In this document: one piece after another, positions 1 through 64,000 of the stretch | Position numbering within the stretch: the stretch's first letter is position 1 | How the letters are laid out: each line of letters opens with the position of its first letter | Assembly: GCF_015686655.1 (NCBI RefSeq) | Contig: NZ_JADPMP010000001.1 | Coordinates: 186,001 to 250,000, forward strand | Direction: 5' to 3' | From: Pontibacter sp. FD36 | GTDB taxonomy: Bacteria > Bacteroidota > Bacteroidia > Cytophagales > Hymenobacteraceae | Length of the DNA stretch: 64,000 bases | Notes under the pieces: generated by a model | Databases searched by the model: none | Seen by the model: only the letters and a program-made list of their open reading frames with translations | What the model was told of the DNA's origin: nothing | Position numbers and translations under genes: made by a program

Positions 1-295
1 AAGCAATGCCATACGAAACCACCACACCCGCAAAGCCAGGCCAACCGAGGTAGAAGCCACTCACGAGTGCTACAAAAGTAGTCGGGGTAAGGGCCAGCGA
101 CATGGTAATGGAGATCACGACAAAGTAAAGCAGCATCTGAGGCCAGCTCAGATCTTGTAACAGGGCTTCGTTCTGGTACAGGTATACGGCAGCCGACGAA
201 CTCACCACGAGCGGAACTACGACCAGCAACAGCATGGAAATAAACGAAGGTGCGTTTTCCCGTATAAAAGTCCGCAGCATGGACAGTTTGAGCAT
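1..295 (-). CDS. VTT/DedA-type (TVP38/TMEM64) membrane protein, N-terminal part only
   Basis: The frame is open from an ATG at 295 to the window edge, giving 98 codons; the C-terminus lies outside. The protein starts with a short cytoplasmic stretch (MLKLSMLRTFIREN) and a hydrophobic helix at about residues 18-38. A second hydrophobic stretch follows, containing LTPTTFVALVSGFYLGWPGF, which resembles the conserved loop of the VTT (SNARE-associated/DedA) family. Members are inner-membrane proteins, some acting as lipid scramblases or transporters of undecaprenyl phosphate. ATG 280 is an alternative start. The gene diverges from the cystathionine gamma-synthase/lyase gene. The family call rests on one motif and the membrane pattern. 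Confidence 0.65.
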   Translation of the reverse strand, partial: MLKLSMLRTFIRENAPSFISMLLLVVVPLVVSSSAAVYLYQNEALLQDLSWPQMLLYFVVISITMSLALTPTTFVALVSGFYLGWPGFAGVVVSYGIA

Positions 296-481
296 AGCAG
301 GTGTTTTGGTCAAAGATAAAACCTTTCAGGCAAGGATTTGCTGAAGGTATACGTAGATAGCGGTACGGCCAACAAAATTTAAAGATATGTGCTGAGTAGC
401 GTGAAGCTTCCCGATGACATCCAACTCCCGAGAGGTAAAATTACTAACTTGCAACAAGCCATTCATCAAAGAAATAAGCCT

Positions 482-1621
482 ATGAAATTCGGAACAAAAG
501 CTATACATGCCGGTGTGGAGCCGGACCCAAGCACGGGTGCTATCATGACACCCATCTACCAGACCTCTACCTACGTGCAGAAGTCGCCGGGTGAAAATAA
601 AGGTTACGAGTACTCCCGCACGCACAACCCGACACGCACGGCTCTGCAAAATGCCCTGGCTGAGCTCGAGAACGGTAAGTATGGCCTTTGCTTCGCTTCA
701 GGTATGGCGGCCATCGATGCCATCATCAAAATGCTGAAGCCAGGCGACGAGGTTATCTCCACCAACGACCTGTATGGCGGTAGCTACCGCATCTTCACGA
801 AGATTTTCCAGAACTACGGCATCAAATTCCACTTCACTGATATGAGCGACCTGAGCAAGGTAGAGGCGTTGGTGAACGGGAATACCCGCATGATCTGGGT
901 AGAGACGCCCACCAACCCGCTGCTCAACATCATCGATATCAAAGGCTGCGCCGCCATCTCCAAAAAGCACAACCTGCTGCTGGTAGCCGACAACACCTTT
1001 GCAACCCCATACCTGCAGAATCCACTCGACCTGGGGGCGGATATTGTGATGCACTCGCTTACCAAGTACATGGCGGGCCACTCTGACGTCGTGATGGGTG
1101 CCGTGATCGTGAAAGACGACGAACTGCACGAGAAGCTGGCCTTCATCCAGAATGCCTGCGGCGGCACACCCGGCCCTCAGGACTGCTTCCTGGTTTTGCG
1201 TGGTATCAAGACGCTGCACATCCGCATGGAGCGCCACTGCGAAAACGGCCGTGCTGTAGCGCAGTATCTCAAAAATCACCCGAAGGTAGAGAAAGTATTA
1301 TGGCCTGGCTTGCCGGATCATCCGGGGCATCCTATAGCCAAAGAGCAGATGCGCTCCTATGGCGGTATGGTTTCGTTTGCGCTGAAGGGAGACAGGATGG
1401 AAGATGCGATCGCTACACTGGAGCGCTTCAGGTACTTCTCGCTAGCGGAGTCACTGGGCGGCGTGGAGTCGCTGTGCGGGCACCCGACCTCTATGACACA
1501 CGCCAGTATTCCTGCCGCCGAACGTTTGAAAGCTGGCCTGAGCGACTCGCTGATTCGCCTGAGCGTAGGTATAGAAGACATTGAAGATTTGCTGGCGGAT
1601 CTGGAGCAGGCCATTGGTTAA
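482..1621 (+). CDS. Cystathionine gamma-synthase / gamma-lyase family PLP enzyme
   Basis: A 379-residue fold-type I PLP enzyme of the Cys/Met metabolism family. It acts in transsulfuration, either making cystathionine from an activated homoserine plus cysteine (synthase) or cleaving it (lyase). The start is ATG 482, because typical homologues begin with MKFGTKAIHAG; the reading frame stays open back to 389 but that leader looks non-coding. Visible signatures are the N-terminal PIYQTSTY, the SGMAAI stretch, the ETPTNPLL motif, DNTFATPYLQ, and SLTKYMAGHSD with the PLP-binding lysine at residue 195. The C-terminus has the ESLGGVESL substrate loop. Length is normal. Synthase and lyase cannot be separated from sequence alone. 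No other methionine or cysteine gene is adjacent. Confidence 0.9.
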   Translation: MKFGTKAIHAGVEPDPSTGAIMTPIYQTSTYVQKSPGENKGYEYSRTHNPTRTALQNALAELENGKYGLCFASGMAAIDAIIKMLKPGDEVISTNDLYGGSYRIFTKIFQNYGIKFHFTDMSDLSKVEALVNGNTRMIWVETPTNPLLNIIDIKGCAAISKKHNLLLVADNTFATPYLQNPLDLGADIVMHSLTKYMAGHSDVVMGAVIVKDDELHEKLAFIQNACGGTPGPQDCFLVLRGIKTLHIRMERHCENGRAVAQYLKNHPKVEKVLWPGLPDHPGHPIAKEQMRSYGGMVSFALKGDRMEDAIATLERFRYFSLAESLGGVESLCGHPTSMTHASIPAAERLKAGLSDSLIRLSVGIEDIEDLLADLEQAIG

Positions 1622-1691
1622 TCAATATTCAGAAACAGACAGGTATAGCCGTTCCGCTCACCCGTGGGGCGGCTATTTGCATCAGGTATAG

Positions 1692-2216
1692 ATGGAAGAG
1701 CAACGCATCTTGTTCCGGGAAAAACAGCGATTTAAGCAGTTCTGGCTATGGGCACTCATACTAGGTATAGCAGCTGTCTTTTGGGCGGGTTTTTTTTACC
1801 AGGTAGTGCTGGGTGGTGCCTTCGGCAACAGACCCGTCACGGATATACAGCTGAGTTTGATGCTGGCCCTGATCGGCTTTGGGCTGCCTTTCTTTTTCTA
1901 TTACATGACCCTGACGACAGAAGTGTTGCCAGGTACGCTACAGGTGCGCTTCCGTCCTTTTCATCTGAAGCCAGTCCGTATACCTTTGCACACGGTGCGC
2001 GACTTTGAAAGAGTAACCTACAATCCGATTCGGGAATACGGCGGCTGGGGAATACGATGGGGAGCAAAGGGCAAGGCCTACAGCACGTCGGGCAGGGAAG
2101 GGGTGCTGCTGCGCTTTTACAATACACAGCCGCTCCTGATCGGCTCTCAGCGAGCCAGGGAGCTATTCCAGGCCATAGAGCAGGGCAAGGCCTCAGGCAA
2201 AGGTATAGTCGGGTAG
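1692..2216 (+). CDS. Conserved membrane protein with PH-like C-terminal region (DUF6141-like)
   Basis: A 174-residue protein with two predicted membrane helices, at about residues 17-40 and 53-72. A soluble C-terminal part contains VRDFERVTYNP, EYGGWGIRWG and GREGVLLRF. The arrangement, with two helices followed by a beta-rich segment ending in a sequence that reads like 'Gly-rich strand then ordered helix', resembles small PH-domain-like membrane proteins annotated DUF6141. No enzymatic residues are apparent and the function is unknown. It lies 70 bases after the cystathionine gamma-synthase/lyase gene in the same direction and ends before a strong terminator, so the two may be co-transcribed. 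Confidence 0.75.
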   Translation: MEEQRILFREKQRFKQFWLWALILGIAAVFWAGFFYQVVLGGAFGNRPVTDIQLSLMLALIGFGLPFFFYYMTLTTEVLPGTLQVRFRPFHLKPVRIPLHTVRDFERVTYNPIREYGGWGIRWGAKGKAYSTSGREGVLLRFYNTQPLLIGSQRARELFQAIEQGKASGKGIVG

Positions 2217-2232
2217 ACAGGGAAAGGTATAA

Positions 2233-2267
2233 AAAAGGCCGCTATTCGAACTGAATAGCGGCCTTTT
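2233..2267. terminator. Bidirectional stem-loop terminator
   Basis: A perfect 15-bp stem (AAAAGGCCGCTATTC at 2233-2247 with its complement at 2253-2267) encloses a 5-base loop, with A and T runs at the edges. It sits between two convergent genes ending at 2216 and 2288 and can serve both. Confidence 0.9.
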
Positions 2268-2287
2268 CTGATTATAAGGTATAGTGA

Positions 2288-3004
2288 TTACTTCATCGAC
2301 TGGATGCCCAGTATCTTATAGATCTCAGTGAAGTCTGGCGTCAGGATGATTTCTGTACGGCGGTTTTTGGCTTTTGCAGTAGCTGAACGGCCTGTGTCAA
2401 CCGGCTGGAAGTAGGCACGACCGGCTGGCGTGATGCGGTCAGGTGACAGACCTCGCTGCGCCATCAGGCGGGTGATTTCTGTAGCACGCAGTACGCTCAG
2501 GTCCCAGTTGTCGGCGATGTCTTTCGTGCCTGGTCTTACCTCTACGTCATCGGTGTGGCCTTCTACCATAACGCCTACGCTCTGGTTTTTCTTCAGCACG
2601 TCTACTAGCTGATCCAGGGCCTGTTTGCCGGTATTGTTCACTTTGGTGCTGCCAGTAGCGAACAGAAGCTTGTCAGACATCGACACGTATACCTTGCCAT
2701 CTTTGATGTTCACGCTCAGGTCACCCTGGTTGAAACCAGAAAGTGCACCGTTCACTTCGTTGCGCAGGTTATCCAGCACTTTCTTCTGGTCATTCATGGC
2801 ACGCTCTAATTCGGCCAGTTTCTGCTCACGCTCTCGCAGCGTGTTGCTCATTTCTTTTTCCTTGTCACGGCTGGCTGCCTGCTCGCGCTCCAAAGCCTCT
2901 TTGCTGGCCTTCAGCTCGTCGTACTTTTTGGAGGAAACGCAGGAAGACATCAGGGCGCCGCATAGTAGCAGTGATAAAGATGCTTTTGTGAAATTAGATT
3001 TCAT
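2288..3004 (-). CDS. OmpA-family peptidoglycan-binding lipoprotein
   Basis: A 238-residue exported lipoprotein. The signal peptide ends in a lipobox (LMSSC), making Cys22 the lipidated residue. Residues 25-85 are a heptad-like coiled coil rich in Glu and Lys (KASKEALEREQAASRDKEKE). The C-terminal half is an OmpA-C domain that holds meso-diaminopimelate in peptidoglycan: LLFATGSTKVNNTGKQALD, then VMVEGHTDD, and near the end RATEITRLM and the NRRTEI motif. The usual role is tethering the outer membrane to the wall. The gene stands alone, converging on the preceding gene across a shared terminator. The call is secure to family level. Confidence 0.92.
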   Translation of the reverse strand: MKSNFTKASLSLLLCGALMSSCVSSKKYDELKASKEALEREQAASRDKEKEMSNTLREREQKLAELERAMNDQKKVLDNLRNEVNGALSGFNQGDLSVNIKDGKVYVSMSDKLLFATGSTKVNNTGKQALDQLVDVLKKNQSVGVMVEGHTDDVEVRPGTKDIADNWDLSVLRATEITRLMAQRGLSPDRITPAGRAYFQPVDTGRSATAKAKNRRTEIILTPDFTEIYKILGIQSMK

Positions 3005-3338
3005 GTGTGTTTGATTGTTGTTTGTGTTGTTTGTAATTGATTTTTACTGGCAACTATGGGACAAAACGAAAAATGCCGCTTCTTAAGTATAGCTGATCTT
3101 AAATTTCCCCCTTCGACAGCTTCAATCTCAAAGCAAATATTATGCTAAATCTATATATTTTGAGCAGCTTGGATATAATTATTTTTACGGAGAGATTTTG
3201 GTATGCAGGAGGGAGGGCGATAAAGGGATTTGAATACAAAAAAGAACAAGATACGAGCCTGAGAACGAGACAGGAGCAGGTATAAAAAGAGAGGCAGCCA
3301 GAACGCTGGCTGCCTCTCTTTTTATTTGATTTTGCTTA
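3005..3338. other. Gene-free stretch upstream of OmpA lipoprotein
   Basis: 334 bases without a credible reading frame. The 3' part is the terminator of the STAS-like gene (3283-3324). The middle (3110-3230) is AT-rich and probably contains the promoter of the OmpA lipoprotein on the minus strand, but no convincing TAnnTTTG with a -33 partner could be placed. One AGGTATA copy lies at 3279. Confidence 0.5.
3283..3324 (-). terminator. Stem-loop terminator of the STAS-like gene
   Basis: A perfect 18-bp stem (TAAAAAGAGAGGCAGCCA at 3283-3300 and its complement at 3307-3324) with a 6-base loop. It lies directly downstream of the minus-strand gene ending at 3339, and the minus strand ends in a T run. 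Confidence 0.9.
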
Positions 3339-3725
3339 TTATGCTTCATCACTCCTCACCCATTCCAATGCTTTGTCGCGGTCGGGTACTTCAAAATGCT
3401 TTACCTTTGCCGTCGTAAAGGGGCTTGCCATGACAGTGAGCCAGTCCAGCCACTTGCGGTTGCCTACCAGTGCGACTTTCTTAAAATCAGCAGCGTGACG
3501 GAAATCAAACTTCAGGTCCTCCCAAAGTGCCTGCAGCGAAATTTCCTCGGCATCCTGCAATTCAGCATATACCCTTATCTTGCCATACTGCTTGATTTTC
3601 TCCTCCAGTATTGGGAGCATCACATCATAGTCATGGCGGTCTATACTTCCTGCCAGGCGAAAAGCAACCAACTCGTCTCGCGACTCTTCAAGTAACTGTA
3701 GCATTGGGATCAGGTTTGTCGTCAT
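3339..3725 (-). CDS. STAS/SEC14-like (SpoIIAA-type) protein
   Basis: A 128-residue soluble protein resembling the SpoIIAA-like STAS/SEC14 group (PF11964). Supporting features are FRLAGSIDRHDYDVMLPILE near residues 22-42, a predicted amphipathic helix (ISLQALWEDLKF), the VALVGNRKWLDWL strand-helix at 84-96, and a C-terminal helix with the motif ALEWVRS. Family members are small proteins of unknown biochemical role, sometimes proposed to bind lipids or to act as phospho-independent regulators. It is monocistronic with a strong terminator. The start is the only ATG that keeps the conserved N-terminal strand. Function cannot be assigned from the sequence. Confidence 0.8.
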   Translation of the reverse strand: MTTNLIPMLQLLEESRDELVAFRLAGSIDRHDYDVMLPILEEKIKQYGKIRVYAELQDAEEISLQALWEDLKFDFRHAADFKKVALVGNRKWLDWLTVMASPFTTAKVKHFEVPDRDKALEWVRSDEA

Positions 3726-3807
3726 AAATACGTAACGACGATGACTGCGTTCCAGTATAGCATTATGCTTTTACTATACTTATACCTGTTTTTGTACAGT
3801 TCTGGTC

Positions 3808-4209
3808 TTACTCAACACGCAGGTCGCGCAGCTGGCGAAGCAGTACGTCGCGGGTTGTACTGGTGCTGCCGTCAGCGAACCGTATGCTGTAAGGCGTCCC
3901 TGAAGAGGACTGTGAGGCCAGTTCCGTGACAAATCCCTCAGCAGTTTTTACTCTTGAAGCATGCTTCTTCCATTTCGAAGATAAATGCCCGGCAGCCTTA
4001 TCAGGTGAAAATTCACTGTTGTCGCGTATGAAAGTGGCACCTTCGAGGCTGCGGATGTATGCAAGCAGCTTCTGTACTTTCTGGTCTTCAGTCATAGTCT
4101 CGGGGGCCACGCCGCGTTCGTAAACATCCTGCGCAGCTTGCCCGGCGGCGGGCTGAAGTGCACTTTGGGATAATGTGATGGCAACTGCCATAAATAGTAT
4201 TCTGAGCAT
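3808..4209 (-). CDS. Exported DUF5329-like protein
   Basis: A 133-residue exported protein. It has an N-terminal hydrophobic stretch (LFMAVAITLSQSALQPAAG) that looks like a signal peptide. The mature part contains QKLLAYIRSLEGATFIRDNS, the HLSSKWKKHASRV segment, and AEGFVTELASQSSSGTPYSI. This order (helix, FIR-N motif, HL-x-x-KW, then a SSxSGxPY motif) matches proteins annotated DUF5329, small secreted proteins of unknown function. It is a single gene between the STAS-like gene and the divergent 642-residue protein gene. No catalytic residues are recognisable. Confidence 0.7.
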   Translation of the reverse strand: MLRILFMAVAITLSQSALQPAAGQAAQDVYERGVAPETMTEDQKVQKLLAYIRSLEGATFIRDNSEFSPDKAAGHLSSKWKKHASRVKTAEGFVTELASQSSSGTPYSIRFADGSTSTTRDVLLRQLRDLRVE

Positions 4210-4354
4210 GGTTTTTGTACTCCTTTATTTTAAAAAAATCTTACCGGATATGTATTTTTGCAATCCGATAAGGCACTTAATCTCAAGTCTTAACGTTAGG
4301 TTCAGAAGCAAAAGCTATACCTGAATTCGCCCCTGTAACGGCTTTACGTATTTT

Positions 4355-6283
4355 ATGAAGAAAATTTTCTCACTCTTTGTGATGGCGCTGGTACTTAGCC
4401 ACCAGGCCTTCGCCCAGCAGAATATCGAAACCCGACTGGGCTATAGTTACAACGATAAATTTGAATTTTCGGACGAGTGGCAATACCTCTCTACTGACAT
4501 TTACCTCTATAATGGCGGGCAATTCAACCGTGTACTCAATGAGTTAGAGTCGGGCGTGAAGAAAAAGAGCAAGAAAAACTATGCCTACGAACTGGAGTAC
4601 CTCTTCATTACGGCACAGCTCAAGAACCTGAAGCTCTTCGGTAACGACCAGATCGTGTATCCGCTCTTCAACTTTCATATCAATACAGACAAAAACGACT
4701 ACCATACGCAAGTGAGCGATCACTTGGAAGTGGTGCGCATCATCGACAAGATGCCGCTCACCTCTGCCCAGAACAGTATCGACGCAGCCATTAATGCCAA
4801 AGCGGTTACTAATCAGGATGGAGACCAGGTATTTAATCTGGTGGCCAGTCAGCTGGTGAGCTTGTCTAACCTGACCAACCCGTCAGTAGCGGTCATGTCG
4901 CTGGTAGGGGAGTTTGGTAACCTGCTGGGCTCACGTGCTAAAAAGAAGGAGTATAAGTTTAGTTCTACAATCCGTCTTTATGAAGGGCAGGATTTTGACA
5001 CGCGTCTGCACTCCGTGAAGGTATACGTACTGGTGCCGGGCAGTGTGAAGACCGTCACGCTGAAGCCTGCCAAGCTTGCCGATTACCTGAGCAAAAACTC
5101 TAACAAGCTGGATCGAAAGCAGTTGGAAGATGCCATTGGCTATAAGGAGTATCCGTATATCGTAGTGGCCAATTACAAGTCGCTCTACAAAGTAGATGTG
5201 CTGACAGGCGATGAAGTGACCATGGACCTGATCGAGAAGCGTAAGCAGAAGATACAGACAGCATACGACACCAAGCTGATGAACGACGAGACGTACCGTC
5301 AGGAGAAGCTGTATGTAGAGTACCTGCGCATTTTTGCCGAGATGAAGCAAAACCTGAATGCCTACCGCCTCAACTACCGAAACAACTCTCCGGAAATCAA
5401 CGCCAAGAACCTGTTTGGCATCATGCAGGAGTACAAGCGCATGAAGACTGCATTTGAGGCGCGTGAAAAGGAGTTTGATAAGAACAGTACTTATAAGAAC
5501 ATCTTCAGATCGGAGTACGAGTCCATCATGGCCAATGCGGACCTATACCTGGATGCTGATCACAACTTAAAGAACGCGAAGCTGCTGGTGAATACACTTC
5601 AGGAGCTGGAAAACAACCCGAAAGCCTGGGATACACCGGCTAAACGGGAAGCTGCGCTGGCGAGGCTGTCTTCAGTAGAGTTGCCGCGTGCCGACTATCT
5701 ATCAGCTTCGGTAGAGGGAGAGGCCATCGTACGCCTGACCAAAAGGCTGGAGGACATGCAGTACCGTGAAGTGTTTGAGAAAGAGGTGAAGAAGCTGACC
5801 GATGCCCAAGCCTCTGACGAAACGCTATCGATGCGCAATGCCCTGCAGGACAAGGCCAATACGAGTAACTGCCTTAGCTGCCGCGATAAGGTGCGTGATG
5901 CGGTGAGCGACTACAACAAGCGCTATGAAAGCTTCAGGCTAAAAGAGGAAACCAAAGAAATGGGCAAGCTACAGAGTGCGGCCGAACAGCAGGTACTACG
6001 ACACCTGCGCTGGCAGCTATGCTTCGACAATAACCTGCAGGCTGTAGCGGTGGCCAGTTCCGACAATGGCATGGACCAATACTATACCAAGCTGGGGGAA
6101 AAGAGCAGTGCTTTTGCAGCTACTATCAAAGAACTGGACACCCTTGCCAAGAACGAACCTGAGAACCCACGTCTACAGCAGGTGCAAGCCTACAACAAGC
6201 AATTGAATAACCTGATGAAGGAGGTGGAGCAGCATTATGCCATGCTCTGCCAGCTCGACAAAAAGCTCTGTGAATGCCAATAG
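4355..6283 (+). CDS. Large exported protein of unknown function
   Basis: A 642-residue protein with a clear signal peptide (MKKIFSLFVMALVLSHQAFA, cleavage before QQN). I do not recognise a family. Residues 1-230 look mixed alpha/beta, with an aromatic-rich start (LGYSYNDKFEFSDEWQYLS). From about 280 onwards it is mostly helical and charged, likely coiled coil. Two close cysteines occur in NCLSCRDKVR around residue 508 and two more near the C-terminus (LDKKLCECQ), suggesting disulfides or a metal site. A TATTTTTG box at 4253-4260 could be its -7 element. The gene lies 41 bases before the DUF421 gene in the same direction. Periplasmic or outer-membrane location is inferred from the signal peptide only. 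Confidence 0.75.
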   Translation: MKKIFSLFVMALVLSHQAFAQQNIETRLGYSYNDKFEFSDEWQYLSTDIYLYNGGQFNRVLNELESGVKKKSKKNYAYELEYLFITAQLKNLKLFGNDQIVYPLFNFHINTDKNDYHTQVSDHLEVVRIIDKMPLTSAQNSIDAAINAKAVTNQDGDQVFNLVASQLVSLSNLTNPSVAVMSLVGEFGNLLGSRAKKKEYKFSSTIRLYEGQDFDTRLHSVKVYVLVPGSVKTVTLKPAKLADYLSKNSNKLDRKQLEDAIGYKEYPYIVVANYKSLYKVDVLTGDEVTMDLIEKRKQKIQTAYDTKLMNDETYRQEKLYVEYLRIFAEMKQNLNAYRLNYRNNSPEINAKNLFGIMQEYKRMKTAFEAREKEFDKNSTYKNIFRSEYESIMANADLYLDADHNLKNAKLLVNTLQELENNPKAWDTPAKREAALARLSSVELPRADYLSASVEGEAIVRLTKRLEDMQYREVFEKEVKKLTDAQASDETLSMRNALQDKANTSNCLSCRDKVRDAVSDYNKRYESFRLKEETKEMGKLQSAAEQQVLRHLRWQLCFDNNLQAVAVASSDNGMDQYYTKLGEKSSAFAATIKELDTLAKNEPENPRLQQVQAYNKQLNNLMKEVEQHYAMLCQLDKKLCECQ

Positions 6284-6324
6284 GTGACTCATAACAATCC
6301 CGCTGCTTCTGCCGTTGGGAGAAT

Positions 6325-6822
6325 ATGGAGAATTTTTTCGAAATTATTCTCGGAACAGGCGAAGACAGAGTAACCTGGTGGCAAATGTCCATACGGGCGG
6401 TGGTCGTTTTCATTGCCGCTCTGGTCATCATGCGTATTGGCAGCAAGCGTATCTTTGGTAAGCATACAGCCTTTGATATCGTGTTGGGCATCATCTATGG
6501 CTCTATCCTGAGCCGTGCCATCACGGGAAATTCGCCTTTCTTTCCCACACTTTGTGCGGCGCTGGTGTTAGTGCTGCTACACCGGTTTTTGGCTTTTCTA
6601 GCCTTTAGTACTTCCGGGCCTTTAGGTAACTTCATTAAAGGCCGGCCTGTAATGCTCGTTAAGCATGGGGAGGTGCTGGAAGATAAACTGAAGGAAAATA
6701 ACCTGACGGAAAATGATCTGGAGGAGGCTATGCGACAGGGGGGAGTGACAAGCAGAGACGAAATTGAATACGCCTGCCTGGAACGCAGTGGTGACATTAC
6801 AATTATCAAGAAAGATTCCTGA
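6325..6822 (+). CDS. DUF421 (YetF-type) membrane protein
   Basis: A 165-residue protein of the DUF421/YetF family. Membrane helices lie at about residues 22-40, 50-67 and 70-95. A small cytoplasmic C-terminal domain follows, containing GNFIKGRPVMLVKHGEV, LTENDLEEAMRQGGV and the final SGDITIIKK strand, all typical of the YetF C-terminal domain. In spore-formers relatives (SpoVA-linked) sit in the membrane; the bacterial function is not known. It follows the large exported protein by 41 bases and ends before a strong terminator. Length is typical for the short Bacteroidota form. Confidence 0.85.
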   Translation: MENFFEIILGTGEDRVTWWQMSIRAVVVFIAALVIMRIGSKRIFGKHTAFDIVLGIIYGSILSRAITGNSPFFPTLCAALVLVLLHRFLAFLAFSTSGPLGNFIKGRPVMLVKHGEVLEDKLKENNLTENDLEEAMRQGGVTSRDEIEYACLERSGDITIIKKDS

Positions 6823-6840
6823 AGCTTATACATGTTGCAT

Positions 6841-6888
6841 AAAAAAGGCAGAAGCCTCTCCTGGATGGGAGAGGCTTCTGCCTTTTTT
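6841..6888. terminator. Bidirectional stem-loop terminator
   Basis: A 21-bp stem (6841-6861 with 6868-6888; core GGCAGAAGCCTCTCC) and a 6-base loop, bounded by A6 and T6. It separates the convergent DUF421 and thioredoxin genes. Confidence 0.93.
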
Positions 6889-6904
6889 ATAATTAGATGG
6901 ATAC

Positions 6905-7231
6905 TTAGGCCATCTGAGCGTCTAGCTTTTGAGCCAGAACGTTCTTTGGCACAGCGCCCACCTGCTTGTCCACCACTTGTCCGTTTTTGAAAACGAGCAA
7001 TGTCGGGATGCTGCGGATACCAAACTTAGCAGATGTCTGTGGGTTGGCGTCTACGTCAACTTTACCGATCACGGCTTTGCCTTCGTACTCGCCAGCCAGC
7101 TCTTCTACGATTGGGCCTACCATGCGGCACGGACCGCACCACTCTGCCCAAAAGTCTACCAATACTGGTTTATCTGAATTGATGATCTCATCAAAATTAG
7201 CGTCAGTGATTTCTAATGCTTTGTTAGCCAT
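6905..7231 (-). CDS. trxA: Thioredoxin
   Basis: A 108-residue thioredoxin, the general cytoplasmic dithiol reductant for ribonucleotide reductase, peroxiredoxins and other targets. The active site WCGPC is at residues 31-35 within [16 protein letters not shown]. The buried Asp of the family is at Asp26, the cis-proline is in [11 protein letters not shown] (Pro76), and the C-terminal helix ends with [12 protein letters not shown]. There is no signal peptide. It is monocistronic and converges on DUF421 with a shared terminator. The start ATG at 7231 gives the usual length. Confidence 0.97.
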
Positions 7232-7577
7232 AACTTTAACGTTTTGTTGGTTAAATTCTGTGTTTTAAATATAGTAACATTTACTAGCTTCTCAAATTTG
7301 AGCCCAAACTGGGTTTGTCTGACAAGCTGTCCTGTTTTCGGGTTGTTCCCGCTGCAAATTTAGAATTTATACATACGGATTTGCAAGCCGAGGGTATATT
7401 TATTTGTATAAACAAATGTTGCAGCTAAAAGTTGCAAAAGTACGTCAGCGCTAAAAATGAAGCATGCAAAGGACTTTTCAGCAACTCAACATAGTATCTT
7501 TAGTTAAAAGAGGATACACTGGTAATGGCTATTTTTTAGTGATCCTGGTTTTATAAAGCTTTTAACCCGACGATTCG
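7232..7577. other. Divergent intergenic region (trxA / beta-barrel gene)
   Basis: 346 AT-rich bases without a coding frame, presumably holding the promoters of trxA (minus) and the 204-residue gene (plus). A TATCTTTA near 7495 is one base from the -7 consensus, but no -33 partner was found at the right distance. No hairpin of note. Confidence 0.4.
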
Positions 7578-8192
7578 ATGATGATTAGGTGCATTTTAGC
7601 TTTGTTTCTGTCTTTGTTTATAAGCCGGGGAGTCTGCGCGCAAGATACCGAGGAGGAAGATGGTAGATTTCAAAGAGCCAATGCGTTTAAGCTTAATATG
7701 ATACCTCTGTTTATTGGGTCTTTTAATGTGTCTTATGAGCGGCATATCACCCCACATTTTGCAGGGGCATTAACAGCTACCGCTTATCCGAGGCGACTCA
7801 CTTTGATGAAAGACGATTTTTCTTCTACGTATGCGCTCACATCCGATTTTAAATTCTATACGAAGGGAAAATCTCTCAACGAATTTTATGCAGGGCCATA
7901 CCTGAAGTACCGCTTGCGCATAAATAATGAAAGAGAAGGAGGAAATGGCTTTTGGCTTTTCAGCGAACCCGACCGGGAATACGAGCAATGGGCAGGGTAT
8001 GGCGCTGGAGCAATAATAGGATACCAGCAAGTGAAGCCTAAAGGTTTTACTATTGATCTGTTCTGGGGAATAGGTTATCATTTTCACCAAAAGCTGATCA
8101 GTAAATCAAATTATACGAAGGAAGAGATAGAGTATCACAAACCCTCACCCTATGACCTTCGGCTAGGTATGTCACTCGGCTACGCCTTTTAA
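7578..8192 (+). CDS. Exported outer-membrane beta-barrel-like protein
   Basis: A 204-residue protein with a signal peptide (MMIRCILALFLSLFISRGVCAQ). After that come alternating amphipathic strands rich in Tyr, Phe and Gly: NMIPLFIGSFNVSYERHITP, then EFYAGPYLKYRLRIN, YGAGAIIGYQQV, FTIDLFWGIGYHF and a terminal LRLGMSLGYAF. A C-terminal aromatic ending and the 'x-GxGxxxGY' strand style are typical of small eight-stranded outer-membrane barrels in Bacteroidota (DUF3575-like group). No specific function. It converges on dnaE, with a hairpin immediately after the stop codon. Confidence 0.75.
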   Translation: MMIRCILALFLSLFISRGVCAQDTEEEDGRFQRANAFKLNMIPLFIGSFNVSYERHITPHFAGALTATAYPRRLTLMKDDFSSTYALTSDFKFYTKGKSLNEFYAGPYLKYRLRINNEREGGNGFWLFSEPDREYEQWAGYGAGAIIGYQQVKPKGFTIDLFWGIGYHFHQKLISKSNYTKEEIEYHKPSPYDLRLGMSLGYAF

Positions 8193-8196
8193 AGCA

Positions 8197-8228
8197 GAAA
8201 GGTATGCCACTTCCGCAGCATACCTTTC
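8197..8228. terminator. Hairpin between beta-barrel gene and dnaE
   Basis: An 11-bp perfect stem GAAAGGTATGC (8197-8207) with its complement (8218-8228) and a 10-base loop. A second small stem (GAGATTC 8249-8255 with 8262-8268) follows. Lacking a long T run, it is a moderate terminator candidate between convergent genes. Confidence 0.6.
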
Positions 8229-8292
8229 CTATACCTAAAGAGGCAGGAGAGATTCGCCTCTGAATCTCCCCATCCCTAAATTTTCAAATCAA

Positions 8293-11200
8293 TTACAACA
8301 GCTTACACTCACCCAGTCCCAAGTCCTTCACCTGACCCAAGAATACCTTCGGGTCAATGCGATACTTACGGGAGTAAGTCGGCAGCACCAGCTTTTCGTC
8401 TGGTACGTGCAGGGTAATCTCGAGTCGCTTCTGGCCCGGGCTGGTCGCGATGGCTTCTTCCAAAGCCTCAGCTACATTCGGGGTAAGCAACTGCAAGTTT
8501 ACATTCAACTGCACGCCCTGCGCCATCTTGTCCATCACGTCGCCCAGGAGCTGGATGTTGGTTGGCTTGAGCTCCCACTGATCTTCGGTTTTATAGCGGA
8601 GCTGCACCTTACCCCTGATGAACAGGTATAGCCCCTGTCGCAAGTATGGTTGGAACTTCATATAATCTTCCCCAAACAGCGCCATTTGCAGTGTAGTGTC
8701 GTAGTCTTCGATGGAGAACAGCGCAAAAGGATTACCATTCTTGGCTGTCCTGATTACCACTTCAGACACCATGCCGGCTACGTTGATGTCCTTATTTTTG
8801 TGGTTGGCGATGTCAGCCAAAGCGGAAGTGCAATAGGAGTCGATTTCCATTTTGAACTGGTCGAGCGGATGGCCCGAAATGTAGAAACCCACCACTTCCT
8901 TCTCGCGACGCAGCATTTCGGCCTGCGTCCATACCTGTACCTCCGGGATCTTCGGTAGCGGAGAAGCCACGGCGGCACTTCCCCCGAACAGCGACTGTTG
9001 CGCCGCCTGTTGCTCTGCCTGATAGTTGTTGCCGTAGCGAACCGCCTTCTCCAGCAAGCTGATGTTTTCGCCTTCCGGCACTTCCATCAGCTGGGCGCGG
9101 TGGTAGAGTCCCCACGAGTCGAAGGCCCCGGCCAAGGCCATACTTTCAAAGGTCTTTTTGTTCACGGCACGCAGGTTAATGCGCTTCGAGAAGTCGAAGA
9201 GATCCTGATACGGGCCGTTCTTTTCTCTTTCTGAAATGATGGCGTCTACGGCCGCTTCGCCAGTGCCTTTGATGGCGGCAAGACCGAAACGGATCTGCCC
9301 CTGTTCGTTCACGTTGAACTTGAGCAGGGACTCGTTCACGTCCGGACCCAACACCGCCACCCCTTGCTTGCGGGCTTCCTCAATAAAGAACGTCACCTTC
9401 TTGATGTCGTTCATGTTGTTGGTCAGCACCGCCGCCATGTACTCGGCAGGGTAGTGGGCCTTGAGGTAACCGGTCTGGTAAGCCACCACCGAGTAAGCGG
9501 CGGAGTGCGAACGGTTGAAGCCGTACTGGGCGAACTTCTCCATCACGTCGAACACCTCCGAAGCCTTCTTAGCCGGGATTTTATGCATTTCTGCCGCTCC
9601 CTTAATAAACTTCTCACGCTCCTCGGCCATCTTCTTCATGTCCTTCTTACCCATGGCACGGCGCAGCAAGTCGGCACCACCCAGTGAGTAACCGGCCAGA
9701 ATCTGGGCCGTCTGCATGATCTGCTCTTGGTATACCATGATCCCGTACGAGTAATTCAGGATCGGCTCAAGCAGCTCGTGCGGGTATTCCACTTCCTCTT
9801 TGCCGTGCTTGCGGTTAATGAAGTTCGGGATGAACTGCATCGGGCCCGGACGGTAAAGGGCGTTCATGGCAATCAAATCTTCAATGTTGGTCGGCTGCAG
9901 GTCCTTAAGGTACATGCGCATACCTTCCGACTCGAACTGGAACGTACCGATCGTGTCGCCGCGCTGGTACAGCTCGTAGGTCTTTTCGTCGTCTATCGGA
10001 ATGTTGTCGATGTCGATCTCTACGCCGTGGTTCTTCTTGATCAGCTCCATGGCGTCTTTAATGATGGTCAGGGTTTTCAGACCCAGGAAGTCCATCTTCA
10101 GCATGCCTGCGCTCTCGATCACCTTGCCATCGAACTGCGTCACGAGCAGGTCGGAGTCTTTGGAGGTCGAAACAGGAATGTAATTGGTGATGTCGTCAGG
10201 GGCGATGATGACGCCCGCTGCGTGTATACCTGTGTTGCGCACCGAGCCTTCCAGCTTTTCAGCCAGCCTCAGTACGGCAGCGCGTGCGTCGTCACCTTCG
10301 CGGATGGCAGCCAGCTCCAGGTTCTCCATAAAGGCCTTGGCCAGCGTGGTGCCCGGCGTCTCAGGTACCATTTTGGCCAGTTCGTTAGCCTCGGCCAGTG
10401 GCAGAGAGGTCGAACGGGCCACGTCTTTGATCGACGATTTGGCAGCCATCGTACCGAAAGTGATGATTTGAGCTACCTGCGTTTTGCCGTACTTGTCCAC
10501 CACATAGTCGATCACGCGCTGGCGGTTCACGTCGTCAAAGTCAATATCAATATCAGGCATGGACACACGCTCCGGATTCAGGAATCGCTCGAAGAGGAGG
10601 TTATACCTGATCGGGTCGATGTTGGTGATACCGATGCAGTAGGCGACTGCCGAACCAGCGGCAGAACCACGACCCGGCCCCACAAACACGCCCATGTCAC
10701 GGCCACGGTTGATGAAGTCCTGCACGATAAGGAAGTAACCGGCAAATCCCATCGTCTTGATCACGTGCAGCTCAAAGTCGAGTCGCTCGGTCACCTCAGC
10801 GGTAACTTCAGAATAGCGCTTGGCAGCTCCTTCGTAGGTCAGGTGACGCAGGAAATCGTCAGCGTCGGCGTGCTGCGGCGGAATCGGGAAGTTCGGCAAC
10901 AGGATATCGCGCTTCAGAACGGGCGGCGTAATCTTGTCAACGATCTCGTTAGTATTGTCCACCGCTTCGGGCACGTCCTTGAACAGCTGGTTCATTTCGG
11001 CCTGCGTCTTGAAGTAGAACTGGTCGTTGGGAAAACCGAAACGGGTCTTCGGACCAGCTTCGTCGATGCGCTGCAACATCTGGCGCACACTCATTTGGTT
11101 GCTATACTTGCTGCGCACATTCTCCACGGTGTCGTAAATCACCTTCTGGTCGTCGCTCAGGAAGCGGTAATATTTCGTGGCAAAGTCACCCACCGGCGTG

Positions 11201-11916
11201 CTCTGGTCTTCGCCTGTGTTCACGCAAAGCAGGATGTCGTGTGCGTTCCAGTCCTCCTGGTCCACGTAGTGGGTGTCGTTGGTACAGATTACCTTGCAGT
11301 TATACTTCTTTGCCCACTTCAGTAGTACTTGGTTGATGTCCTCCTGACTTTTGCCCGTACCATCGATGTTCATCAGGCCATGGCGCTGTATCTCGATGTA
11401 GTAATCCTCACCGAACACGTCCAGCCACCACTTGAATATCTCCTCAGCCTCTTCCTCGCTTTTCCACAGAATCGCCTGTGGCACCTCGGCGCCAATGCAG
11501 CAGCTGGTCGCAATCAAGCCTTTGCTGTACTTGAGCAGCAGTTCCTTATCGATACGCGGCCACTTGCTGTATACCCCTTCGATGTAAGAAAGAGAGCAGA
11601 GCTTCGCCAGATTCTGGTAGCCCTCCTGATCCTTGGCGAGTAGCAACTGGTGGTGACGCACGTCCTTCTGTTCCTTGGTAAAGGTTTTCAGGTGACGGTC
11701 TTTCACCAGATAAAACTCACAGCCCACGATCGGCTTCACGTTATACTTGTTGGCTTCGTTAACGAAGTTGAAGGCGGCAAACATGTTGCCGTGGTCGGTC
11801 ATGGCGACGGCGGGCATGCCATCAGCCTGCGCCTTTTTCATGAGTGCGCTGATGCTGGCCTGACCGTCGAGCAGGGAATACTGGGTATGGGTGTGTAAGT
11901 GCGAAAAAACAGGCAA
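8293..11916 (-). CDS. dnaE: DNA polymerase III subunit alpha
   Basis: A 1207-residue replicative polymerase catalytic subunit (C-family). The N-terminal PHP domain starts at once ([15 protein letters not shown]), with [12 protein letters not shown] around residue 40. The palm carries the catalytic aspartates in [10 protein letters not shown] near residue 454, preceded by [16 protein letters not shown]. The fingers region includes [13 protein letters not shown], and [14 protein letters not shown] marks the linker. Helix-hairpin-helix and OB-fold regions follow, with [16 protein letters not shown] in the OB domain. The length and order match DnaE1 of Bacteroidota. It appears monocistronic, and the start follows directly from the PHP motif. 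A single TAATGA-type repeat arm lies just upstream. Confidence 0.98.
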
Positions 11917-11924
11917 GACTATAG

Positions 11925-11959
11925 AGAATTAGTAATGACGAATGATGAATTTAGAATGA
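11925..11959. repeat. Single arm of TAATGA-type AT-rich repeat
   Basis: A run of AATGA/TAATGA units (AGTAATGACGAATGATGAAT and following) lies just upstream of the dnaE start. It resembles the left arms of the paired elements at 54956, 55811 and 63198. No matching opposite arm is clear here. Confidence 0.55.
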
Positions 11960-12202
11960 CACGCATGAATAGTTCTTTTTAAACTATCGGTCATTTTCGG
12001 GATGTTAAAATTACGGAAAATTGATCGGCTGCCCAAACCAAAAACAGCCCTGCTGCAAAACAAAAACGCGACGGAAATAGTCCCGCCGCACTCTATTATA
12101 TTACCATTGTCTGGACTTCAAAATGTTAGGTTAGTGCTTCTCCAATTTAGGCCTTAAAGTAAACTCACTGCTTGAGAGCAAGACTGTTTCATTCTCTCTT
12201 TT

Positions 12203-12316
12203 TGTCATCCTGTAAGGATCTTGGTCATAGAGGGCCCCTACCCCGCAAGTAGCATAGGCTTAACCTCCAGGGGGTGGGGGCCCTCTATTTTAAACAAGTT
12301 TCTTTGCAGAATGACA
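12203..12316. repeat. Palindromic intergenic repeat element
   Basis: About 114 bases with imperfect terminal inverted repeats: TGTCATCCTGTAAGGATC at 12203-12220 and, inverted, TGTCATTCTGCAAAGAAA at 12316-12299. A near-perfect inner stem (AGAGGGCCCCTACCCC at 12229-12244 with 12271-12286, one G-U-type mismatch) encloses about 26 bases. The ends resemble the widespread 'TGTCATCCTGA..GGATCT' intergenic repeats of several phyla. It lies in the 487-base gap between dnaE and the MscS gene, which otherwise has no coding content. Confidence 0.75.
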
Positions 12317-12403
12317 TTAGTTTTAGAACTTATTCCCTTAGGATAAAAGGACCCTGACTTCAAGGATACGGTTTCGCATTTCCAAATTCAAATTGGTCAA
12401 GTA

Positions 12404-13489
12404 CTAAAACATCCGCTCCGCTTCATTCCCAACCATTTGCTTCTCATTCACCACATAAAGTTTCTGGGTAGGGTAGGCGAATTCAATACCGCGCTTCTCA
12501 AATTCCCGGAACAGCTGCATGTTGATGGCCTGCTGCGTGTCCATGTACTTATTGAAATCGGAAGACAGCACATGGTATACAATCACAAAATCGAGGGAGG
12601 AGTCGCCGTAGGAGGAAAAGTGCGCCCGGTCAAACTCGGCCAGTTCCTGTGACGTGATGATCTCTTTGATGATCTCAGGTATAGCCTCCACCTTATCGGC
12701 AGGCGTTTCGTAGGTTACGCCGATACCGAACTGGATACGGCGACGTTCCATGCGCTTGTAGTTGTGAATGCGGGAACTGGTCAAGTCGGAGTTGGCAATG
12801 ATCAGCTGCTCTCCTGTCAGGCTTTTGATGCGCGTAGTTTTCACACCGATATGCTCAATGGTGCCGCTCTTATCGCCGAGCGCAACAAAATCACCCACTT
12901 CAAAGGGCCGGTCCAGAAAGATGACGAAGTAGTTGAAAAGGTCACCTAAGATGTTCTGTGCGGCCAACGCCACGGCGATACCGCCTATACCTAGGCCGGC
13001 AATAATGGCCGTAAGGTCATAGCCCATGTTATCGAACAGGAAGCCAATGCCGATAAACCAGATCACCATGTTGATGATCAGGCTGATGGCCCCAATCTCG
13101 TTGGCATTGCTGCGGTCATGGTGCTTTCTCTTGAAGTAGGATCGGACCAACATCACCAGCGTGGTCGTGATAAACCGGATGACCATGAACGTAACGGCCA
13201 CAGTAATGGCAATCTGGAAGATACCGGCAATCCTCGGGGTAAGGTTCAGGGAGGTGATGCCAAGGTATATGACAATAAAGTGCACGATCGGCACGCCAAA
13301 GCGGGCAAAACTCTGCACTGCATAGTCGTCGAAGTGATTATTGGTGTTCTCGGTCCACTTTCGGATGCGGATCAGAACGGAGCGCCTGAAAATGGTGATG
13401 AGCAGCGAGCCCAGCAGGATGATGGCAAAGGCAATCAGGTAATCTTGGACAGTATTGTGGAAATAGACTCTATCTAAAAGGTCATTCAT
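12404..13489 (-). CDS. Small-conductance mechanosensitive channel (MscS family)
   Basis: A 361-residue MscS-type channel that releases solutes on hypo-osmotic shock. I start it at ATG 13489 (MNDLLDRVYFHNTV), because the upstream frame to 13570 adds an atypical leader. There are five membrane helices: four scattered between residues 15 and 165, and the pore-lining TM3. TM3 shows the glycine-rich pattern GLGIGGIAVALAAQ followed by NILGDLFNYFVIF. The conserved cytoplasmic beta-domain starts at RPFEVGDFV and continues with GTIEHIGVKTTRI and NSDL. The C-terminal alpha/beta part ends in FAYPTQKLYV. It stands alone, divergent from the MFS gene, and has no visible terminator. Confidence 0.93.
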   Translation of the reverse strand: MNDLLDRVYFHNTVQDYLIAFAIILLGSLLITIFRRSVLIRIRKWTENTNNHFDDYAVQSFARFGVPIVHFIVIYLGITSLNLTPRIAGIFQIAITVAVTFMVIRFITTTLVMLVRSYFKRKHHDRSNANEIGAISLIINMVIWFIGIGFLFDNMGYDLTAIIAGLGIGGIAVALAAQNILGDLFNYFVIFLDRPFEVGDFVALGDKSGTIEHIGVKTTRIKSLTGEQLIIANSDLTSSRIHNYKRMERRRIQFGIGVTYETPADKVEAIPEIIKEIITSQELAEFDRAHFSSYGDSSLDFVIVYHVLSSDFNKYMDTQQAINMQLFREFEKRGIEFAYPTQKLYVVNEKQMVGNEAERMF

Positions 13490-13715
13490 GTACTCGGGTG
13501 ATTTGATGAAGCTTAAAGTTACAAAATATAAATAAATCCTAAAGACTGTGCCAAGTATACGGCGGTTCAAACAAGCAATTGCACAAAAGCAGATAAGAGG
13601 CTTTTCACATTTTGGTGGTGATTTAGCCGGGGATTAAAAGATTTGTTTAAACTTTGGGCATGGGGCAGCCCGTAAGCATGTTTAATGCACGAACAGGTAT
13701 AAGCGTAAAACAGGT

Positions 13716-15044
13716 ATGGCAGAAGCAGAAGATTCAGGGAAGCTGGGGGGGATGTTCCGGGCGCTGCGCTCGCGCAACTACCGGCTGTTCTTTACAGGTC
13801 AGGGAATTTCTCTGATCGGTACCTGGATGCAGCAAATCGCCATTAGCTGGCTGGTCTACCGCCTCACCGACTCGGTATTCCTGCTGGGTGCTGTCACTTT
13901 TGCCAACCAGATCCCTTCTTTTTTGCTGGGGCCTTTCGCTGGTGTGCTGGCCGATAAGTTCAACCGCCACCACGTGCTACTGGTCACGCAGTTTTTATCA
14001 ATGCTACAGGCGGGTACCTTGGCCACACTGGTACTCACCGACACCGTACAGGTATGGCACGTGCTGGTATTGATGGCGCTGCTCGGCACGATCAATGCCT
14101 TTGATATCGCCACCCGGCAGGCTTTTGTGGTGCAGTTGGTTGAAAAGCGCGAAGACATCAGCAATGCCATCGCCCTCAATTCCTCTATGTTCAACATGGC
14201 CCGCCTGGTTGGACCGTCGATCGCCGGGTTGCTGATTGCCTGGGTAGGAGAGGGGGTTTGTATCCTGATCAATGCGGTGAGTTATATTGCCGTATTGGCC
14301 TCTTTGCTGATGCTGCGATTGGAGCCTTTTGTAAAAGAAGTGCGTCAGGGCAACGTGTGGGAGTCGCTTCGGCATGGCTTTTCCTATGCTTTCGGCTTTC
14401 CACCCATCCGGGCGCTTATACTGATCGTGGGCCTGATCAGCCTCTTCGGCATGCCTTTCAGTGTAATGCTGCCGGTGTTTGCCCGGGATATATTGCAGGG
14501 TGGTGCCAACACGCTGGGATACCTGATGGGCGCATCCGGTTTAGGAGCTTTGTCAGGTGCGCTGTTCCTGGCGCAACGCAAGTCTGTAATCGGGCTTGGC
14601 AAGGTGATCGTGTTCACCATGACCTTGTTCGGTACGGCGCTGATGGCTTTTTCTTTCTCTACAATACTCTGGCTATCGCTGGTGCTGATGCTGTTTACCG
14701 GTTTTGGTATGATCGTGACGATGGCCTCCTGCAACACCCTGTTGCAAACACTGGTGGATGATGACAAACGGGGGCGTGTGATGAGCCTTTACGCCACTGC
14801 CTTTATGGGAATGGCGCCGCTTGGCAGCATGCTGGCCGGCTCCGTGGCAGAGCAGATCGGAGTGGCCTATACCTTGCTGGGCTGCGGCCTGCTTTGTGCT
14901 GTGAGTGTCATCCCCTTCGCCTGGAACCTGAAGCGCCTGCGCTTGATGGTGCAGCCTATCTACGAGCGTCTTGGCATCGTGCCGGAAATTGCCTCAGGAC
15001 TACGTACAGCTTCCAAACTGACGGCCCCTCCGGGAAAGCGCTAG
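13716..15044 (+). CDS. MFS transporter (EntS/MFS_3-like exporter)
   Basis: A 442-residue major facilitator with 12 predicted helices. The N-terminus (FRALRSRNYRLFFTGQGIS, then GTWMQQIAISWLVYRLT) is the hallmark of the MFS_3/enterobactin-exporter-like group. The loop between TM2 and TM3 has the family motif GPFAGVLADKFNRHH, and the TM4-5 region contains NAIALNSSMFNMARLVGPSIAG, in which Arg and Pro are conserved. A second-half equivalent is MGMAPLGSMLAGSVAEQIG. Substrates of this group include siderophores and drugs, but none can be named here, and no siderophore genes are adjacent. It is a single gene between divergent and convergent neighbours. Confidence 0.9.
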   Translation: MAEAEDSGKLGGMFRALRSRNYRLFFTGQGISLIGTWMQQIAISWLVYRLTDSVFLLGAVTFANQIPSFLLGPFAGVLADKFNRHHVLLVTQFLSMLQAGTLATLVLTDTVQVWHVLVLMALLGTINAFDIATRQAFVVQLVEKREDISNAIALNSSMFNMARLVGPSIAGLLIAWVGEGVCILINAVSYIAVLASLLMLRLEPFVKEVRQGNVWESLRHGFSYAFGFPPIRALILIVGLISLFGMPFSVMLPVFARDILQGGANTLGYLMGASGLGALSGALFLAQRKSVIGLGKVIVFTMTLFGTALMAFSFSTILWLSLVLMLFTGFGMIVTMASCNTLLQTLVDDDKRGRVMSLYATAFMGMAPLGSMLAGSVAEQIGVAYTLLGCGLLCAVSVIPFAWNLKRLRLMVQPIYERLGIVPEIASGLRTASKLTAPPGKR

Positions 15045-15061
15045 GTGTAGCTATACCTTAT

Positions 15062-15100
15062 AACCAAAAGAGCCAGCTGCAACAGCTGGCTCTTTTGGTT
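15062..15100. terminator. Bidirectional stem-loop terminator
   Basis: A perfect 18-bp stem (AACCAAAAGAGCCAGCTG, 15062-15079, with 15083-15100) and a 3-base loop between the convergent MFS and LysM genes. Confidence 0.92.
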
Positions 15101-15115
15101 TGATAATTTAGAATT

Positions 15116-17701
15116 CTACTTCTTTTTGATGGTCAGCTTGTCGCCGGGCTTCACGTTGAAGTCTGATTTGCCGTTCCACTCCATGATGTCCTTAATGGTG
15201 ACGCCATACTTGCGGGAAATCTGGTAAAGGCTCTCGCCGGATACCACCGTGTGTTGGGTGCTGGCACCTGAAAAAGTTTCTGCTGGAGACTCTTCCAGGT
15301 CTTCATTCGACCCTGCTGCGTCGGCTGGAGCTGTCACGCGCAATTGCTGCCCAATAGAGAGCGCTGAGCTGGAAAGGTTATTCCACGCCTTCAGCTCGTT
15401 CACCGTCACATTATACTTGCGCGAAAGCACATAAAGCGACTCACCGGATGCTACCGTATGGATCTCTGTTTTTTCTTCAGCAGTTGGCGCTTCTGACTTC
15501 GCCGCAGCATTAGGAGCAGATTCCTCAGGTACTGTGAGGGGCTCTGCGATGATGAGTTCCTGACCGATCTTGATTGGAGCATCACCCAGATTGTTCCAGG
15601 TCGTGATATCAGTTACAGTCACAGCGTATAGTCTTGATATGGCCCACAAGGACTCGCCTTGCTTCACTATGTGGCGGGTTGGCTTGTTTGCTGGAGCAGC
15701 CTTTTCTTTAGCTGGTGTGCTGGCCTGTGTATTTTTAACTGGCTCAGGCTTGGCAGCTGCTGTTTTAACTGGCTCAGCTTTCGCAGGAGTAGTTTTTTGA
15801 GTTTCACGTGCCGTGCTGGCAGCTTCAACCGTTTTTACTACTTCCTCTTCTGTTTCTATCTCCTCGTTTCCAGAGAAGCCAACAAATACATCTTCGCTCA
15901 GACCCGCTGCCCATTCCGCATTTTCCTCTTCCGTCTCTTCGGTCTGCGCTTCCTTAATCACTGCTTTCTGCTCTTCGGTTTCCTGGGCTTTCTTGCCAGG
16001 GTATAGTGCCGCAGTTTTTGGTTTTTCAGTAGCTGCTGGTGTTGCCGCCTTCTGCTCTGGTTTAGGTTCTGCAGCTTTTACCCCTTGCTCAGGTGCCTTC
16101 ATGGCAGGTGCAGGCACCGAATCATTCTTCGTGGTAGTCGCTACCTCAGCTGTTGTTTCCTCCTTGGCTGTGGCTGGTGCTGTTTCCTTTACAGGTGTTG
16201 GAGGAGTAGCAATTTCTTCTGCCTGCTCTGTTGTGGCAGCCGTTTGTGTTTCCTGTTGCTCAGGCTCCGTTGCCTGGCCTTTCAGTTTGTTCCAGTTTCT
16301 TTTGAAGCGGGTCAGGAAATCATCTTTCTGCGCCGCAGGCTCTTTCGATGCAGGTTCTGCTTTCGTTTGTCTGGCAGAAGCAGTGGCAGTTTGAGGCGTA
16401 TTTTCAGCTGCAGCCATCACTGGCTTGCTGCTGGCAGGCACAGACTTCAACTCACGCACTTCAATGGCTACCTTGGCCGGACGACGTTTCTGTAGCCAGA
16501 GCACACGGCCCGGTACCGGCACCTCAGCACGCTTCATGCGGTTTTTGAATTGTAGGTAATCCATGCGGATGCCGTAGAGTTGGGCAATTTCCTGCATGGT
16601 CTCCCCGTGCTGCACGACGTGGTACTCTTTGTCAGCATTCAATCGTTTGGCCTCAATGTAATAAGCTTCGCCTTCCTCAAACTTGTCGAAGTCGCGCATG
16701 TCGTTGAAGCGAAGAAGCTTGCGGGTTGTAATACCAGCTTTTAGTGCCAGTTTGTCTTTGGTGTCGCCTTTGCCGGCTACGATTGCTTTCAGGTTGTTGC
16801 GCTTGATGATGCTGCCTGCTGCCGGTGCGGCAGCCGTCTGGCGGGCAGGTGCTGTACGAACCGGCTCAGTTGACGCCACTATACCTGGCTCAGTTGTATG
16901 GCGTATGGGTAGCATTACATAATAGTCTTTATCGGCAGGTATGGTGCCCCCCAAAAGCCACTTGTTATACTTCTCCAGCTCAGAGGGGTCAGTCTGATAG
17001 GCCAGTGCGATATCAGCCAGACTCTGTCCGGGAGTGGCGCGCAGTTCACGCAGTGAAACCACTGGTGGAGCGCTCTTTCCGATAAAGCTGTCATAAGCTA
17101 CCTTATGCGCCAGGAAAGTCAGCAGGTATGGGTCAGATTTTTCGGTTATGTCCATTTTCTTGCTCCCTTTGTCCGACTCCTTGGTATAGGCCTTGGCGCC
17201 AGAGTAACCATGGTAGTAGGAGAGTAGCGTGTTGAACCAGTTGTTGTAGAAGTTGTTGCTGCGCTTAAAGTAACGGGCAGCACCACGGCTGGCCTCTACA
17301 ATATGCCGACGCTCATCCACGATGTGGTCCATGCGCAGGTTAAAGTCCAGGGCAGCTTCTTTCTTGAACTGCCAGTAACCAACCGCATTAGATGTGGACA
17401 CGGCATCGCCGCGCAAGCCGCTTTCCTGCAGGGCCAGGTACTTGAAATCATCCGGAACGCCTTCTTCCTGGAAAGTGCGCTCGATCAATGGAAAATAGGC
17501 ATCCGCCAGCTCCACCTTCATCTGGAAGTACTTTGGGCTGCGGTGCAGGGCGTCTACTTTTTTCTGGATCTCCTCCTGTGCTTTGGGTGAAATGCGCAGG
17601 TGAATGTCACCGAAATACAGGTTGTGAGGCACGGTGACAGTTTGTGCCATAGCAAGCAGTGGCAGAAGCAGGAGCAGTAATAATGGTAATGGTCTCTTCA
17701 T
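15116..17701 (-). CDS. Lytic transglycosylase with LysM repeats (MltD-like)
   Basis: An 861-residue exported wall enzyme. A signal peptide (about residues 1-19, ending LLAMAQ) is followed by an SLT domain with the catalytic glutamate Glu93 in YLALQESGL. Further SLT motifs are SNAVGYWQFK and DERRHIVEASRGAARYF. A LysM sits in the middle (YHVVQHGETMQEIAQLYGI, about residue 365), and a degenerate one precedes it. A long low-complexity linker rich in Ala, Glu, Thr, Pro and Lys spans about 410-670. Three regular LysM units then end the protein: HIVKQGESLWAISRLY, IHTVASGESLYVLSRKY and HTVVSGESLYQISRKY. It cleaves glycan strands to 1,6-anhydro products. The linker probably spans the periplasm or wall. 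Confidence 0.93.
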   Translation of the reverse strand: MKRPLPLLLLLLLPLLAMAQTVTVPHNLYFGDIHLRISPKAQEEIQKKVDALHRSPKYFQMKVELADAYFPLIERTFQEEGVPDDFKYLALQESGLRGDAVSTSNAVGYWQFKKEAALDFNLRMDHIVDERRHIVEASRGAARYFKRSNNFYNNWFNTLLSYYHGYSGAKAYTKESDKGSKKMDITEKSDPYLLTFLAHKVAYDSFIGKSAPPVVSLRELRATPGQSLADIALAYQTDPSELEKYNKWLLGGTIPADKDYYVMLPIRHTTEPGIVASTEPVRTAPARQTAAAPAAGSIIKRNNLKAIVAGKGDTKDKLALKAGITTRKLLRFNDMRDFDKFEEGEAYYIEAKRLNADKEYHVVQHGETMQEIAQLYGIRMDYLQFKNRMKRAEVPVPGRVLWLQKRRPAKVAIEVRELKSVPASSKPVMAAAENTPQTATASARQTKAEPASKEPAAQKDDFLTRFKRNWNKLKGQATEPEQQETQTAATTEQAEEIATPPTPVKETAPATAKEETTAEVATTTKNDSVPAPAMKAPEQGVKAAEPKPEQKAATPAATEKPKTAALYPGKKAQETEEQKAVIKEAQTEETEEENAEWAAGLSEDVFVGFSGNEEIETEEEVVKTVEAASTARETQKTTPAKAEPVKTAAAKPEPVKNTQASTPAKEKAAPANKPTRHIVKQGESLWAISRLYAVTVTDITTWNNLGDAPIKIGQELIIAEPLTVPEESAPNAAAKSEAPTAEEKTEIHTVASGESLYVLSRKYNVTVNELKAWNNLSSSALSIGQQLRVTAPADAAGSNEDLEESPAETFSGASTQHTVVSGESLYQISRKYGVTIKDIMEWNGKSDFNVKPGDKLTIKKK

Positions 17702-18043
17702 AAAGGTAAAGGAGTAAAATAAGCGAAGCTATCCACAAAAAGGCTACAGTATATGTTGAAACAGATGTTGATAACTCATTAAGGTATAGTATGTTCTCTA
17801 TATAGAGATACGCTTGCAAAATTAACGCAATTTGTCGCTCATTCTAAAGCTTAGAACGAAGTAATTTAGGAGAAATTTTTCGCTGTGGATAAGTCGGTAG
17901 CCTGTGCAGCCGGGAGCTGACAGATGAATACCGCATAGGAGCAGGCGGAGGAAGATTATACCTACTATGCTATGCCTAAAGGGGGTGAGCTATACTTGAT
18001 CTAAATAAAAAAGGTGGCATTGCTGCCACCTTCTCTGTTGCTT
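17702..18043. other. Gene-free region with DnaA-box-like sites
   Basis: 342 bases with no coding frame. Three DnaA-box-like nonamers occur: CTATCCACA (17729-17737, one mismatch to TTATCCACA), TGTTGATAA (17766-17774, one mismatch on the other strand) and TGTGGATAA (17884-17892, a perfect box on the minus strand). CAAAATTA at 17817-17824 reads as a minus-strand TAATTTTG -7 box for the LysM gene. The right end holds the methyltransferase terminator. Confidence 0.5.
18005..18032 (-). terminator. Stem-loop terminator of O-methyltransferase
   Basis: A 9-bp stem AAGGTGGCA (18011-18019) with TGCCACCTT (18024-18032) and a 4-base loop. On the minus strand it is followed by a T6 run. It sits right after the minus-strand gene ending at 18044. 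Confidence 0.88.
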
Positions 18044-18688
18044 TTACTTCTTTCGGGCAACCATCAACCCGTCCCGCACGGGCAGCAGAATGTTCTCTAC
18101 CCGAGGGTCATCCTGCACTTTTTTATTGAAATCCAGGAGGGCCGCCGTGTCTTCGTCTAGCTTTTTGCGATGCTTGGCCAGCACTTTGCCGCTCCAGAGC
18201 ACATTGTCGGCTATGATGTAACCACCCGATCGTACCCGGTCAATCACCAGGTCATAGTAAGTGGCATAATTATACTTGTCGGCGTCGATAAATACCAGGT
18301 CAAAAGTGGCGTCTATGGTTGGGATGATCTCAAGCGCATTGCCAATGTAGTATTTCACGCTCTCGCTCAAACCTGCCTCTTTGATGTAGCCGCGTACCAT
18401 GTCTTCGAGTTCTTCATTGATATCGATGGTGTGCAGCGTGCCGTCTTCCTGAAGTCCTTCGGCCAGACACATGGCAGAGTAGCCTGTGTAGGTGCCCACT
18501 TCCAGAATCTGTTTCGGGCGGATCATGTGGGAGAACATGGAGAGCAGGCGCCCTTGCAGATGACCAGACAGCATGCGCGGCTTCATCACGCTCAGGTGCG
18601 TCTGGCGGTTTATCTTGTGCAGCAGCTCCGACTCCGGTGAGGTGTGCTCCTCTGCATACTGCTGTAGTTCTTCGTCTAGGAATTCCAT
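18044..18688 (-). CDS. Class I SAM-dependent O-methyltransferase (family 3)
   Basis: A 214-residue catechol/caffeoyl-CoA-type O-methyltransferase. SAM-binding motif I is ILEVGTYTGYSAMCLAEGL (about 60-78). The acidic motif II is GTLHTIDINEE, and the metal-binding part appears as VFIDADKYNYATYYD (about 130-144) followed by IIADNVLWSGKV, giving the Asp/Asp-Asn ligands of the family. Members methylate small phenolics or, in bacteria, unknown acceptors. It is probably its own unit, with a terminator after it and an AT-rich repeat before it. The acceptor cannot be predicted. Confidence 0.92.
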   Translation of the reverse strand: MEFLDEELQQYAEEHTSPESELLHKINRQTHLSVMKPRMLSGHLQGRLLSMFSHMIRPKQILEVGTYTGYSAMCLAEGLQEDGTLHTIDINEELEDMVRGYIKEAGLSESVKYYIGNALEIIPTIDATFDLVFIDADKYNYATYYDLVIDRVRSGGYIIADNVLWSGKVLAKHRKKLDEDTAALLDFNKKVQDDPRVENILLPVRDGLMVARKK

Positions 18689-18690
18689 CT

Positions 18691-18842
18691 ATTAAATTGT
18701 TAAATGGTTGATGGTTGAATGGCTAATTGTTTAAAACAGGTGTATCTCCAGACTATAAATCATCCAGATGTGAAATCCTAATTAATGGCTCCACTTATAT
18801 GTGCATACACAGGGTATAACAATTTAACCATGTAGCAATTTA
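18691..18842. repeat. AT-rich element with ATTGTTAAATGG-type inverted arms
   Basis: Left arm 18691-18732 (ATTGTTAAATGGTTGATGG, then GAATGGCTAATTG) and, inverted, right arm 18818-18842 (AACAATTTAACCATGTAGC, then AATTTA) flank about 85 bases. The right arm supplies the TAA stop of the M16 gene at 18840-18842. The same architecture occurs at 27498-27703. Confidence 0.6.
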
Positions 18843-20078
18843 GCCCTTAACAGGTACGTAATTCAGAAAACTCAGCTTCTCTTCTTGCAGCACGTCGTTG
18901 GCAATGTCGATCAGGTCTTTGGCGGTGGTATTTTTGATCTGGTCGAAGATCTCGTTCAGGGTGTCGATGTGGCCCTGATCCAGGATGCTCTTGCCCATCA
19001 TCATCATTAGCCCCATGTTGCTCTCTTCGGCCATGGCCAACTGACCCATGAGTTGCTCTTTAGCAGTGTGCAGTTGCAGCGAGCCCAGCTGTTTTTCGCG
19101 CAGTTTCTTCAGTTCTTTCAGAACCAGTGAAGTGGTGCGCTTCAGCTGCTTCTTCTCCGTTCCGAAGTAGATAGACAGCAGACCTGTGTCGATATAGGTG
19201 GCGTAGTTGGCATCGATGGTATACACCAAACCGTGCTTTTCGCGGACGGCCAAGTTCAGGCGCGAGTTCATGCCCGGGCCACCCAGCAGGTTTACCAGCA
19301 TAAAGAAAGGTATACGACGTTCATCGTTGAGTGCGTAAGCCGGAGATCCAATCACACAGTGTGCCTGAGAGATCGGTTTCTCGAATGTCACCGTCTTAGG
19401 TTTATACTGTTCGAAGACAATGCGCTGACGTGGCCTGCTGATGTGCGGAATGTCAGCCAGGTACTTTTCGGCCAGTTTTACCACTTTCTCAAACGGCAGG
19501 TTGCTCACCGAACAAAACACTAGCGCCTCAGTGCTCAGGTTGTCTTTGATAAAACGCTGGAAGTCGTCTTTCTTAAAGCCCGATACGCTCTCTTTTGTAC
19601 CCAGTATGTTGTTGCCAAGCGGATGACCGTCGAACACCACATTGTCAAACTCGTCGACGATGGCCTCTTCCGGTGTGTCCAGGTACATGGCCATCTCCTC
19701 GAGTATCACGCCGCGTTCTTTCTCAATTTCCTTCTCAGGGAAAACAGAGTGGAACGTGATATCAGTAAGTAGTTCGAAAGACTTCTCGAAGTGCTTATCG
19801 AGGACGGAGCTGTAAAAGCAGAGCTTTTCTTTGGTGGTATAGGCGTTCAGTTCGCCGCCTACCGACTCCAGTCTGTTCAGGATGTGGAATGACTTGCGCT
19901 TGGCAGTACCTTTGAAGGCCATGTGCTCCCAGAAGTGGGCCAGACCTAGCTGTTCAGGTTGCTCGTCGCGGCTGCCTATGTCCAGGATAAAGCCGCTGTG
20001 CGCAATTTTGGTGTGTAGTACTTGTTTGTGAACGATTCGAATACCGTTCGGCAATGTATGAATATGATAATCAAGCAT
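18840..20078 (-). CDS. M16 family zinc metallopeptidase
   Basis: A 412-residue pitrilysin/mitochondrial-processing-type peptidase. The inverted zinc motif HFWEH is at residues 48-52 (within LAHFWEHMAFKGT), and the third ligand region is ERGVILEEMAMYLD, with Glu127/128. The Bacteroidota one-domain-pair form of about 410 residues is normal. The C-terminal domain has the R/Y pair region around GGPGMNSRLNLAVREKHGLVY. It likely degrades or processes small peptides, and no signal peptide is seen. Two TAnnTTTG boxes lie 20-35 bases upstream of the ATG. The stop codon falls inside an AT-rich repeat arm. Confidence 0.93.
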   Translation of the reverse strand: MLDYHIHTLPNGIRIVHKQVLHTKIAHSGFILDIGSRDEQPEQLGLAHFWEHMAFKGTAKRKSFHILNRLESVGGELNAYTTKEKLCFYSSVLDKHFEKSFELLTDITFHSVFPEKEIEKERGVILEEMAMYLDTPEEAIVDEFDNVVFDGHPLGNNILGTKESVSGFKKDDFQRFIKDNLSTEALVFCSVSNLPFEKVVKLAEKYLADIPHISRPRQRIVFEQYKPKTVTFEKPISQAHCVIGSPAYALNDERRIPFFMLVNLLGGPGMNSRLNLAVREKHGLVYTIDANYATYIDTGLLSIYFGTEKKQLKRTTSLVLKELKKLREKQLGSLQLHTAKEQLMGQLAMAEESNMGLMMMMGKSILDQGHIDTLNEIFDQIKNTTAKDLIDIANDVLQEEKLSFLNYVPVKG

Positions 20079-20097
20079 TCAGTTCGCAATTAGCCTG

Positions 20098-20115
20098 CAA
20101 AGATACGCAAAATTA
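20098..20115 (-). promoter_or_regulatory. Two overlapping-range -7 boxes for M16 peptidase gene
   Basis: On the minus strand TATCTTTG (20098-20105) and TAATTTTG (20108-20115) both match the Bacteroidota -7 consensus TAnnTTTG, close to the start at 20078. No good -33 element was found at 19-21 bases. Confidence 0.45.
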
Positions 20116-20143
20116 CCAAAATAGGCCGCCTGCTCTCCGAATG

Positions 20144-20896
20144 TTAGCGGTCGAGGTTGCGCCCGCCGACGTTGATCACAAAGCCCAGCGAAAACACGGA
20201 ATAGCCTGCCGTAAGCGCCTTGCGGTTGCGCAATCCGAAGTTGCTGCCGCTTGTATACTGTAATTGTACTGAAGGACTGAGCACCATGCGGGTATAGAAG
20301 ATCGGTTCCAGGAAAATATTGTCTTCGTTTGGCTGTACCACTCCGTTAAGCAGGTGTTTGTTCATATTGACATAACTCACGCGCAGGGCAGTGCCGTAGT
20401 TGAGCGGGTATTCATTGCCCAGAATTCGCAGGGATTTTTTCTTTTTGGAGGTAAAGTTAACCTGTGTGAAATATTTACTGAAACCGGCTTCGCGACGGGT
20501 ATAGGTCATCACGCCTTCTTTTTCTTCCTTTTCGGTGCGGTCGCTGCTGCCACCGCCAAAGCCGCCGTATACCTCCAGTACCCGGTTCTGATTCGGCCCG
20601 AAGGTTGTAAAGTAGCCCGCTCCTGCCTCGACCAGATTGTGGCGGAAATCCCGTTTCTTGCGTTCTTGGTTCAGCATAGAGCCGTTCAGCATCACCCCGA
20701 TGTTGTCGGTAACAGCATAAGCCGTGTTAAAGGTGATATTTCCTTTTGGCGTAATGTGGCCAGCAGCACTCAGTTCACCCTTCTCCGTGAACATGGGTAC
20801 ATTGGGCACATTGGGCATGTAAGTTGACACACAGCCTGTGGTTAGGAAGAGGAGGGTGAATGCGAGAAGTTTAGCAGAATGTAATAGTGCTTTCAT
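20144..20896 (-). CDS. Exported lipoprotein of unknown function, barrel-like
   Basis: A 250-residue protein with a lipoprotein signal peptide (FTLLFLTTGC; Cys22 is the predicted lipidated residue). The mature part alternates short hydrophobic strands and polar turns with frequent Gly and Tyr: AAGHITPKGNITFNTAYAVT, DNIGVMLNGSM, VLEVYGGFGGGSSD, YGTALRVSYVNM and FSLGFVINVGGR at the end. This suggests a beta-rich outer-membrane-associated protein. I recognise no family. It is a single gene next to the M16 gene in the same direction, 65 bases upstream of it. Confidence 0.7.
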   Translation of the reverse strand: MKALLHSAKLLAFTLLFLTTGCVSTYMPNVPNVPMFTEKGELSAAGHITPKGNITFNTAYAVTDNIGVMLNGSMLNQERKKRDFRHNLVEAGAGYFTTFGPNQNRVLEVYGGFGGGSSDRTEKEEKEGVMTYTRREAGFSKYFTQVNFTSKKKKSLRILGNEYPLNYGTALRVSYVNMNKHLLNGVVQPNEDNIFLEPIFYTRMVLSPSVQLQYTSGSNFGLRNRKALTAGYSVFSLGFVINVGGRNLDR

Positions 20897-21011
20897 ACGG
20901 GTAAGCGTGGCTAAAAGAACTGCTAAACTAACGCTCCTGCGGCTAAGAAGAAAAATATTTTTGTTCTTTTCCGTGAAAAGAAGTGCCCGTCTATACCTGC
21001 AGCATTCTGAC

Positions 21012-21042
21012 TTTCAAGTCTAGCCGCATTGCCGTAGCTTTG
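21012..21042 (+). promoter_or_regulatory. Promoter of GT9 gene (near-consensus)
   Basis: TTTC at 21012-21015 (one base from TTTG), a 19-base spacer, and TAGCTTTG at 21035-21042, a perfect TAnnTTTG. The ATG at 21059 follows about 16 bases later, giving a very short leader. Confidence 0.5.
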
Positions 21043-21058
21043 CAGCAGCTTATACCTA

Positions 21059-22057
21059 ATGAAAAAAATCCTGATCATACAGACTGCCTTTCTGGGCGAT
21101 GTGGTGCTGGCAACCGGCCTGGTAGAAAAACTGCATGCCCACTATCCGGATGCGCAGCTTGATTTTTTGCTCCGTAAAGGCAACGAGTCGCTGCTGAAAG
21201 GGCACCCGCTGCTGCGGCAGGTACTGGTCTGGAATAAACAGGAAGGTAAGTATAAGAGTCTACTGCAATTGCTCAAGCAGATCCGGCAGGAACGCTACGA
21301 CCTGGTCGTGAACCTGCAGCGCTTTGGTGCCACAGGTATACTCACCGCGCTCTCTGGTGCTGGCGAGACAGTCGGCTTCGACAAGAATCCTTTCTCACGA
21401 TTTTTCACGCGTCGCTATACCCACGACGTGAATTCAGGGACGCACGAAGTAGAACGTAACCATTTGCTCATAGCCAGTCTCACCGACGGGCAGCCAGCCA
21501 AACCCAGGCTATACCCTTCTCCTGGAGATTTTGCCAAGGTGCAGCCGCTAAAGCAGGAGTCATTTATCTGCATGGCACCTACCTCGGTGTGGTTTACGAA
21601 GCAGTACCCGCCGGAGCAGTGGGTAGAACTGCTCGATCAATTAGGTGACAGGTATAAGGTATACCTGCTCGGAGCGCCGGCTGACAAAATGCATTGTGAA
21701 GAGATCATCAGCAAGACGAAAAACCAACGGGTAGAAAACCTGTGCGGGCAGCTCAACCTGTTGCAATCGGCAGCACTCATGCGCGATGCCGTGCTTAATT
21801 ATGTAAATGACTCTGGTCCTATGCACCTGGCCTCAGCGTTAGATGCGCCTACCTGTGCCATCTTCTGCTCCACGGTGCCAAGCTTTGGCTTCGGGCCACT
21901 GGCAAGCTTCTCAGCTGTGGTAGAGAGGGAGGAGCCACTTTACTGTCGCCCCTGTGGTTTGCATGGGTATAAATCCTGCCCGGAAGGACATTTTAAATGT
22001 GCAAAAGATATCCGCACCGGGCAGCTGCTGGAAGTGCTCGCATCATGCACGGCTTAA
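21059..22057 (+). CDS. Glycosyltransferase family 9 (heptosyltransferase-like)
   Basis: A 332-residue GT9 enzyme, the ADP-heptose:LPS heptosyltransferase family that builds the lipopolysaccharide core on the cytoplasmic side. The N-terminus has the family signature TAFLGDVVLATGLVEKL. The second Rossmann half has FICMAPTSVWFTKQYPPEQW and the donor-site region VNYVNDSGPMHLASALDAP. The C-terminus shows the Cys-rich tail CRPCGLHGYKSCPEGHFKC, also seen in the second GT9 protein of this window (32456-33448). Acceptor and donor sugars cannot be named. A TAnnTTTG promoter lies just upstream. The neighbours are not glycan genes. Confidence 0.92.
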   Translation: MKKILIIQTAFLGDVVLATGLVEKLHAHYPDAQLDFLLRKGNESLLKGHPLLRQVLVWNKQEGKYKSLLQLLKQIRQERYDLVVNLQRFGATGILTALSGAGETVGFDKNPFSRFFTRRYTHDVNSGTHEVERNHLLIASLTDGQPAKPRLYPSPGDFAKVQPLKQESFICMAPTSVWFTKQYPPEQWVELLDQLGDRYKVYLLGAPADKMHCEEIISKTKNQRVENLCGQLNLLQSAALMRDAVLNYVNDSGPMHLASALDAPTCAIFCSTVPSFGFGPLASFSAVVEREEPLYCRPCGLHGYKSCPEGHFKCAKDIRTGQLLEVLASCTA

Positions 22058-22147
22058 GGTTGTTGGAACAGCGATTGCACTGCGATTAGCGAAGCATTGG
22101 GCCTGAACCTACAGCACCTGTTATATTAGGTTTTTTCTATAAAGGTG

Positions 22148-22177
22148 TTTGGACTTGCGATAAAAGTGCTACATTTG
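22148..22177 (+). promoter_or_regulatory. Consensus Bacteroidota promoter of aminopeptidase P gene
   Basis: TTTG at 22148-22151, an 18-base spacer and TACATTTG at 22170-22177 match the sigma-ABfr consensus (TTTG, 19-21, TAnnTTTG) closely. The predicted start site near 22185 leaves a leader of about 60 bases to ATG 22246. Confidence 0.7.
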
Positions 22178-22245
22178 CAGTGCAAGTTCAGTCAGACCTA
22201 TAACCCTGACGAACCACAGTGCCAAGCTACTATACCTACAAAACT

Positions 22246-23538
22246 ATGAAATACCAGCCCATCGACAAGGAGCTGTTCTGCCATAACAGACGCAATTTTG
22301 TGCGGCAGCTCAAGCCTTCTTCTCTTGCTGTTTTTCATGCTAATGATGTGATGCCGACCAATGCGGATGGCACCATGGCGTTCCGCCAGAACAGTGACCT
22401 CTTCTATCTTTCAGGAGTAGACCAGGAGGAAAGCATTCTTTTGCTTTTTCCGGACGCACGCGATGAGCGCATGAAAGAAGTGCTGTTTGTGCGCGAGTCT
22501 AATGAGCACATCATGGTTTGGGAAGGGTATAAGCTTACAAAAGGGCAGGCCCGCGAAACGTCAGGTATAGCCACTGTGCTGTGGCTGAAGGATTTTAAAC
22601 AGGTGTTTAACAGCCTGATGGCTGAAGCTGAGCACGTATACCTGAACACCAACGAGCACCTGCGTGCCGTGGTAGAGGTGGAGACGCGTGACGCCCGCTT
22701 TATTAAGTGGTGCCAGCAGGTATACCCGCTGCATCGCTACGAACGCAGCGCTCCTATCATGCACCAGCTGCGTGCGATCAAATCTGAAACAGAAGTAGAC
22801 CTTCTCCGCAAAGCATGCGATATCACAGAATTAGGCTTCCGTAGACTGCTGCAGTTTATCAAGCCTGGCGTGATGGAGTATGAAGTGGAGGCAGAGATTT
22901 ACCACGAGTTACTGCGCAACCGTTCACGCGGTCCGGCTTACAGCCCGATCATCGCATCAGGCGAGAATGCCTGCATCCTGCATTACACCGACAACAGCCG
23001 GGAATGCAAAGACGGCGACCTGCTGCTGATGGACTTTGGGGCCGAGTATGCCAACTACGCTGCTGATATGACGCGCACAGTACCGGTTAACGGGAAGTTT
23101 ACCAAGCGTCAGCGTGAGGTATACGAGGCGGTGTTGCGTGTGATGAAAGCCGCTACACAGATGCTGGTGCCCGGCAACTCGCTTGATCAGTACCATGCCT
23201 TTGTGGGTACCGTCATGGAAAATGAACTGATCGGACTTGGTTTGCTCAACGAGAGCGATGTGCGTAACCAGGATCCGTCTAATCCGCTATACAAGAAATA
23301 TTTCATGCACGGCACTTCCCATTATTTAGGGCTTGACGTGCATGATGTGGGCAGCAAATACCGTCCTTTTGAAGAAGGAATGGTGTTTACCTGCGAACCA
23401 GGTATCTACATAAGAGAAGAAGGAATAGGCGTAAGGTTGGAGAATGATATCCTGATCACCCGTAGCGGGCCAGTGGACCTTATGAAAAACATTCCGCTAG
23501 AGGCTGATGACATTGAAAGGCTGATGCAAAAACGCTAA
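22246..23538 (+). CDS. pepP: Xaa-Pro aminopeptidase (aminopeptidase P, M24B)
   Basis: A 430-residue dinuclear metallopeptidase that removes N-terminal residues next to proline. ATG 22246 (MKYQPIDKELF) is preferred; a GTG at 22219 would add nine residues. The N-terminal AMP_N domain (NRRNFVRQL to about 150, with the FRQNSDLFYLSG motif) precedes the pita-bread catalytic domain. Metal ligands are visible in LLMDFGAEYANYAADMTRT (two Asp), HGTSHYLGLDVHDVG (His), FTCEPGIYI (Glu) and GVRLENDILIT (Glu). A strong promoter sits upstream. It is monocistronic. Confidence 0.95.
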   Translation: MKYQPIDKELFCHNRRNFVRQLKPSSLAVFHANDVMPTNADGTMAFRQNSDLFYLSGVDQEESILLLFPDARDERMKEVLFVRESNEHIMVWEGYKLTKGQARETSGIATVLWLKDFKQVFNSLMAEAEHVYLNTNEHLRAVVEVETRDARFIKWCQQVYPLHRYERSAPIMHQLRAIKSETEVDLLRKACDITELGFRRLLQFIKPGVMEYEVEAEIYHELLRNRSRGPAYSPIIASGENACILHYTDNSRECKDGDLLLMDFGAEYANYAADMTRTVPVNGKFTKRQREVYEAVLRVMKAATQMLVPGNSLDQYHAFVGTVMENELIGLGLLNESDVRNQDPSNPLYKKYFMHGTSHYLGLDVHDVGSKYRPFEEGMVFTCEPGIYIREEGIGVRLENDILITRSGPVDLMKNIPLEADDIERLMQKR

Positions 23539-23925
23539 TAGCGTGCGTAGTAAGGGTTTACATATAACTACTCGCAGCCTTTTTTATTGTATTTACGTTA
23601 AAAAACAGATGCTTTGCATTAATTAATGTTGAGCATACAACCTACAGCTCGTAAAGAGGGTTGAAAATATAGAGATGCGCAGTTGTAACTGACAGAAAAA
23701 GCAGTGCAAACAGTGCACCAGAGTAGATTTAGAATTTAAGCTGCTAAGGCCATTTTTTTATACTTTAACAAAATGCTTTTGCTTATGGATATAAACTACA
23801 TCAATGCAACGACTACCCGCCTGACGTATCATAATATACGTTCCGTCTGTTTTTTTATAGAAATATAAAAAAACTTACCTGAAAATATGTACGTATTGTC
23901 ATATCAAAATATACTTTTTAAAATT
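23539..23925. other. Gene-free region before the TSP3-OmpA gene
   Basis: 387 AT-rich bases. Just after pepP, TGCG-T-AGTA (about 23545-23553) can pair with TACTCGCA (about 23568-23575), followed by TTTTTTA, a weak terminator. The rest holds no reading frame of note. No -33/-7 promoter pair was convincing, although a strong promoter is expected for the abundant OmpA-type product. Confidence 0.4.
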
Positions 23926-25380
23926 ATGCGAAAAACTCTAACGAAACTATTCACAACTGCTTTTGCACTTGTATTCCTGCTGTCTGCCAATACAGAGGTA
24001 CTTGCGCAAAATGCTGACCAACGGACAAACCTCCAGATTTATGGAAGTGCGCTCCAATATAAAGGTGATTTAGGAAACAACTGGTGGAAAGACAAAATGG
24101 GCTGGGGAGGCGGCGTATCGCTGAACCAATACCTGAGCCCTTCTTTTGATGCCGGTTTGCACCTAAGCTACGGTAACACTGAATTCAGCAGATTCGGATC
24201 CACCATGGATACCAAAATTGGTATGGCTATGCTTGGTCTGAGACTGAAAATGTATGGCAACATCCTGAAAGAGGATGCCTTCATCGGTCCATACCTGTCA
24301 GTAGGTGGTGGTGCTCACTTTGTAAGACCAGAAGGTACTTCGCCAACTGGTGCCTATGAAGACAACTTCATTGCAGGTGCTGCTTTTGGTGGTGCCGGTC
24401 TTCGTTTCAGATTCTCTGAAAACATCAGCCTGTTCCTGGAGACAAGAGCTCACTTCACTAGCAACGACCGTTACGACAATATCGAGTCGAACATCAACGA
24501 CCGCTTCCTACAGCACAACATCGGCCTTGGCATCAACCTGGGCAAAGCTAAAGATACTGACGGCGACGGTGTGCCTGATAGAAGAGACAAGTGCCCGGAT
24601 ACCCCAACTGGCGTACAAGTTGACAAAGACGGTTGCCCTATCGATACTGATGGCGACGGTGTTCCGGATTATCAGGATGAGTGCCCTACTGAAGCCGGTG
24701 TAGCTAACCTTGGTGGTTGCCCTGACCGTGATGGTGATGGTGTAGCTGACAAAGATGATCGTTGCCCAGATGAGCCAGGTACTGCTGCAACACAAGGTTG
24801 CCCAGACAGCGATGGTGACGGCGTTCCGGATATCGATGACAAGTGCCCAGATACACCACGTGGTGTACAGGTAGGTGCCGATGGTTGCCCAGTTGACTCT
24901 GACGGTGACGGTGTTCCGGATAACGAAGACCTTTGCCCTAACTCTCCAGGTACTGCCGAAACGAAAGGTTGCCCTGAGCTTGACGAGCGTACTAAGAAAC
25001 TGATCGAAGAGAAAGTTCGCTTCGAGTTTGACCAGGCGCGCGTACAGGACGGTTACCGTCAGCTGCTTGACAGCATCGTAGTAGCGCTTGAGAAATACCC
25101 TGACCACGTACTGTTGATCAAAGGTCACGCTGACCACATTGGTTCAGAAGAGTACAACCAGGCACTGTCTGAGCAAAGAGCACAAGCTGTGAAGGACTAC
25201 CTGATCCAGCGCGGTGTGCAGAACCCAGACCGTTTGGTAACAAGAGGTTATGGTGAGACTCAGCCAATCGTGAAAGTAAATACCAGACTTTCTAAAGCCA
25301 GAACTGCAGCAGCCCGTGCTCAGAACCGACGTGTCGGTTTCGAGATGAACACGCCGGATATGCAACTGAATCTGGAGTAA
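23926..25380 (+). CDS. OmpA-family outer-membrane protein with thrombospondin type-3 repeats
   Basis: A 484-residue protein (ATG 23926, MRKTLTKLFTTAFAL; ATG 23887 would disrupt the signal peptide). The signal peptide is cleaved near LAQNAD. Residues 25-205 form an outer-membrane barrel with Gly and aromatic strands (QIYGSALQYKGDLGNNWW). Residues 206-355 carry about five calcium-binding TSP3 repeats of the style DTDGDGVPDRRDKCPDTP and DSDGDGVPDIDDKCPDTP. The C-terminal OmpA domain binds peptidoglycan: VRFEFDQARV, LLIKGHADHIGSEEYNQAL and QNRRVGFEM. It is a typical major surface protein of Bacteroidota. The start has no clear promoter, and a strong terminator follows. Confidence 0.95.
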   Translation: MRKTLTKLFTTAFALVFLLSANTEVLAQNADQRTNLQIYGSALQYKGDLGNNWWKDKMGWGGGVSLNQYLSPSFDAGLHLSYGNTEFSRFGSTMDTKIGMAMLGLRLKMYGNILKEDAFIGPYLSVGGGAHFVRPEGTSPTGAYEDNFIAGAAFGGAGLRFRFSENISLFLETRAHFTSNDRYDNIESNINDRFLQHNIGLGINLGKAKDTDGDGVPDRRDKCPDTPTGVQVDKDGCPIDTDGDGVPDYQDECPTEAGVANLGGCPDRDGDGVADKDDRCPDEPGTAATQGCPDSDGDGVPDIDDKCPDTPRGVQVGADGCPVDSDGDGVPDNEDLCPNSPGTAETKGCPELDERTKKLIEEKVRFEFDQARVQDGYRQLLDSIVVALEKYPDHVLLIKGHADHIGSEEYNQALSEQRAQAVKDYLIQRGVQNPDRLVTRGYGETQPIVKVNTRLSKARTAAARAQNRRVGFEMNTPDMQLNLE

Positions 25381-25408
25381 CATAACTAGCCGTTAAGGTT
25401 AAACGCTA

Positions 25409-25444
25409 AAAGGCCCCGCAGAGCAATCTGCGGGGCCTTTTTCG
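25409..25444 (+). terminator. Stem-loop terminator of the TSP3-OmpA gene
   Basis: A perfect 14-bp GC-rich stem (AAAGGCCCCGCAGA, 25409-25422, with 25427-25440), loop GCAA, then T run. Confidence 0.93.
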
Positions 25445-25446
25445 TT

Positions 25447-25489
25447 TGTCTGGATCAGGATTTTCAGGATTAAAAGATTGACAGGATTG
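25447..25489. repeat. CAGGATT-type intergenic repeat
   Basis: The sequence beginning TGTCTGGATCAGGATTTTCA contains CAGGATT three times (with TTTT, TTAAAAGATTGA spacers). The unit recalls a short intergenic repeat (TGTCTGGAT..TTCAGGATT) that I believe occurs in many Bacteroidota; that identity is from memory and unchecked. Confidence 0.5.
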
Positions 25490-25520
25490 ATGCTGCTGCG
25501 GTGTACGATTAACACACTCA

Positions 25521-25561
25521 TGCCCCTCTTTTTGCAGAGGGCCCGTGCCCCTAGAGGTTAA
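25521..25561. repeat. GC-rich hairpin related to the 12.2 kb element
   Basis: CCCTCT (25524-25529) pairs with AGAGGG (25536-25541). The following GCCCGTGCCCCTAGAGGTTAA resembles the inverted inner part of the element at 12229-12270 (AGAGGGCCC, then CCCCTGGAGGTTAA). It is therefore a probable second, partial copy. Confidence 0.5.
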
Positions 25562-25737
25562 TAAGCTGCTGCCAATTCACAAGTATAGACTCAGTAGCCC
25601 AAACCACATGAGCCACTGGCAGGTATAGCAAGAGTAACTCGCACGCTGGCAATGAAACAAGCCTCAGTGCCAAGTGCGCCCAAATGACTACCCACTGTTT
25701 GAGCGTTCAGCGAGTTTGGAGCGTCTTGATTTTTTTG

Positions 25738-25767
25738 CTTACTTTTTTCATCAAGGAAAAAAGTAAG
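25738..25767. repeat. Perfect AT-rich hairpin (CTTACTTTTTT), intergenic repeat
   Basis: An 11-bp perfect stem CTTACTTTTTT (25738-25748) with AAAAAAGTAAG (25757-25767), loop CATCAAGG. A smaller stem GGGCA/TGCCC lies around 25781-25795. It lies within the 599-base gap 25381-25979, which has only spurious reading frames; the one crossing it on the minus strand owes its length to this hairpin. Confidence 0.6.
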
Positions 25768-25979
25768 GCCCGCCCGGCCAGGGCATACGGTGCCCGCCGC
25801 ACAGGCGAAGCTATGAAACAACTAAGGTTGCTATACCTATAAAAGTACAATTATACCTAGGCCAGAGGCCCCACCATAGTAGACACGAGCGAGGACGCTC
25901 GCGCCATGACGAGAAAGTTATAGAATAGCCGAGCACCCCTACACCTGTAGAACCCCTGCTAAAACCACAATGAAAAATT

Positions 25980-26903
25980 TTACTTCTTAGATGCCAATAA
26001 GTATAGCACCGCCATACGGATGGCGACACCATTCTCTACCTGGTTCAGAATGATAGAATGGTGCGAGTCAGCTGCATCGGAACTCAGTTCTACACCGCGG
26101 TTGATAGGGCCGGGGTGCATGAGCACGATCTCCTTGTCGAGGCTCTCGAGCATTTTCTTGTCGATGCCATAATAGAGCGTATACTCACGGAGGGATGGGA
26201 AATATTTCATCTGCTGGCGTTCCAGCTGAATGCGCAGCACATTGGCTACATCGCACCAGGCGAGGGCTTTGCGCACATCAAATTCGACCTTTACGCCTAA
26301 CTCTCTGATGTACTTAGGAAGCAGCGTTACGGGGCCGCAGACCATTACTTCGGCACCAAGTTTTTGCAGGGCAAATATGTTGGAGAGGGCCACACGCGAA
26401 TGAAGGATATCTCCGATGATCACCACTTTTTTTCCTGCTACATCACCGAGCTTTTCGCGGATGGAGAAAGAATCGAGCAGGGCCTGGGTAGGGTGTTCGT
26501 GGGTGCCATCGCCGGCATTCACGATGTTAGCATCTATGTGGCGGCTCAGGAAATGCGGTGCTCCCGGGCTGGAGTGGCGCATGACGATCATATCCACCTT
26601 CATGGCCAGGATGTTGTTCACCGTATCGAGCAGGGTTTCACCTTTCTTAACGGAGCTACTGCTGGATGAGAAGTTGATCACATCAGCAGAGAGCCTCTTC
26701 TCGGCCAGCTCAAACGAAAGACGGGTGCGGGTGGAATTCTCGAAAAAGACGTTGGCAATGGTAATGTCACGCAGCGAGGGCACTTTCTTGATAGGCCGGT
26801 TCAAAACATCTTTAAAATTGTCAGCAGTCTCGAAAATGAGTTGAATGTCTTCTGCTGTGATGTCTTTGATGCCGAGTAGATGCCGGACGCTGAGCTCTTG
26901 CAT
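25980..26903 (-). CDS. pyrB: Aspartate carbamoyltransferase catalytic subunit
   Basis: A 307-residue ATCase, the second step of pyrimidine synthesis, which joins carbamoyl phosphate and aspartate. The carbamoyl phosphate site is STRTRLSFE (Ser57-Thr58-Arg59-Thr60). Further signatures are the GET loop around residue 88-90, MRHSSPGAP, and GDGTHEHPTQALLD with His-Pro-Thr-Gln at 137-140. RIQLERQQM and LMHPGPINRGVEL form the aspartate site. Length is normal. It lies 7 bases after pyrR, so pyrR-pyrB is one operon. No pyrI regulatory gene is present, as usual for PyrR-linked enzymes. Confidence 0.97.
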   Translation of the reverse strand: MQELSVRHLLGIKDITAEDIQLIFETADNFKDVLNRPIKKVPSLRDITIANVFFENSTRTRLSFELAEKRLSADVINFSSSSSSVKKGETLLDTVNNILAMKVDMIVMRHSSPGAPHFLSRHIDANIVNAGDGTHEHPTQALLDSFSIREKLGDVAGKKVVIIGDILHSRVALSNIFALQKLGAEVMVCGPVTLLPKYIRELGVKVEFDVRKALAWCDVANVLRIQLERQQMKYFPSLREYTLYYGIDKKMLESLDKEIVLMHPGPINRGVELSSDAADSHHSIILNQVENGVAIRMAVLYLLASKK

Positions 26904-26910
26904 GGGTGCT

Positions 26911-27459
26911 TTATTCTTCGTTTTTGGTCACTAACCAGATATTGTCTTCTTGCGTGTCGGACCCTTGCCACTCCACCAGCACCCGCTGCGATTGCAGGGA
27001 GTTGACGCGCCGGCCCACATAAGTTGGCTCAATGGGCAGGTGGCGGCTGTAAAGGCGATCAATGAGCACCAGCAGCTCCACATTAGCAGGGCGCCCGAAT
27101 GAGATCATGGCATCCATTGCAGCTCTCACGGAGCGACCGGTATAGAGTACATCGTCTACCAGGATTACCTTTTTACCTTCGATCAAAAAGTCGATGTGCG
27201 TGGCGTTGGCGGCCAGGGGCGTTTCTCTTCTTCTAAAATCGTCGCGGTGGAAAGTGGTGTCGAGGTAGCCGGTAGGAACCGTAGTGCCCAGGATGGTTTT
27301 CAGCGTACTCTGAATACGTTGCGCCACCTGGCGTCCGCGGGGTTGTAATCCGATGATAACGGAATCAGAAAAGTCGCCATGGTTCTCGATGAGCTGGTGG
27401 CAAAGGCGCATCACCATGATCTCGAGCAACTGGTGGTTTACGATGAGTCTTTTCTGCAT
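26911..27459 (-). CDS. pyrR: Bifunctional pyr regulator / uracil phosphoribosyltransferase
   Basis: A 182-residue type I phosphoribosyltransferase. The PRPP motif is VILVDDVLYTGRSVRAAMD at residues 98-116. GLQPRGRQVAQRIQ (37-50) and the basic-residue-rich DTTFHRDDFRRR (67-78) are as in PyrR. It senses UMP/UTP and, in Gram-positives, attenuates pyr operons by binding RNA; whether it does so here is not known. The upstream 20-27 bases contain a minus-strand TATATTTG box (27479-27486), which leaves no room for a PyrR attenuator before pyrR itself. It precedes pyrB by 7 bases. Confidence 0.95.
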   Translation of the reverse strand: MQKRLIVNHQLLEIMVMRLCHQLIENHGDFSDSVIIGLQPRGRQVAQRIQSTLKTILGTTVPTGYLDTTFHRDDFRRRETPLAANATHIDFLIEGKKVILVDDVLYTGRSVRAAMDAMISFGRPANVELLVLIDRLYSRHLPIEPTYVGRRVNSLQSQRVLVEWQGSDTQEDNIWLVTKNEE

Positions 27460-27478
27460 GGCCTGGGGGTCTTGGTTG

Positions 27479-27486
27479 CAAATATA
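27479..27486 (-). promoter_or_regulatory. -7 box of the pyrR-pyrB operon
   Basis: A minus-strand TATATTTG matches TAnnTTTG exactly, 20 bases upstream of the pyrR ATG at 27459. A -33 partner is not evident. Confidence 0.5.
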
Positions 27487-27497
27487 GGATGTTCGGC

Positions 27498-27703
27498 TGA
27501 ATTGTTAAATTGTTAGATAGCTAAATGGCTAAATTGTTGAATTGTTAAATTATTGAAATACCTTTTCTGAAGCAGGTAAGAAGAAACTCCTAAACGAAAG
27601 GTATGTGAAGCCCGCACAGAACTTAAGAGCAGGTATAGCCGCAATTCACTAAGTGAGCCCTGTAACGCTCAACAATTTAACAATCCAACGATTTAACTCT
27701 TCA
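27498..27703. repeat. AT-rich element with ATTGTTAAAT-type inverted arms
   Basis: Left arm 27498-27555 (units such as TGAATTGTTAAATTGTTAG, GCTAAATGGCTAAATTGTTG) and inverted right arm 27668-27703 (CTCAACAATTTAACAATCCA, then ACGATTTAAC) flank about 110 bases that carry an AGGTATAG. It is the same family as 18691-18842. It ends two bases before the stop codon of the next gene. Confidence 0.6.
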
Positions 27704-27704
27704 A

Positions 27705-29183
27705 TCAAAATGAAATCTTGTTGATGTAGAACACATTGCGGTTGGGACCATTGGGGTTGCGTATGCGCTGGAAACCGAAGGCGGCAAAATGGGAACCATA
27801 CCAGCGGATCAATCCTGGCATATCTGTGGTGAGGATTTTCTCTTCTTTTTCGTAGGGCAGGAGCTCCACAGAGGTTTCTTTATCTGTAAACTTGTTCTGC
27901 TCCATTTGGCGGTACACGACCTTGCCGCGATCAGGGTAGGCCATCACGACGCGTCCATCCGGTAGTCCGGCGACCTCCACGGCATGTGTGAGATCAGGCG
28001 TTAGCACATCACGAAGCGGGAAGGTGTTGTCCCACAGCAGGATGCCATCCCGGTCAAAACCCAAAGCAATGGCGTGCGTGCGCTTGTAAGCCTGTGCAAC
28101 CCGTTCCAGCCCTCTGACCCGACTGTCAAAGTAGCCACTGCTGTTACGATACTGAGGGAAGTAAACCTCCGCAGCCAGTACATATCCGTTGGGTGTCGGT
28201 ATCAAATCGTGCAGGAGCATGCGGTAGCGCTGCAGCGGTTCCTTGCCGGCGGCAATACGGGCAAACTCACGTTTGCGGGTGCGCTCTTCACGACGGGGCT
28301 TCATGTACTTAAAGAAATTCTGAAGATCCAGCAGCGAGTAAAACTCACCTTCCACGATTTTGGAGATGACAGGCGCCGTGAAAAAGCCCTGAACAAATCG
28401 AAGATCCCGTACGCCATACGTGCCGATGAGCATACGGGAGAGCGTGTCGCCGGGGGTGATCTCAGCGTTGAGCAAACTTTTGTCCTGAGGCTGAAGGATA
28501 AAGTAGTTCTGCTGCAGCTTGCCTTCGGAGTCAAAGCTTTTCACCTGCAGGCGCGATATCCGGCGGTTGGTTTCGGCCAGCACCACATCTACACGGCCGT
28601 GCACATGGTCGGTATGCAGGTCTGAGAAAGAAGACTCGTCGCCGTAGAGTGCGGGCAGCATCACGGGCTGTGGTTTCTCAGGGTCCAGGTATAGCAGGCT
28701 TGGCTTTGTGTCGTAGCTGTTGCCGGTGATCAGGAAATGATTGCCGCGCAGTACATTGAGTTCATAGATATACTCTGCCTTTTCGAGCACGACCTCGCTC
28801 TTGGTCAGAGCGCCACTGCCCAGGTGTAGCCGCACAAAGGTATAGAGTGTCGGTTTGGCCGCCTGAAAGATAAGGTAGGTATAAGGAGCCTCGGTATAGT
28901 GGCGTATGAATTCAAACTCAGACTTCAGGTCGATCTTGCTGGTCCATACCCGTTCCAGCTGCGTGTCGTATTTCTCCAGCGTAAAGTCAGGCTCCTTTGC
29001 CCAGCTGTCGGATTTGCGGCTGTAGACAAGCAGGCTGCTGTCTGGCAGGGCCATCACCTCTACACGGCTGTTTTCGAGCTCGTAGGGTAGCTCCAGGCGC
29101 ACAGGCTGGCTAGGCTCCTGAGCCCATAGCAGGGCAGGTGCCAGCACAGCAAAGCAGAACAGCAAAGGGCGCAGGTATAGCAT
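27705..29183 (-). CDS. Exported protein of unknown function
   Basis: A 492-residue protein with a signal peptide (MLYLRPLLFCFAVLAPALLW, AQ at the cleavage). The mature part is beta-rich with repeated blade-like strands (LPDSSLLVYSRKSDSW, YTYLIFQAAKPTLYTFVRLH, FLITGNSYDTKPSLLYLD, AIALGFDRDGILLWDNTFPL and GLPDGRVVMAYPDRGKVVYR). This is consistent with a beta-propeller-like fold, but the family is unrecognised. It ends close to an AT-rich repeat. The next gene upstream, EVE, lies 106 bases away in the same direction. Confidence 0.75.
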   Translation of the reverse strand: MLYLRPLLFCFAVLAPALLWAQEPSQPVRLELPYELENSRVEVMALPDSSLLVYSRKSDSWAKEPDFTLEKYDTQLERVWTSKIDLKSEFEFIRHYTEAPYTYLIFQAAKPTLYTFVRLHLGSGALTKSEVVLEKAEYIYELNVLRGNHFLITGNSYDTKPSLLYLDPEKPQPVMLPALYGDESSFSDLHTDHVHGRVDVVLAETNRRISRLQVKSFDSEGKLQQNYFILQPQDKSLLNAEITPGDTLSRMLIGTYGVRDLRFVQGFFTAPVISKIVEGEFYSLLDLQNFFKYMKPRREERTRKREFARIAAGKEPLQRYRMLLHDLIPTPNGYVLAAEVYFPQYRNSSGYFDSRVRGLERVAQAYKRTHAIALGFDRDGILLWDNTFPLRDVLTPDLTHAVEVAGLPDGRVVMAYPDRGKVVYRQMEQNKFTDKETSVELLPYEKEEKILTTDMPGLIRWYGSHFAAFGFQRIRNPNGPNRNVFYINKISF

Positions 29184-29289
29184 GTTACAATCTCGGGCTG
29201 CCGGCTGGCAGAAGGTATAAGGCAGTTAAATGCTTTGTACTCTTTTTTGTAAAGTAACGTTGTGCCTGCGTGCGGCAAGCCACCCCGGA

Positions 29290-29694
29290 TTAGTTACCCA
29301 GGGCAAGTAGCACGTCAAACTCCTCCGCTTTGAGCGGCATCACCGACAGGCGTGACTGGCGCAGCAGAGCAATATTCTCGAGGCGCGGATCTTTCTTGAT
29401 CTGGTCCAAAGTAACGGGGTCCCTGAAGTCACGCTCGGGCACTAGGTCTACCGCCATCCACTTCGGGTCGTCGGCGGATGGGTCAGGGTAAGCGGCTTTG
29501 TCCACTTTGGCCATGCCCACGATCGCTTTTTCAGATACACTGTGGTAAAACAGCACCAGGTCGCCGGGCTGCATTTGCTGCAGGTTGTTGCGAGCCTGGT
29601 AATTACGAACGCCGTCCCAGCAGGCACGACCTTCTTTTACAAATCTGGCCCAGGAATAGGCCTCAGGTTCTGATTTTACTAACCAGTATTGCAT
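29290..29694 (-). CDS. EVE domain protein
   Basis: A 134-residue single-domain protein of the EVE (PUA-like) family. The canonical start MQYWLVKSEPEAYSW is followed by CWDGVRNYQARNNLQQM and the GDLVLFYHSVSEKAIVGMAKV strand. It ends with LRQSRLSVMPLKAEEFDVLL. EVE domains bind modified bases in DNA or RNA, and human THYN1 is the best-known relative. The gene sits ahead of two small membrane-protein genes, which lie upstream of it in the same direction 35 bases away, so co-transcription is possible. Confidence 0.95.
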   Translation of the reverse strand: MQYWLVKSEPEAYSWARFVKEGRACWDGVRNYQARNNLQQMQPGDLVLFYHSVSEKAIVGMAKVDKAAYPDPSADDPKWMAVDLVPERDFRDPVTLDQIKKDPRLENIALLRQSRLSVMPLKAEEFDVLLALGN

Positions 29695-29729
29695 GTGTAA
29701 GGTATAGGTAAAAGAAAGTGATATTCAGT

Positions 29730-29936
29730 TTAAGCGGCATGTTTTTCCGGCTGACCGGTTCGCCTCAGGTAAATAGCCACTTCGCCAATAAGCAGCCCGA
29801 TCAGGAATCCCCCTGTGAAGCTGGCAAAGATGCTCGGCACATAATCAGTGTAGACAATGACAGCCGTAGCGATCAGCATCAGCAGCATGATCATCAGTCT
29901 TGTTTTGCGGGGTAAGCTGGCGAAGGTATATTTCAT
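29730..29936 (-). CDS. Small two-helix membrane protein (paralogue 1)
   Basis: A 68-residue protein with two membrane helices (about 13-32 and 36-55). The ending GEVAIYLRR plus polar tail follows. It aligns along its length with the neighbouring 74-residue protein: both have a Lys/Arg-rich start, a T-Y-S/T-D segment and the GG-x5-IGEVA-x-YLRR motif. Function unknown; likely a duplicated integral membrane protein. The ten-base gap to its upstream neighbour (29937-29945) suggests one operon. Confidence 0.75.
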   Translation of the reverse strand: MKYTFASLPRKTRLMIMLLMLIATAVIVYTDYVPSIFASFTGGFLIGLLIGEVAIYLRRTGQPEKHAA

Positions 29937-29945
29937 GTTTTAAAA

Positions 29946-30170
29946 CTAAGCTTCGTTTTTACGATGGCTGCGTCTTCGCAGGTAGAGCGCGACTTCGCCT
30001 ATTACGATGGCAAGCAGGAGCCCTCCTGCAAAACCTCTGGAGAAATCTGCCAGACCTTTTGAGTACCCTGCAAAATTATCCGAGTAAGTCATTGCAGCCG
30101 CTACGAGTAGCAGCACCGCATAGGTGATCAGGCGTGCTTTAAGGGAGAATTTCTCTAAGGGCTTTTCCAT
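29946..30170 (-). CDS. Small two-helix membrane protein (paralogue 2)
   Basis: A 74-residue tandem paralogue of the 68-residue protein downstream. Helices lie at about 13-31 and 45-62; the shared motif is GGLLLAIVIGEVALYLRRR. The longer loop FAGYSKGLADFSRG is the main difference. Start ATG 30170 follows the lipocalin-like gene (stop at 30191) by 20 bases. No known family name. Confidence 0.75.
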   Translation of the reverse strand: MEKPLEKFSLKARLITYAVLLLVAAAMTYSDNFAGYSKGLADFSRGFAGGLLLAIVIGEVALYLRRRSHRKNEA

Positions 30171-30190
30171 GATGCTCTGTCTTCAAAATG

Positions 30191-30589
30191 CTAGTCCTGC
30201 ACATCAGGTGTTACTCTTACCTTGAGCACACTGTCCTTCAGCGACACCACTTCCATGGTATAGCGCTGCTCTGGGTGTCCATTGCCCTGAATGTGTACCA
30301 GGATGGTATTCTTGTCTTTGTATTCCCAGATGCCGAGATGTTCTTCCAGTCCATCAGCAGGGGCAATTACATACTGTTTGGCCACGCCTTCGGGCTCCAG
30401 CGCAAAGCCGGTACGACCTCTTGAGGGTGGAAAGTCATAGGTGTTGGGGCGGTACACAAGCACCTCATCCTCATCCTCTTCATAAGAATGTAGCCAGGTT
30501 TGACCCAGGAGTTCGGCCTCTGCCTTTTTACGGCAGGTGTTAGCCAGCAGCATGAGGCACAAAACGCATAACAGCGAAGCGTATTTCAT
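30191..30589 (-). CDS. Putative small exported protein/lipoprotein
   Basis: A 132-residue protein beginning MKYASLLCVLCLMLLANTC, a hydrophobic stretch that may be a signal peptide. Cys19 is a possible but non-ideal lipobox Cys because Thr is at -1. The mature part is small, acidic (YEEDEDEVLVYRP) and ends in beta strands (YTMEVVSLKDSVLKVRV), resembling lipocalin-like single-domain proteins of Bacteroidota, a group often annotated only as hypothetical. It lies upstream of the two small paralogues in the same direction, 20 bases from the nearer one. Confidence 0.65.
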   Translation of the reverse strand: MKYASLLCVLCLMLLANTCRKKAEAELLGQTWLHSYEEDEDEVLVYRPNTYDFPPSRGRTGFALEPEGVAKQYVIAPADGLEEHLGIWEYKDKNTILVHIQGNGHPEQRYTMEVVSLKDSVLKVRVTPDVQD

Positions 30590-30720
30590 ATTTCTTGTTT
30601 GTATGCTTCTTTCAGAAAAAGCTAAATATATAGCTAAGATAGGGATTTCCTGCTTTATATAGAAGCCCCATTATATAAAAGGCCGCCGGGCAGTGGTGGC
30701 AAAGGTATGGCGGCTTTTTC

Positions 30721-30728
30721 TATCTTTG
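30721..30728 (+). promoter_or_regulatory. -7 box upstream of PolX-like gene
   Basis: TATCTTTG is a perfect TAnnTTTG. It lies inside the longest open frame (ATG 30707) and 21 bases before the TTG at 30749, so it argues that translation starts at the TTG rather than the ATG. No -33 partner was found. Confidence 0.5.
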
Positions 30729-30748
30729 TACTTATACACAACACTGCC

Positions 30749-32452
30749 TTGGAAAATAAGAAAATCATAAAGCTGTTTAAGCTGGCCGCCGAGCTCATGG
30801 AGCTGCACGATGAGAATCCGTTTAAGGTACGCTCGTACGTGAACGGTGCCGCTGCGCTGGAACTGGTAGAAGAGCCGCTTGAAACTAAAAGTCAGGCCGA
30901 ACTGGAAGGTATAACAGGGGTGGGCAAGAGCATTGCCGCCCGCGTAATCGAGATAAAAGAAACCGGCTCTTTCACCGAACTGGACCAGCTGCTGTCTGTA
31001 ACACCACCGGGTGTGGTAGAGATGCTGCGTATCAAGGGCATCGGTCCAAAAAAGGTGCGTAACCTTTGGAAAGAGCTGGGAGCGGAAACGGTAGAGGAAT
31101 TACTGGACGCCTGTGAGCAGGATAAAGTGAGCAAGCTGAAAGGCTTCGGTGCCAAGACACAGGAAAATATCAAACAGGCGCTGCTCTTTACACAGCAGAA
31201 CCGTGGCAAACTGCTGTTTGCAGAAGCTGAGCCAGCTGCCCAGGCTTTGCTGGAGCAGGTACAGCAGGCATTGCCTCGTGCTGAAGTAGCCCTGGCTGGC
31301 GATGTGCGCCGCTACATGGAGATCGTGGAGAAACTGGAGCTGGTTATCGGAACAGAAGACCCAGCGGAAGCAGAAGCAACTCTGAACCAACTGGACGAGC
31401 TGCAGCAGGACGAGCTGATCTCCGGCCCCATGGTATGGCGCGGCAAGCACAGCCTGAGTGGTTTGAACACAGAGATTCGCTTTGCCAATCCGGCTAACTT
31501 TCAGAACGAGCTGTTCATCCGCTCTGCCTCGCAGGAACACTTGACCCAGGTATTTGCCGCCAATAAGAACATGCTTACTGTGGCCCGTGAAGGCAGCCAC
31601 AGTTCCGAAGAGGATATTTATGCCTCGGCAGGTATGGCCTACATTGTGCCGGAACTACGGGAGGGCACCAACGAGCTGCAGCTGGCCATGGAAAACAAGC
31701 TTCCGAAGCTACTGGAGGTTTCCGACCTGAAAGGCATTCTGCACAACCACAGCACCTACTCCGACGGCGCCCACACCCTGGAGCAAATGGCTACCTACTG
31801 CCACGACATGGGCTACCAGTATTTAGGTATATCTGACCATAGCAAGACGGCCGCTTATGCCGGTGGTTTGCGCGAAGGCGATGTGCTGCGCCAACAGAAG
31901 GAGATTGATGAACTGAACCAGAAACTGGCTCCTTTTAAGATATTCAAAGGTATAGAGTCGGATATTCTGGGTGATGGCTCCCTGGACTATGAAGAGGACA
32001 TTCTGAAATCGTTCGACTTCATTGTAGCCAGTATCCACAGCAACCTCAACATGGACGAGCAGAAGGCCACTTCACGCCTGATCACAGCCATCGAGAATCC
32101 TTACACGACCATGCTCGGTCACCCGACCGGCCGCCTGTTGCTGCGCCGCGAAGGCTACCCGATCAATCACAAAATGGTGATCGACGCCTGCGCTGCCAAC
32201 AACGTCATCATCGAAATCAACTCAAACCCCTGGCGCCTCGACATTGACTGGCGTTGGGTGGCTTATGCGCTGGAGAAGGGTGTGATGCTGAGCATCAACC
32301 CGGATGCCCACCACACCAGCGGCTACGACGACATGCGCTACGGCGTGCTGGTCGGTCGCAAAGGCGGACTAACAAAGGAGATGACCTTCAATGCGAAGTC
32401 GGCGGAGGAAGTGGAAGCTTATTTCAAAGCCCGGAAGGAGAAGATAAAGTAA
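30749..32452 (+). CDS. PolX-like protein: helix-hairpin-helix plus PHP nuclease, degenerate polymerase site
   Basis: A 567-residue protein with the bacterial PolX layout: an N-terminal 8-kDa-like region (about 1-45), HhH motifs (GITGVGKSIAARVIE at about 56-70; IKGIGPKKVRNLWK at about 94-107), a Pol-beta-like palm and a C-terminal PHP domain. The start is TTG 30749 (reads MENKKIIKLFK), fitting homologues and the -7 box. The palm looks inactive: where family X has G-D-x-D after the RR motif, this protein has GDVRRYMEIVEKLELVIG (no DxD), and the third-Asp strand reads NTEIRF. The PHP part is intact (ILHNHSTYSDG, GISDHSK, GIESDILGDG, SINPDAHHT). I infer a nuclease or structural role. The next gene starts 3 bases after its stop. 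Confidence 0.85.
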   Translation: MENKKIIKLFKLAAELMELHDENPFKVRSYVNGAAALELVEEPLETKSQAELEGITGVGKSIAARVIEIKETGSFTELDQLLSVTPPGVVEMLRIKGIGPKKVRNLWKELGAETVEELLDACEQDKVSKLKGFGAKTQENIKQALLFTQQNRGKLLFAEAEPAAQALLEQVQQALPRAEVALAGDVRRYMEIVEKLELVIGTEDPAEAEATLNQLDELQQDELISGPMVWRGKHSLSGLNTEIRFANPANFQNELFIRSASQEHLTQVFAANKNMLTVAREGSHSSEEDIYASAGMAYIVPELREGTNELQLAMENKLPKLLEVSDLKGILHNHSTYSDGAHTLEQMATYCHDMGYQYLGISDHSKTAAYAGGLREGDVLRQQKEIDELNQKLAPFKIFKGIESDILGDGSLDYEEDILKSFDFIVASIHSNLNMDEQKATSRLITAIENPYTTMLGHPTGRLLLRREGYPINHKMVIDACAANNVIIEINSNPWRLDIDWRWVAYALEKGVMLSINPDAHHTSGYDDMRYGVLVGRKGGLTKEMTFNAKSAEEVEAYFKARKEKIK

Positions 32453-32455
32453 CGA

Positions 32456-33448
32456 ATGCCGAAAATACTCATTCTCCGTTTTTCCTCTATCGGCGATATT
32501 GTGCTGACAACCCCGGTGGTGCGCTGCATTAAGCAGCAGGTGCCGGGAGCAGAGGTGCATTATTGCACCAAGCAGGGTTTTAGAGGTATACTGGAGCCTA
32601 ATCCCTACATCGATAAGGTACACACGCTGAGCGGCAGCCTGAATGAACTGGTGCAGCTGCTCAAGGCCGAAAACTTCGACTTTGTAGTGGACCTGCACAA
32701 CAACCTGCGCACGCGCATTATCAAAACAAGACTGGGTAAGCCCTCCAAGAGCTTCGATAAGCTCAACTACGAGAAGTGGCTGATGGTGAACCTGAAGGTG
32801 AATCGTCTGCCTGACGTGCATATTGTAAACCGCTACCTGGCTGCTGCGGCGCCGCTCGGTATACAGGACGACGGCAAGGGGCTGGACTACTTTATACCTG
32901 CCGATGCCGAAGTAGATATCAACACCCTTCCGGAGCCTTTCCGGCAGGGGTATGCAGCCTTTGCCATCGGGGCGCAGCACTATACCAAACGACTCCCCAC
33001 GGAGCGCATCATCGAACTGTGTGCGGATCTCAAACAGCCCATCATCCTGCTAGGTGGCAAAGAAGACGCTGCTACAGGTGATGAAATAGCCGCCTACATA
33101 CAGGCTGCGGACGATTCGCAGGGAACAGTCATTTTCAACGCCTGCGGCAGGTATAGCCTGGCTGGTTCGGCCTCACTGGTGCGGCAGGCAAAGCAGGTAG
33201 TGAGTCACGACACGGGGCTGATGCACATTGCGGCGGCTTTTCAAAAAGACATCATCAGCGTATGGGGCAACACCATACCTGAGTTTGGCATGTACCCTTT
33301 CCGGACCAGGTATAAGGTGCTGGAGGTAAACGGGCTGCCCTGCCGGCCCTGCTCCAAAATAGGGTATAGCAAGTGCCCCAAAGGTCATTTCAGGTGTATG
33401 CACGATATTGATTTCAGCGCCATCGACCGGCAACCTTTTAAGGTATAG
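32456..33448 (+). CDS. Glycosyltransferase family 9 (heptosyltransferase-like), second copy
   Basis: A 330-residue GT9 enzyme, starting 3 bases after the PolX-like stop, so co-transcribed. Its N-terminus has RFSSIGDIVLTTPVVRCI. The domain boundary includes the FAIGAQHYTKRLPTERIIEL motif, and the donor site is VVSHDTGLMHIAAAFQKDI. The C-terminal Cys cluster CRPCSKIGYSKCPKGHFRC matches the GT9 protein at 21059-22057, though the rest is divergent. Its last codons and stop are formed by an AAGGTATAG motif copy (Lys-Val-stop). It likely adds a core sugar to LPS. No adjacent LPS genes. Confidence 0.92.
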   Translation: MPKILILRFSSIGDIVLTTPVVRCIKQQVPGAEVHYCTKQGFRGILEPNPYIDKVHTLSGSLNELVQLLKAENFDFVVDLHNNLRTRIIKTRLGKPSKSFDKLNYEKWLMVNLKVNRLPDVHIVNRYLAAAAPLGIQDDGKGLDYFIPADAEVDINTLPEPFRQGYAAFAIGAQHYTKRLPTERIIELCADLKQPIILLGGKEDAATGDEIAAYIQAADDSQGTVIFNACGRYSLAGSASLVRQAKQVVSHDTGLMHIAAAFQKDIISVWGNTIPEFGMYPFRTRYKVLEVNGLPCRPCSKIGYSKCPKGHFRCMHDIDFSAIDRQPFKV

Positions 33449-33485
33449 CACAGACTGACTGGAGATCAGGAAGGTATAAAACAGT

Positions 33486-33519
33486 ATCGCCCGCGCAGGT
33501 ATAAACTTGCGCGGGCGAT
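33486..33519 (+). terminator. GC-rich hairpin after GT9, with motif copy in the loop side
   Basis: A 15-bp stem (ATCGCCCGCGCAGGT, 33486-33500, with 33505-33519; one G-U pair) and a 4-base loop. The strand carries an AGGTATAA copy. There is no long T run, so it is a weak terminator candidate. Confidence 0.55.
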
Positions 33520-33525
33520 GTATTT

Positions 33526-33543
33526 CAGGTATAGCTATACCTG
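33526..33543. repeat. Perfect 18-bp palindrome of two AGGTATAG motifs
   Basis: CAGGTATAGCTATACCTG is its own complement and consists of two inverted AGGTATAG copies. It lies between the convergent GT9 and TraB/GumN genes. Confidence 0.9.
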
Positions 33544-33553
33544 AGGAGTTAAT

Positions 33554-34504
33554 TTACTGGAGGGGTTTTACGGTATAGCCGGCTCTCTGTAGCAGCTGCA
33601 GCAGGCCGTTTTCGCCAGGCAGGTGCAGAGCGCCTACTGCGATAAAAGTAGACTGCTCTTTCATGATGGCTGGCAGTTTCGTCATCCAGTCTTTGTTGCG
33701 GTCGTCTGTCATGTAGGCCATGTCGCCACCACCCGTTAGTTCGTTGTAATCATTGGAGAGTTTCCACATACCTGCCAGGTCTTTGTCGAAGTACAGCTGC
33801 ACGAGTTTGTCCGACATCTTCATGGCGGCTTCTTTGTTTTTCACATATGCCACAAGCTGCTCTGCCTGCTTGTCCAGTGGGTGGTGATTGTAAAGCAGGT
33901 CAAACTGCTGCTCCATGGTCTCGAGCGTGCTCACCTTCTTTTTGCTTTTCTTGTTGTAGCTGGCAAAGTACATATCGAGCGGCTGGCCTGTGTATTCTTT
34001 TAGCACTTCCATACGCTGGTAGTCTTTCAGAGAAAGCATTAGCAGCAGTGTCATCGGCTTCATCTGGTCGGCCATGCTCAGCTCAAACCCAAATTGGGTC
34101 TTTATTTCCTCGTTTACCAATGCGTAGTCCTCTTTGCTCAGCAGGTTCGATAGTTTGTTGTCCGGCATGACCATTTTGGCTCCTAACTGCATCATTTTAG
34201 CCGAATCGATCTCTGTTTCCACCACTACGCCGCGGCTTTCCATAAAGCGCTCCATCACCTCCGGCACCGTATTCAGGAAGCTGGCGTTGAGCAGGTGGTA
34301 CGTGCCGTATAGGTATGAGGGCTGCTTTAAGCCATTACCGCTGATCTCCCAAAGCAGTGACTTGGCAGCGGTAACAGGCTGTGCCTGGGTAGTAGTGGCT
34401 TTGGCAGGTTTTGATTTTACTTTCTGGGCCTGGCTAAGGGTAGGAGATAGCAGCAGCGCAACTAACAGGATGCAAAGGCTGGTAATTTTGTTTTTGTAAT
34501 TCAT
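33554..34504 (-). CDS. TraB/GumN family exported protein
   Basis: A 316-residue protein with a signal peptide (ITSLCILLVALLLSPTLSQA). The mature part has the family hallmarks: LLWEISGNGLKQPSYLYGTYHLL early in the domain, with GT-x-H as in Tiki/TraB proteases, and a C-terminal FIAVGALHLPGENGLLQLLQ block containing GA-x-HLPG. TraB/GumN/Tiki-type proteins are putative metalloproteases with a metal site made by GTxH-like motifs; the GxxHLPG motif is intact. Periplasmic or outer-membrane location is likely. It ends convergently with GT9. The 5' end faces the TIG/kelch lipoprotein gene, in the same direction. Confidence 0.9.
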   Translation of the reverse strand: MNYKNKITSLCILLVALLLSPTLSQAQKVKSKPAKATTTQAQPVTAAKSLLWEISGNGLKQPSYLYGTYHLLNASFLNTVPEVMERFMESRGVVVETEIDSAKMMQLGAKMVMPDNKLSNLLSKEDYALVNEEIKTQFGFELSMADQMKPMTLLLMLSLKDYQRMEVLKEYTGQPLDMYFASYNKKSKKKVSTLETMEQQFDLLYNHHPLDKQAEQLVAYVKNKEAAMKMSDKLVQLYFDKDLAGMWKLSNDYNELTGGGDMAYMTDDRNKDWMTKLPAIMKEQSTFIAVGALHLPGENGLLQLLQRAGYTVKPLQ

Positions 34505-34550
34505 GCTTAATGGTTTAAAATAGAAGTAATGTCAATCACAGAGGTATGAT

Positions 34551-36263
34551 CTACCTATTCTGGTAGTAATATAAAGTGGAGGAGCAGCTGCCAAATGACC
34601 CTACATATAACTTGTCGCCATAGGAAAAGCCGGAGTACTGCTCGCTACTCACGCAACCAGGGTAAACGGCTACTCTTTCCCATTTTTTCTGTTCCTCACT
34701 GAAACGCAACAAGGCTTTGTCGCCCTTCGCGCTGATTGCATAGCCGGTTCCCTGGTGGGTGAAAACTCTGAAAGGACCGTTTAAGGTACTTTCCTCAGGC
34801 ATAACCGCTACCTGCGACCAACTGTCTTGCTGTGCATTGTATAGCCAGGTGGCGTTACCCACTACTGTGTATGCTTTCCCGTTGATCACAAAGCCGGAGC
34901 CGTTGTAGTTGTTCCGGAAAGGGTTGAGCGCCTTTACCTCTTCTGTTGCCGGATCATAGCGCCAGAGCGTTGTGTTACTGTTGGTGTTACGGCCTCCGAA
35001 GAAGTAGATATAGCCATCATGTGTAAAGCTGCTGGCGTCGGAAACGCCGAAGGTCAGGCCTTTCTTCTGCAACCAGCTTTTGCTGCTGATGTCGTACTCC
35101 CATACTGACATAAAAATGGTATAATACTGATAGTTTCCCCCGATAAGGTATACCTTGTCACCAACCTTATGCAGCGCAGAGCCATTGCGAGCCTGTCCAG
35201 GGAAAGCGCCTTCATTGCGCCAGACAGCAGTTTCCACTTCGTAACTTATCATGCGATCATAGGCAAAAAAATACGCTTTTCCTCCCGAAATGAAGGAAGG
35301 TATGTGCGCTGTGGTGGCTGGAACAGAAGTGGGTTTGACTGAAGCAGCCATGAAACCTGACTCCATGGTATAAGAATAAGCTAAAACTGCCGTCTTGTTT
35401 CCCCGGTTGACAGATACAGTCAGTGCTTTGTCATACAGATCCGGTGTGATTACCGGTACCTTCACCTTGATCTCTGTGTCTGTTACTGAGACTATGGTTG
35501 CTGATTTTCCTCCAATATTCACATAAGGTCCCCAACCGGAGTAGCTTAAGTTTTTGCCATAAATACTCAACTCGCCACCGGGCATTCCCTTGTCAGGCGA
35601 GATATGGGTAATCTGTGGGCCAATAATCTCAAACTCCTCTTTAGCTGTCGTTTGCTCACCATGTGCAGTTACGGTTATTGGGAAAGTCCCCGAATACGTC
35701 ACCCTAGGTGTTATTATCGTAATGCTGTCGGGGTGCGCGGAGACGACATATGCCTGTGTCTCTCCGATGCTCACTTTTACTAAGCTTCTATCGTTGCTAA
35801 AGTTTTGACCATAGATAGTGACAGTACTATTGTCCTCCGCTGCTTTTGGGCTGAAGCTATGGATAACCGGTGCAGCTGTATTCAGACTTTTGAATGCTAA
35901 GGCCGTTCCATACGTGGTGTTCTGGCCATGTTTGGCATAGGCCTGTATCCTGTAGTTATATCCCTTCACGAGCCCATGCGTCAACCTGGTCTCAAACTCG
36001 CCGGTGACAGCAGAAGTACCTACCACCTTCTTTATAATACTCTTGTCATTGTTTATAGCAGTGTACTCAAACCCATACTCGGTCACTGGCTCATTGCCGA
36101 GGCTGACGATCTCGCCTTTCACGAATGCCCCGGTACTATCAGGTGTAACCTTCAGTGTTCTCAGGATAGGATAACGCTGTGCCTCCGGAAAGTCCTTTTC
36201 TTTGGCGCAGCCATGCAGCAGCGTCAGCAGGAGAATAAAAGACAATAATTTCAGCTGCCTCAT
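34551..36263 (-). CDS. Lipoprotein with IPT/TIG domains and kelch-like repeats
   Basis: A 570-residue surface-type lipoprotein. The signal ends LLTLLHGC, with Cys19 lipidated. A fibronectin-like domain comes first (to about 125). Two IPT/TIG domains follow: VIHSFSPKAAEDNSTVTIYG, then ITHISPDKGMPGGELSIYG. A C-terminal propeller built from kelch repeats (KVYLIGGNYQYY, GYIYFFGGRNTNSN, KAYTVVGNATWLYNAQQDSW) ends it. It overlaps the downstream end of the upstream barrel gene by 4 bases (36260-36263), so the two are translationally coupled. It may act as a lipoprotein partner of that barrel, for binding or export at the cell surface. The role is inferred from this pairing only. Confidence 0.9.
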   Translation of the reverse strand: MRQLKLLSFILLLTLLHGCAKEKDFPEAQRYPILRTLKVTPDSTGAFVKGEIVSLGNEPVTEYGFEYTAINNDKSIIKKVVGTSAVTGEFETRLTHGLVKGYNYRIQAYAKHGQNTTYGTALAFKSLNTAAPVIHSFSPKAAEDNSTVTIYGQNFSNDRSLVKVSIGETQAYVVSAHPDSITIITPRVTYSGTFPITVTAHGEQTTAKEEFEIIGPQITHISPDKGMPGGELSIYGKNLSYSGWGPYVNIGGKSATIVSVTDTEIKVKVPVITPDLYDKALTVSVNRGNKTAVLAYSYTMESGFMAASVKPTSVPATTAHIPSFISGGKAYFFAYDRMISYEVETAVWRNEGAFPGQARNGSALHKVGDKVYLIGGNYQYYTIFMSVWEYDISSKSWLQKKGLTFGVSDASSFTHDGYIYFFGGRNTNSNTTLWRYDPATEEVKALNPFRNNYNGSGFVINGKAYTVVGNATWLYNAQQDSWSQVAVMPEESTLNGPFRVFTHQGTGYAISAKGDKALLRFSEEQKKWERVAVYPGCVSSEQYSGFSYGDKLYVGSFGSCSSTLYYYQNR

Positions 36264-37372
36264 AGGTTGAATCGGATTGTAGTAGAAAGGTTGTTAATGG
36301 AATAGTCTTCGGCGAATACATGGCCGGTACTGAGCCCAAGACTGACATAGTTTTTGGGTAGATAGAAGTACTGTAATCCCGCGCCGGCCATTACGCCAAA
36401 GTTTGCTTTTTGCAACCGGAATATATCCTCATATTCATGCAGACTGGTCGTATTGCTTTTGTGCTTTGCCTCCAGGACTTTGTTAGACTGCTCTACCGCA
36501 TACAATAATTCAGCTCCACCCTCAGCATAGAAAGAGACTTTGTTGCCGTTGAAGTAATAGCGGGGTATAACAGATAGCCTTAGGAAGTCAAGGGTCAGTT
36601 TCATGTGCTGGTCCAGAGAAGTGCTGGTCAGTGCTGCCGCAAAGTCCATTTTGCCATAGCTCAGTTGACTGATAATGCTCAGATTGTTAAAATCCCAAAC
36701 GGGGGCCTCAACAAATGCTCCTACCTCTACATTTTCTGATGTTATGCTATAATCACCAAACCCATTTTCAGGAAAGGCATCTGTTTTGATCTGTATGGAA
36801 GAGCGGTTGAAACTGGCCGTACCACCGAAGCTGAACATGGACATTCTCGCATTTCGACCTTTGTTGATGTTGCGGGTATAGTAACGAAGGGACTGTTCAG
36901 ACAGCCTGACACGTGGTAGCTGCCGCTGCCAGAAAGTTGAGTTGGCGGCATGCTGCCTCAGGTTAGACTGCAGGTTCTCCTTTGTAAGCTGGGTGAAATC
37001 GTTCTTCTCAAAGTAATACTGTTTCCCATTCTCCCCACGTATCGCGTATAAATTAAGCTCACCTCCTGTAATGGTTTTTAGGAATACATGGCGCATCTCT
37101 CCAAAGTAGGTCACCTTCCGGGCGACAAACTTCGTGCTGTCACTATACCCAAATTCTGTTAAATCCCCGGCAGTGTATGTCTCGAGTGGGTTTTTTTTCG
37201 ATTTTTGATACTCAACCTGGAAGGGCTTTCTCGGATCAAACTGTATATACCCATCTGTATAAACAGTGTCACCCTGCACGATGTAGCCTCGTGACTGAGC
37301 CCTGGAAGAAGACCAGCCCAGAAGAAGCACAAAAAGCAGGGAGAGGGTAAAGCAACTAATTTTGCTGTTCAT
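36260..37372 (-). CDS. Exported outer-membrane beta-barrel-like protein
   Basis: A 370-residue protein with a signal peptide (MNSKISCFTLSLLFVLLLGW). The N-terminal globular stretch (to about 160) has YIVQGDTVYTDGYIQFDPRK. It is followed by a strand-rich region typical of an outer-membrane barrel (FSFGGTASFNRSSIQIK, EGGAELLYAVEQSN, FGVMAGAGLQYFYLPKNYVS, terminal SINNLSTTIRFNL). It shares a 4-base overlap with the TIG/kelch lipoprotein gene and is probably co-translated with it. No specific family was recognised. Confidence 0.8.
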   Translation of the reverse strand: MNSKISCFTLSLLFVLLLGWSSSRAQSRGYIVQGDTVYTDGYIQFDPRKPFQVEYQKSKKNPLETYTAGDLTEFGYSDSTKFVARKVTYFGEMRHVFLKTITGGELNLYAIRGENGKQYYFEKNDFTQLTKENLQSNLRQHAANSTFWQRQLPRVRLSEQSLRYYTRNINKGRNARMSMFSFGGTASFNRSSIQIKTDAFPENGFGDYSITSENVEVGAFVEAPVWDFNNLSIISQLSYGKMDFAAALTSTSLDQHMKLTLDFLRLSVIPRYYFNGNKVSFYAEGGAELLYAVEQSNKVLEAKHKSNTTSLHEYEDIFRLQKANFGVMAGAGLQYFYLPKNYVSLGLSTGHVFAEDYSINNLSTTIRFNL

Positions 37373-37480
37373 TGAATAGGAAGTAGGAAATCGGAGTGAT
37401 TTTGAGATAAATTTGCGAGACTAAAAATAGGTATAATATTATATAGTTTTTTAGCCGAACAGATTAATTAATTTAAGGAG

Positions 37481-37897
37481 ATGGCGAAATACAATTTGAC
37501 ATGGCAGGCATCTGACGCGCAATTACTGGAGGCTTTGTTGCTGGCAACAGGAGGCGAGGGAGGTGCTACGCTGCAGGATGTTTTGCTGATGGGTGACGCT
37601 GTCGATGGCACCGTTTATTCTCTGGAAGAAGTAACAGAGGGATTGGAGAAACTCACTGCTGTTGGTTGTGTCACGGTACAGAAAAATAAGCTATCCTTGT
37701 CGCCTGAATTTCTGGAAGAGTATGAACAGGTTACATTGGACGAAGGGCTAGGGGAGGAGTCTGCCCGGCCTTTGGAAAAGCTACTCCATCAGAAGGCGAT
37801 TTCAACGGAGGCGATAGAGCAGGTACGGGCTAATGTTCTGAAGAAGTACAAGATAAAAAACTACTATCAGCAGTACCTGGAGCAGTATGGAGGCTAG
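37481..37897 (+). CDS. Small cytoplasmic protein of unknown function
   Basis: A 138-residue soluble, acidic protein. Residues 8-50 (WQASDAQLLEALLLATGGEG) and the downstream part (EEVTEGLEKLTAVGCVTVQ) read as a short helical, winged-helix-like core, with a helical C-terminus (EQVRANVLKKYKIKNYYQQYL). It could be a degenerate DNA-binding winged helix, but that is speculative. It diverges from the barrel gene and is monocistronic with a strong terminator. No family recognised. Confidence 0.7.
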   Translation: MAKYNLTWQASDAQLLEALLLATGGEGGATLQDVLLMGDAVDGTVYSLEEVTEGLEKLTAVGCVTVQKNKLSLSPEFLEEYEQVTLDEGLGEESARPLEKLLHQKAISTEAIEQVRANVLKKYKIKNYYQQYLEQYGG

Positions 37898-37985
37898 TGT
37901 ACTAAGCTGAAAAAAATGTCGCTTTACAGATGTGCCAACTTAATTAAATCCTAAGTAGTGTAAAGGCATGTATTGACCTGAAAAT

Positions 37986-38025
37986 AAACAGAAAAGCCGC
38001 TGGGAATCCAGCGGCTTTTCTGTTT
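37986..38025. terminator. Bidirectional stem-loop terminator
   Basis: A perfect 18-bp stem (AAACAGAAAAGCCGCTGG, 37986-38003, with 38008-38025) and loop GAAT between the convergent 138-residue gene and serS. Confidence 0.93.
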
Positions 38026-38049
38026 ATATGCTATTCAATAAGTAGCGTA

Positions 38050-39324
38050 TTAGCTAATTTTCTCAAAGCCCAGGTATGGGTGCAGCACCTTCGGCATGTT
38101 GATACCATCCGGCGTCTGGTTATTTTCCAAAATAGCAGCTACGATACGCGGCAAGGCCAGGGCACTACCATTGAGCGTGTGCAGCAACTGTGTTTTGCCT
38201 GACTCGGTTTTGTAACGCAGTTTCAAGCGGTTAGACTGGTAGGTCTCAAAGTTAGAGGCAGAGCTTACTTCCAGCCAGCGGTTCTGAGCAGTAGAGTATA
38301 CCTCCATGTCATAAGTCAAGGCAGAGGTGAAGCCCATGTCGCCGCCGCACAGGCGCAGCACACGGTATGGCAGCTCCAGCTTTTGCAGCAAACCCTGGAT
38401 GTAACTGCTCATATCCTCCAGCGCTTCATAAGATTTCTCTGGAAGCGTAATCTGTACAATCTCTACCTTGTCAAACTGGTGCAGGCGGTTCAGTCCGCGC
38501 ACGTCGGCACCCCACGATCCTGCCTCTCTTCTGAAGCAGGGCGTATGGCCTGTATTTTTGATCGGCAGCTGCTCCACCGGCACAATCACATCACGGTAAA
38601 GGTTCGTGATCGGCACCTCGGCAGTCGGGATCAGGTATAGGTTGTCTTCTGTGGCATGGTACATCTGGCCGTCTTTGTCAGGCAACTGACCGGTGCCGTA
38701 ACCAGAGGCTTCGTTCACCAAAATAGGTGGCTGCACTTCCATATAACCAGCTTTCATGGCCTCGTCCAGGAAGAAGTTGATGAGCGCGCGCTGCAGGCGG
38801 GCTCCTTGCTTCTTATACACCGGAAAACCAGCGCCTGATATTTTGTTGCCTAGCTCGAAATCGATGATGTCGTATTGCTGGATCAGCTCCCAATGTGGCA
38901 GGGCGCCTTCATGCAATTGCGGAATTTCACCGTGTTGGAGAACTACTTCATTGTCTTCCGCTGTTCTACCTTCAGGAACACTTGCATGCGGAAGGTTCGG
39001 CAACTTGTATAGTGCTTGCTGTATTTGCTCTTCGATGGCAGATAGCTGCTCAGCCAGCGATTTAGTCTGCTGCTTTAACTCGGATGTTTCTGCTTTATAG
39101 GCCTCGGCTTTTTCGCGGTCGCCGTTTTTCATCAGTATACCGATCTCTTTAGAGATTGCATTGGCACGGGCCTGCAGGTCATCGTGCTGGCTCTGCACCT
39201 GTCGGCGCTGCTGGTCAAGAGCTACAATGGCTTCCACTTCCTGAGCGGCATTTTTGTAGTTTTTCTTGGTAAGTCCAGCTACCACCAGCTCTGTCTGCTC
39301 TCTTAAAACGTTTAGCTGTAGCAT
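38050..39324 (-). CDS. serS: Seryl-tRNA synthetase
   Basis: A 424-residue class II aminoacyl-tRNA synthetase. The start is ATG 39324 (MLQLNVLREQTELVV); the frame continues to 39420 but that leader is promoter DNA. The N-terminal antiparallel coiled coil (about 30-105, QSQHDDLQARANAISKEIG) holds tRNA-Ser. Motif 2 is HTPCFRREAGSWGADVRGL, and motif 3 shows GSALALPRIVAAILENNQ. The serine site contains the conserved LEVSSASNFETYQSNRL. Length is typical. It is monocistronic, convergent with the 138-residue gene. A minus-strand TATTTTTG box sits 23 bases upstream. Confidence 0.98.
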   Translation of the reverse strand: MLQLNVLREQTELVVAGLTKKNYKNAAQEVEAIVALDQQRRQVQSQHDDLQARANAISKEIGILMKNGDREKAEAYKAETSELKQQTKSLAEQLSAIEEQIQQALYKLPNLPHASVPEGRTAEDNEVVLQHGEIPQLHEGALPHWELIQQYDIIDFELGNKISGAGFPVYKKQGARLQRALINFFLDEAMKAGYMEVQPPILVNEASGYGTGQLPDKDGQMYHATEDNLYLIPTAEVPITNLYRDVIVPVEQLPIKNTGHTPCFRREAGSWGADVRGLNRLHQFDKVEIVQITLPEKSYEALEDMSSYIQGLLQKLELPYRVLRLCGGDMGFTSALTYDMEVYSTAQNRWLEVSSASNFETYQSNRLKLRYKTESGKTQLLHTLNGSALALPRIVAAILENNQTPDGINMPKVLHPYLGFEKIS

Positions 39325-39346
39325 AATTTGGGTCTTTGTATAGCTG

Positions 39347-39354
39347 CAAAAATA
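39347..39354 (-). promoter_or_regulatory. -7 box of serS
   Basis: A minus-strand TATTTTTG (plus strand CAAAAATA) exactly matches TAnnTTTG, 22 bases before ATG 39324. No -33 element at the expected distance; the nearest TTTG is 28 bases further upstream. Confidence 0.5.
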
Positions 39355-39605
39355 TACTTTTTTAGGTTGTAAGCGGCATTTACAAAATCTTTTAAGGAAA
39401 AACTGAAACATTTTCAACAAAAACTCCGCTAATATTTGTTAATTAATAAGCATTGCAATAACATTGCAGTGCAATTTATGGCAGGCCCTTTCCTGAGCCG
39501 CACAAAACTCTGTCGCATTCATTCATTTTCCGAATTATAAGTAAAGCTCTCGCTGCGTTCGCCCAAGCGTGCCAAGCAGGTTAATTTAACTACCATACCA
39601 CATTT

Positions 39606-41402
39606 ATGTACAAAATTGAAGAATTGAAAGATAGGCTTCTTTCAGAACTCAAGGAAATTGCAGAAGACCTGGGTGTCAAGAATTTCAAGAAACTCAGCAA
39701 ACAGGATCTGGTTTACAAAATCCTTGATCAGCAAGCCATAACCCCTCCCGAACAATTGCCGAAAAAAGTAAAGTCCTCCCCTAGCACAGCCGCCGTAAGC
39801 GAAACAGAAGCTACTGAAAACACAATTACTACCAGCGAAGAGCAACCGGCACCTGCCCCCGCAGCGCCAACCGAACGAAGACCTGCCCGCGAAGCAGCCC
39901 GCCGCGAACAAACCAGCCCGACTTTAGTACAACAGCCGGCACCAACCAAGGACCATGGTCCGCAGCGTGAGCGCACAACAGCCCGTCGCGACAACCGCAA
40001 CGAAGGCGGCAATCCGCGTGAGCAGCGTCAGGAGCCGCGTGCCGAGCGCACAGAAGCACGTCCTGAGCGTACTGAGAGACCTGAACGTACAGAGAGAGCA
40101 GAACGTGTTGAGAGAACGGAGCAGCGTCCTGAGCGCACCGAGAGAAGCGATAATCGCGCAGAACAGCGTGAGCAGCGCCCTGAGGTAGGTAACCGCAGCG
40201 ATAGCCGCAACGAACAGAACCGTGGTGGTGACAATTTCCCGCGCCGCCAGCAACATGCGGCCGCAAACAGCAATAACTTCCGTGAGTTTGACGGAATAAT
40301 CCTAAATGAAGGTGTATTGGAGCTGATGCAGGATGGCTACGGCTTCCTTCGCTCTACGCATTACAATTATTTAGCATCTCCGGATGATATCTATGTGTCT
40401 CCATCGCAGATCAAATTGTTTGGTCTAAAGACTGGTGATACTGTGAAAGGGCAGATCCGTCCACCGAAAGAAGGGGAGAAGTACTTTGCCCTGCTTAAAG
40501 TGGATTCTGTGAATGGACGTACCACGGAGGAAATCCGCGATCGTATTCCTTTCCAGCACCTGACGCCGCTTTTCCCGGAAGAGCGTCTAAAACTTACCAC
40601 CAGACCTAGCCAGCTTTCAACTCGAATTCTGGACCTGTTTGCCCCAATCGGTAAAGGCCAGCGTGGTATGATCGTGGCACAGCCAAAAACAGGTAAAACG
40701 GTGTTGCTGAAAGAGATCGCCAATGCGATATCTGAAAATCACCCGGAAGTGTACCTGATGATCCTGCTCATAGACGAGCGCCCTGAAGAGGTAACCGACA
40801 TGGCCCGCAGCGTAAGAGCGGAGGTAATTGCCTCTACTTTCGACGAAACTGCTGAGCGCCACGTGAAGGTGTCGAGCATTGTTCTGGACAAGGCCAAGCG
40901 TATGGTAGAGTGCGGCCACGACGTAGTGATCCTGCTCGACTCTATTACACGTCTGGCACGTGCCTACAACACGGTAGTCCCTTCGTCAGGTAAGATCCTG
41001 TCAGGTGGTGTGGATGCCAACGCACTGCACAAGCCGAAGCGCTTTTTCGGTGCTGCCCGTAATGTAGAAAACGGCGGCTCCCTGACTATCATCGCCACCG
41101 CCCTGATTGACACAGGTTCTAAGATGGACGAGGTAATCTTCGAAGAATTTAAAGGTACCGGTAACATGGAACTGCAGTTGGACCGCAAACTGGCCAATCG
41201 CAGAATCTATCCAGCTATCGACGTGCCTGCATCCGGCACACGCCGCGAAGACCTACTCATGGATCGCGACGAACTCAACCGCATCTGGATCCTGCGCAAG
41301 TTTATGTCCGATATGAACTCCGTGGAAGCCATGGAATTCCTGAAAGACAGAATGCAGGGTACCAAGAGCAACGAAGAGTTCCTGATTTCGATGAACGGAT
41401 AG
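39606..41402 (+). CDS. rho: Transcription termination factor Rho
   Basis: A 598-residue hexameric RNA helicase. Rho_N ([20 protein letters not shown]) is followed by a disordered insertion of about residues 55-220, rich in Ala/Pro/Thr then Arg/Glu, with repeated ERTER, ERPER and EQRPE units. The RNA-binding CSD domain begins at [10 protein letters not shown], with GYGFLRS near 244. Walker A is QPKTGKT near 358, Walker [16 protein letters not shown], and the Q-loop [20 protein letters not shown]. The long insertion is not in E. coli Rho, and insertions of this kind are known in Bacteroidota, where one forms condensates in Bacteroides thetaiotaomicron. Monocistronic with a very strong terminator. 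Confidence 0.98.
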
Positions 41403-41412
41403 GAAGCTCTGC

Positions 41413-41466
41413 ATAAAATCAAAAAGCCCCTGTTGCCATCAAGCAACAGGGGCTTTTTGATTTTAT
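41413..41466. terminator. Very long stem-loop terminator of rho
   Basis: A perfect 24-bp stem (41413-41436 with 41443-41466; core CAAAAAGCCCCTGTTGC) and a 6-base loop. Rho gene 3' end; convergent neighbour at 41541. Confidence 0.95.
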
Positions 41467-41492
41467 GTGAAATCGAAATGGAACAGTTATAG

Positions 41493-41537
41493 TTCAATAA
41501 TAAATCACTCATTCACTCAATCAGAAATCACTCAATT
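41493..41537. repeat. AATCACTCA-type AT-rich repeat
   Basis: AATCACTCATTCACTCAATC and AATCACTCAATTCC form a run of degenerate 7-9 base units similar in style to the right arms (TCATTACTCATTA) of the elements at 55.1 and 55.9 kb. No opposite arm is clear. Confidence 0.35.
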
Positions 41538-41540
41538 CCC

Positions 41541-42014
41541 TTAACTCCAAAAAGGATAATCAGGGGTAGCCAGCAGGTAGACGGTATAGGTGAGCACCAC
41601 ACCATACACGATGTGCGCAAAGATGAGCGTGATCAGGTAAGTGCGGAGAGAAATGAGAGGTGGCCTGGGGTGTACCAGGAAAAACAGATACCAGATAAAC
41701 ATCGCCATCAGGCCATGCGCCAGGCCAAAGAGAAAGCCCCATGAAGCGTTAATGAGGCCTACCTCTGAGTGCCATAGCGCAATGTAGAACAGCGCAAAAA
41801 TGATCCCGACCAGGTAATGCGCGACTGTGCCATATACCTTGGTGCTGGTTGCCATGGAGAGGGAGCCGTCGGGTTGGGTGCGGTTGGTGAGCATGGTGCC
41901 TAGGATCCGGATCACCTTCATAACACGATGCGTCACAAACGAGAGCAGGTATAGAAAGGCAGTCATGGCGGCGGTAGCGGCAACGCCACCTATTACAGCG
42001 TAGAGTAGTTTCAT
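41541..42014 (-). CDS. Four-helix membrane protein of unknown function
   Basis: A 157-residue integral membrane protein with four predicted helices (about 5-27, 68-86, 90-112 and 125-150). The first helix is followed by HRVMKVIRILGTML. Residues GSLSMATSTKVYGTVAHYLVG and LISLRTYLITLIFAHIVYG are further recognisable stretches. No family was recognised; annotated homologues are usually just membrane proteins. It lies downstream of the UbiA/methyltransferase pair in the same direction, 68 bases away, so it may be part of that unit. Confidence 0.75.
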   Translation of the reverse strand: MKLLYAVIGGVAATAAMTAFLYLLSFVTHRVMKVIRILGTMLTNRTQPDGSLSMATSTKVYGTVAHYLVGIIFALFYIALWHSEVGLINASWGFLFGLAHGLMAMFIWYLFFLVHPRPPLISLRTYLITLIFAHIVYGVVLTYTVYLLATPDYPFWS

Positions 42015-42082
42015 AGTGCGACGGTTTTTGCTGTTATACGAAATCAGGCTGTGTAGTTACTGAGGAACAGCCGATATGAGCT

Positions 42083-42988
42083 TTAGCCACTATACATGGA
42101 GCGCAGCAGCAGTATCAGAAAAAAAGCCAGGCTGATGCAGAGCGATGAAATCTTGTTCATGCGCATCGTATTCTCGAAGTTCACTTCTTTTGAGTTCTGC
42201 CACGACTTCCGTACCCAATTCAGGAAAAAGTAGGAGATAGGAGCCGTGCAAAGCAGAAAAACCAAAATGCTGAGCAGTTGTCCCAGCGCCAGGTATAGCC
42301 CGATCAGTAAGGCCGCTCCCAGGCCCAGCGCTATACCTGCAAATACGAAGGTGCCCCGTATACCTAGCAGCAAACTCAGTGTTTTGTCACCACGCTCACT
42401 GTCTTCCTGATGCTGATAAATTTGAGTAAGCGGATAAGAGCCACAGAGAAAGAGCGTACTGACCAGGGCAAATAGAATATTCAGCGATTGCCAGATGAGT
42501 TCAAGGTCAAGATCGGCCCCGACCTGTACCATCAGAAAAGTAAAGGCGCCCTGAAATACCGTGACAACCAGCGTGCTGATAACCGGGTATTTCTTGAGCC
42601 GGATGTCCCGATCGCTGTAGGCCTTAGAAACCAGCAAGTATAGCGCGACCATCAAGGCAAACAGCGGCGATAGCAAAAAGCTGAGCAGCAAGGCCAGCAC
42701 GTCAAATAACAGCACCAGGTGAAAAAGCTCCTGCGTGACTTTGGGTGGTCTCCGGAGTCCGCCAATACTGCCTTCGTCGCGGTCGTGGTATGAGTTGTAA
42801 CCGTTGCTGGCAGGGTATACCAATATGTGTAAAATGAAGAAGACAGCGGCGGCCCGCCACAAGGTATAGCCATCCGTTACACTCATCGCAAACCAGTAGA
42901 CCGGCATCAGGTATACCGAAAATGGAATTCGCATCAGGGTCAGGGCACTGCTGTATTTTCCGATAACAGGTATAGCCAGTGGTTTCAT
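42083..42988 (-). CDS. UbiA-type prenyltransferase family membrane protein
   Basis: A 301-residue membrane protein with about eight helices and both Asp-rich motifs of UbiA enzymes. Motif 1 is NGYNSYHDRDEGSIGG (about 62-77), motif 2 is SYPLTQIYQHQEDSERGDKT (about 185-204), ordered as in the family. UbiA members prenylate an aromatic or polar acceptor in the membrane (ubiquinone, menaquinone, heme O, archaeal lipids). The preceding gene in the operon, a methyltransferase, ends 3 bases before its start, so a prenyl-lipid pathway is plausible. No quinone ring gene is adjacent. The substrate is not predictable. Confidence 0.9.
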   Translation of the reverse strand: MKPLAIPVIGKYSSALTLMRIPFSVYLMPVYWFAMSVTDGYTLWRAAAVFFILHILVYPASNGYNSYHDRDEGSIGGLRRPPKVTQELFHLVLLFDVLALLLSFLLSPLFALMVALYLLVSKAYSDRDIRLKKYPVISTLVVTVFQGAFTFLMVQVGADLDLELIWQSLNILFALVSTLFLCGSYPLTQIYQHQEDSERGDKTLSLLLGIRGTFVFAGIALGLGAALLIGLYLALGQLLSILVFLLCTAPISYFFLNWVRKSWQNSKEVNFENTMRMNKISSLCISLAFFLILLLRSMYSG

Positions 42989-42991
42989 CTT

Positions 42992-43810
42992 TTACTTGTT
43001 TACAGGGTAGCCTAGCAGGTAAATGACTTGTTTGCCCGGTCCGCTTCCCACTATGCCGCTGCGCCAGGTATAGCCGGGCGGAGTATCGACGCGGGCCAGC
43101 AGCTCGTCCAGCATCTGGGGGTTGTACAGTCTGAAAAGCGACACCAGTCCATCCCAAAGTATACCTAACGGGATGATTGGTATTAGGTACGTGAACAGTA
43201 GCCGACTAAGTTTAAAAGGGCGGATAAAAGGTGTTACTAGCAGGATAATGATCGGGAAGGTAAGCAGAAAGATGATCAGTTCGGCCCAGGTCTTGCCACC
43301 TCCTTCAAAGATGCCAATAGGCGCCCTTTGATCGGCTGCATTCTGCAAAATGGCCACGGCCTGCTGTGGTCTGAAATGGTGAAAAGAGGAAAAGATAGTG
43401 CGTACTCCTTTTATTTGAGGAGGTACATTCGTCGCATCAACAGGAGAGGCAATGAAATCGATCATCCCGCCGGACTCGGCTTGCAGAAACTCATAAGCCC
43501 CTATGTTGGGGTACCTGTCAGATAAGGTGACACGCACAGGCTCACCCATGCGCTGGCTCAGTGCTTCGCGTATACCTGCTATGCCACCACCGGCACCAGA
43601 GCAAAGGTCAGTGAAGTGTGTCTGGTCGCTGCGACGGAGCAGATCTTCCAGCAGAGGTATAGCCGGGCCGTAAGCGCCAAGCTTTGAGATCATGAAGCGC
43701 AGGAAGTCGAGCATGCCCTGGCGGAAAATGTGCGGAAACCAGGGCTGGTCTTCTAGCTCAAATAGGTGCAGGCGAAAGTTCAAGGGCAGCAGCGATTGTT
43801 TTGTTCGCAT
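42992..43810 (-). CDS. SAM-dependent methyltransferase with membrane-spanning C-terminus
   Basis: A 272-residue protein. The SAM motif is visible in HFTDLCSGAGGGIAGIREA (about 66-84) with the acidic VRVTLSDRYPNIGAYEF strand. IFSSFHHFRPQQA is where the catalytic-domain strand-loop should lie. Two hydrophobic helices, at about 180-200 (LIIFLLTFPIIILLVTPF) and 205-225, are unusual for the fold and would anchor it to the membrane. The gene precedes the UbiA gene by 3 bases. I infer a membrane-associated methyltransferase of a lipid or quinone intermediate; the acceptor is unknown. Confidence 0.8.
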   Translation of the reverse strand: MRTKQSLLPLNFRLHLFELEDQPWFPHIFRQGMLDFLRFMISKLGAYGPAIPLLEDLLRRSDQTHFTDLCSGAGGGIAGIREALSQRMGEPVRVTLSDRYPNIGAYEFLQAESGGMIDFIASPVDATNVPPQIKGVRTIFSSFHHFRPQQAVAILQNAADQRAPIGIFEGGGKTWAELIIFLLTFPIIILLVTPFIRPFKLSRLLFTYLIPIIPLGILWDGLVSLFRLYNPQMLDELLARVDTPPGYTWRSGIVGSGPGKQVIYLLGYPVNK

Positions 43811-43834
43811 ACTGCCCGATGCCTATAAAAGTTG

Positions 43835-44296
43835 CTACGGAAGCGTCGTGCCACGCTGGCTCATCCAGGGGTGCAGTTCCATGATCAGCTTGCCGGCCTT
43901 TACAGCGGGATCTGCTTCGGTCAATGCCTTTGCCTCTTCCAGCGTAGCCACATCAAAGATGAAAATGCCGCGAAGCTCGCCATTGTCCAAAAACGGACCA
44001 GCCATCACCAGTTTTCCTTCAGCGGCCATCTTGCGGATGTGTGCCATGTGCCCGCGCTGGATGGTATTCACCTCAGCCGTGTCGGTTGGTTGGTAAGGAC
44101 CTTTCTTGAGCAGTGCCATGTAATAGGTCTTCATCTGGCTCATGTCGGTCAACTCTTGCTGTTTAGGAGCTTCCTGTGCTTTGGCAGAAGGAGCCTTTTT
44201 TGTGGCAGGCTTTGTTTTGGATTGAGCCTGAGTAGCCAGCGTGCACCCGAGGCAAAGTGCCAGGGTTATACCTGTGGTTTGTAGCAGTTTTTTCAT
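43835..44296 (-). CDS. Exported YciI-family protein
   Basis: A 153-residue protein with a signal peptide when started at ATG 44296 (MKKLLQTTGITLALCLGCTL). The mature part has a polar linker (SKTKPATKKAPSAKAQE), then a YciI/dimeric alpha-beta barrel domain (MKTYYMALLKKGPYQPTDT, RGHMAHIRKMAAEGKLVMAG, FLDNGELRGIFIFDV and KAGKLIMELHPW). A longer start at 44320 would create a 4-base overlap (ATGA) with the previous gene's stop and give a poorer signal. YciI proteins are small, of poorly known function. The gene may be translated with its neighbour at 44317. Confidence 0.85.
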   Translation of the reverse strand: MKKLLQTTGITLALCLGCTLATQAQSKTKPATKKAPSAKAQEAPKQQELTDMSQMKTYYMALLKKGPYQPTDTAEVNTIQRGHMAHIRKMAAEGKLVMAGPFLDNGELRGIFIFDVATLEEAKALTEADPAVKAGKLIMELHPWMSQRGTTLP

Positions 44297-44316
44297 AAGG
44301 TTAAAGGTATAGAAAC

Positions 44317-44829
44317 TCATTTACTTTCTACAACTCCTGCTGCCCCAGCCCCAATGCTGAAATTATCACCAGCATTGCTGAACAGCTGCCAGTATTCTTC
44401 CTGTGGCTTACCCAGGTCAGGCGTTAACACAAGTCGGTCACCATTCACAAAAGTCAGGGCTATACCGTAGGCGTCCCTTATTTCCGTGCTTTCCACAGCC
44501 AGAGCCTGGCTACTGATTACCAGCCCCTGCAGGCGCTGGTCGCGGAGGTTAGCGCCAGGTACTTTCCAGTCAAACTTGGGCGAGGGCAGGCCGGGCTCAC
44601 GCTTGCGCATGAATACTTCATTGTGCTTAATGGTGTCGCCGTTGGCCAGCTCGAAAGTCCAGGGGCAGTTTACGGCGAGGGTGTAGAGGCCCACGTCCAA
44701 AATCAATCCTTGCGGGGTAGTGTAGCTGGTTTTGCCGAAGTGGAAGTACTGCACCAGTTCGTTGCGGGTAGTCTTGGTCAGCGGCAAACCCTTGATCTTG
44801 TCGAAAGCTGCCTGTTGTTGCTCTTGCAT
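44317..44829 (-). CDS. Conserved protein of unknown function
   Basis: A 170-residue soluble protein, with no signal peptide. MQEQQQAAFDKIKGLPLTKT is followed by a beta-rich central domain (YTTPQGLILDVGLYTLAV, PWTFELANGDTIKHNEVFM, GLVISSQALAVES, AYGIALTFVNGDRLVLTPD). The conserved aspects are a repeated G-D-x-hydrophobic pattern. I do not recognise a family, and no catalytic site is evident. The stop overlaps the possible longer start of the YciI gene by 4 bases, implying coupling. A minus-strand TATCTTTG -7 box lies at 44853-44860, 24 bases upstream of the start. Confidence 0.7.
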   Translation of the reverse strand: MQEQQQAAFDKIKGLPLTKTTRNELVQYFHFGKTSYTTPQGLILDVGLYTLAVNCPWTFELANGDTIKHNEVFMRKREPGLPSPKFDWKVPGANLRDQRLQGLVISSQALAVESTEIRDAYGIALTFVNGDRLVLTPDLGKPQEEYWQLFSNAGDNFSIGAGAAGVVESK

Positions 44830-44946
44830 GGAGGTATAGGTAATACTATGCGCAAAGATAGGCAGGGCCCGTCAAAGTTATAACAGCTTCTGTATATCAC
44901 TGACTAAGTTTTATGCGTTTCTGGGAAAGTATTTGTACACAAAAGG

Positions 44947-44954
44947 TATATTTG
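44947..44954 (+). promoter_or_regulatory. -7 box upstream of class A PBP gene
   Basis: TATATTTG is an exact TAnnTTTG, and it overlaps an AGGTATA motif copy (AGGTATATTTG). A TTTG lies at 44932-44935, but only 11 bases upstream, too close for a -33. Start codon 45014 is about 60 bases on. Confidence 0.45.
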
Positions 44955-45013
44955 CAGTAGATTAGAAAGAAGCGTTCCGTAAAAATACGGGCAATCTGCC
45001 CTGATGAAATAAC

Positions 45014-47350
45014 ATGCTGCAAGAGCAAGAAAAAGAAAAGCCACCGGTTAAGAAGAAGAGGTCTGTGTACGGCAGTGTGATCGGCTATACCTGGAAGCTG
45101 TTCCTGCTGGGGCTGATGGTGGTGATAGGCTATCTGGTGAGTGTAGAGTACAACTTCTTTTACCTCTTCGGCTCTTCCCCGAGTCTGGACAGGCTGGAAA
45201 ACCCTCGCAGCGACCAGGCTTCGGAGCTTTATACCGCCGACGGGAACCTGATCGGGAAGTACTTCCGCGAAAACCGCAGCCCGGTGAGCTACAAGCAAAT
45301 GTCGCCTACGCTCATCAATGCCCTGATTGCCACAGAGGATATCCGTTTCTACGAGCATGCAGGTATAGACCCGACGGCCATTTTCGGGGCCGTGTATGAC
45401 AACCTGCGTGGCGAAAGCCGTGGGGGCAGCACCATTACGCAACAGCTGGCTAAAAACCTGTACAAGACCCGTACCGACGACGCCAAAGGGGTGCTGGGGC
45501 ATATTCCTGGTCTTAACATTGTCATTTCTAAAACCAAGGAATGGCTGACGGCGATCAAACTCGAGCAGCGCTATACCAAAGAAGAAATCCTGGCCATGTA
45601 CCTCAACACCGTGGACTTCGGCAGTAACTCCTTTGGTATACAGGTCGCCTCCAAGACCTTTTTCAATACCTCACCTGACAGCCTGAAAACAGAACAGGCA
45701 GCCGTGCTAGTGGGTTTGCTGAAAGCGCCAACCTACTACAGTCCCCGCTTCAACCCCGAAAACGCAACACGCCGCCGTAACACGGTGCTGGGGCAAATGG
45801 CCAAGTATAATTACCTGACAGCTGCTGAAGCCGATTCGCTGAGCCAGCTGCCGCTGGAACTGGAGTACAAGGTCGAGAACCATTATGACGGACCTGCTAC
45901 CTACTTCCGTGGCGCTGTGGCCGACTTCATGAAAGAGTGGTGCAAGCAGAACGGTTATGACCTATACCGCGATGGCCTGAAGGTATACACCACCATTGAC
46001 TCTCGGATACAGGCGCACGCCGAGGCTGCCATGGAAGAGCAGATGCGCACGCTGCAGCGCCGCTTCGACAACCACTGGAAAGGTCAGAATCCGTGGGTGG
46101 ACGAGAAGAATCGTGAGATTCCGGGGTTCATTGAAGAGACGATCAAGCGCACCGATTATTACCGTCGCCTTAAAAAGAAGCATGGAGATGACGTGGCTGC
46201 CATCAACAAAGAGCTCAATACCCCACGTGAGATGATGGTGTTTACCTGGGAAAATCCAGAGCGTGAGAAGAAAATGACCCTATCGCCGCTCGACTCGCTG
46301 CGCTACTACAAGCGTTTCCTGCACGGCGGTATGATGACCATGGATCCGTTCTCCGGTGAGATCAAAGCCTGGGTGGGCGGCATCAACTACAAGTACTTTA
46401 AGTACGATCACGTGAAGCAGGCGCGACGCCAGCCGGGATCTACCTTTAAGCCTTTCGTATATGTGGCTGCTATCGACAATGGTTACTCGCCCTGCGACAA
46501 GATCGTGGACACGCGTATCACCATCAACTATGTGGAGAAAGGGGAGAAGAAGAGTTGGTCGCCTACCAATGCGGACTGGGTTTATACCGGGGCGCCGATG
46601 ACTTTGCGCCGTGCCATGGGTAAATCAGTGAACTCTGTAACAGCGCAGCTCACCGAGCTGGTTGGCTGGGAGACAGTGGTCGACTATGCGCACAAGCTAG
46701 GTATAAGCAGCCCGCTGGATAAAGTGCCGTCTATTGGCTTAGGCCCGAGCGACGTGTCGATTTACGACATGGTGGGTGCTTACAGCACTTTCCCGAATCA
46801 TGGCTTCCATACTGCACCCCGCTTCATCACCCGCATCGAAGACCGCGAAGGCAACCTGATTGAGCAGTTTGTGCCGGAGCAAAAGAAGGTGTTGAGCGAA
46901 GAAACTGCTTTCCTGATGATGCACATGCTCAAGGGAGGTATAGAAGAGCCGGGCGGCACTTCACAGGCGCTTTGGGAATACGACCTCTGGAAAGGCAATG
47001 AAATAGGTGGCAAAACTGGTACGACTTCCAACCACTCCGATGGCTGGTTTATGGGTGTGACCAAGGACCTGGTGACCGGTGTGTGGGTAGGCGGGGAGGA
47101 CCGCAGCATTCACTTCCGTACCTCTAACCTGGGCGAAGGCTCCAAAACGGCCCTGCCGGTATACGGTCTCTTCATGGAGCGCATTTATAAAGACAAAGAC
47201 CTCGGCTATACTATGGGCCGTTTCCCGGGCCCAACCGTCAAGATCAGCAAGAAATACAACTGTACCACCGTACTGCCAAAAGCTGAGCCAGACTCCACGC
47301 AGCTGGACCTTGATCTGGATATACTGGATCTGTCAGAATTCCTGCAATAG
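45014..47350 (+). CDS. Penicillin-binding protein 1A-type bifunctional transglycosylase/transpeptidase
   Basis: A 778-residue class A PBP that polymerises and crosslinks peptidoglycan. A cytoplasmic Lys-rich tail and one membrane helix (about 20-45) precede the GT51 domain. Its catalytic region is EDIRFYEHAGIDPTAIFGA (about 113-131), followed by RGGSTITQQLAKNLYKT. The transpeptidase domain has SxxK in PGSTFKPFVY (Ser about 476), SxN in GKSVNSVTAQL, and KTG in GGKTGTTSNHSDGWFMG (about 665). A Bacteroidota-type insertion of about 100 residues separates the domains. Monocistronic with a -7 box upstream and a strong terminator. Confidence 0.96.
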   Translation: MLQEQEKEKPPVKKKRSVYGSVIGYTWKLFLLGLMVVIGYLVSVEYNFFYLFGSSPSLDRLENPRSDQASELYTADGNLIGKYFRENRSPVSYKQMSPTLINALIATEDIRFYEHAGIDPTAIFGAVYDNLRGESRGGSTITQQLAKNLYKTRTDDAKGVLGHIPGLNIVISKTKEWLTAIKLEQRYTKEEILAMYLNTVDFGSNSFGIQVASKTFFNTSPDSLKTEQAAVLVGLLKAPTYYSPRFNPENATRRRNTVLGQMAKYNYLTAAEADSLSQLPLELEYKVENHYDGPATYFRGAVADFMKEWCKQNGYDLYRDGLKVYTTIDSRIQAHAEAAMEEQMRTLQRRFDNHWKGQNPWVDEKNREIPGFIEETIKRTDYYRRLKKKHGDDVAAINKELNTPREMMVFTWENPEREKKMTLSPLDSLRYYKRFLHGGMMTMDPFSGEIKAWVGGINYKYFKYDHVKQARRQPGSTFKPFVYVAAIDNGYSPCDKIVDTRITINYVEKGEKKSWSPTNADWVYTGAPMTLRRAMGKSVNSVTAQLTELVGWETVVDYAHKLGISSPLDKVPSIGLGPSDVSIYDMVGAYSTFPNHGFHTAPRFITRIEDREGNLIEQFVPEQKKVLSEETAFLMMHMLKGGIEEPGGTSQALWEYDLWKGNEIGGKTGTTSNHSDGWFMGVTKDLVTGVWVGGEDRSIHFRTSNLGEGSKTALPVYGLFMERIYKDKDLGYTMGRFPGPTVKISKKYNCTTVLPKAEPDSTQLDLDLDILDLSEFLQ

Positions 47351-47362
47351 CATGTCCTTAAA

Positions 47363-47405
47363 AAGCAGAAGCGCCCACTTAGATTATAAGTGGGCGCTTC
47401 TGCTT
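47363..47405. terminator. Bidirectional stem-loop terminator
   Basis: A perfect 18-bp stem (AAGCAGAAGCGCCCACTT, 47363-47380, with 47388-47405) between the convergent PBP and SDR genes. Confidence 0.92.
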
Positions 47406-47420
47406 ATAATATATCCAGCA

Positions 47421-48338
47421 TCAGGACTGGTGCTTTTTGTAAAATGATTCCAGTGCTTCGTCCAGGTAGTTATACTCAAAGGTAAAGCCGGTCTGTAGCA
47501 CTTTGTTGGCGCTTACACGTTGGCCGCTCAGCACTACATCGCTCATTTCACCAAGCATTAAGTTAAGCGCAAAAGAAGGCACTTTGGGCAATACCAATGG
47601 TTTGTGCATGGCCTCGGCCAGCGCTTCGGTAAATTCCTGATTGGTGACCGGGTGAGGGGCCACGGCATTGTATACACCAGTAAACTGCGTGTCTTCAATT
47701 GCCCGGATGTATAAGCGGCACAGGTCATCGATATGGATCCAGGACATGTACTGCTTGCCGCTTCCGAGCGGAGCACCTGCCATTAACTTGACAGGACGGG
47801 CCATTTGCGGGAGGGCACCTCCTTTATCGCTGAGGGCTATACCTGTGCGCAGGATGACGGTGCGTATACCCAGGTCTTTGATTTGCCACACAGCTGCTTC
47901 CCAGGCCTTGCATACCTCCGCCATGAAGTCATCGCCGTAGCTGCTCTCCTCCGACATCAGTTGGTCACCTGAGTTGCCGTAAATGCCGATGGCTGAAGAC
48001 GAGATAAAGCCTTTGACGTGGTGTTCGTTTTGGCGGAGGCTGTCGAGGAGTAGTTGGGTGCTGTCTACCCGGCTGCGCAGAATCTCGCGCTTGCGCTCTT
48101 TTGTCCATTTCTCCTCAGCCAGACCAGCACCCGCCAGGTGGATGATGTAATCGGCATAGGTGATGGCATTCTCATCAATTGAGGATTTCTCTATGTCCCA
48201 GCGGAAAGTCTTGTAGTGAGAGAATTTGTCGGGATCTCGGGACAGGTGCGCCACTTCATAGCCCTGATCGATCAACATCTCCGAAAGACGTGAGCCGATC
48301 AGTCCTGAACCACCTGTAATGAGTATTTTCCCAGCCAT
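47421..48338 (-). CDS. TIGR01777-type epimerase/NAD-dependent oxidoreductase
   Basis: A 305-residue extended SDR of the TIGR01777 group. The nucleotide-binding motif is ILITGGSGLIGSRLSEML (about 4-21), and HLAGAGLAEEKWTKERKREI is the family's recognisable strand-helix after the YxxxK region. The active site area is SSAIGIYGNSGDQLMSEESS. The C-terminal DUF1731-like domain has the LMLGEMSDVVLSGQRVSANKV motif typical of the group. Function is unknown in general; E. coli YfcH is the best-known member. Single gene on the minus strand. Confidence 0.95.
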   Translation of the reverse strand: MAGKILITGGSGLIGSRLSEMLIDQGYEVAHLSRDPDKFSHYKTFRWDIEKSSIDENAITYADYIIHLAGAGLAEEKWTKERKREILRSRVDSTQLLLDSLRQNEHHVKGFISSSAIGIYGNSGDQLMSEESSYGDDFMAEVCKAWEAAVWQIKDLGIRTVILRTGIALSDKGGALPQMARPVKLMAGAPLGSGKQYMSWIHIDDLCRLYIRAIEDTQFTGVYNAVAPHPVTNQEFTEALAEAMHKPLVLPKVPSFALNLMLGEMSDVVLSGQRVSANKVLQTGFTFEYNYLDEALESFYKKHQS

Positions 48339-48457
48339 AGGTATAGATCGTTTTATAAATTATATAGAAATATATCTATACGTGTAAGGACTAACTGAAA
48401 GTTACTTTCACCGATCAAAACCAGCTGGCAGGGCCATGGTTTGCCCAGGCAGAAGTT

Positions 48458-49123
48458 TTATTTTTTGCGAATATGGCTCAGGAACTCGTTGCGGTACTGG
48501 TCCTGCTCAAACAGGCCGGAGTACTCTGCTGTGATCGTGCTGCTGCTTACGTCATTTACGCCACGGCTCATCACACAAAGGTGGTCCGCCTCAATCAGCA
48601 CGGCCACATTCTCCGTTTGCAGCGCCTGCTTCAGTTCGTCGGCTATCTGCATGGTCATGCGCTCCTGCACCTGCGGACGGCGGGCATAGTACTGCACAAT
48701 GCGGTTCAGCTTGGAAAGACCGATCACGTGCTCGTTAGGCATGTATGCCACATGGGCCTTGCCGATGATCGGCACAAAATGGTGTTCGCAGGAAGAGTAC
48801 ACGGTAATATCGCGCTCCACCAGCATCTGGTTGTACTTGTACTTGTTCTCAAATCGGCGGATAACCGGCTTGTTCTCCGGGTGCAGGCCACTGAAGATTT
48901 CCTGCACATACATTTTTGCCACACGCAGCGGTGTACCTTTCAGGCTATCGTCTGTGAGGTCGAGTCCCATGGTGTGCATGATCTCGCGGAAGTGCCTTTC
49001 GATGATCACGATTTTCTCAGCGTCAGAAAGGTCAAATGCGTCAGGGCGCAGCGGCGTTTCCAGGGAGCTCATCATGTGATCATCCATCTCTTCCGCTTCT
49101 TGGCCCAGGTCCTGGTTATCCAT
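48458..49123 (-). CDS. folE: GTP cyclohydrolase I
   Basis: A 221-residue enzyme converting GTP to dihydroneopterin triphosphate (folate and pterin synthesis). Start ATG 49123 (MDNQDLGQEAEEMDD) is preferred; 49153 is an alternative that overlaps queD by 38 bases. The zinc/active-site motif is SSCEHHFVPIIGKAHVAY, followed by the dimer-stabilising KLNRIVQYYARRPQVQERM. The end CVMSRGVNDVSSSTITAEYS matches the catalytic C-terminal motif. The 8-base overlap with queD (49116-49123) means the two are co-translated, so pterin precursor is channelled toward queuosine or folate. Confidence 0.97.
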   Translation of the reverse strand: MDNQDLGQEAEEMDDHMMSSLETPLRPDAFDLSDAEKIVIIERHFREIMHTMGLDLTDDSLKGTPLRVAKMYVQEIFSGLHPENKPVIRRFENKYKYNQMLVERDITVYSSCEHHFVPIIGKAHVAYMPNEHVIGLSKLNRIVQYYARRPQVQERMTMQIADELKQALQTENVAVLIEADHLCVMSRGVNDVSSSTITAEYSGLFEQDQYRNEFLSHIRKK

Positions 49124-49523
49124 TATATTCAACAAAGTTTCGTTCAGTTTCATAAAGCGTTATCCCCAGTTCATATTCCTGGCTTATTTTTTCCCGCAAT
49201 CGCTCCCAGATTACGATGGCAATATTCTCGGCAGTGGGGTTCAACTGTCTGAACTCCTCTGTGTCGAGGTTGAGGTTTTTGTGATCAAATTTATCGATCA
49301 CCTCTTCTTTTACCAGCGTACTCAGCTTCTTCATGTCATACACATACCCGGTATCATTATTCACGGAGCCTGTCAGCTTGACGATGAGCTCGTAATTGTG
49401 TCCGTGGAAGTTGGGGTTGTTGCACAGCCCGAAAACTTCCGCGTTCTGCTCGTCGCTCCAGGCAGGATTGTGCAGGCGGTGTGCGGCGTTAAAGTGCTCT
49501 TTTCTGCAGATCGTTATTTTCAT
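49116..49523 (-). CDS. queD: 6-carboxytetrahydropterin synthase (QueD/PTPS family)
   Basis: A 135-residue 6-pyruvoyl-tetrahydropterin synthase family protein, which makes 6-carboxytetrahydropterin on the route to the tRNA base queuosine. Zinc ligands are His15 (FNAAHRLHNP), His40 and His42 in NFHGHNYEL; the catalytic Cys34 is in EVFGLCNNP. The second active-site region is FDHKNLNLD, and the end ETERNFVEY contains the conserved Glu. Overlaps folE downstream by 8 bases, giving queD-folE. A near-consensus promoter precedes it. Confidence 0.95.
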   Translation of the reverse strand: MKITICRKEHFNAAHRLHNPAWSDEQNAEVFGLCNNPNFHGHNYELIVKLTGSVNNDTGYVYDMKKLSTLVKEEVIDKFDHKNLNLDTEEFRQLNPTAENIAIVIWERLREKISQEYELGITLYETERNFVEYNG

Positions 49524-49566
49524 TGCGGTTCCAACAGGTGGGCCTATGTTATTGTTTGCGTACGTG

Positions 49567-49599
49567 CAAATTTACATTTTGGGCTACCCGGGTTGTAAA
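49567..49599 (-). promoter_or_regulatory. Promoter of the queD-folE operon (near-consensus)
   Basis: On the minus strand: TTTA at 49596-49599 (one base from TTTG), a 21-base spacer and TAAATTTG at 49567-49574, an exact TAnnTTTG. The ATG of queD lies 43 bases downstream at 49523. Confidence 0.55.
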
Positions 49600-49745
49600 C
49601 TTACAAAGGTAAGCTTCGCAGTCCCCAAACCCAAACAGAACAGTGGCTAAATTAATCCTGCTCCTTATATCTGATATATGCTATAGATTAGCTATTTTCG
49701 TAGGTATACGATTGTTCCTGTCTAATCATTATTTCTAAGTATAGT

Positions 49746-50450
49746 ATGCGAGTAAAAGGATTGTTGGTAGCGGCCATGCTGCTGGTATCAGGTATGGCGA
49801 GTGCGCAGGTCATGCGTGTAGAGGAAAACGAACAGGTAGTAAGCGGTATAAAGCGCAGCGGTCAGCAGCTAAGCGTGCAGCTGGACCCTAAGTTTGTAGA
49901 GAAGATCTGGAAAGATCACCTGTCGCAGGAGGCGGGCAAGGTGAAACATTCCAAAGGTGTTTATACGGTAGAGGAGGCCAAGCTCATCAGCATCAGTAAG
50001 CAACCTGTGCGTGTCATTTCCACTGTCGGCACGCATGCAACGGGTAGCTATGTCTGGTGGTCACTCGATATGGGCACGACCCATCTTGACAAAGGGGCCA
50101 CCCCTGAGGTATACACCGCGGCGGAGCAGTTCATGGAGAATTTTGGCAGAAAGCTATATCAGGAAGATGTGCTGTTGCAGATCAACGAAGCCGAAAATGT
50201 ACTCCGCAGCACCAAAAAGGAGCAGGACCGTGTCGTGAAGCAGGCCAACGACTTACAGCTGAGTATCGAAAAGAACAAGAAGCGCAAACAAGAGCTGGAG
50301 GCTGAGTTGGTACGCAATGCTGATGAACTGCGTCAGCTGGAGCAGAATGTAGAGCTGAACGTGAAGCAGCAGGAAGCCAGCCGGCAGCAGGTGCAGGCCA
50401 TGGAGCGTGCTGTGGAAGAAGTAAGAGCCAAACTGCGTGATATCAAGTAA
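49746..50450 (+). CDS. Exported coiled-coil protein of unknown function
   Basis: A 234-residue protein with a signal peptide (MRVKGLLVAAMLLVSGMASAQ). Residues 25-125 look globular (QQLSVQLDPKFVEKIWKDHL, THATGSYVWWSLDMGTTHLD, TPEVYTAAEQFMENFGRKL). Residues 135-234 are a long heptad-patterned coiled coil (INEAENVLRSTKKEQDRVV onwards). No family recognised. Immediately after the stop is an inverted pair of AGGTATAG motifs. Confidence 0.75.
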   Translation: MRVKGLLVAAMLLVSGMASAQVMRVEENEQVVSGIKRSGQQLSVQLDPKFVEKIWKDHLSQEAGKVKHSKGVYTVEEAKLISISKQPVRVISTVGTHATGSYVWWSLDMGTTHLDKGATPEVYTAAEQFMENFGRKLYQEDVLLQINEAENVLRSTKKEQDRVVKQANDLQLSIEKNKKRKQELEAELVRNADELRQLEQNVELNVKQQEASRQQVQAMERAVEEVRAKLRDIK

Positions 50451-50468
50451 GGTATAGCTTCTATACCT
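50450..50468. repeat. Inverted AGGTATAG pair after a stop codon
   Basis: AGGTATAG (50450-50457), CTT, CTATACCT (50461-50468) forms an 8-bp perfect stem. Its first base is the last base of the preceding stop codon, and the terminator follows 5 bases later. Confidence 0.85.
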
Positions 50469-50472
50469 GTCC

Positions 50473-50513
50473 TAAAACAGAAAAGCCTCCCGAGCGGAGG
50501 CTTTTCTGTTTTA
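50473..50513. terminator. Bidirectional stem-loop terminator
   Basis: A perfect 18-bp stem (TAAAACAGAAAAGCCTCC, 50473-50490, with 50496-50513) and a 5-base loop, between convergent genes ending at 50450 and 50562. Confidence 0.93.
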
Positions 50514-50561
50514 TAAGTTGTCCTTTATTAGATCAAGTATTACGCAGGAGACAACACAAGC

Positions 50562-51149
50562 TTAGAGTTTCATCCAGCGCTGTATCTCCTGTTCTGCAAA
50601 CTGTTCGTTGCGCCAGCCCACGAACTTACTCTTGGCTGTGGGGTTGTGGTGTACAAACCATTGCTGCAGGATGGCTTTAGCAGCAGGGTAGTCCGCCGTA
50701 AAGCTGTTGTAGTCAGAGGCGTTGATCGTTCGCTCACTTGGCCTTGCAGGTACAGCTACGATCTTGTGATCCAGTTCACCGGCTGTCTCCAGTTGCAGTA
50801 CTCCCACCGGAATCACCTCCAATACGGTGCCTGTAGCCACGCTTCCTGTCAGCACAATTACTTCCAGCGGCTTCTTCTGTGCATTGGTTTCTGTAGAAGG
50901 TATAAAGCCGAAATTGGCAGGATAAGGCAGAAAGGGGATAACACGATCCTGACCGGCCTGCTGCTCTGCTTCAAAGGCTTTTGTTTGTCGATTGTAGTGC
51001 AGCTTGGTGGAGTTTCCGGCTGGCACCTCAATCACGGCCTGCAACTGTTTTTTGCCATTGTATGTGGGCAGAGCGGCGTAGTCAGTTTGGCAGGAGGCTA
51101 GCAGGGCCAGTGATAGCAACAGGAAGGTATAGCGCTGTATAGTATTCAT
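50562..51149 (-). CDS. Lipoprotein homologue of inorganic pyrophosphatase, key aspartates missing
   Basis: A 195-residue lipoprotein (lipobox LASC, Cys20) with a family I pyrophosphatase fold: AVIEVPAGNSTKLHYN (Glu41, Lys49), FLPYPANFGFIPS (Tyr76), GTVLEVIPVGVLQL, DHKIVAVP and a final helix with the FVGWRNEQF motif. The metal site is altered: the usual D-G-D-P-x-D segment reads QKKPLEV (91-97). The conserved Asp65/67/70-equivalents are Gln, Lys and Glu. The Asp127-x-Lys129 pair is present. It may be inactive or have a changed role at the outer membrane. No neighbours suggest which. Confidence 0.85.
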   Translation of the reverse strand: MNTIQRYTFLLLSLALLASCQTDYAALPTYNGKKQLQAVIEVPAGNSTKLHYNRQTKAFEAEQQAGQDRVIPFLPYPANFGFIPSTETNAQKKPLEVIVLTGSVATGTVLEVIPVGVLQLETAGELDHKIVAVPARPSERTINASDYNSFTADYPAAKAILQQWFVHHNPTAKSKFVGWRNEQFAEQEIQRWMKL

Positions 51150-51270
51150 GGATATAGGAATGCAATAGGTATAGCACGAGATATAGCTGCAAATATAGTA
51201 AGCCGGACCGGAAGAGAATCAATAATGCGGTGCGGGTAAGTATGCGTTATTTCCCTGAGGGGGTTACATT

Positions 51271-51294
51271 GCTATCCCGAAAGCCCGGGACAGC
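51271..51294. repeat. Small GC-rich intergenic hairpin
   Basis: GCTATCCCG (51271-51279) and CGGGACAGC (51286-51294) pair with one mismatch around AAAGCC, within the 257-base gap 51150-51406. It looks like an intergenic repeat unit rather than a terminator. Confidence 0.4.
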
Positions 51295-51327
51295 GGATGG
51301 CCCCGGGTAAGGCTCATAGAGCAGGTA

Positions 51328-51361
51328 TAAAAAAAGGAGCCGTTCGATTAGAAACGGCTCC
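51328..51361 (-). terminator. Stem-loop terminator of the rpsP-rimM-trmD-rplS operon
   Basis: A 9-bp stem GGAGCCGTT (51336-51344) with AACGGCTCC (51353-51361) and an 8-base loop. On the minus strand it is followed by T8, just downstream of rplS. Confidence 0.9.
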
Positions 51362-51406
51362 CTTCTTACTAAAACTATGGAAAACTTATGAAAACAGGTT
51401 CTTCAA

Positions 51407-51760
51407 TTATCTTCTTTCCTTGATACGTGCAGCTTTACCCTGCAGGCCTCTCAGGTAGTATAGTCTAGCTCTTCTAACACGGCCTTTTCTTATAAGCTCG
51501 ATTTTCTCGATAGATGGAGAAAGCAGTGGGAAAATACGCTCCAGACCAATCTGGTTAGACACTTTTCTTACAGTGAAAGTCTCACCGTTTGTGTTAACGT
51601 TCTTGCGCTGAATAACAACGCCCTGGAACTGCTGGATACGCTCCTTGTTACCCTCACGGATTTTCACGTGGATGTTGATGGTATCGCCAGACTGGAAAGT
51701 CGGGAAAGAGGCGCGCTTGTCTGTAGATTCCTGCTCGATAAATTTAAGTAATTCGCTCAT
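51407..51760 (-). CDS. rplS: 50S ribosomal protein L19
   Basis: A 117-residue L19 (start ATG 51760, [12 protein letters not shown]; the frame opens to 51817 but the leader is not conserved). The core features are [30 protein letters not shown], and the C-terminal [20 protein letters not shown]. It sits at the 30S-50S interface. It is the last gene of the rpsP-rimM-trmD-rplS cluster, 164 bases downstream of trmD, so an internal promoter or processing could operate; a terminator follows. Confidence 0.98.
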
Positions 51761-51924
51761 GGCTATGTTGTTAAAGCTAAATATCTTCTTCAAAATTCGG
51801 ACTGCAAAGATATGCAATTATTTATTACATAAGAATATTTGCAGAAAAAAAATGTAAGTTTTTGAAACTTGTCCTCTAAATCAGCCCTAAAGGCTTCTTT
51901 GGAGGTAATTCTGTATCAGGTAAG

Positions 51925-52602
51925 CTACTCGTTCAGCAGATCCGGTCTGCGCTGTCTCGTGCGCTCCACTGCCTGCTCAAAGCGCCACTGCTCTATCTTA
52001 GGCCCGTCTCCGGAAAGCAGTATATCCGGCACTGTCATGCCTTTGTAGTCTGCCGGTCGGGTATAGACTGGCGGTGCCAGCAGCCCATCCTGAAACGAAT
52101 CAGTCAGGGCGGAGGACTCGTCGTTGAGCACACCCGGTATAATGCGGATAATGGCATCAGCCAGTACAGCCGCTCCCAGTTCGCCACCTGACAATACATA
52201 GTCACCAATACTGATCTCGTGGGTCACGTAATGCTGTCGCACACGTTCGTCCACGCCTTTGTAGTGCCCGCATAGGATAATTACGTTGCGCATCAGCGAA
52301 AACTGGTTCACCACCTGCTGGTTCAGCGTCTGCCCATCAGGCGTCATGTAAATCACAGCGTCGTATTCCCGCTCCGCCTTCAGCTCCGTTAGGATCTTAT
52401 CAATCGGTTCGATCATCATCACCATACCTGCTCCGCCGCCAAAGGCATAGTCATCTATCTGACCATGTTTGTTGATGGCGTATTTGCGAAGATCGTGGAT
52501 GTGGATGTCGACCAAACCTTTTTGCTGTGCTCTTTTAACAATGGAATGGCTAAAAGGACTGTCCAACAGGTCGGGCTGGCAACTGATGATGTCAAATCGC
52601 AT
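51925..52602 (-). CDS. trmD: tRNA (guanosine(37)-N1)-methyltransferase
   Basis: A 225-residue SPOUT-class methyltransferase that forms m1G37 in tRNAs and prevents frameshifting. The knotted SAM site is visible: [11 protein letters not shown] (111-121), [16 protein letters not shown] (129-144), and the N-terminal [15 protein letters not shown] (52-66). The C-terminal domain includes [20 protein letters not shown]. It starts 11 bases after rimM ends, so it is operonic. Confidence 0.97.
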
Positions 52603-52613
52603 GATAATAGGGG

Positions 52614-53177
52614 CTACTCGTCGCGGTCGTCGGCGTCGTCAGGGGTGCCGGGCTGGGTGTATACCTCTAGCAGGCCTTCCGGCAGGTTGACATGCAGTAC
52701 CTTAGTTTCATGGTCAGCACGCACAAACACCTCGTCCAGTACAGGTACAAGCATCTCCTGCCCGTTGTACTCCATGGCCATCAGCTGCTGCTGTGGCATG
52801 TCATAAAAGTCTTTCACGGTGCCCAGTGGGCCGTGGTTCTGGTCTATCACCTGGTAGCCGATTACCTCGTGGAAGTAAAACTGTCCTTCTTCGAGTTCAG
52901 GGAGCTCGTCGAGCGGCAGGTATAGACTGACATTGCGGAGTTTCTCGGCTTGCTCGATCGTTTTGATATCCTCAAAGGTGATAATAAAACGGCCTTTCTG
53001 CACGGGCTCCATTTTGTCAATAAAAAAAGGAATCAGCCTTCCTTGTTGTTCAAGAAAGACTGATTCCAATTCATCATAATCTTCGGGGTAGTCCACGTCA
53101 AAAAACGCGACAACCTGCCCCTTGATGCCATGGGTCTTGACGATGTGTCCTAACAGAAAGCAGTCATCAATATGCAT
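52614..53177 (-). CDS. rimM: Ribosome maturation factor RimM
   Basis: A 187-residue 30S assembly factor that binds ribosomal protein S19. The RimM N-terminal beta-barrel is seen as [20 protein letters not shown] and [20 protein letters not shown]. The PRC barrel follows with [13 protein letters not shown] and [19 protein letters not shown]; it ends PEGLLEVY, then an acidic tail (DDADDRDE). It lies 12 bases after rpsP and before trmD. Confidence 0.96.
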
Positions 53178-53189
53178 GGCAACCGTAAT

Positions 53190-53738
53190 TTATGCTTGCT
53201 CTTCAGTAGACTCGCCTTCAGCAGCTGGTGCCTCAGGAGCTTCTTCAGATTCAGCAGCAGGAGCATCAGCAGCAAGCTTGGCAGCCTCACGCTGACGGAT
53301 AGCCTCTGCACGAGCTTCTTTCACTTTCGTTTCAGCGTCAAATGCAGCCTTACGCTTCGCCTCTTTCTCAGAGCCAAGTGTAGTACGCTTGCTTTCGATC
53401 TTCGCTTCTTTCTCTTTCTTCCACTCTTCGAAACGAGCATCAGCTGTTTCTTGCGTGATAGCGCCTTTTACAACACCAATCTGCAGGTGCTTCTTGTACA
53501 GAATACCTCTGTAAGAAAGCATCGCCTTTACAGTGTCAGTTGGCTGAGCACCGTTCATCAACCACTGGAATGCCTTCTCTTCGCTGAAATCGATAGAAGC
53601 AGGGTTTGTGTTCGGGTTGTAAGTACCCAGTTTCTCGATAAATTTACCATCACGTGGTGAACGAGCGTCAGCTACTACGATATCGTAGATAGCAGCTTTT
53701 TTGCGGCCTCTGCGGGCCAGTCTGATTTTAACAGCCAT
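53190..53738 (-). CDS. rpsP: 30S ribosomal protein S16 with long acidic C-terminal extension
   Basis: A 182-residue S16. The conserved part is the first 85 residues: [38 protein letters not shown], and [16 protein letters not shown]. The remaining half is a Lys/Glu/Ala-rich helical segment ([19 protein letters not shown]) then a Glu/Ala/Pro tail. E. coli S16 is about 82 residues; extended forms are usual in Bacteroidota. It is the first gene of its operon with a TTG-N21-TACCTTTG promoter and a leader hairpin (53761-53777). Confidence 0.97.
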
Positions 53739-53760
53739 TTTTTATATAAATAGTTAAGTC

Positions 53761-53777
53761 GGCGGAACCCGTCCGCC
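53761..53777 (-). promoter_or_regulatory. Hairpin in the leader of the rpsP operon
   Basis: GGCGGA (53761-53766) pairs perfectly with TCCGCC (53772-53777) around a 5-base loop (ACCCG). It lies between the predicted start site (about 53785) and the rpsP ATG at 53738, so it may modulate expression. Confidence 0.5.
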
Positions 53778-53791
53778 AGTTTTTAGAACCG

Positions 53792-53823
53792 CAAAGGTAG
53801 TGATTTTGTGCCAATTAATGCAA
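53792..53823 (-). promoter_or_regulatory. Promoter of the rpsP-rimM-trmD-rplS operon
   Basis: On the minus strand TTG at 53821-53823, a 21-base spacer and TACCTTTG at 53792-53799, an exact TAnnTTTG. Predicted start near 53785, about 47 bases before rpsP. Confidence 0.6.
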
Positions 53824-53991
53824 GGTTTTTGAAAATTGATTTGGGAAAGCCACGCACAGGTACAAAGCTGAAACAGAACCTCCTCCAATAGGTATAAGCT
53901 GCACAGGCGCTATACCTGTCTAAGTGCCAGGGTATACAGTTAGTGGTATATAGCAGTTGACGGTTGTGTGCCGGCTATACCTACCTGAAAC

Positions 53992-54021
53992 AAAAAAGCC
54001 CTCCGTTTCCGAAGGGCTTTT
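53992..54021 (-). terminator. Stem-loop terminator of desaturase gene
   Basis: A 9-bp stem AAAAGCCCT (53994-54002) with AGGGCTTTT (54013-54021); the minus strand ends in a T run. Just downstream of the gene ending at 54030. Confidence 0.85.
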
Positions 54022-54029
54022 CTATATGA

Positions 54030-54800
54030 TTAAGCGTTGGCTTTTGCTCTTGGTGCTTTGGCAGCCTTAACCTTCACTGGTTTCAGCTTAATGATGCTAA
54101 GCTTGTCCAGTGTCCAGATTACTGGCCAGGTTGGGTCTACTTCCCACCACTTCACGCCGAAGTTCACACGGTTAGGCAGTTTGTGGTGGTTGTTCTGGAA
54201 CAACTCACCGCCTGTCAGGAAGTCGAAGAAAAGCGAGTTGCGCGACTTGTCATTGTTGTCGAAATTCTGGTAGCCATACTTATGACCGCTCCAGTTTACG
54301 ATAGCACCGTGTACCGGGCCCATCAGGAAGTGAAGCGGCAACAGCAGGAACATCCACCACTGCGTAGCAAAGGCGATGTAGAACAGCACATAAGCCACGC
54401 CCCAGCCGATACGAGAAATTTTCGAATCCCCGATCTTCTCCAGTGCTGGCCACATCGGGTAATCGCCATCAAAACGGCGTTCCGGCTCCACGCGGTGGTT
54501 GAGCACATCGTTGTAAATGTTTTTGGTTTTCCACATCATCGCAAATGCGTTGTTGGAATAATGCGGCGAATGCGGATCACGCTCTGTGTCAGAGAAGGCG
54601 TGGTGCATGCGGTGCAGAATAGCATAAGCACGTGGCGACAGGAAAGAAGAGCCCTGTGCGATGTACGTCAGCAGGTAAAAAGCCTTTTCCCAGAACGGGT
54701 TCATGGTGAACATCTTGTGCGCTGCGTAACGGTGCAGGAAGAAAGTCTGCACAAACAGAGAAAGGTACCAGTGCAGTACAAAGAAAATAAGTATAGCCAT
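54030..54800 (-). CDS. Fatty acid desaturase (acyl-CoA delta-9 type)
   Basis: A 256-residue membrane di-iron desaturase. The three histidine boxes are HRYAAH (23-28), HRMHHAFSDTERDPHSP (63-79) and GELFQNNHHKLPN (198-210). Helices lie at about 1-22, 38-52, 132-150 and 150-168. It introduces a double bond into acyl-CoA or an acyl-lipid to keep membranes fluid. The third box has a Gln where many family members have His, which also occurs in bacterial relatives. A minus-strand TAATTTTG at 54876-54883 is a possible -7 box. Terminator downstream. Confidence 0.93.
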   Translation of the reverse strand: MAILIFFVLHWYLSLFVQTFFLHRYAAHKMFTMNPFWEKAFYLLTYIAQGSSFLSPRAYAILHRMHHAFSDTERDPHSPHYSNNAFAMMWKTKNIYNDVLNHRVEPERRFDGDYPMWPALEKIGDSKISRIGWGVAYVLFYIAFATQWWMFLLLPLHFLMGPVHGAIVNWSGHKYGYQNFDNNDKSRNSLFFDFLTGGELFQNNHHKLPNRVNFGVKWWEVDPTWPVIWTLDKLSIIKLKPVKVKAAKAPRAKANA

Positions 54801-54955
54801 TAAGCGGTTATTATGTTAAAGTGATCAATAACTGATTCAGGTATAGCAGAGACAAAAGCAGTCACCAAGCCTCCGCAAAATTACGATGTGATTCTATAGA
54901 AATAATAAAATCCGGTATAAAAGTTCAGAAAGATGATAAATATCAGTTTTATAGA

Positions 54956-55133
54956 ATGATTAATGAGTAATGAATAATTAATGCGGAGTGAGGAATGTAG
55001 AGTTTTAATAGAGAGGTGAGTAAGGTTTACAAAGGCTTATGGGATGTCGGGGCAAGGTATAACCAAGGTTCCCATTGCTTACTCATTATCATTTGTTGCT
55101 ATGATTCATTAGTCATTAATCACTACTCATTAT
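54956..55133. repeat. AT-rich element with TAATGA-type inverted arms
   Basis: Left arm 54956-54983 (ATGATTAATGAGTAATGAAT, then AATTAATG) and inverted right arm 55078-55133 (TTACTCATTATC, ATTAGTCATTAATCACTAC, CATTAT) flank about 95 bases that carry an AGGTATAA. The right arm contains the TAA stop of the RluA gene at 55130-55132. It fills the 329-base gap 54801-55129. Confidence 0.7.
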
Positions 55134-55804
55134 AAAAACGGTTTCCAGATAGGAGCCGCCGGCAGTGGGGCAGTAACTTTAACCATGGTTTTGAGGGTAG
55201 GGTGCTCAAATTGGAGGCTGCGGGCATGCAGGGCGATACTCTTGTCGGGTAGTGGTTTGCTGGCGCCATACCTCAGGTCACCGACAATGGGGCAGTTCAT
55301 AGAGGCCAGTTGCACTCGGATCTGGTGCGGGCGACCGGTAACAGGATTTACCTCCAGCAGGTAATTGTTATCATGCTGCCCCACCAGGCGATAACTTAGT
55401 TCAGAGCGTAGGCCGCTTTTATTCTCACGCGCATAAGCCTTGGTCACATTGCGACTGCTGTCCTTGATGAGCCAGTGCACGAGCGTCTGCTCAGGTATAG
55501 CTGGCCTGTTGAGCACGATGGCCCAATAGGTCTTGATAGTCTTTTTGCTTCGGAAGAGCTCGTTGAGACGGGTGAGAGCTTTGGAAGTTTTTGCAAGCAG
55601 CACGACACCGCTCACAGGTCTGTCAAGGCGGTGCACCACACCAATGTACACGTTACCCGGCTTGTTATACTTCTCTTTGATATAGGCCTTGGCCAGGTCG
55701 GCGAGGCATTCGTCGCCTGTTTCATCTCCATGCACCAGTAAGCCAGCCGGCTTATTTACTACCAGCACATGGTTATCCTCAAAAAGAACATCGAGCAAAG
55801 CCAT
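55130..55804 (-). CDS. RluA-family RNA pseudouridine synthase
   Basis: A 224-residue pseudouridine synthase without an S4 domain. The catalytic motif is GVVHRLDRPVSGVVLLAKT (about 56-74), with the active Asp in HRLDRPVSG. PHQIRVQLASMNCPIVGDLRYG and SIALHARSLQFEHP are the family's later motifs. The N-terminus opens with LFEDNHVLVVNKPAGLLVH. Length is typical of short RluA members; the RNA target cannot be called. The stop codon lies in an AT-rich repeat arm. Confidence 0.94.
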   Translation of the reverse strand: MALLDVLFEDNHVLVVNKPAGLLVHGDETGDECLADLAKAYIKEKYNKPGNVYIGVVHRLDRPVSGVVLLAKTSKALTRLNELFRSKKTIKTYWAIVLNRPAIPEQTLVHWLIKDSSRNVTKAYARENKSGLRSELSYRLVGQHDNNYLLEVNPVTGRPHQIRVQLASMNCPIVGDLRYGASKPLPDKSIALHARSLQFEHPTLKTMVKVTAPLPAAPIWKPFL

Positions 55805-55810
55805 AGGCTT

Positions 55811-55931
55811 TTAATAATGAATAATGATGAATGAATAATTAAGGAGATGGTCAGAAAGGTCAATGAACAACTCTTAATGAAGTAATTATTCATCATTAGT
55901 CATTACTCATTAACCATTATTCATTCATTAA
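55811..55931. repeat. AT-rich element with TAATGA-type inverted arms
   Basis: Left arm 55811-55840 (TTAATAATGAATAATGATGA, then ATGAATAATT) and inverted right arm 55876-55931 (ATGAAGTAATTATTCATC, ATTAGTCATTACTCATT, ATTCATTCATTA) flank about 35 bases. The right arm provides the TAA stop of panB at 55928-55930. Confidence 0.7.
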
Positions 55932-56746
55932 TACGCTTCTTTGTCGTTCGGGAAGTCTTTGCTTTTTACGTCTTTCACGTAGTTCTGCACCGCGTCAGTC
56001 ATGATAGTGTGCAGGTCGGCGTAGCGACGCAGGAAACGGGGTTTGAACTCCTTGTTGATTCCCAGCATGTCGTGCACTACCAGCACCTGTCCATCCACGT
56101 GCGGACCGGCGCCTATACCTATGATTGGAATCTGCAGCTTTTCGGCTACACGTTTTGCCAGCTCCGAAGGGATCTTCTCCAGAACAATTGAGAAACAGCC
56201 TAATTCCTGTAGCAGGAGCGCATCGTCGATCAGCTTTTGAGCCTCTGCTTCTTCTTTCGCCCGCACGGTGTAGGTGCCGAACTTGTAGATGGACTGTGGG
56301 GTCAGGCCCAGGTGGCCCATCACCGGCACACCAGCGCTCAGAATACGGATGATCGATTCTTTGATCTCAGCACCGCCTTCCAGCTTGATGCCGTGTGCAC
56401 CCGACTCCTTCATAATGCGGATAGTAGAGCGCAGCGCTTCTGAAGAGTTGCCCTGGTAAGAGCCGAACGGTAGGTCCACCACCACAAAAGCACGGTTCAC
56501 ACCGCGGATTACTGAAGAGGCATGGTAGATCATTTGGTCCAGCGTAATAGGGAGCGTTGTCTCATGCCCGGCCATTACATTGGAGGCAGAGTCGCCAACG
56601 AGTAGCACGTCAACGCCGGCAGCGTCCAGAATGGTGGCCATGGAATAGTCGTAAGCCGTGAGCATGGAGATTTTCTCACCGCGCTCTTTCATATTCTGCA
56701 GCTGGTGCGTGGTTACTTTTTTTACGTCGCTTTTATGAACAGACAT
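55928..56746 (-). CDS. panB: 3-methyl-2-oxobutanoate hydroxymethyltransferase
   Basis: A 272-residue TIM-barrel enzyme, the first step of pantothenate synthesis: it transfers a hydroxymethyl group from 5,10-methylene-THF to alpha-ketoisovalerate. Start ATG 56746 ([15 protein letters not shown]); the open frame extends to 56806. Motifs include [37 protein letters not shown] (Asp/Mg site), [26 protein letters not shown] and [17 protein letters not shown] with the metal/general base Glu. The terminal [20 protein letters not shown] is also conserved. Not adjacent to panC or panD. Confidence 0.97.
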
Positions 56747-56790
56747 AGGATGCTGGTTTGAGTTTGATTCAAAATTATAAAAATCAAAAC

Positions 56791-56823
56791 AAAAACAGCC
56801 ACCCAATTTTCTGGAGTGGCTGT
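56791..56823 (-). terminator. Stem-loop terminator of LptD-like gene
   Basis: ACAGCCAC (56795-56802) pairs with GTGGCTGT (56816-56823), with T-rich flanks on the minus strand. It lies just after the gene ending at 56831 and before the panB start region. Confidence 0.8.
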
Positions 56824-56830
56824 TCGGAGT

Positions 56831-59536
56831 TTATCTGAAGTTCATGCCTGATCTGTTTCTGGTCAGGCGCAGGTCGCGCAGCAGGGCAGATCGTGCGTTG
56901 ATGGTCACGTTGTAGCCGCGCATCAGACCAAATGGTCGCCAGCCGATGCTCATCTCCCAGCAGTGCAGGTCGCGGTAGATATCGATGCTGGCGTTGGAAA
57001 TGTTCTGGTTCGTGAAGTCATACCCGGCCATGTAGCCAAACTTCCACTTGTCGGTCAGGTTCAGGGTGCCTTGCATACCGATGTTCTGTGTCAGGCTTGG
57101 CTGTGTCTGTGTACCGGTGGCCGGAGCATAGAAAATGGTATAGTCCAGGTTCAGCGTCCATGGAATGTTGAAGTCCACGTAATCCGGCAAAAACTGGTCG
57201 TTCGGGTTCAGCATGCCGGGCAGGTTAGTGGGAGGGGGCACGTTGGTAGACCGCGCCGCCGGGTTAAAATTGGCCCGTACACTCAGGTTAGCATTGGTTA
57301 GCCTGGCCAGTTTAAAACCAGGCCCTTCCAGCATGTAGCGATCAATAGCACGGTCACCTGCTGGGTTGAGTTGGTAAGGACTGAAGGTAGATGTAAAGTT
57401 TACATCAAACACCTGGAACAGGCGCGTGTTCATGCTAACGTTTATATTGGAGAGCCTCATAGAGTCAGCTGCCAGGTTATAGGAACCTCCTATATTCAGG
57501 TTGTCGATCAGGCTCACCTTCTCAGACTTAGCCTCTGTGGAGTCACTGCGCGAGCGCACTTTCATCTCCACACGGTTGTTGATCTGCATACTCAGGCTGC
57601 TTTGCAAGCCCCCTGAAGGCACGTTTCCATTGAAGCGTGGCAGGGTCTGGAAAATGGGCTGGTTCGTCAGCGAGTCTATACCTACCTGGGTTGTTTGCGT
57701 GAAACCGAAGCGGTTCTCGTCGCCGAAGTTAGGGCGGTAGCCATAGCTGATGCTTGGGATCATGGTATGGCGGATGGCCTCTACCCGCTTGCTCTTAGGA
57801 AACTGCACGGTACCGTACACGGTCGTGTTGAGTGAGGCACCGGCACCGTACTCGTATACCCTGCCAAAGCTTGCCGTGTCGATGCGCACTGCCTGCTGCT
57901 CGTCGTCATAGGTATAGGTCAGTTTGTTGTCGAACCATGACTCACGGTAATTCACGTTCGGCGTCAGGTTGAAAAAGCGGAATATTTTATAGTTACCCAA
58001 ACCGATCGTGAAGTTATGATCAGCGCTTTTACGGCCGTTCTTCCAGAGGCGATCGAGGTTGTCGAAGTTGAGCGCAAAAGAAGTATCCCTGGCGGTGCCA
58101 TCAATAACAGGCAAATTGTTTAGCCTACGGGCTACTACCTGGTTCGATACCTCGTTGCGGGCCCGCACATTGTAGCCGAAGGTAAAGTTTTCATACCACT
58201 TGCCAGTAGGCACATTGTCCGAGAAGAGCTCATACAAGCTCATCTGTGTCATGGCAAAGTTAAGGTCAGGCAGCGTGAAGCGCATGATGGTAGGAGCCGG
58301 CCTGCCGTCTGCCGTAAAGCCACCATTGTTCTGCCCCTGGCTCAGCGTAGCGGTGTAGCTGAAAGGCGTGTTCTGAATGTTCTTCTGGTAAGTGATTGTC
58401 GAGTTGAAAGTCGGTGTCAGGTAGTTGTTCGGGTTATTGAAGTTCACCCGGTTGTGCTGACTGCTACCTGCCCGCACATTGGCTGTAAAGCGACCGCGGC
58501 CAGGCTTCTGCACCGGGCTGTGTGACCAGGTTACGAAAGCTGTTTTCTGCGTAGGCGGGAGGCCACTCAGACTATTCGTAGAGCGGTTCGGATCCGCAAC
58601 ATCAGCTTCGTCATTTTTAAAGTAGTCGTAGCTGATGTTGAAGTTGCCACGGTAGGAGTAGCGTTTGATGTAAGTGTTGTCAACCGTTACCTTGTATCCG
58701 CCCAGTGAGTAGATATCGCCGGTGATGCGGGTGCCGATGTAGTCGTTCAGGGCGAGGTAATAACCGCCATTGCTCAGGTAAAAGCCACGGGCACGTGATT
58801 CGCCGAAGGTCGGCATGATCACGCCGGACGAGCGTTTGTTCTTCGGCGTCGGGAAGAGGCCGAACAAAAAGCCGAGCGGCGTCGGTATGTCGGCGATCAC
58901 AAGGTTAAAAGGACCCGACATGATCTTATCGTTTGGTATAGCCTTGATCTTGCCGGCGCTGATGTAGAAGTGCGGGTGCTCCAGGTTACAGGTAGTATAC
59001 TTGTTGTGCAGACCGAAAATCTCGTTTGCCTCATTTTTTTTCACCACCTCGGAATGTATATACCCTTCGCCTTGTTGCGTTACTACTTCAGAGATCCGGC
59101 CTCGTCTGGTTTTGTAGTTATAGGCGATACGCTTGGCTGCATAACTCTCTGCCCCGTCTCTAAATACCGGAGTACCAGTCTCCTGGCCTGTGGAGTCCAC
59201 CAGAGTGGTAGCGGTTAGGGTGTTGAGGTCGTAATCGATCTGGATGTAGGCAGCCGCCAGTTCCATGGTGCCATAGTCAATTTTGGCATCGCCGTACAGG
59301 TGCACTACCTTACGGTCTACCTCAAAGAGGATGGAATCTCTGGCAGAATAATTGATTGTCGTCTCGATGTCGCCCTGTGGTGCGGGAACCACAAGCGAAT
59401 CCTGAGGCGGCGAGATGTTGACAGTGTCTTTTGGCGTAGCTGTCGTGGTGGGGCGGCGCACCCGCTGACCCAGTACAGGCTGGGCAGAAAGTACGGCGAG
59501 CTGCACCAGCAGCAAAAAAATCAAAATGTAGCGCAA
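56831..59536 (-). CDS. LptD-like LPS assembly outer-membrane protein
   Basis: A 901-residue exported protein. The signal peptide is followed by a proline/threonine-rich linker (VRRPTTTATPKDTV). An OstA/LptA-like beta-jellyroll follows (SILFEVDRKVVHLYGDAKID, TMELAAAYIQIDY), then the plug-and-barrel region. The barrel has strand-rich, Asn/Tyr-rich repeats (GNFNISYDYFKN, FTFGYNVRARNEV, INARSALLRDLRLTRNRSGM). It matches the Bacteroidota form called 'putative LPS assembly protein LptD', which exports LPS to the surface. The amidase and MCE genes run divergently. Only a minus-strand TAACTTTG box is seen for a promoter. Confidence 0.9.
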   Translation of the reverse strand: MRYILIFLLLVQLAVLSAQPVLGQRVRRPTTTATPKDTVNISPPQDSLVVPAPQGDIETTINYSARDSILFEVDRKVVHLYGDAKIDYGTMELAAAYIQIDYDLNTLTATTLVDSTGQETGTPVFRDGAESYAAKRIAYNYKTRRGRISEVVTQQGEGYIHSEVVKKNEANEIFGLHNKYTTCNLEHPHFYISAGKIKAIPNDKIMSGPFNLVIADIPTPLGFLFGLFPTPKNKRSSGVIMPTFGESRARGFYLSNGGYYLALNDYIGTRITGDIYSLGGYKVTVDNTYIKRYSYRGNFNISYDYFKNDEADVADPNRSTNSLSGLPPTQKTAFVTWSHSPVQKPGRGRFTANVRAGSSQHNRVNFNNPNNYLTPTFNSTITYQKNIQNTPFSYTATLSQGQNNGGFTADGRPAPTIMRFTLPDLNFAMTQMSLYELFSDNVPTGKWYENFTFGYNVRARNEVSNQVVARRLNNLPVIDGTARDTSFALNFDNLDRLWKNGRKSADHNFTIGLGNYKIFRFFNLTPNVNYRESWFDNKLTYTYDDEQQAVRIDTASFGRVYEYGAGASLNTTVYGTVQFPKSKRVEAIRHTMIPSISYGYRPNFGDENRFGFTQTTQVGIDSLTNQPIFQTLPRFNGNVPSGGLQSSLSMQINNRVEMKVRSRSDSTEAKSEKVSLIDNLNIGGSYNLAADSMRLSNINVSMNTRLFQVFDVNFTSTFSPYQLNPAGDRAIDRYMLEGPGFKLARLTNANLSVRANFNPAARSTNVPPPTNLPGMLNPNDQFLPDYVDFNIPWTLNLDYTIFYAPATGTQTQPSLTQNIGMQGTLNLTDKWKFGYMAGYDFTNQNISNASIDIYRDLHCWEMSIGWRPFGLMRGYNVTINARSALLRDLRLTRNRSGMNFR

Positions 59537-59573
59537 CTTCTTCAGACTTCCCTAAAGTTTTATTTATTTTGTA

Positions 59574-59581
59574 CAAAGTTA
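59574..59581 (-). promoter_or_regulatory. -7 box of LptD-like gene
   Basis: A minus-strand TAACTTTG matches TAnnTTTG, 37 bases upstream of ATG 59536 in the 74-base divergent gap. No -33 partner seen. Confidence 0.45.
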
Positions 59582-59610
59582 TTGTTTTTAACTTTTAACT
59601 AACGAGCGTT

Positions 59611-60393
59611 GTGAGAAATATTGTTACTATTTCAGTTCTGGCCCTAAGTTTACTTCTACTCTCTTCCAGCAAGCTCGAATACCGTAAGGCATACAAGCTG
59701 CGCACGGTAGTAATCGATGCGGGTCATGGCGGCAAAGACATAGGCTGTAACGGCAAAGTTTCACATGAGGCTGATGTAGCCTTGAAGTTAGCGCTGCAGG
59801 TTGGAGCGTTAATTGAGAAGAACGTGCCTGACGTGAAAGTTGTTTACACCCGCAAGGATGATACCTTCGTGGAGTTGATCGACCGTGCCGGAATTGCCAA
59901 CAAGAACAACGCGGACCTGTTCATCTCTATCCACCTCAACGCTGGACCGCCTTCCGCTTTCGGTACCGAGACCTATACCATGGGACTCCACACCACCAGT
60001 GGCAACCTGGCGGTAGCCAAGCGGGAGAACGCTGTAATTCTGCAGGAGGATGACTACAAGGAGAAATACGGCGGATTTGACCCGAACTCCCCACAGAGCC
60101 ACATCATGTTTGCCCTGCACCAGAGTGCCTACATCGACAACAGCCTGCGATTCGCTCAAAAGATCGAAAACGAATTTAAAAATCGGGTTGGTCGCACAAG
60201 CCGTGGCGTGAAGCAGGCGGGATTCCTGGTGCTCTGGAAATCCTACATGCCGAGTGTGCTTATTGAGGCAGGTTTCCTCACAAACCCCGCCGAAGAAAAA
60301 TTCCTTAACGATAAAACAGGTCAGACGTATATGGCATCAGGCATATACCGAGCCTTCAAAGAATACAAGCAAGAGCTGGAGGCCATGAACTAA
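59611..60393 (+). CDS. N-acetylmuramoyl-L-alanine amidase (Amidase_3)
   Basis: A 260-residue zinc amidase that cuts the bond between muramic acid and the peptide stem. GTG start at 59611. A hydrophobic signal (VLALSLLLLSSS) precedes the domain. Zinc ligands are His39 (VVIDAGHGGKD), Glu53 (KVSHEADVALKL) and His106 (FISIHLNAG), with the catalytic Glu217 in SVLIEAGFLTNPAE. Length is a bare catalytic domain. It precedes the MCE gene by 22 bases, so it is probably co-transcribed, and is divergent from the LptD-like gene, which fits a cell-envelope module. Confidence 0.95.
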   Translation: MRNIVTISVLALSLLLLSSSKLEYRKAYKLRTVVIDAGHGGKDIGCNGKVSHEADVALKLALQVGALIEKNVPDVKVVYTRKDDTFVELIDRAGIANKNNADLFISIHLNAGPPSAFGTETYTMGLHTTSGNLAVAKRENAVILQEDDYKEKYGGFDPNSPQSHIMFALHQSAYIDNSLRFAQKIENEFKNRVGRTSRGVKQAGFLVLWKSYMPSVLIEAGFLTNPAEEKFLNDKTGQTYMASGIYRAFKEYKQELEAMN

Positions 60394-60415
60394 TGCAAAA
60401 AGCAAACTCACCTAC

Positions 60416-61471
60416 GTGAAACTATCGAAAGAAATTAAAGTTGCCCTGCTAGGTATAGTGGCAATTCTGATACTGTATTTCGGGTATGACTTCCTGAAAG
60501 GATCCTCGATTTTCTCTAAATCTAACACCTACCATGTAGTGTATGACAATGTAGATGGCCTGACACCCTCTAATCCTGTTATTCTGAATGGCATACAAGT
60601 AGGGCAGGTTAAGGATATGACGCTGCTCACTGATCGTGGTAACATGGTACGCGTAGATATTGAGGTGCGGAAAGATCTCCAGATCGGAGACTCCACCATC
60701 GCCAGCCTCGGCAACTCTGACCTTTTGGGTAGCAAAGCCATCACATTGCACCTGCGCAACAGCACCCAGATGTTTGATGGCGGTGAAGAACTGATCGCTT
60801 TTAAAGAAACCAGCATCGCCGACATGATCTCTTCTAAGTCGGTGCCGGTGATCGACAAGGTAGATACCACCCTGGCCCGCGTTAACCGACTGCTTGACAG
60901 CGAAGCGAAGGGCAATATTCAACAGATCCTGGCCAACTCCAACAAGACCACGGAGATGATCAACGACATTCTACGCGAGAACCAGCGCAATATCAATCAG
61001 ATCACTGGCAACCTGAGTCAACTTACCTCAGCTCTGAAGCAGACACAAAAGAACATCGATCGGCTTGCTTTAAACATGACTGAGATCACAGATACGCTCA
61101 AGCAGGTGGAAATTAAGAAACTGGTGCGCGATGCCAACTCAGCTGTGAACGAGCTGGAAACAACTATCGCCAAACTCAATTCAAACCAAGGCTCTTTGGG
61201 CCGCCTGATGAACGACGAGGAGCTGTATCAGAACATGAACCGCTCCACAGAAGCGCTCAACCTGTTGCTGCGTGATATACAGGCATACCCGAAACGCTAT
61301 GTGCAGTTCTCGCTCATTGGCCGCAAAGACAGGTATAAGGTGGATGCCACGGGCCGTGTAATCACACTGGAGGAGGTAAAGGAGATGCAGGACGCCAACC
61401 CGGATGAGTTTCGTCGCCCTGCTCCAGACTCTGTAGAGGTAGTACCTGCTGACACCACAAAAAGGCAATAG
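60416..61471 (+). CDS. MlaD/MCE family protein
   Basis: A 351-residue MCE-domain protein, GTG start at 60416. One N-terminal membrane helix (VALLGIVAILILYFGYDFLKG) is followed by the MCE domain (about 38-115): VYDNVDGLTPSNPVILNGIQ, VGQVKDM, LLGSKAITLHL. A helical part (about 150-280) shows repeated Asn/Leu-rich coiled coil (NQITGNLSQLTSALKQTQKN). It is typical of phospholipid-transport MlaD homologues that bridge inner and outer membrane. The permease and ATPase partners (MlaE/MlaF) are not in the window. A polar C-terminal tail closes it. Confidence 0.92.
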   Translation: MKLSKEIKVALLGIVAILILYFGYDFLKGSSIFSKSNTYHVVYDNVDGLTPSNPVILNGIQVGQVKDMTLLTDRGNMVRVDIEVRKDLQIGDSTIASLGNSDLLGSKAITLHLRNSTQMFDGGEELIAFKETSIADMISSKSVPVIDKVDTTLARVNRLLDSEAKGNIQQILANSNKTTEMINDILRENQRNINQITGNLSQLTSALKQTQKNIDRLALNMTEITDTLKQVEIKKLVRDANSAVNELETTIAKLNSNQGSLGRLMNDEELYQNMNRSTEALNLLLRDIQAYPKRYVQFSLIGRKDRYKVDATGRVITLEEVKEMQDANPDEFRRPAPDSVEVVPADTTKRQ

Positions 61472-61489
61472 TGCATCTTATAAAAATTG

Positions 61490-61497
61490 TATATTTG
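61490..61497 (+). promoter_or_regulatory. -7 box between MCE gene and carboxylase
   Basis: TATATTTG at 61490-61497 matches TAnnTTTG. It lies 19 bases past the MCE stop and 65 bases before the carboxylase ATG. A -33 element was not found. Confidence 0.4.
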
Positions 61498-61499
61498 TG

Positions 61500-61526
61500 A
61501 AATCCGCCCCTAAAGCGGATTTTTCA
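61500..61526 (+). terminator. Hairpin between MCE and carboxylase genes
   Basis: AAATCCGC (61500-61507) with GCGGATTT (61515-61522) and a 7-base loop, then TTTC. It could end the amidase-MCE transcript, or lie in the leader of the carboxylase gene given the -7 box at 61490. Confidence 0.65.
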
Positions 61527-61561
61527 TTGTAAGTAGTCCCCTTATTTATAATAACCCCTTC

Positions 61562-63190
61562 ATGGATATCGAATTCAATAAGAACGAAGACTCTCTCAAA
61601 CAGCTGAGTTTCCAGCTGAAAAGCAAACTGAAGAAAGTACACCTGGGCGGCGGCGAGAAGCGCATCGCAAAAGAGCATGCCAAAGGTAAAATGACAGCCC
61701 GCGAACGCATCGACTACCTGCTCGACGAAGGAACGGAGTTCCTGGAAGTAGGAGCTTTTGCAGGCGAAGGTATGTACCAGGAAGTAGGCGGCTGCCCAAG
61801 CGGCGGCGTGGTGACAGGTATAGGTTACATCAAAGGCCGCCAGTGCGTGGTAGTAGCCAACGATGCGACCGTGAAAGCCGGTGCCTGGTTCCCGATCACA
61901 GCCAAGAAAAACCTGCGAGCACAGGAAATCTCTATTGAGAACAAACTGCCTATCGTATACCTGGTAGATAGCGCCGGTGTGTTCCTGCCGATGCAGGATG
62001 AAATCTTCCCGGACAAAGAGCACTTTGGACGCATGTTCCGAAACAATGCTGTGATGAGCTCGATGGGTATCGTGCAGATTGCTGCTATCATGGGAAGCTG
62101 CGTGGCCGGCGGTGCGTACCTGCCGATCATGAGCGACGAGGCCCTGATTGTAGAAGGAACTGGTTCCGTGTTCCTGGGCGGTTCTTACCTGGTAAAGTCA
62201 GCCATCGGCGAGACCATTGACAACGAAACACTGGGTGGGGCATCTACCCACTGCGAGATATCGGGCGTAACCGATTACAAGTGCAAAGACGATAAAGAGG
62301 CGCTGGATCATATCCGCACCATTTTCGACAAAATGGGCGACAACCCAAAAGCTGGTTTCAGCCGTGTAGAACCTGCTGCTCCGAAACTCGACGAGAAAGA
62401 GATTTACGGTATGCTGCCAGCCGACCGCACCAAGCCATACGACATGATGGACATCATCAACCGTTTGGTCGACAACTCTGAATTTGAGCCTTACAAAGAG
62501 CTGTATGGTCAGTCACTGATTTGCGGACTGGGCCGTATCGATGGTTGGGCAGTAGGCATTGTGGCTAACCAGCGCAAGATCGTGAAGAGCAAGAAAGGCG
62601 AAATGCAAATGGGGGGCGTGATTTACTCTGACTCGGCTGACAAGGCTGCCCGGTTTATCATGAACTGCAACCAAAAGAAAATTCCGCTGGTGTTCCTGCA
62701 TGACGTGTCAGGCTTTATGGTAGGCAGCAAGGCTGAGCACGGTGGCATCATTAAAGACGGGGCCAAAATGGTGAATGCCATGGCTAACTCGGTTGTGCCG
62801 AAGTTCACGATCATCTTGGGCAACAGTTACGGTGCTGGCAACTACGCCATGTGCGGCAAAGCCTACGACCCACGCCTGATCTACGCCTGGCCATCGGCGC
62901 AGCTGGCGGTGATGAGTGGTGCTGCAGCGGCCAACACCCTGTTGCAGATTCAGGTTTCTGCCCTGAAAGCAAAAGGAGAGGAGATTACGCCGGAGGCCGA
63001 GAAAGAGTTACTGGAGCGCATCACGGCCAAGTATAACGAGGAGTTGTCGCCATACTACGCCGCAGCCCGCCTGTGGATAGACGGCATCATCGACCCGCTG
63101 GAGACGCGCAAAGTTATCTCCATGGGTATAGAAGCCGCCAACCATGCGCCAATCGAGAAGCCTTATAACGTAGGTGTCATTCAAACGTGA
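61562..63190 (+). CDS. Acyl-CoA carboxylase carboxyltransferase (beta) subunit
   Basis: A 542-residue carboxyltransferase of the propionyl/methylcrotonyl-CoA carboxylase type: it moves CO2 from biotin to an acyl-CoA. The N-terminal half has GKMTARERIDYLLDEGTEFL, then VGGCPSGGVVTGIGYIKGRQ and VYLVDSAGVFLPMQ (oxyanion region). MGSCVAGGAYLPIMSDEALI is the family signature. The second half has IPLVFLHDVSGFMVGSKAEH and a second oxyanion region, NSYGAGNYAMCGKAYDPRL. The C-terminus ends in the dimer helices. Biotin carboxylase is not adjacent. Substrate (acetyl-, propionyl- or methylcrotonyl-CoA) is not settled by sequence alone. Confidence 0.93.
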   Translation: MDIEFNKNEDSLKQLSFQLKSKLKKVHLGGGEKRIAKEHAKGKMTARERIDYLLDEGTEFLEVGAFAGEGMYQEVGGCPSGGVVTGIGYIKGRQCVVVANDATVKAGAWFPITAKKNLRAQEISIENKLPIVYLVDSAGVFLPMQDEIFPDKEHFGRMFRNNAVMSSMGIVQIAAIMGSCVAGGAYLPIMSDEALIVEGTGSVFLGGSYLVKSAIGETIDNETLGGASTHCEISGVTDYKCKDDKEALDHIRTIFDKMGDNPKAGFSRVEPAAPKLDEKEIYGMLPADRTKPYDMMDIINRLVDNSEFEPYKELYGQSLICGLGRIDGWAVGIVANQRKIVKSKKGEMQMGGVIYSDSADKAARFIMNCNQKKIPLVFLHDVSGFMVGSKAEHGGIIKDGAKMVNAMANSVVPKFTIILGNSYGAGNYAMCGKAYDPRLIYAWPSAQLAVMSGAAAANTLLQIQVSALKAKGEEITPEAEKELLERITAKYNEELSPYYAAARLWIDGIIDPLETRKVISMGIEAANHAPIEKPYNVGVIQT

Positions 63191-63197
63191 TTTTGGT

Positions 63198-63353
63198 TAG
63201 TAATGAGTAATGACGAGTGAATAATGATTAATTAGAAATTAGTAATTGAACGTGGCGAATGGTTAATAAAGGATGAAGAATTCTTAATTATTAGGACATT
63301 ACATTCATCACCTCCTATTCACTCATCACTATTCATTACTCATTAATCATTAT
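63198..63353. repeat. AT-rich element with TAATGA-type inverted arms, left of the S23-like gene
   Basis: Left arm 63198-63245 (GTAATGAGTAATGACGAGTG, AATAATGATTAATTAG) and inverted right arm 63299-63353 (ATTACATTCATCAC, ATTCACTCATCACTATTC, ATTACTCATTAATCATT) flank about 55 bases. It lies between the carboxylase gene and the four-helix-bundle gene at 63416. Same family as 54956 and 55811. Confidence 0.7.
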
Positions 63354-63415
63354 TTCCGCATAGTTTGAACTTCTTTTAGGAATGCTGAATTTAAAGTGAA
63401 GTTTAAAACAGCAGA

Positions 63416-63775
63416 ATGGAAAAGAAAACAAACATCATTCAAAACAAAACATTCGATTTTGCAGTGCAGATCGTACTGCTGTGTAAGAAATTAAGTCGAG
63501 AAAATAAGGAGTACGTACTTACGAAACAGCTTTTGCGAAGTGGAACTTCTATTGGGGCAAATGTCGAAGAAGCAATAGGAGGTATCTCCACTGCCGACTT
63601 CTCAGCCAAGATGAGCATAGCTTACAAAGAAGCACAGGAAACGAGTTATTGGTTACGCTTACTATATGCTACGGAGTATTTGGATAAAGAAAGTTTCGAC
63701 TCGGTGCATCAGGCTTACGTAGAAATAAGTAAGATTCTATTTTCTATTCTAAGGTCTTCTGGAAGAATCAGATGA
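63416..63775 (+). CDS. Four-helix-bundle protein of the 23S rRNA intervening-sequence (S23/IVP, TIGR02436) type
   Basis: A 119-residue all-helical protein of the family first seen inside 23S rRNA insertions of Leptospira and Coxiella. The signature LLRSGTSIGANVEEA is present, with KTFDFAVQIVLLCKKLSREN before and YKEAQETSYWLRLLY after, followed by a fourth helix (SFDSVHQAYVEISKILFSIL). No rRNA is nearby, so this is a stand-alone copy; its cellular role is unknown. A related fold is the DGR accessory protein Avd, but no reverse transcriptase or template repeat is seen. It lies between TAATGA-type arms at 63198-63353 and 63790-63862, as if carried in an element. AT-rich compared with neighbours. 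Confidence 0.93.
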   Translation: MEKKTNIIQNKTFDFAVQIVLLCKKLSRENKEYVLTKQLLRSGTSIGANVEEAIGGISTADFSAKMSIAYKEAQETSYWLRLLYATEYLDKESFDSVHQAYVEISKILFSILRSSGRIR

Positions 63776-63789
63776 TTCCCTAAACAAAA

Positions 63790-63862
63790 AATTCATTACT
63801 AATTACTCACTATTCATTATTCATTCATCATTAATAATTACTCATTAATCATTACGCATTAT
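63790..63862. repeat. TAATGA-type arm right of the S23-like gene
   Basis: ATTCATTACTAATTACTCAC, TATTCATTATTCATTCATC and ATTACTCATTAATCATTACG form one long right arm, the complement style of the left arm at 63198-63245. It follows the gene stop (63775) by 14 bases and directly precedes the next start. Confidence 0.65.
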
Positions 63863-63863
63863 T

Positions 63864-64000
63864 TTGACAAAGAAGGAGATAAAGGCGCTGATCTCGCTGT
63901 TGGATGATATAGATTATGAGGTCGCGTCGCATGTAGAGCAGAAGATTGTGTCGCTGGGCGAAAGCATTATTCCCTTTCTGGAAGAGGAATGGGAGGAAAC
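63864..64000 (+). CDS. SirB1/transglutaminase-like protein, N-terminal part only
   Basis: The frame opens with TTG 63864 (no ATG in frame back to a stop at 63846) and runs off the window: 45 codons. The residues KKEIKALISLLDDIDYEV, QKIVSLGESIIPFLEEEW match the start of SirB1-N/transglutaminase-like proteins common in Bacteroidota, whose function is unclear. The start is uncertain because the leader is a repeat arm. Only the N-terminus is visible. Confidence 0.65.
   Translation, partial: MTKKEIKALISLLDDIDYEVASHVEQKIVSLGESIIPFLEEEWEE

What the first reader, a model, noticed from the sequence alone, without database searches (positions are those of the whole stretch)
63198..63862. Stand-alone S23-type four-helix-bundle gene framed by AT-rich inverted repeats, possibly a small mobile element
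The S23-like gene (63416-63775) is bounded by TAATGA-type arms: left arm plus internal right arm at 63198-63353, and an outer right arm at 63790-63862, so the gene sits inside an inverted-repeat frame. The same arm family appears at 54956-55133 and 55811-55931 without the gene, like non-autonomous derivatives, and as a single arm at 11925. S23/IVP proteins have been tied to mobile rRNA insertions; a stand-alone copy carried in such a frame would be undescribed to my knowledge.
Basis: partly seen in the sequence, partly recalled or inferred. Interest (0 to 1): 0.75.

Follow-up and report, generated by a model that had tools for sequence, protein, structure and literature searches.

The report
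Gene framed by seven-base repeat arrays
A small bacterial gene of unknown function sits between two mirror-image runs of a seven-letter DNA repeat, and the same layout, with a repeat that follows the protein's own lineage, recurs around many of its relatives in several bacterial phyla, which points to a so far unrecognised kind of compact genetic element.

Summary
The arms are degenerate 7-bp tandem arrays, (TAATGAN)n left and (NTCATTA)n right, around an intact S23 gene (PF05635) in a Pontibacter genome; gene-less hairpins of the same unit lie elsewhere in it. S23 genes generally sit between inverted arrays of a 7-bp (sometimes 8 or 9) unit: lag 7 is best in 130 of 159 upstream and 112 of 157 downstream flanks, against 96 of 1012 control gene flanks. 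Left matches right within a locus, even against other S23 loci of the same genome (18 of 20). The unit differs between loci but tracks S23 protein distance across phyla (rho 0.655, 0 of 999 permutations). One gene-less element has a precise empty site in a relative; five decayed S23 copies have no arrays. I read this as a family of foldback elements with S23 as trans-acting partner, laid out like REPIN/RAYT without a recognised recombinase. Architecture is shown, mobility supported, the role of S23 inferred. Against: no target duplication seen; S23-less genomes are not array-free; 37 of 160 loci lack a clear arm.

The parts
63198..63863 (+). whole S23-bearing element: left array, internal right array, S23 gene, outer right array; fills the gap between a carboxyltransferase gene (61562-63190) and a transglutaminase-like gene that starts at 63864
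63199..63247 (+). left arm, period-7 array of TAATGAN
   Evidence: TRF; lag-7 score 17.8
63319..63352 (+). internal right-type arm, period-7 array of NTCATTA
   Evidence: score 16.0
63416..63775 (+). S23 / four helix bundle protein gene, 119 aa, intact
   Evidence: PF05635 1.8e-28, TIGR02436 4.5e-31, predicted fold matches 2rld Z 20.9
63795..63861 (+). outer right arm, period-7 array of NTCATTA
   Evidence: score 31.4
54955..55132 (.). gene-less element, arms 54955-54982 and 55101-55132, between desaturase and pseudouridine synthase genes; absent in relative G014 (precise empty site)
   Evidence: RNA fold z -4.00
55813..55925 (.). gene-less element, arms 55813-55842 and 55885-55925, between pseudouridine synthase and panB genes; relatives hold hairpins of other units at the same site
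   Evidence: RNA fold z -4.35, 1 of 200 shuffles as good
11927..11958 (+). possible decayed single left-type arm (below every threshold)
   Evidence: not called or 111

Best explanation
The thing is one full-length copy (about 665 bp) of a family of foldback elements: an S23-family gene between two inverted arrays of a short tandem unit (TAATGAN here), with shorter gene-less hairpins of the same unit as non-autonomous copies. Shown: the anatomy, its recurrence around S23 genes in many phyla, left-right matching of units within a locus, covariation of unit sequence and unit length with S23 protein lineage, and presence or absence of gene-less copies at given sites. Inferred: the S23 protein, expected to be a pentamer like its solved relative, recognises the hairpin made by the two arrays (as single-stranded DNA or as RNA) in a unit-specific way and acts in trans to keep the arrays and spread the element through host replication, repair or reverse transcription. 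The logic is that of REPIN hairpins and their RAYT protein, but no recombinase domain is present. Because the transcript folds into a self-contained stem-loop, insertion between genes of an operon (or, in the known IVS case, in rRNA) is tolerated. Tandem slippage and hairpin-templated copying between the arms would explain how both arms change unit together.
For: Best lag is 7 in 130 of 159 upstream and 112 of 157 downstream S23 flanks, against 96 of 1012 flanks of other genes and 24 of 238 non-coding windows, both controls taken from the cross-phylum loci. At score 11 or more a lag-7 array stands on at least one side in 65 of 80 (cross-phylum set), 24 of 31 (relatives) and 12 of 30 (phylum set; 5 of 30 at lag 8) S23 loci, against 22 of 251 control genes; on both sides in 35 of 80, 5 of 31 and 2 of 30, against 5 of 251. 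Left-right inverted match of 16 or more: 121 of 182 own, 131 of 2000 cross-locus, 5 of 473 control genes. Within single genomes own beats every other S23 locus in 18 of 20. 12 of 12 plasmid-borne S23 genes examined have period-7 arrays on both sides. Unit distance tracks protein distance: 2852 cross-phylum pairs, rho 0.655, 0 of 999 within-phylum permutations; unit length 7 or 8 changes 8 times on the protein tree, 300 shuffles give 10 or more. The share of genomes with (ATTANNN)4 rises with S23 number: 4 of 54, 7 of 34, 10 of 37, 30 of 66, 37 of 56 for 0, 1, 2-3, 4-7, 8+ copies. Precise empty site for the 54955-55132 element. At the S23 site, 5 intact copies have lag-7 scores 15-31; 5 S23 remnants have 4-6.8. 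L088 and L094 share gene and arrays (80.4% over 449 nt) in different surroundings.
Against: No target-site duplication and no transposition seen. 3 S23-less Pontibacter genomes still have 11, 14 and 16 (ATTANNN)3 hits, and some S23-bearing ones fewer (2, 3, 5, 5). Gene-less period-8 hairpins in this genome have no S23 partner in it (the one S23 gene has period-7 arms). 37 of 160 S23 loci have no arm of score 11 or more; 61 of 182 have a left-right match under 16; an S23 in a gut phage record has no array. Unit-protein covariation can also come from plain co-inheritance without binding. Orthologous sites with different units can be read as in-place mutation instead of movement. The decay of arrays beside dead S23 copies may be age alone. 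S23 has no known catalytic site. Loci in the sets are partly orthologous, so counts are not all independent, and genome counts are not corrected for kinship.
Confidence: 0.6

Rival explanations
1. Mutational origin only: 7-bp arrays arise and turn over by polymerase slippage, and the two arms are made alike by quasi-palindrome correction (template switching). S23 genes are passengers that happen to lie in such gaps.
For: Heptamers were found the commonest class of longer simple repeats in most genomes of one survey, and slippage was proposed (as cited in PMC4679880, introduction read). The same gap holds arrays of different units in close relatives (sites C and D). S23-less genomes still have some arrays.
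Against: Does not predict the link with one gene family across phyla, nor covariation of unit and protein among cross-phylum pairs, nor different matched units around different S23 genes in one genome.
Confidence: 0.2
2. IVS-like RNA-level parasite (overlaps with the best explanation, as one way it could work): the hairpin is a neutral insert that RNase III cuts out of the transcript, S23 binds the RNA, and spread goes through RNA and a reverse transcriptase. The 23S rRNA intervening sequences would be the special case in rRNA genes.
For: IVS are foldback inserts, some with an S23 ORF, excised by RNase III (PMC4990558, introduction read). The gene-less elements fold better than shuffles as RNA, z -4.00 and -4.35. 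The S23 model resembles Avd of the DGR reverse-transcriptase complex, Z 14.6 with 107 aligned residues at 2.1 A.
Against: No reverse transcriptase in the element. I did not test whether rRNA-borne IVS have array arms. For helical bundles a Z near 13 can be chance, so the Avd likeness is modest evidence by itself.
Confidence: 0.25
3. Regulatory or defence module: S23 is a host-serving RNA- or DNA-binding regulator and the arrays are its binding sites in operons.
For: Elements sit between neighbouring genes; on plasmids 5 of 12 examined lie next to cas1, hsdS/hsdR or drmD genes. A repeat-binding protein as translational regulator was proposed for TAACTGA repeats (PMC4679880, abstract and passages).
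Against: The neighbour genes tested in Pontibacter are mostly metabolic. No PADLOC match. Presence varies between close relatives at the same gap, with remnants and empty gaps.
Confidence: 0.1

Closest known systems
23S rRNA intervening sequences (IVS) with S23 ORF
   Same: foldback arms around an S23-family gene; PF05635 protein
   Different: ours lies between protein genes, not in rRNA; arms are degenerate 7-bp tandem arrays; many gene-less copies; RNase III processing untested
REPINs and RAYT transposases
   Same: inverted doublets that form hairpins in gaps between genes, many gene-less copies and a gene linked to them (REPIN abstract read, PMC3116915)
   Different: protein is an S23 four-helix bundle, not a tyrosine transposase; arms are tandem arrays whose unit changes between elements
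Heptanucleotide repeats: TAACTGA repeats of Beggiatoaceae, Cyanobacteria and Bacteroidetes (PMC4679880) and GGGAATC-type repeats of Xanthomonas and Nostoc (PMC4692102)
   Same: 7-bp tandem units, mostly in gaps between genes; 70 and 75 convergent inverted pairs in two Xanthomonas genomes (passages read)
   Different: 'S23' and 'four helix' do not occur in either main text
Avd accessory protein of diversity-generating retroelements
   Same: four-helix-bundle fold (8ub7 Z 14.6, 4dwl Z 13.5)
   Different: about 14-15% identity; no reverse transcriptase or variable repeat in the element

Membership tests
S23 / 23S_rRNA_IVP protein family | matches PF05635 and TIGR02436 above curated cut-offs | tested here: met
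   99.3 bits against 33.8; 107.3 against 24
S23 / 23S_rRNA_IVP protein family | four-helix-bundle fold of 2rld / 2gsc | tested here: met
   mean pLDDT 91; Z 20.9 and 17.2
S23 / 23S_rRNA_IVP protein family | pentameric assembly | not testable with these tools
   only a monomer was modelled; the pentamer of the Xanthomonas homologue is from PMC4990558
rRNA intervening sequence (IVS) | lies inside an rRNA gene | tested here: not met
   between carboxyltransferase and transglutaminase-like genes; no Rfam match in window 54000-64000
rRNA intervening sequence (IVS) | inverted arms that can form a stem | tested here: met
   48 nt at 83%; RNA fold z -2.27 with 20 shuffles
rRNA intervening sequence (IVS) | RNase III excision | not testable with these tools
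   needs RNA data
REPIN / RAYT | hairpins of inverted doublets, many copies per genome | tested here: met
   12 of 12 two-orientation clusters among the 100 listed places are left-type then right-type
REPIN / RAYT | element-borne tyrosine (RAYT) transposase | tested here: not met
   the only ORF of 60 aa or more listed inside the element is S23
MITE or classical transposon | target-site duplication | tested here: inconclusive
   none seen at the precise empty site, but flanks differ by substitutions
MITE or classical transposon | transposase in the full-length copy | tested here: not met
Diversity-generating retroelement | reverse transcriptase with template and variable repeats | not tested
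   genome not searched for a reverse transcriptase
Heptanucleotide tandem repeats | tandem 7-bp units | tested here: met

The most novel reading that the evidence does not exclude
S23 proteins are the core of a transposase-free class of elements in which the protein itself sets the length and sequence of the repeat unit: it guides the copying of short units into both arms (array writing, perhaps with a reverse transcriptase or polymerase, as Avd works with its reverse transcriptase in DGRs) and so both maintains the element and lets it spread. The scattered heptanucleotide repeats of bacteria and the rRNA intervening sequences would then be products of this one system.
Probability: 0.25. Interest if true: 0.95.

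Novelty: categorically new. Interest (0 to 1): 0.85.

Why it matters
It would tie together three unexplained things: the abundant S23 / four-helix-bundle genes of unknown function (found in 193 of 247 genomes of the window's phylum), the long-described heptanucleotide repeats of bacteria that have no known agent, and the rRNA intervening sequences. It turns 'what do S23 proteins do' into direct tests: does each protein bind its own unit, and does its loss freeze or erode the arrays. If the unit is specified by the protein, this would be a new way for a small protein to write or keep repetitive DNA.

Tried and rejected
First count with mistakes: the minus-strand loci of the genome search were not turned round, so gene ends for part of L003-L032 were wrong; redone with corrected genes. 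In one search a 99th-percentile threshold for lag 7 came out at 33, because control stretches of the same loci hold arrays themselves; one search uses one fixed threshold (11), chosen.

Considered and rejected: a single TAATGA-specific element family (units differ between loci); base composition (AT-rich units also stand in GC-rich loci, L041 62.5% and L045 62.8% GC, and different units stand within one genome); a defence gene (no PADLOC match); a phage gene (no PHROG match; 2 of 50,697 phage records match); a known RNA family (no Rfam match in 54000-64000).

Led nowhere or cut against me: the period-8 pattern chosen as a control for one search is not a clean control, since period-8 arrays turned out to be real and some S23 genes carry them. 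Of 4 S23-less genomes with (ATTANNN)4 hits, 3 have long perfect arrays, and no inverted partner was called in the 7 loci scanned. Synonymous sites of S23 orthologues are saturated, so dN/dS was computable for only 1 of 10 pairs (0.023). The locus-pair test is weak: 329 of 603 pairs have similarity confined to the gene plus at most 200 bp, but in most it stops at the gene ends (median 2 bp beyond the start, 33 bp short of the stop), as faster change of non-coding DNA would also give; only 41 of the 329 reach 15 bp or more into both flanks. At site D I first read period 8 in three genomes; scored, it is weak (lag-8 8.2 to 9.6 in both arms of G000 and G062; in G028 9.2 left but 4.6 right). In one search one row of 112 (L309) was given the wrong phylum label (Bacteroidota; its genome is that of a Planctomycetes locus); the other labels come from record titles or the genome the locus lies in. 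Tables were typed by hand; 34 genomes without a match were not printed and were taken as S23-less because the tally says so. Ten paper searches found nothing that links S23 with heptamer arrays; subscription journals and preprints are not in that library.

Full report
What is there. The window is bases 186001-250000 of contig 11 of a 4.84-Mb genome. The nearest named S23 relatives are Pontibacter (L033 P. ruber 80%, L034 Pontibacter sp. Tf4 78%); the Tf4 contig has the same length (291,488) as contig 22 of G017, a genome of the window's genus, so the host is a Pontibacter. The S23 gene (63416-63775) is intact and belongs to PF05635 and TIGR02436. Left arms read TAATGAN, right arms NTCATTA; between left arm and gene lies an extra right-type arm (63319-63352), so the copy looks like a gene-less hairpin followed by the gene and a further right arm.

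Gene-less copies. The elements at 54955-55132 and 55813-55925 have the same unit, no gene, and fold better than shuffles as RNA (z -4.00 and -4.35; the S23 element z -2.27 with 20 shuffles). Genome-wide the pattern (TCATTAN)3 with up to 3 mismatches has 192 hits; its backwards control has 119, so the raw count is not all signal. The 100 places listed form 24 clusters; 12 hold both orientations and in these 12 the left type precedes the right type. The genome has one S23 match.

The rule around S23 genes. I examined S23 loci from these sources: 31 from the window's genome and relatives, 80 from a cross-phylum scan (the best 80 of 551), 30 from the phylum, 29 from ten genomes of other phyla (30 loci fetched of 42 matches, one without a recognisable gene, 10 repeating loci already held), 20 from four Pontibacter genomes (G001 4 of 4, G019 5 of 5, G317 3 of 4, G017 8 of 9 matches), and 12 of 24 plasmid records plus 1 of 2 phage records, picked by hand to spread over organisms. 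Among lags 4 to 13, lag 7 is the best in 130 of 159 upstream and 112 of 157 downstream flanks of the first four sources; in 1012 flanks of other genes of the cross-phylum loci it is best in 96 and in 238 non-coding windows of them in 24. At score 11 or more, lag-7 arrays stand on at least one side in 65 of 80, 24 of 31 and 12 of 30 S23 loci against 22 of 251 control genes, and on both sides in 35 of 80, 5 of 31 and 2 of 30 against 5 of 251; at lag 8, 5 of 30 in the phylum set have an array on at least one side. Of 160 loci, 123 have an arm of 11 or more at lag 7, 8 or 9 (112, 9 and 2), 37 do not. The 12 plasmid-borne S23 genes examined all have period-7 arrays on both sides; in 8 of the 12 the left-right match beats every other locus of that set; the phage copy has none.

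Left and right agree, locus by locus. An ungapped inverted match of 16 or more between the two flanks occurs in 121 of 182 S23 loci, in 131 of 2000 pairs of flanks from different loci, and around 5 of 473 other genes (6 loci dropped for short flanks, 14 as repeats of loci already in the set, the phage locus not included). Inside one genome, where composition is the same, the own pair beats every other S23 locus in 18 of 20 (medians 23 and 10); the two exceptions match loci of the same genome with similar AATTANN units. In Pontibacter G017 seven of eight loci examined show their own units (AGTTGTT, AATTACG, AATTATG, CAGTTAA, AATTAGG, TAATGAN and a period-8 unit), the eighth is weak.

Unit and protein covary. 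For 112 loci with a clear period-7 arm, unit distance rises with S23 protein distance; restricted to 2852 pairs from different phyla rho is 0.655, reached by 0 of 999 permutations within phyla (one row mislabelled, see Tried and rejected). One S23 clade holds units of the AATTACG / AATAATG kind in Bacteroidota, Cyanobacteria, Verrucomicrobia, Planctomycetes, Gemmatimonadota, Omnitrophota, KSB1 and others; nine non-Bacteroidota members aligned are 56-60% identical to the window protein. Unit length too follows the tree: 8 changes between 7 and 8, against 10 or more in 300 shuffles; 7 against 9 or more without two doubtful calls (a FastTree tree). Co-inheritance of gene and arrays as one unit is enough to explain this; specific recognition would explain it too.

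Presence and absence. At the S23 site 30 Pontibacter loci were read (of 40 genomes with the flanking gene): 5 have the intact gene with TAATGAN-type arrays (lag-7 15.0-31.4), 5 have S23 remnants recognisable by tblastn and no arrays (4-6.8), 10 have a gene-less hairpin of another unit (AAATTAG type by eye; 9 of 10 with lag-7 score 10 or more), 4 have a short gap of 100-113 bp with neither, 6 are unclear. In a five-genome comparison of 100 to 114 kb, the 54955-55132 element is missing with both flanks joined in G014; an element of G014, G009 and G028 (in G062 the gap is long but no array was called) is missing in G000 apart from about 15 bases; the panB site holds TAATGAN in three genomes and a GAGTTAA type in two; and one site (D) holds period-7 arms in G014 and G009 (scores 9 to 12.2) but arms that fit period 8 better, weakly, in G000 and G062, with G028 mixed. 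So copies come and go, and arrays at one place also change unit. No target-site duplication is visible. Among 603 pairs of S23 loci with DNA similarity over the gene, 248 run on into both flanks (same site), 329 stop within 200 bp on both sides, 26 are mixed; this is weak evidence, because most of the 329 stop at the gene ends and only 41 reach 15 bp or more into both flanks. L088 and L094 are the clearest case of gene plus arrays shared in different surroundings (80.4% over 449 nt).

Copy number. In 247 genomes of the phylum, (ATTANNN)4 occurs in 84 of 193 with and 4 of 54 without S23 (Fisher 2.7e-7), rising with S23 number: 4 of 54, 7 of 34, 10 of 37, 30 of 66, 37 of 56. The period-8 pattern, meant as control, gives 35 of 193 and 2 of 54, but period-8 arrays turned out to belong to some S23 genes. 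These counts are not corrected for kinship. Within the genus the correlation is rho 0.48 (p 5e-4) over 49 genomes, and the 3 S23-less genomes have 11, 14 and 16 hits of the shorter pattern while some S23-bearing ones have 2 to 5, so arrays outlive or do without S23. In 400 kb of two S23-less genomes no array reached the stricter threshold, while stretches of S23-bearing genomes, most chosen near S23 genes or known arrays, had 1 to 10 per 100 kb; that contrast is biased by the choice.

The protein. The predicted fold (pLDDT 91) matches the S23 structures 2rld (Z 20.9) and 2gsc (Z 17.2), then Avd of diversity-generating retroelements (8ub7 Z 14.6, 4dwl Z 13.5), only a little above unrelated four-helix bundles at about 13. 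The Xanthomonas homologue is a homopentamer (PMC4990558 introduction). No match to another domain passed its curated cut-off, and none was listed in PADLOC or PHROGs.

Known background. IVS in rRNA are foldback inserts, some with an S23 ORF, cut out by RNase III (PMC4990558, abstract and introduction read); an IVP ORF is also reported in rRNA inserts of CPR bacteria (PMC11270868, one passage). Heptamer repeats are described in Beggiatoaceae, Cyanobacteria and Bacteroidetes with the remark that no transfer mechanism is evident and that a repeat-binding protein might itself be the mobile element (PMC4679880, abstract, two sections and passages), and in Xanthomonas and Nostoc, with 70 and 75 convergent pairs in two Xanthomonas genomes (PMC4692102, passages). 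The words S23 and four helix occur in neither main text. Ten searches of the held library listed no paper that I could see joining S23 or four-helix-bundle genes with such arrays; most listed papers were seen as title and start of abstract only.

Verdict. The architecture is as firm as sequence can make it. That the element moves is likely; that the S23 protein acts on the arrays is the best explanation of the covariation and the gene-less copies but has no direct test. By defining features it is not an IVS (not in rRNA), not a REPIN/RAYT pair (no such transposase in it) and not a classical transposon or MITE (no transposase; duplication not seen), though it works like the first two. I therefore rate it as a new kind, made of two known parts that had not been put together in what I could search.

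Noticed in passing
window 18691-18850 and 27500-27710: Two gene-less hairpins with period-8 arms (TTAAATGG / AATTGTTA type; the second clear, the first weak). A like unit (GTTAAATT) flanks an S23 gene in the relative G317 (L357), but no such S23 gene is in this genome; at the first site relatives G014 and G009 hold period-7 arms.
   Followed up: partly
window 41503-41536: A single period-8 arm AATCACTC, the unit of an S23 element in the relative G019 (L355, GAGTGATT), without partner arm or gene seen here.
   Followed up: no
L368, L371, L378, L370, L377: On plasmids 5 of 12 S23 genes examined lie beside defence genes: cas1 (with cas2 on the other side in two), between hsdS and hsdR, between drmD and an MmeI-type gene.
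   Followed up: no
L075 and L049: Elements lie in or at the end of what reads like a restriction specificity-subunit gene (my reading, no family search); a 7-bp unit read through gives a 7-residue peptide repeat (ITNYELR).
   Followed up: no
L305, L321, L296: Units of 9 bp (L305) and 8 bp (L296, L321); the L305 and L321 proteins, both from cyanobacterial genomes, are 71% identical but differ in unit length.
   Followed up: no
L323, L325, L326, L342: Long perfect heptamer arrays (ATTACTG, ATTAGTG, ATTAGCA) in three S23-less genomes, without inverted partner in the stretch held: probably ordinary tandem repeats of another origin.
   Followed up: partly
L149 (G014), panB / pseudouridine synthase gap: A direct duplication of 16 bp (AGCGTATTAATTTTAG) at the panB end of the gap beside the array.
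   Followed up: no
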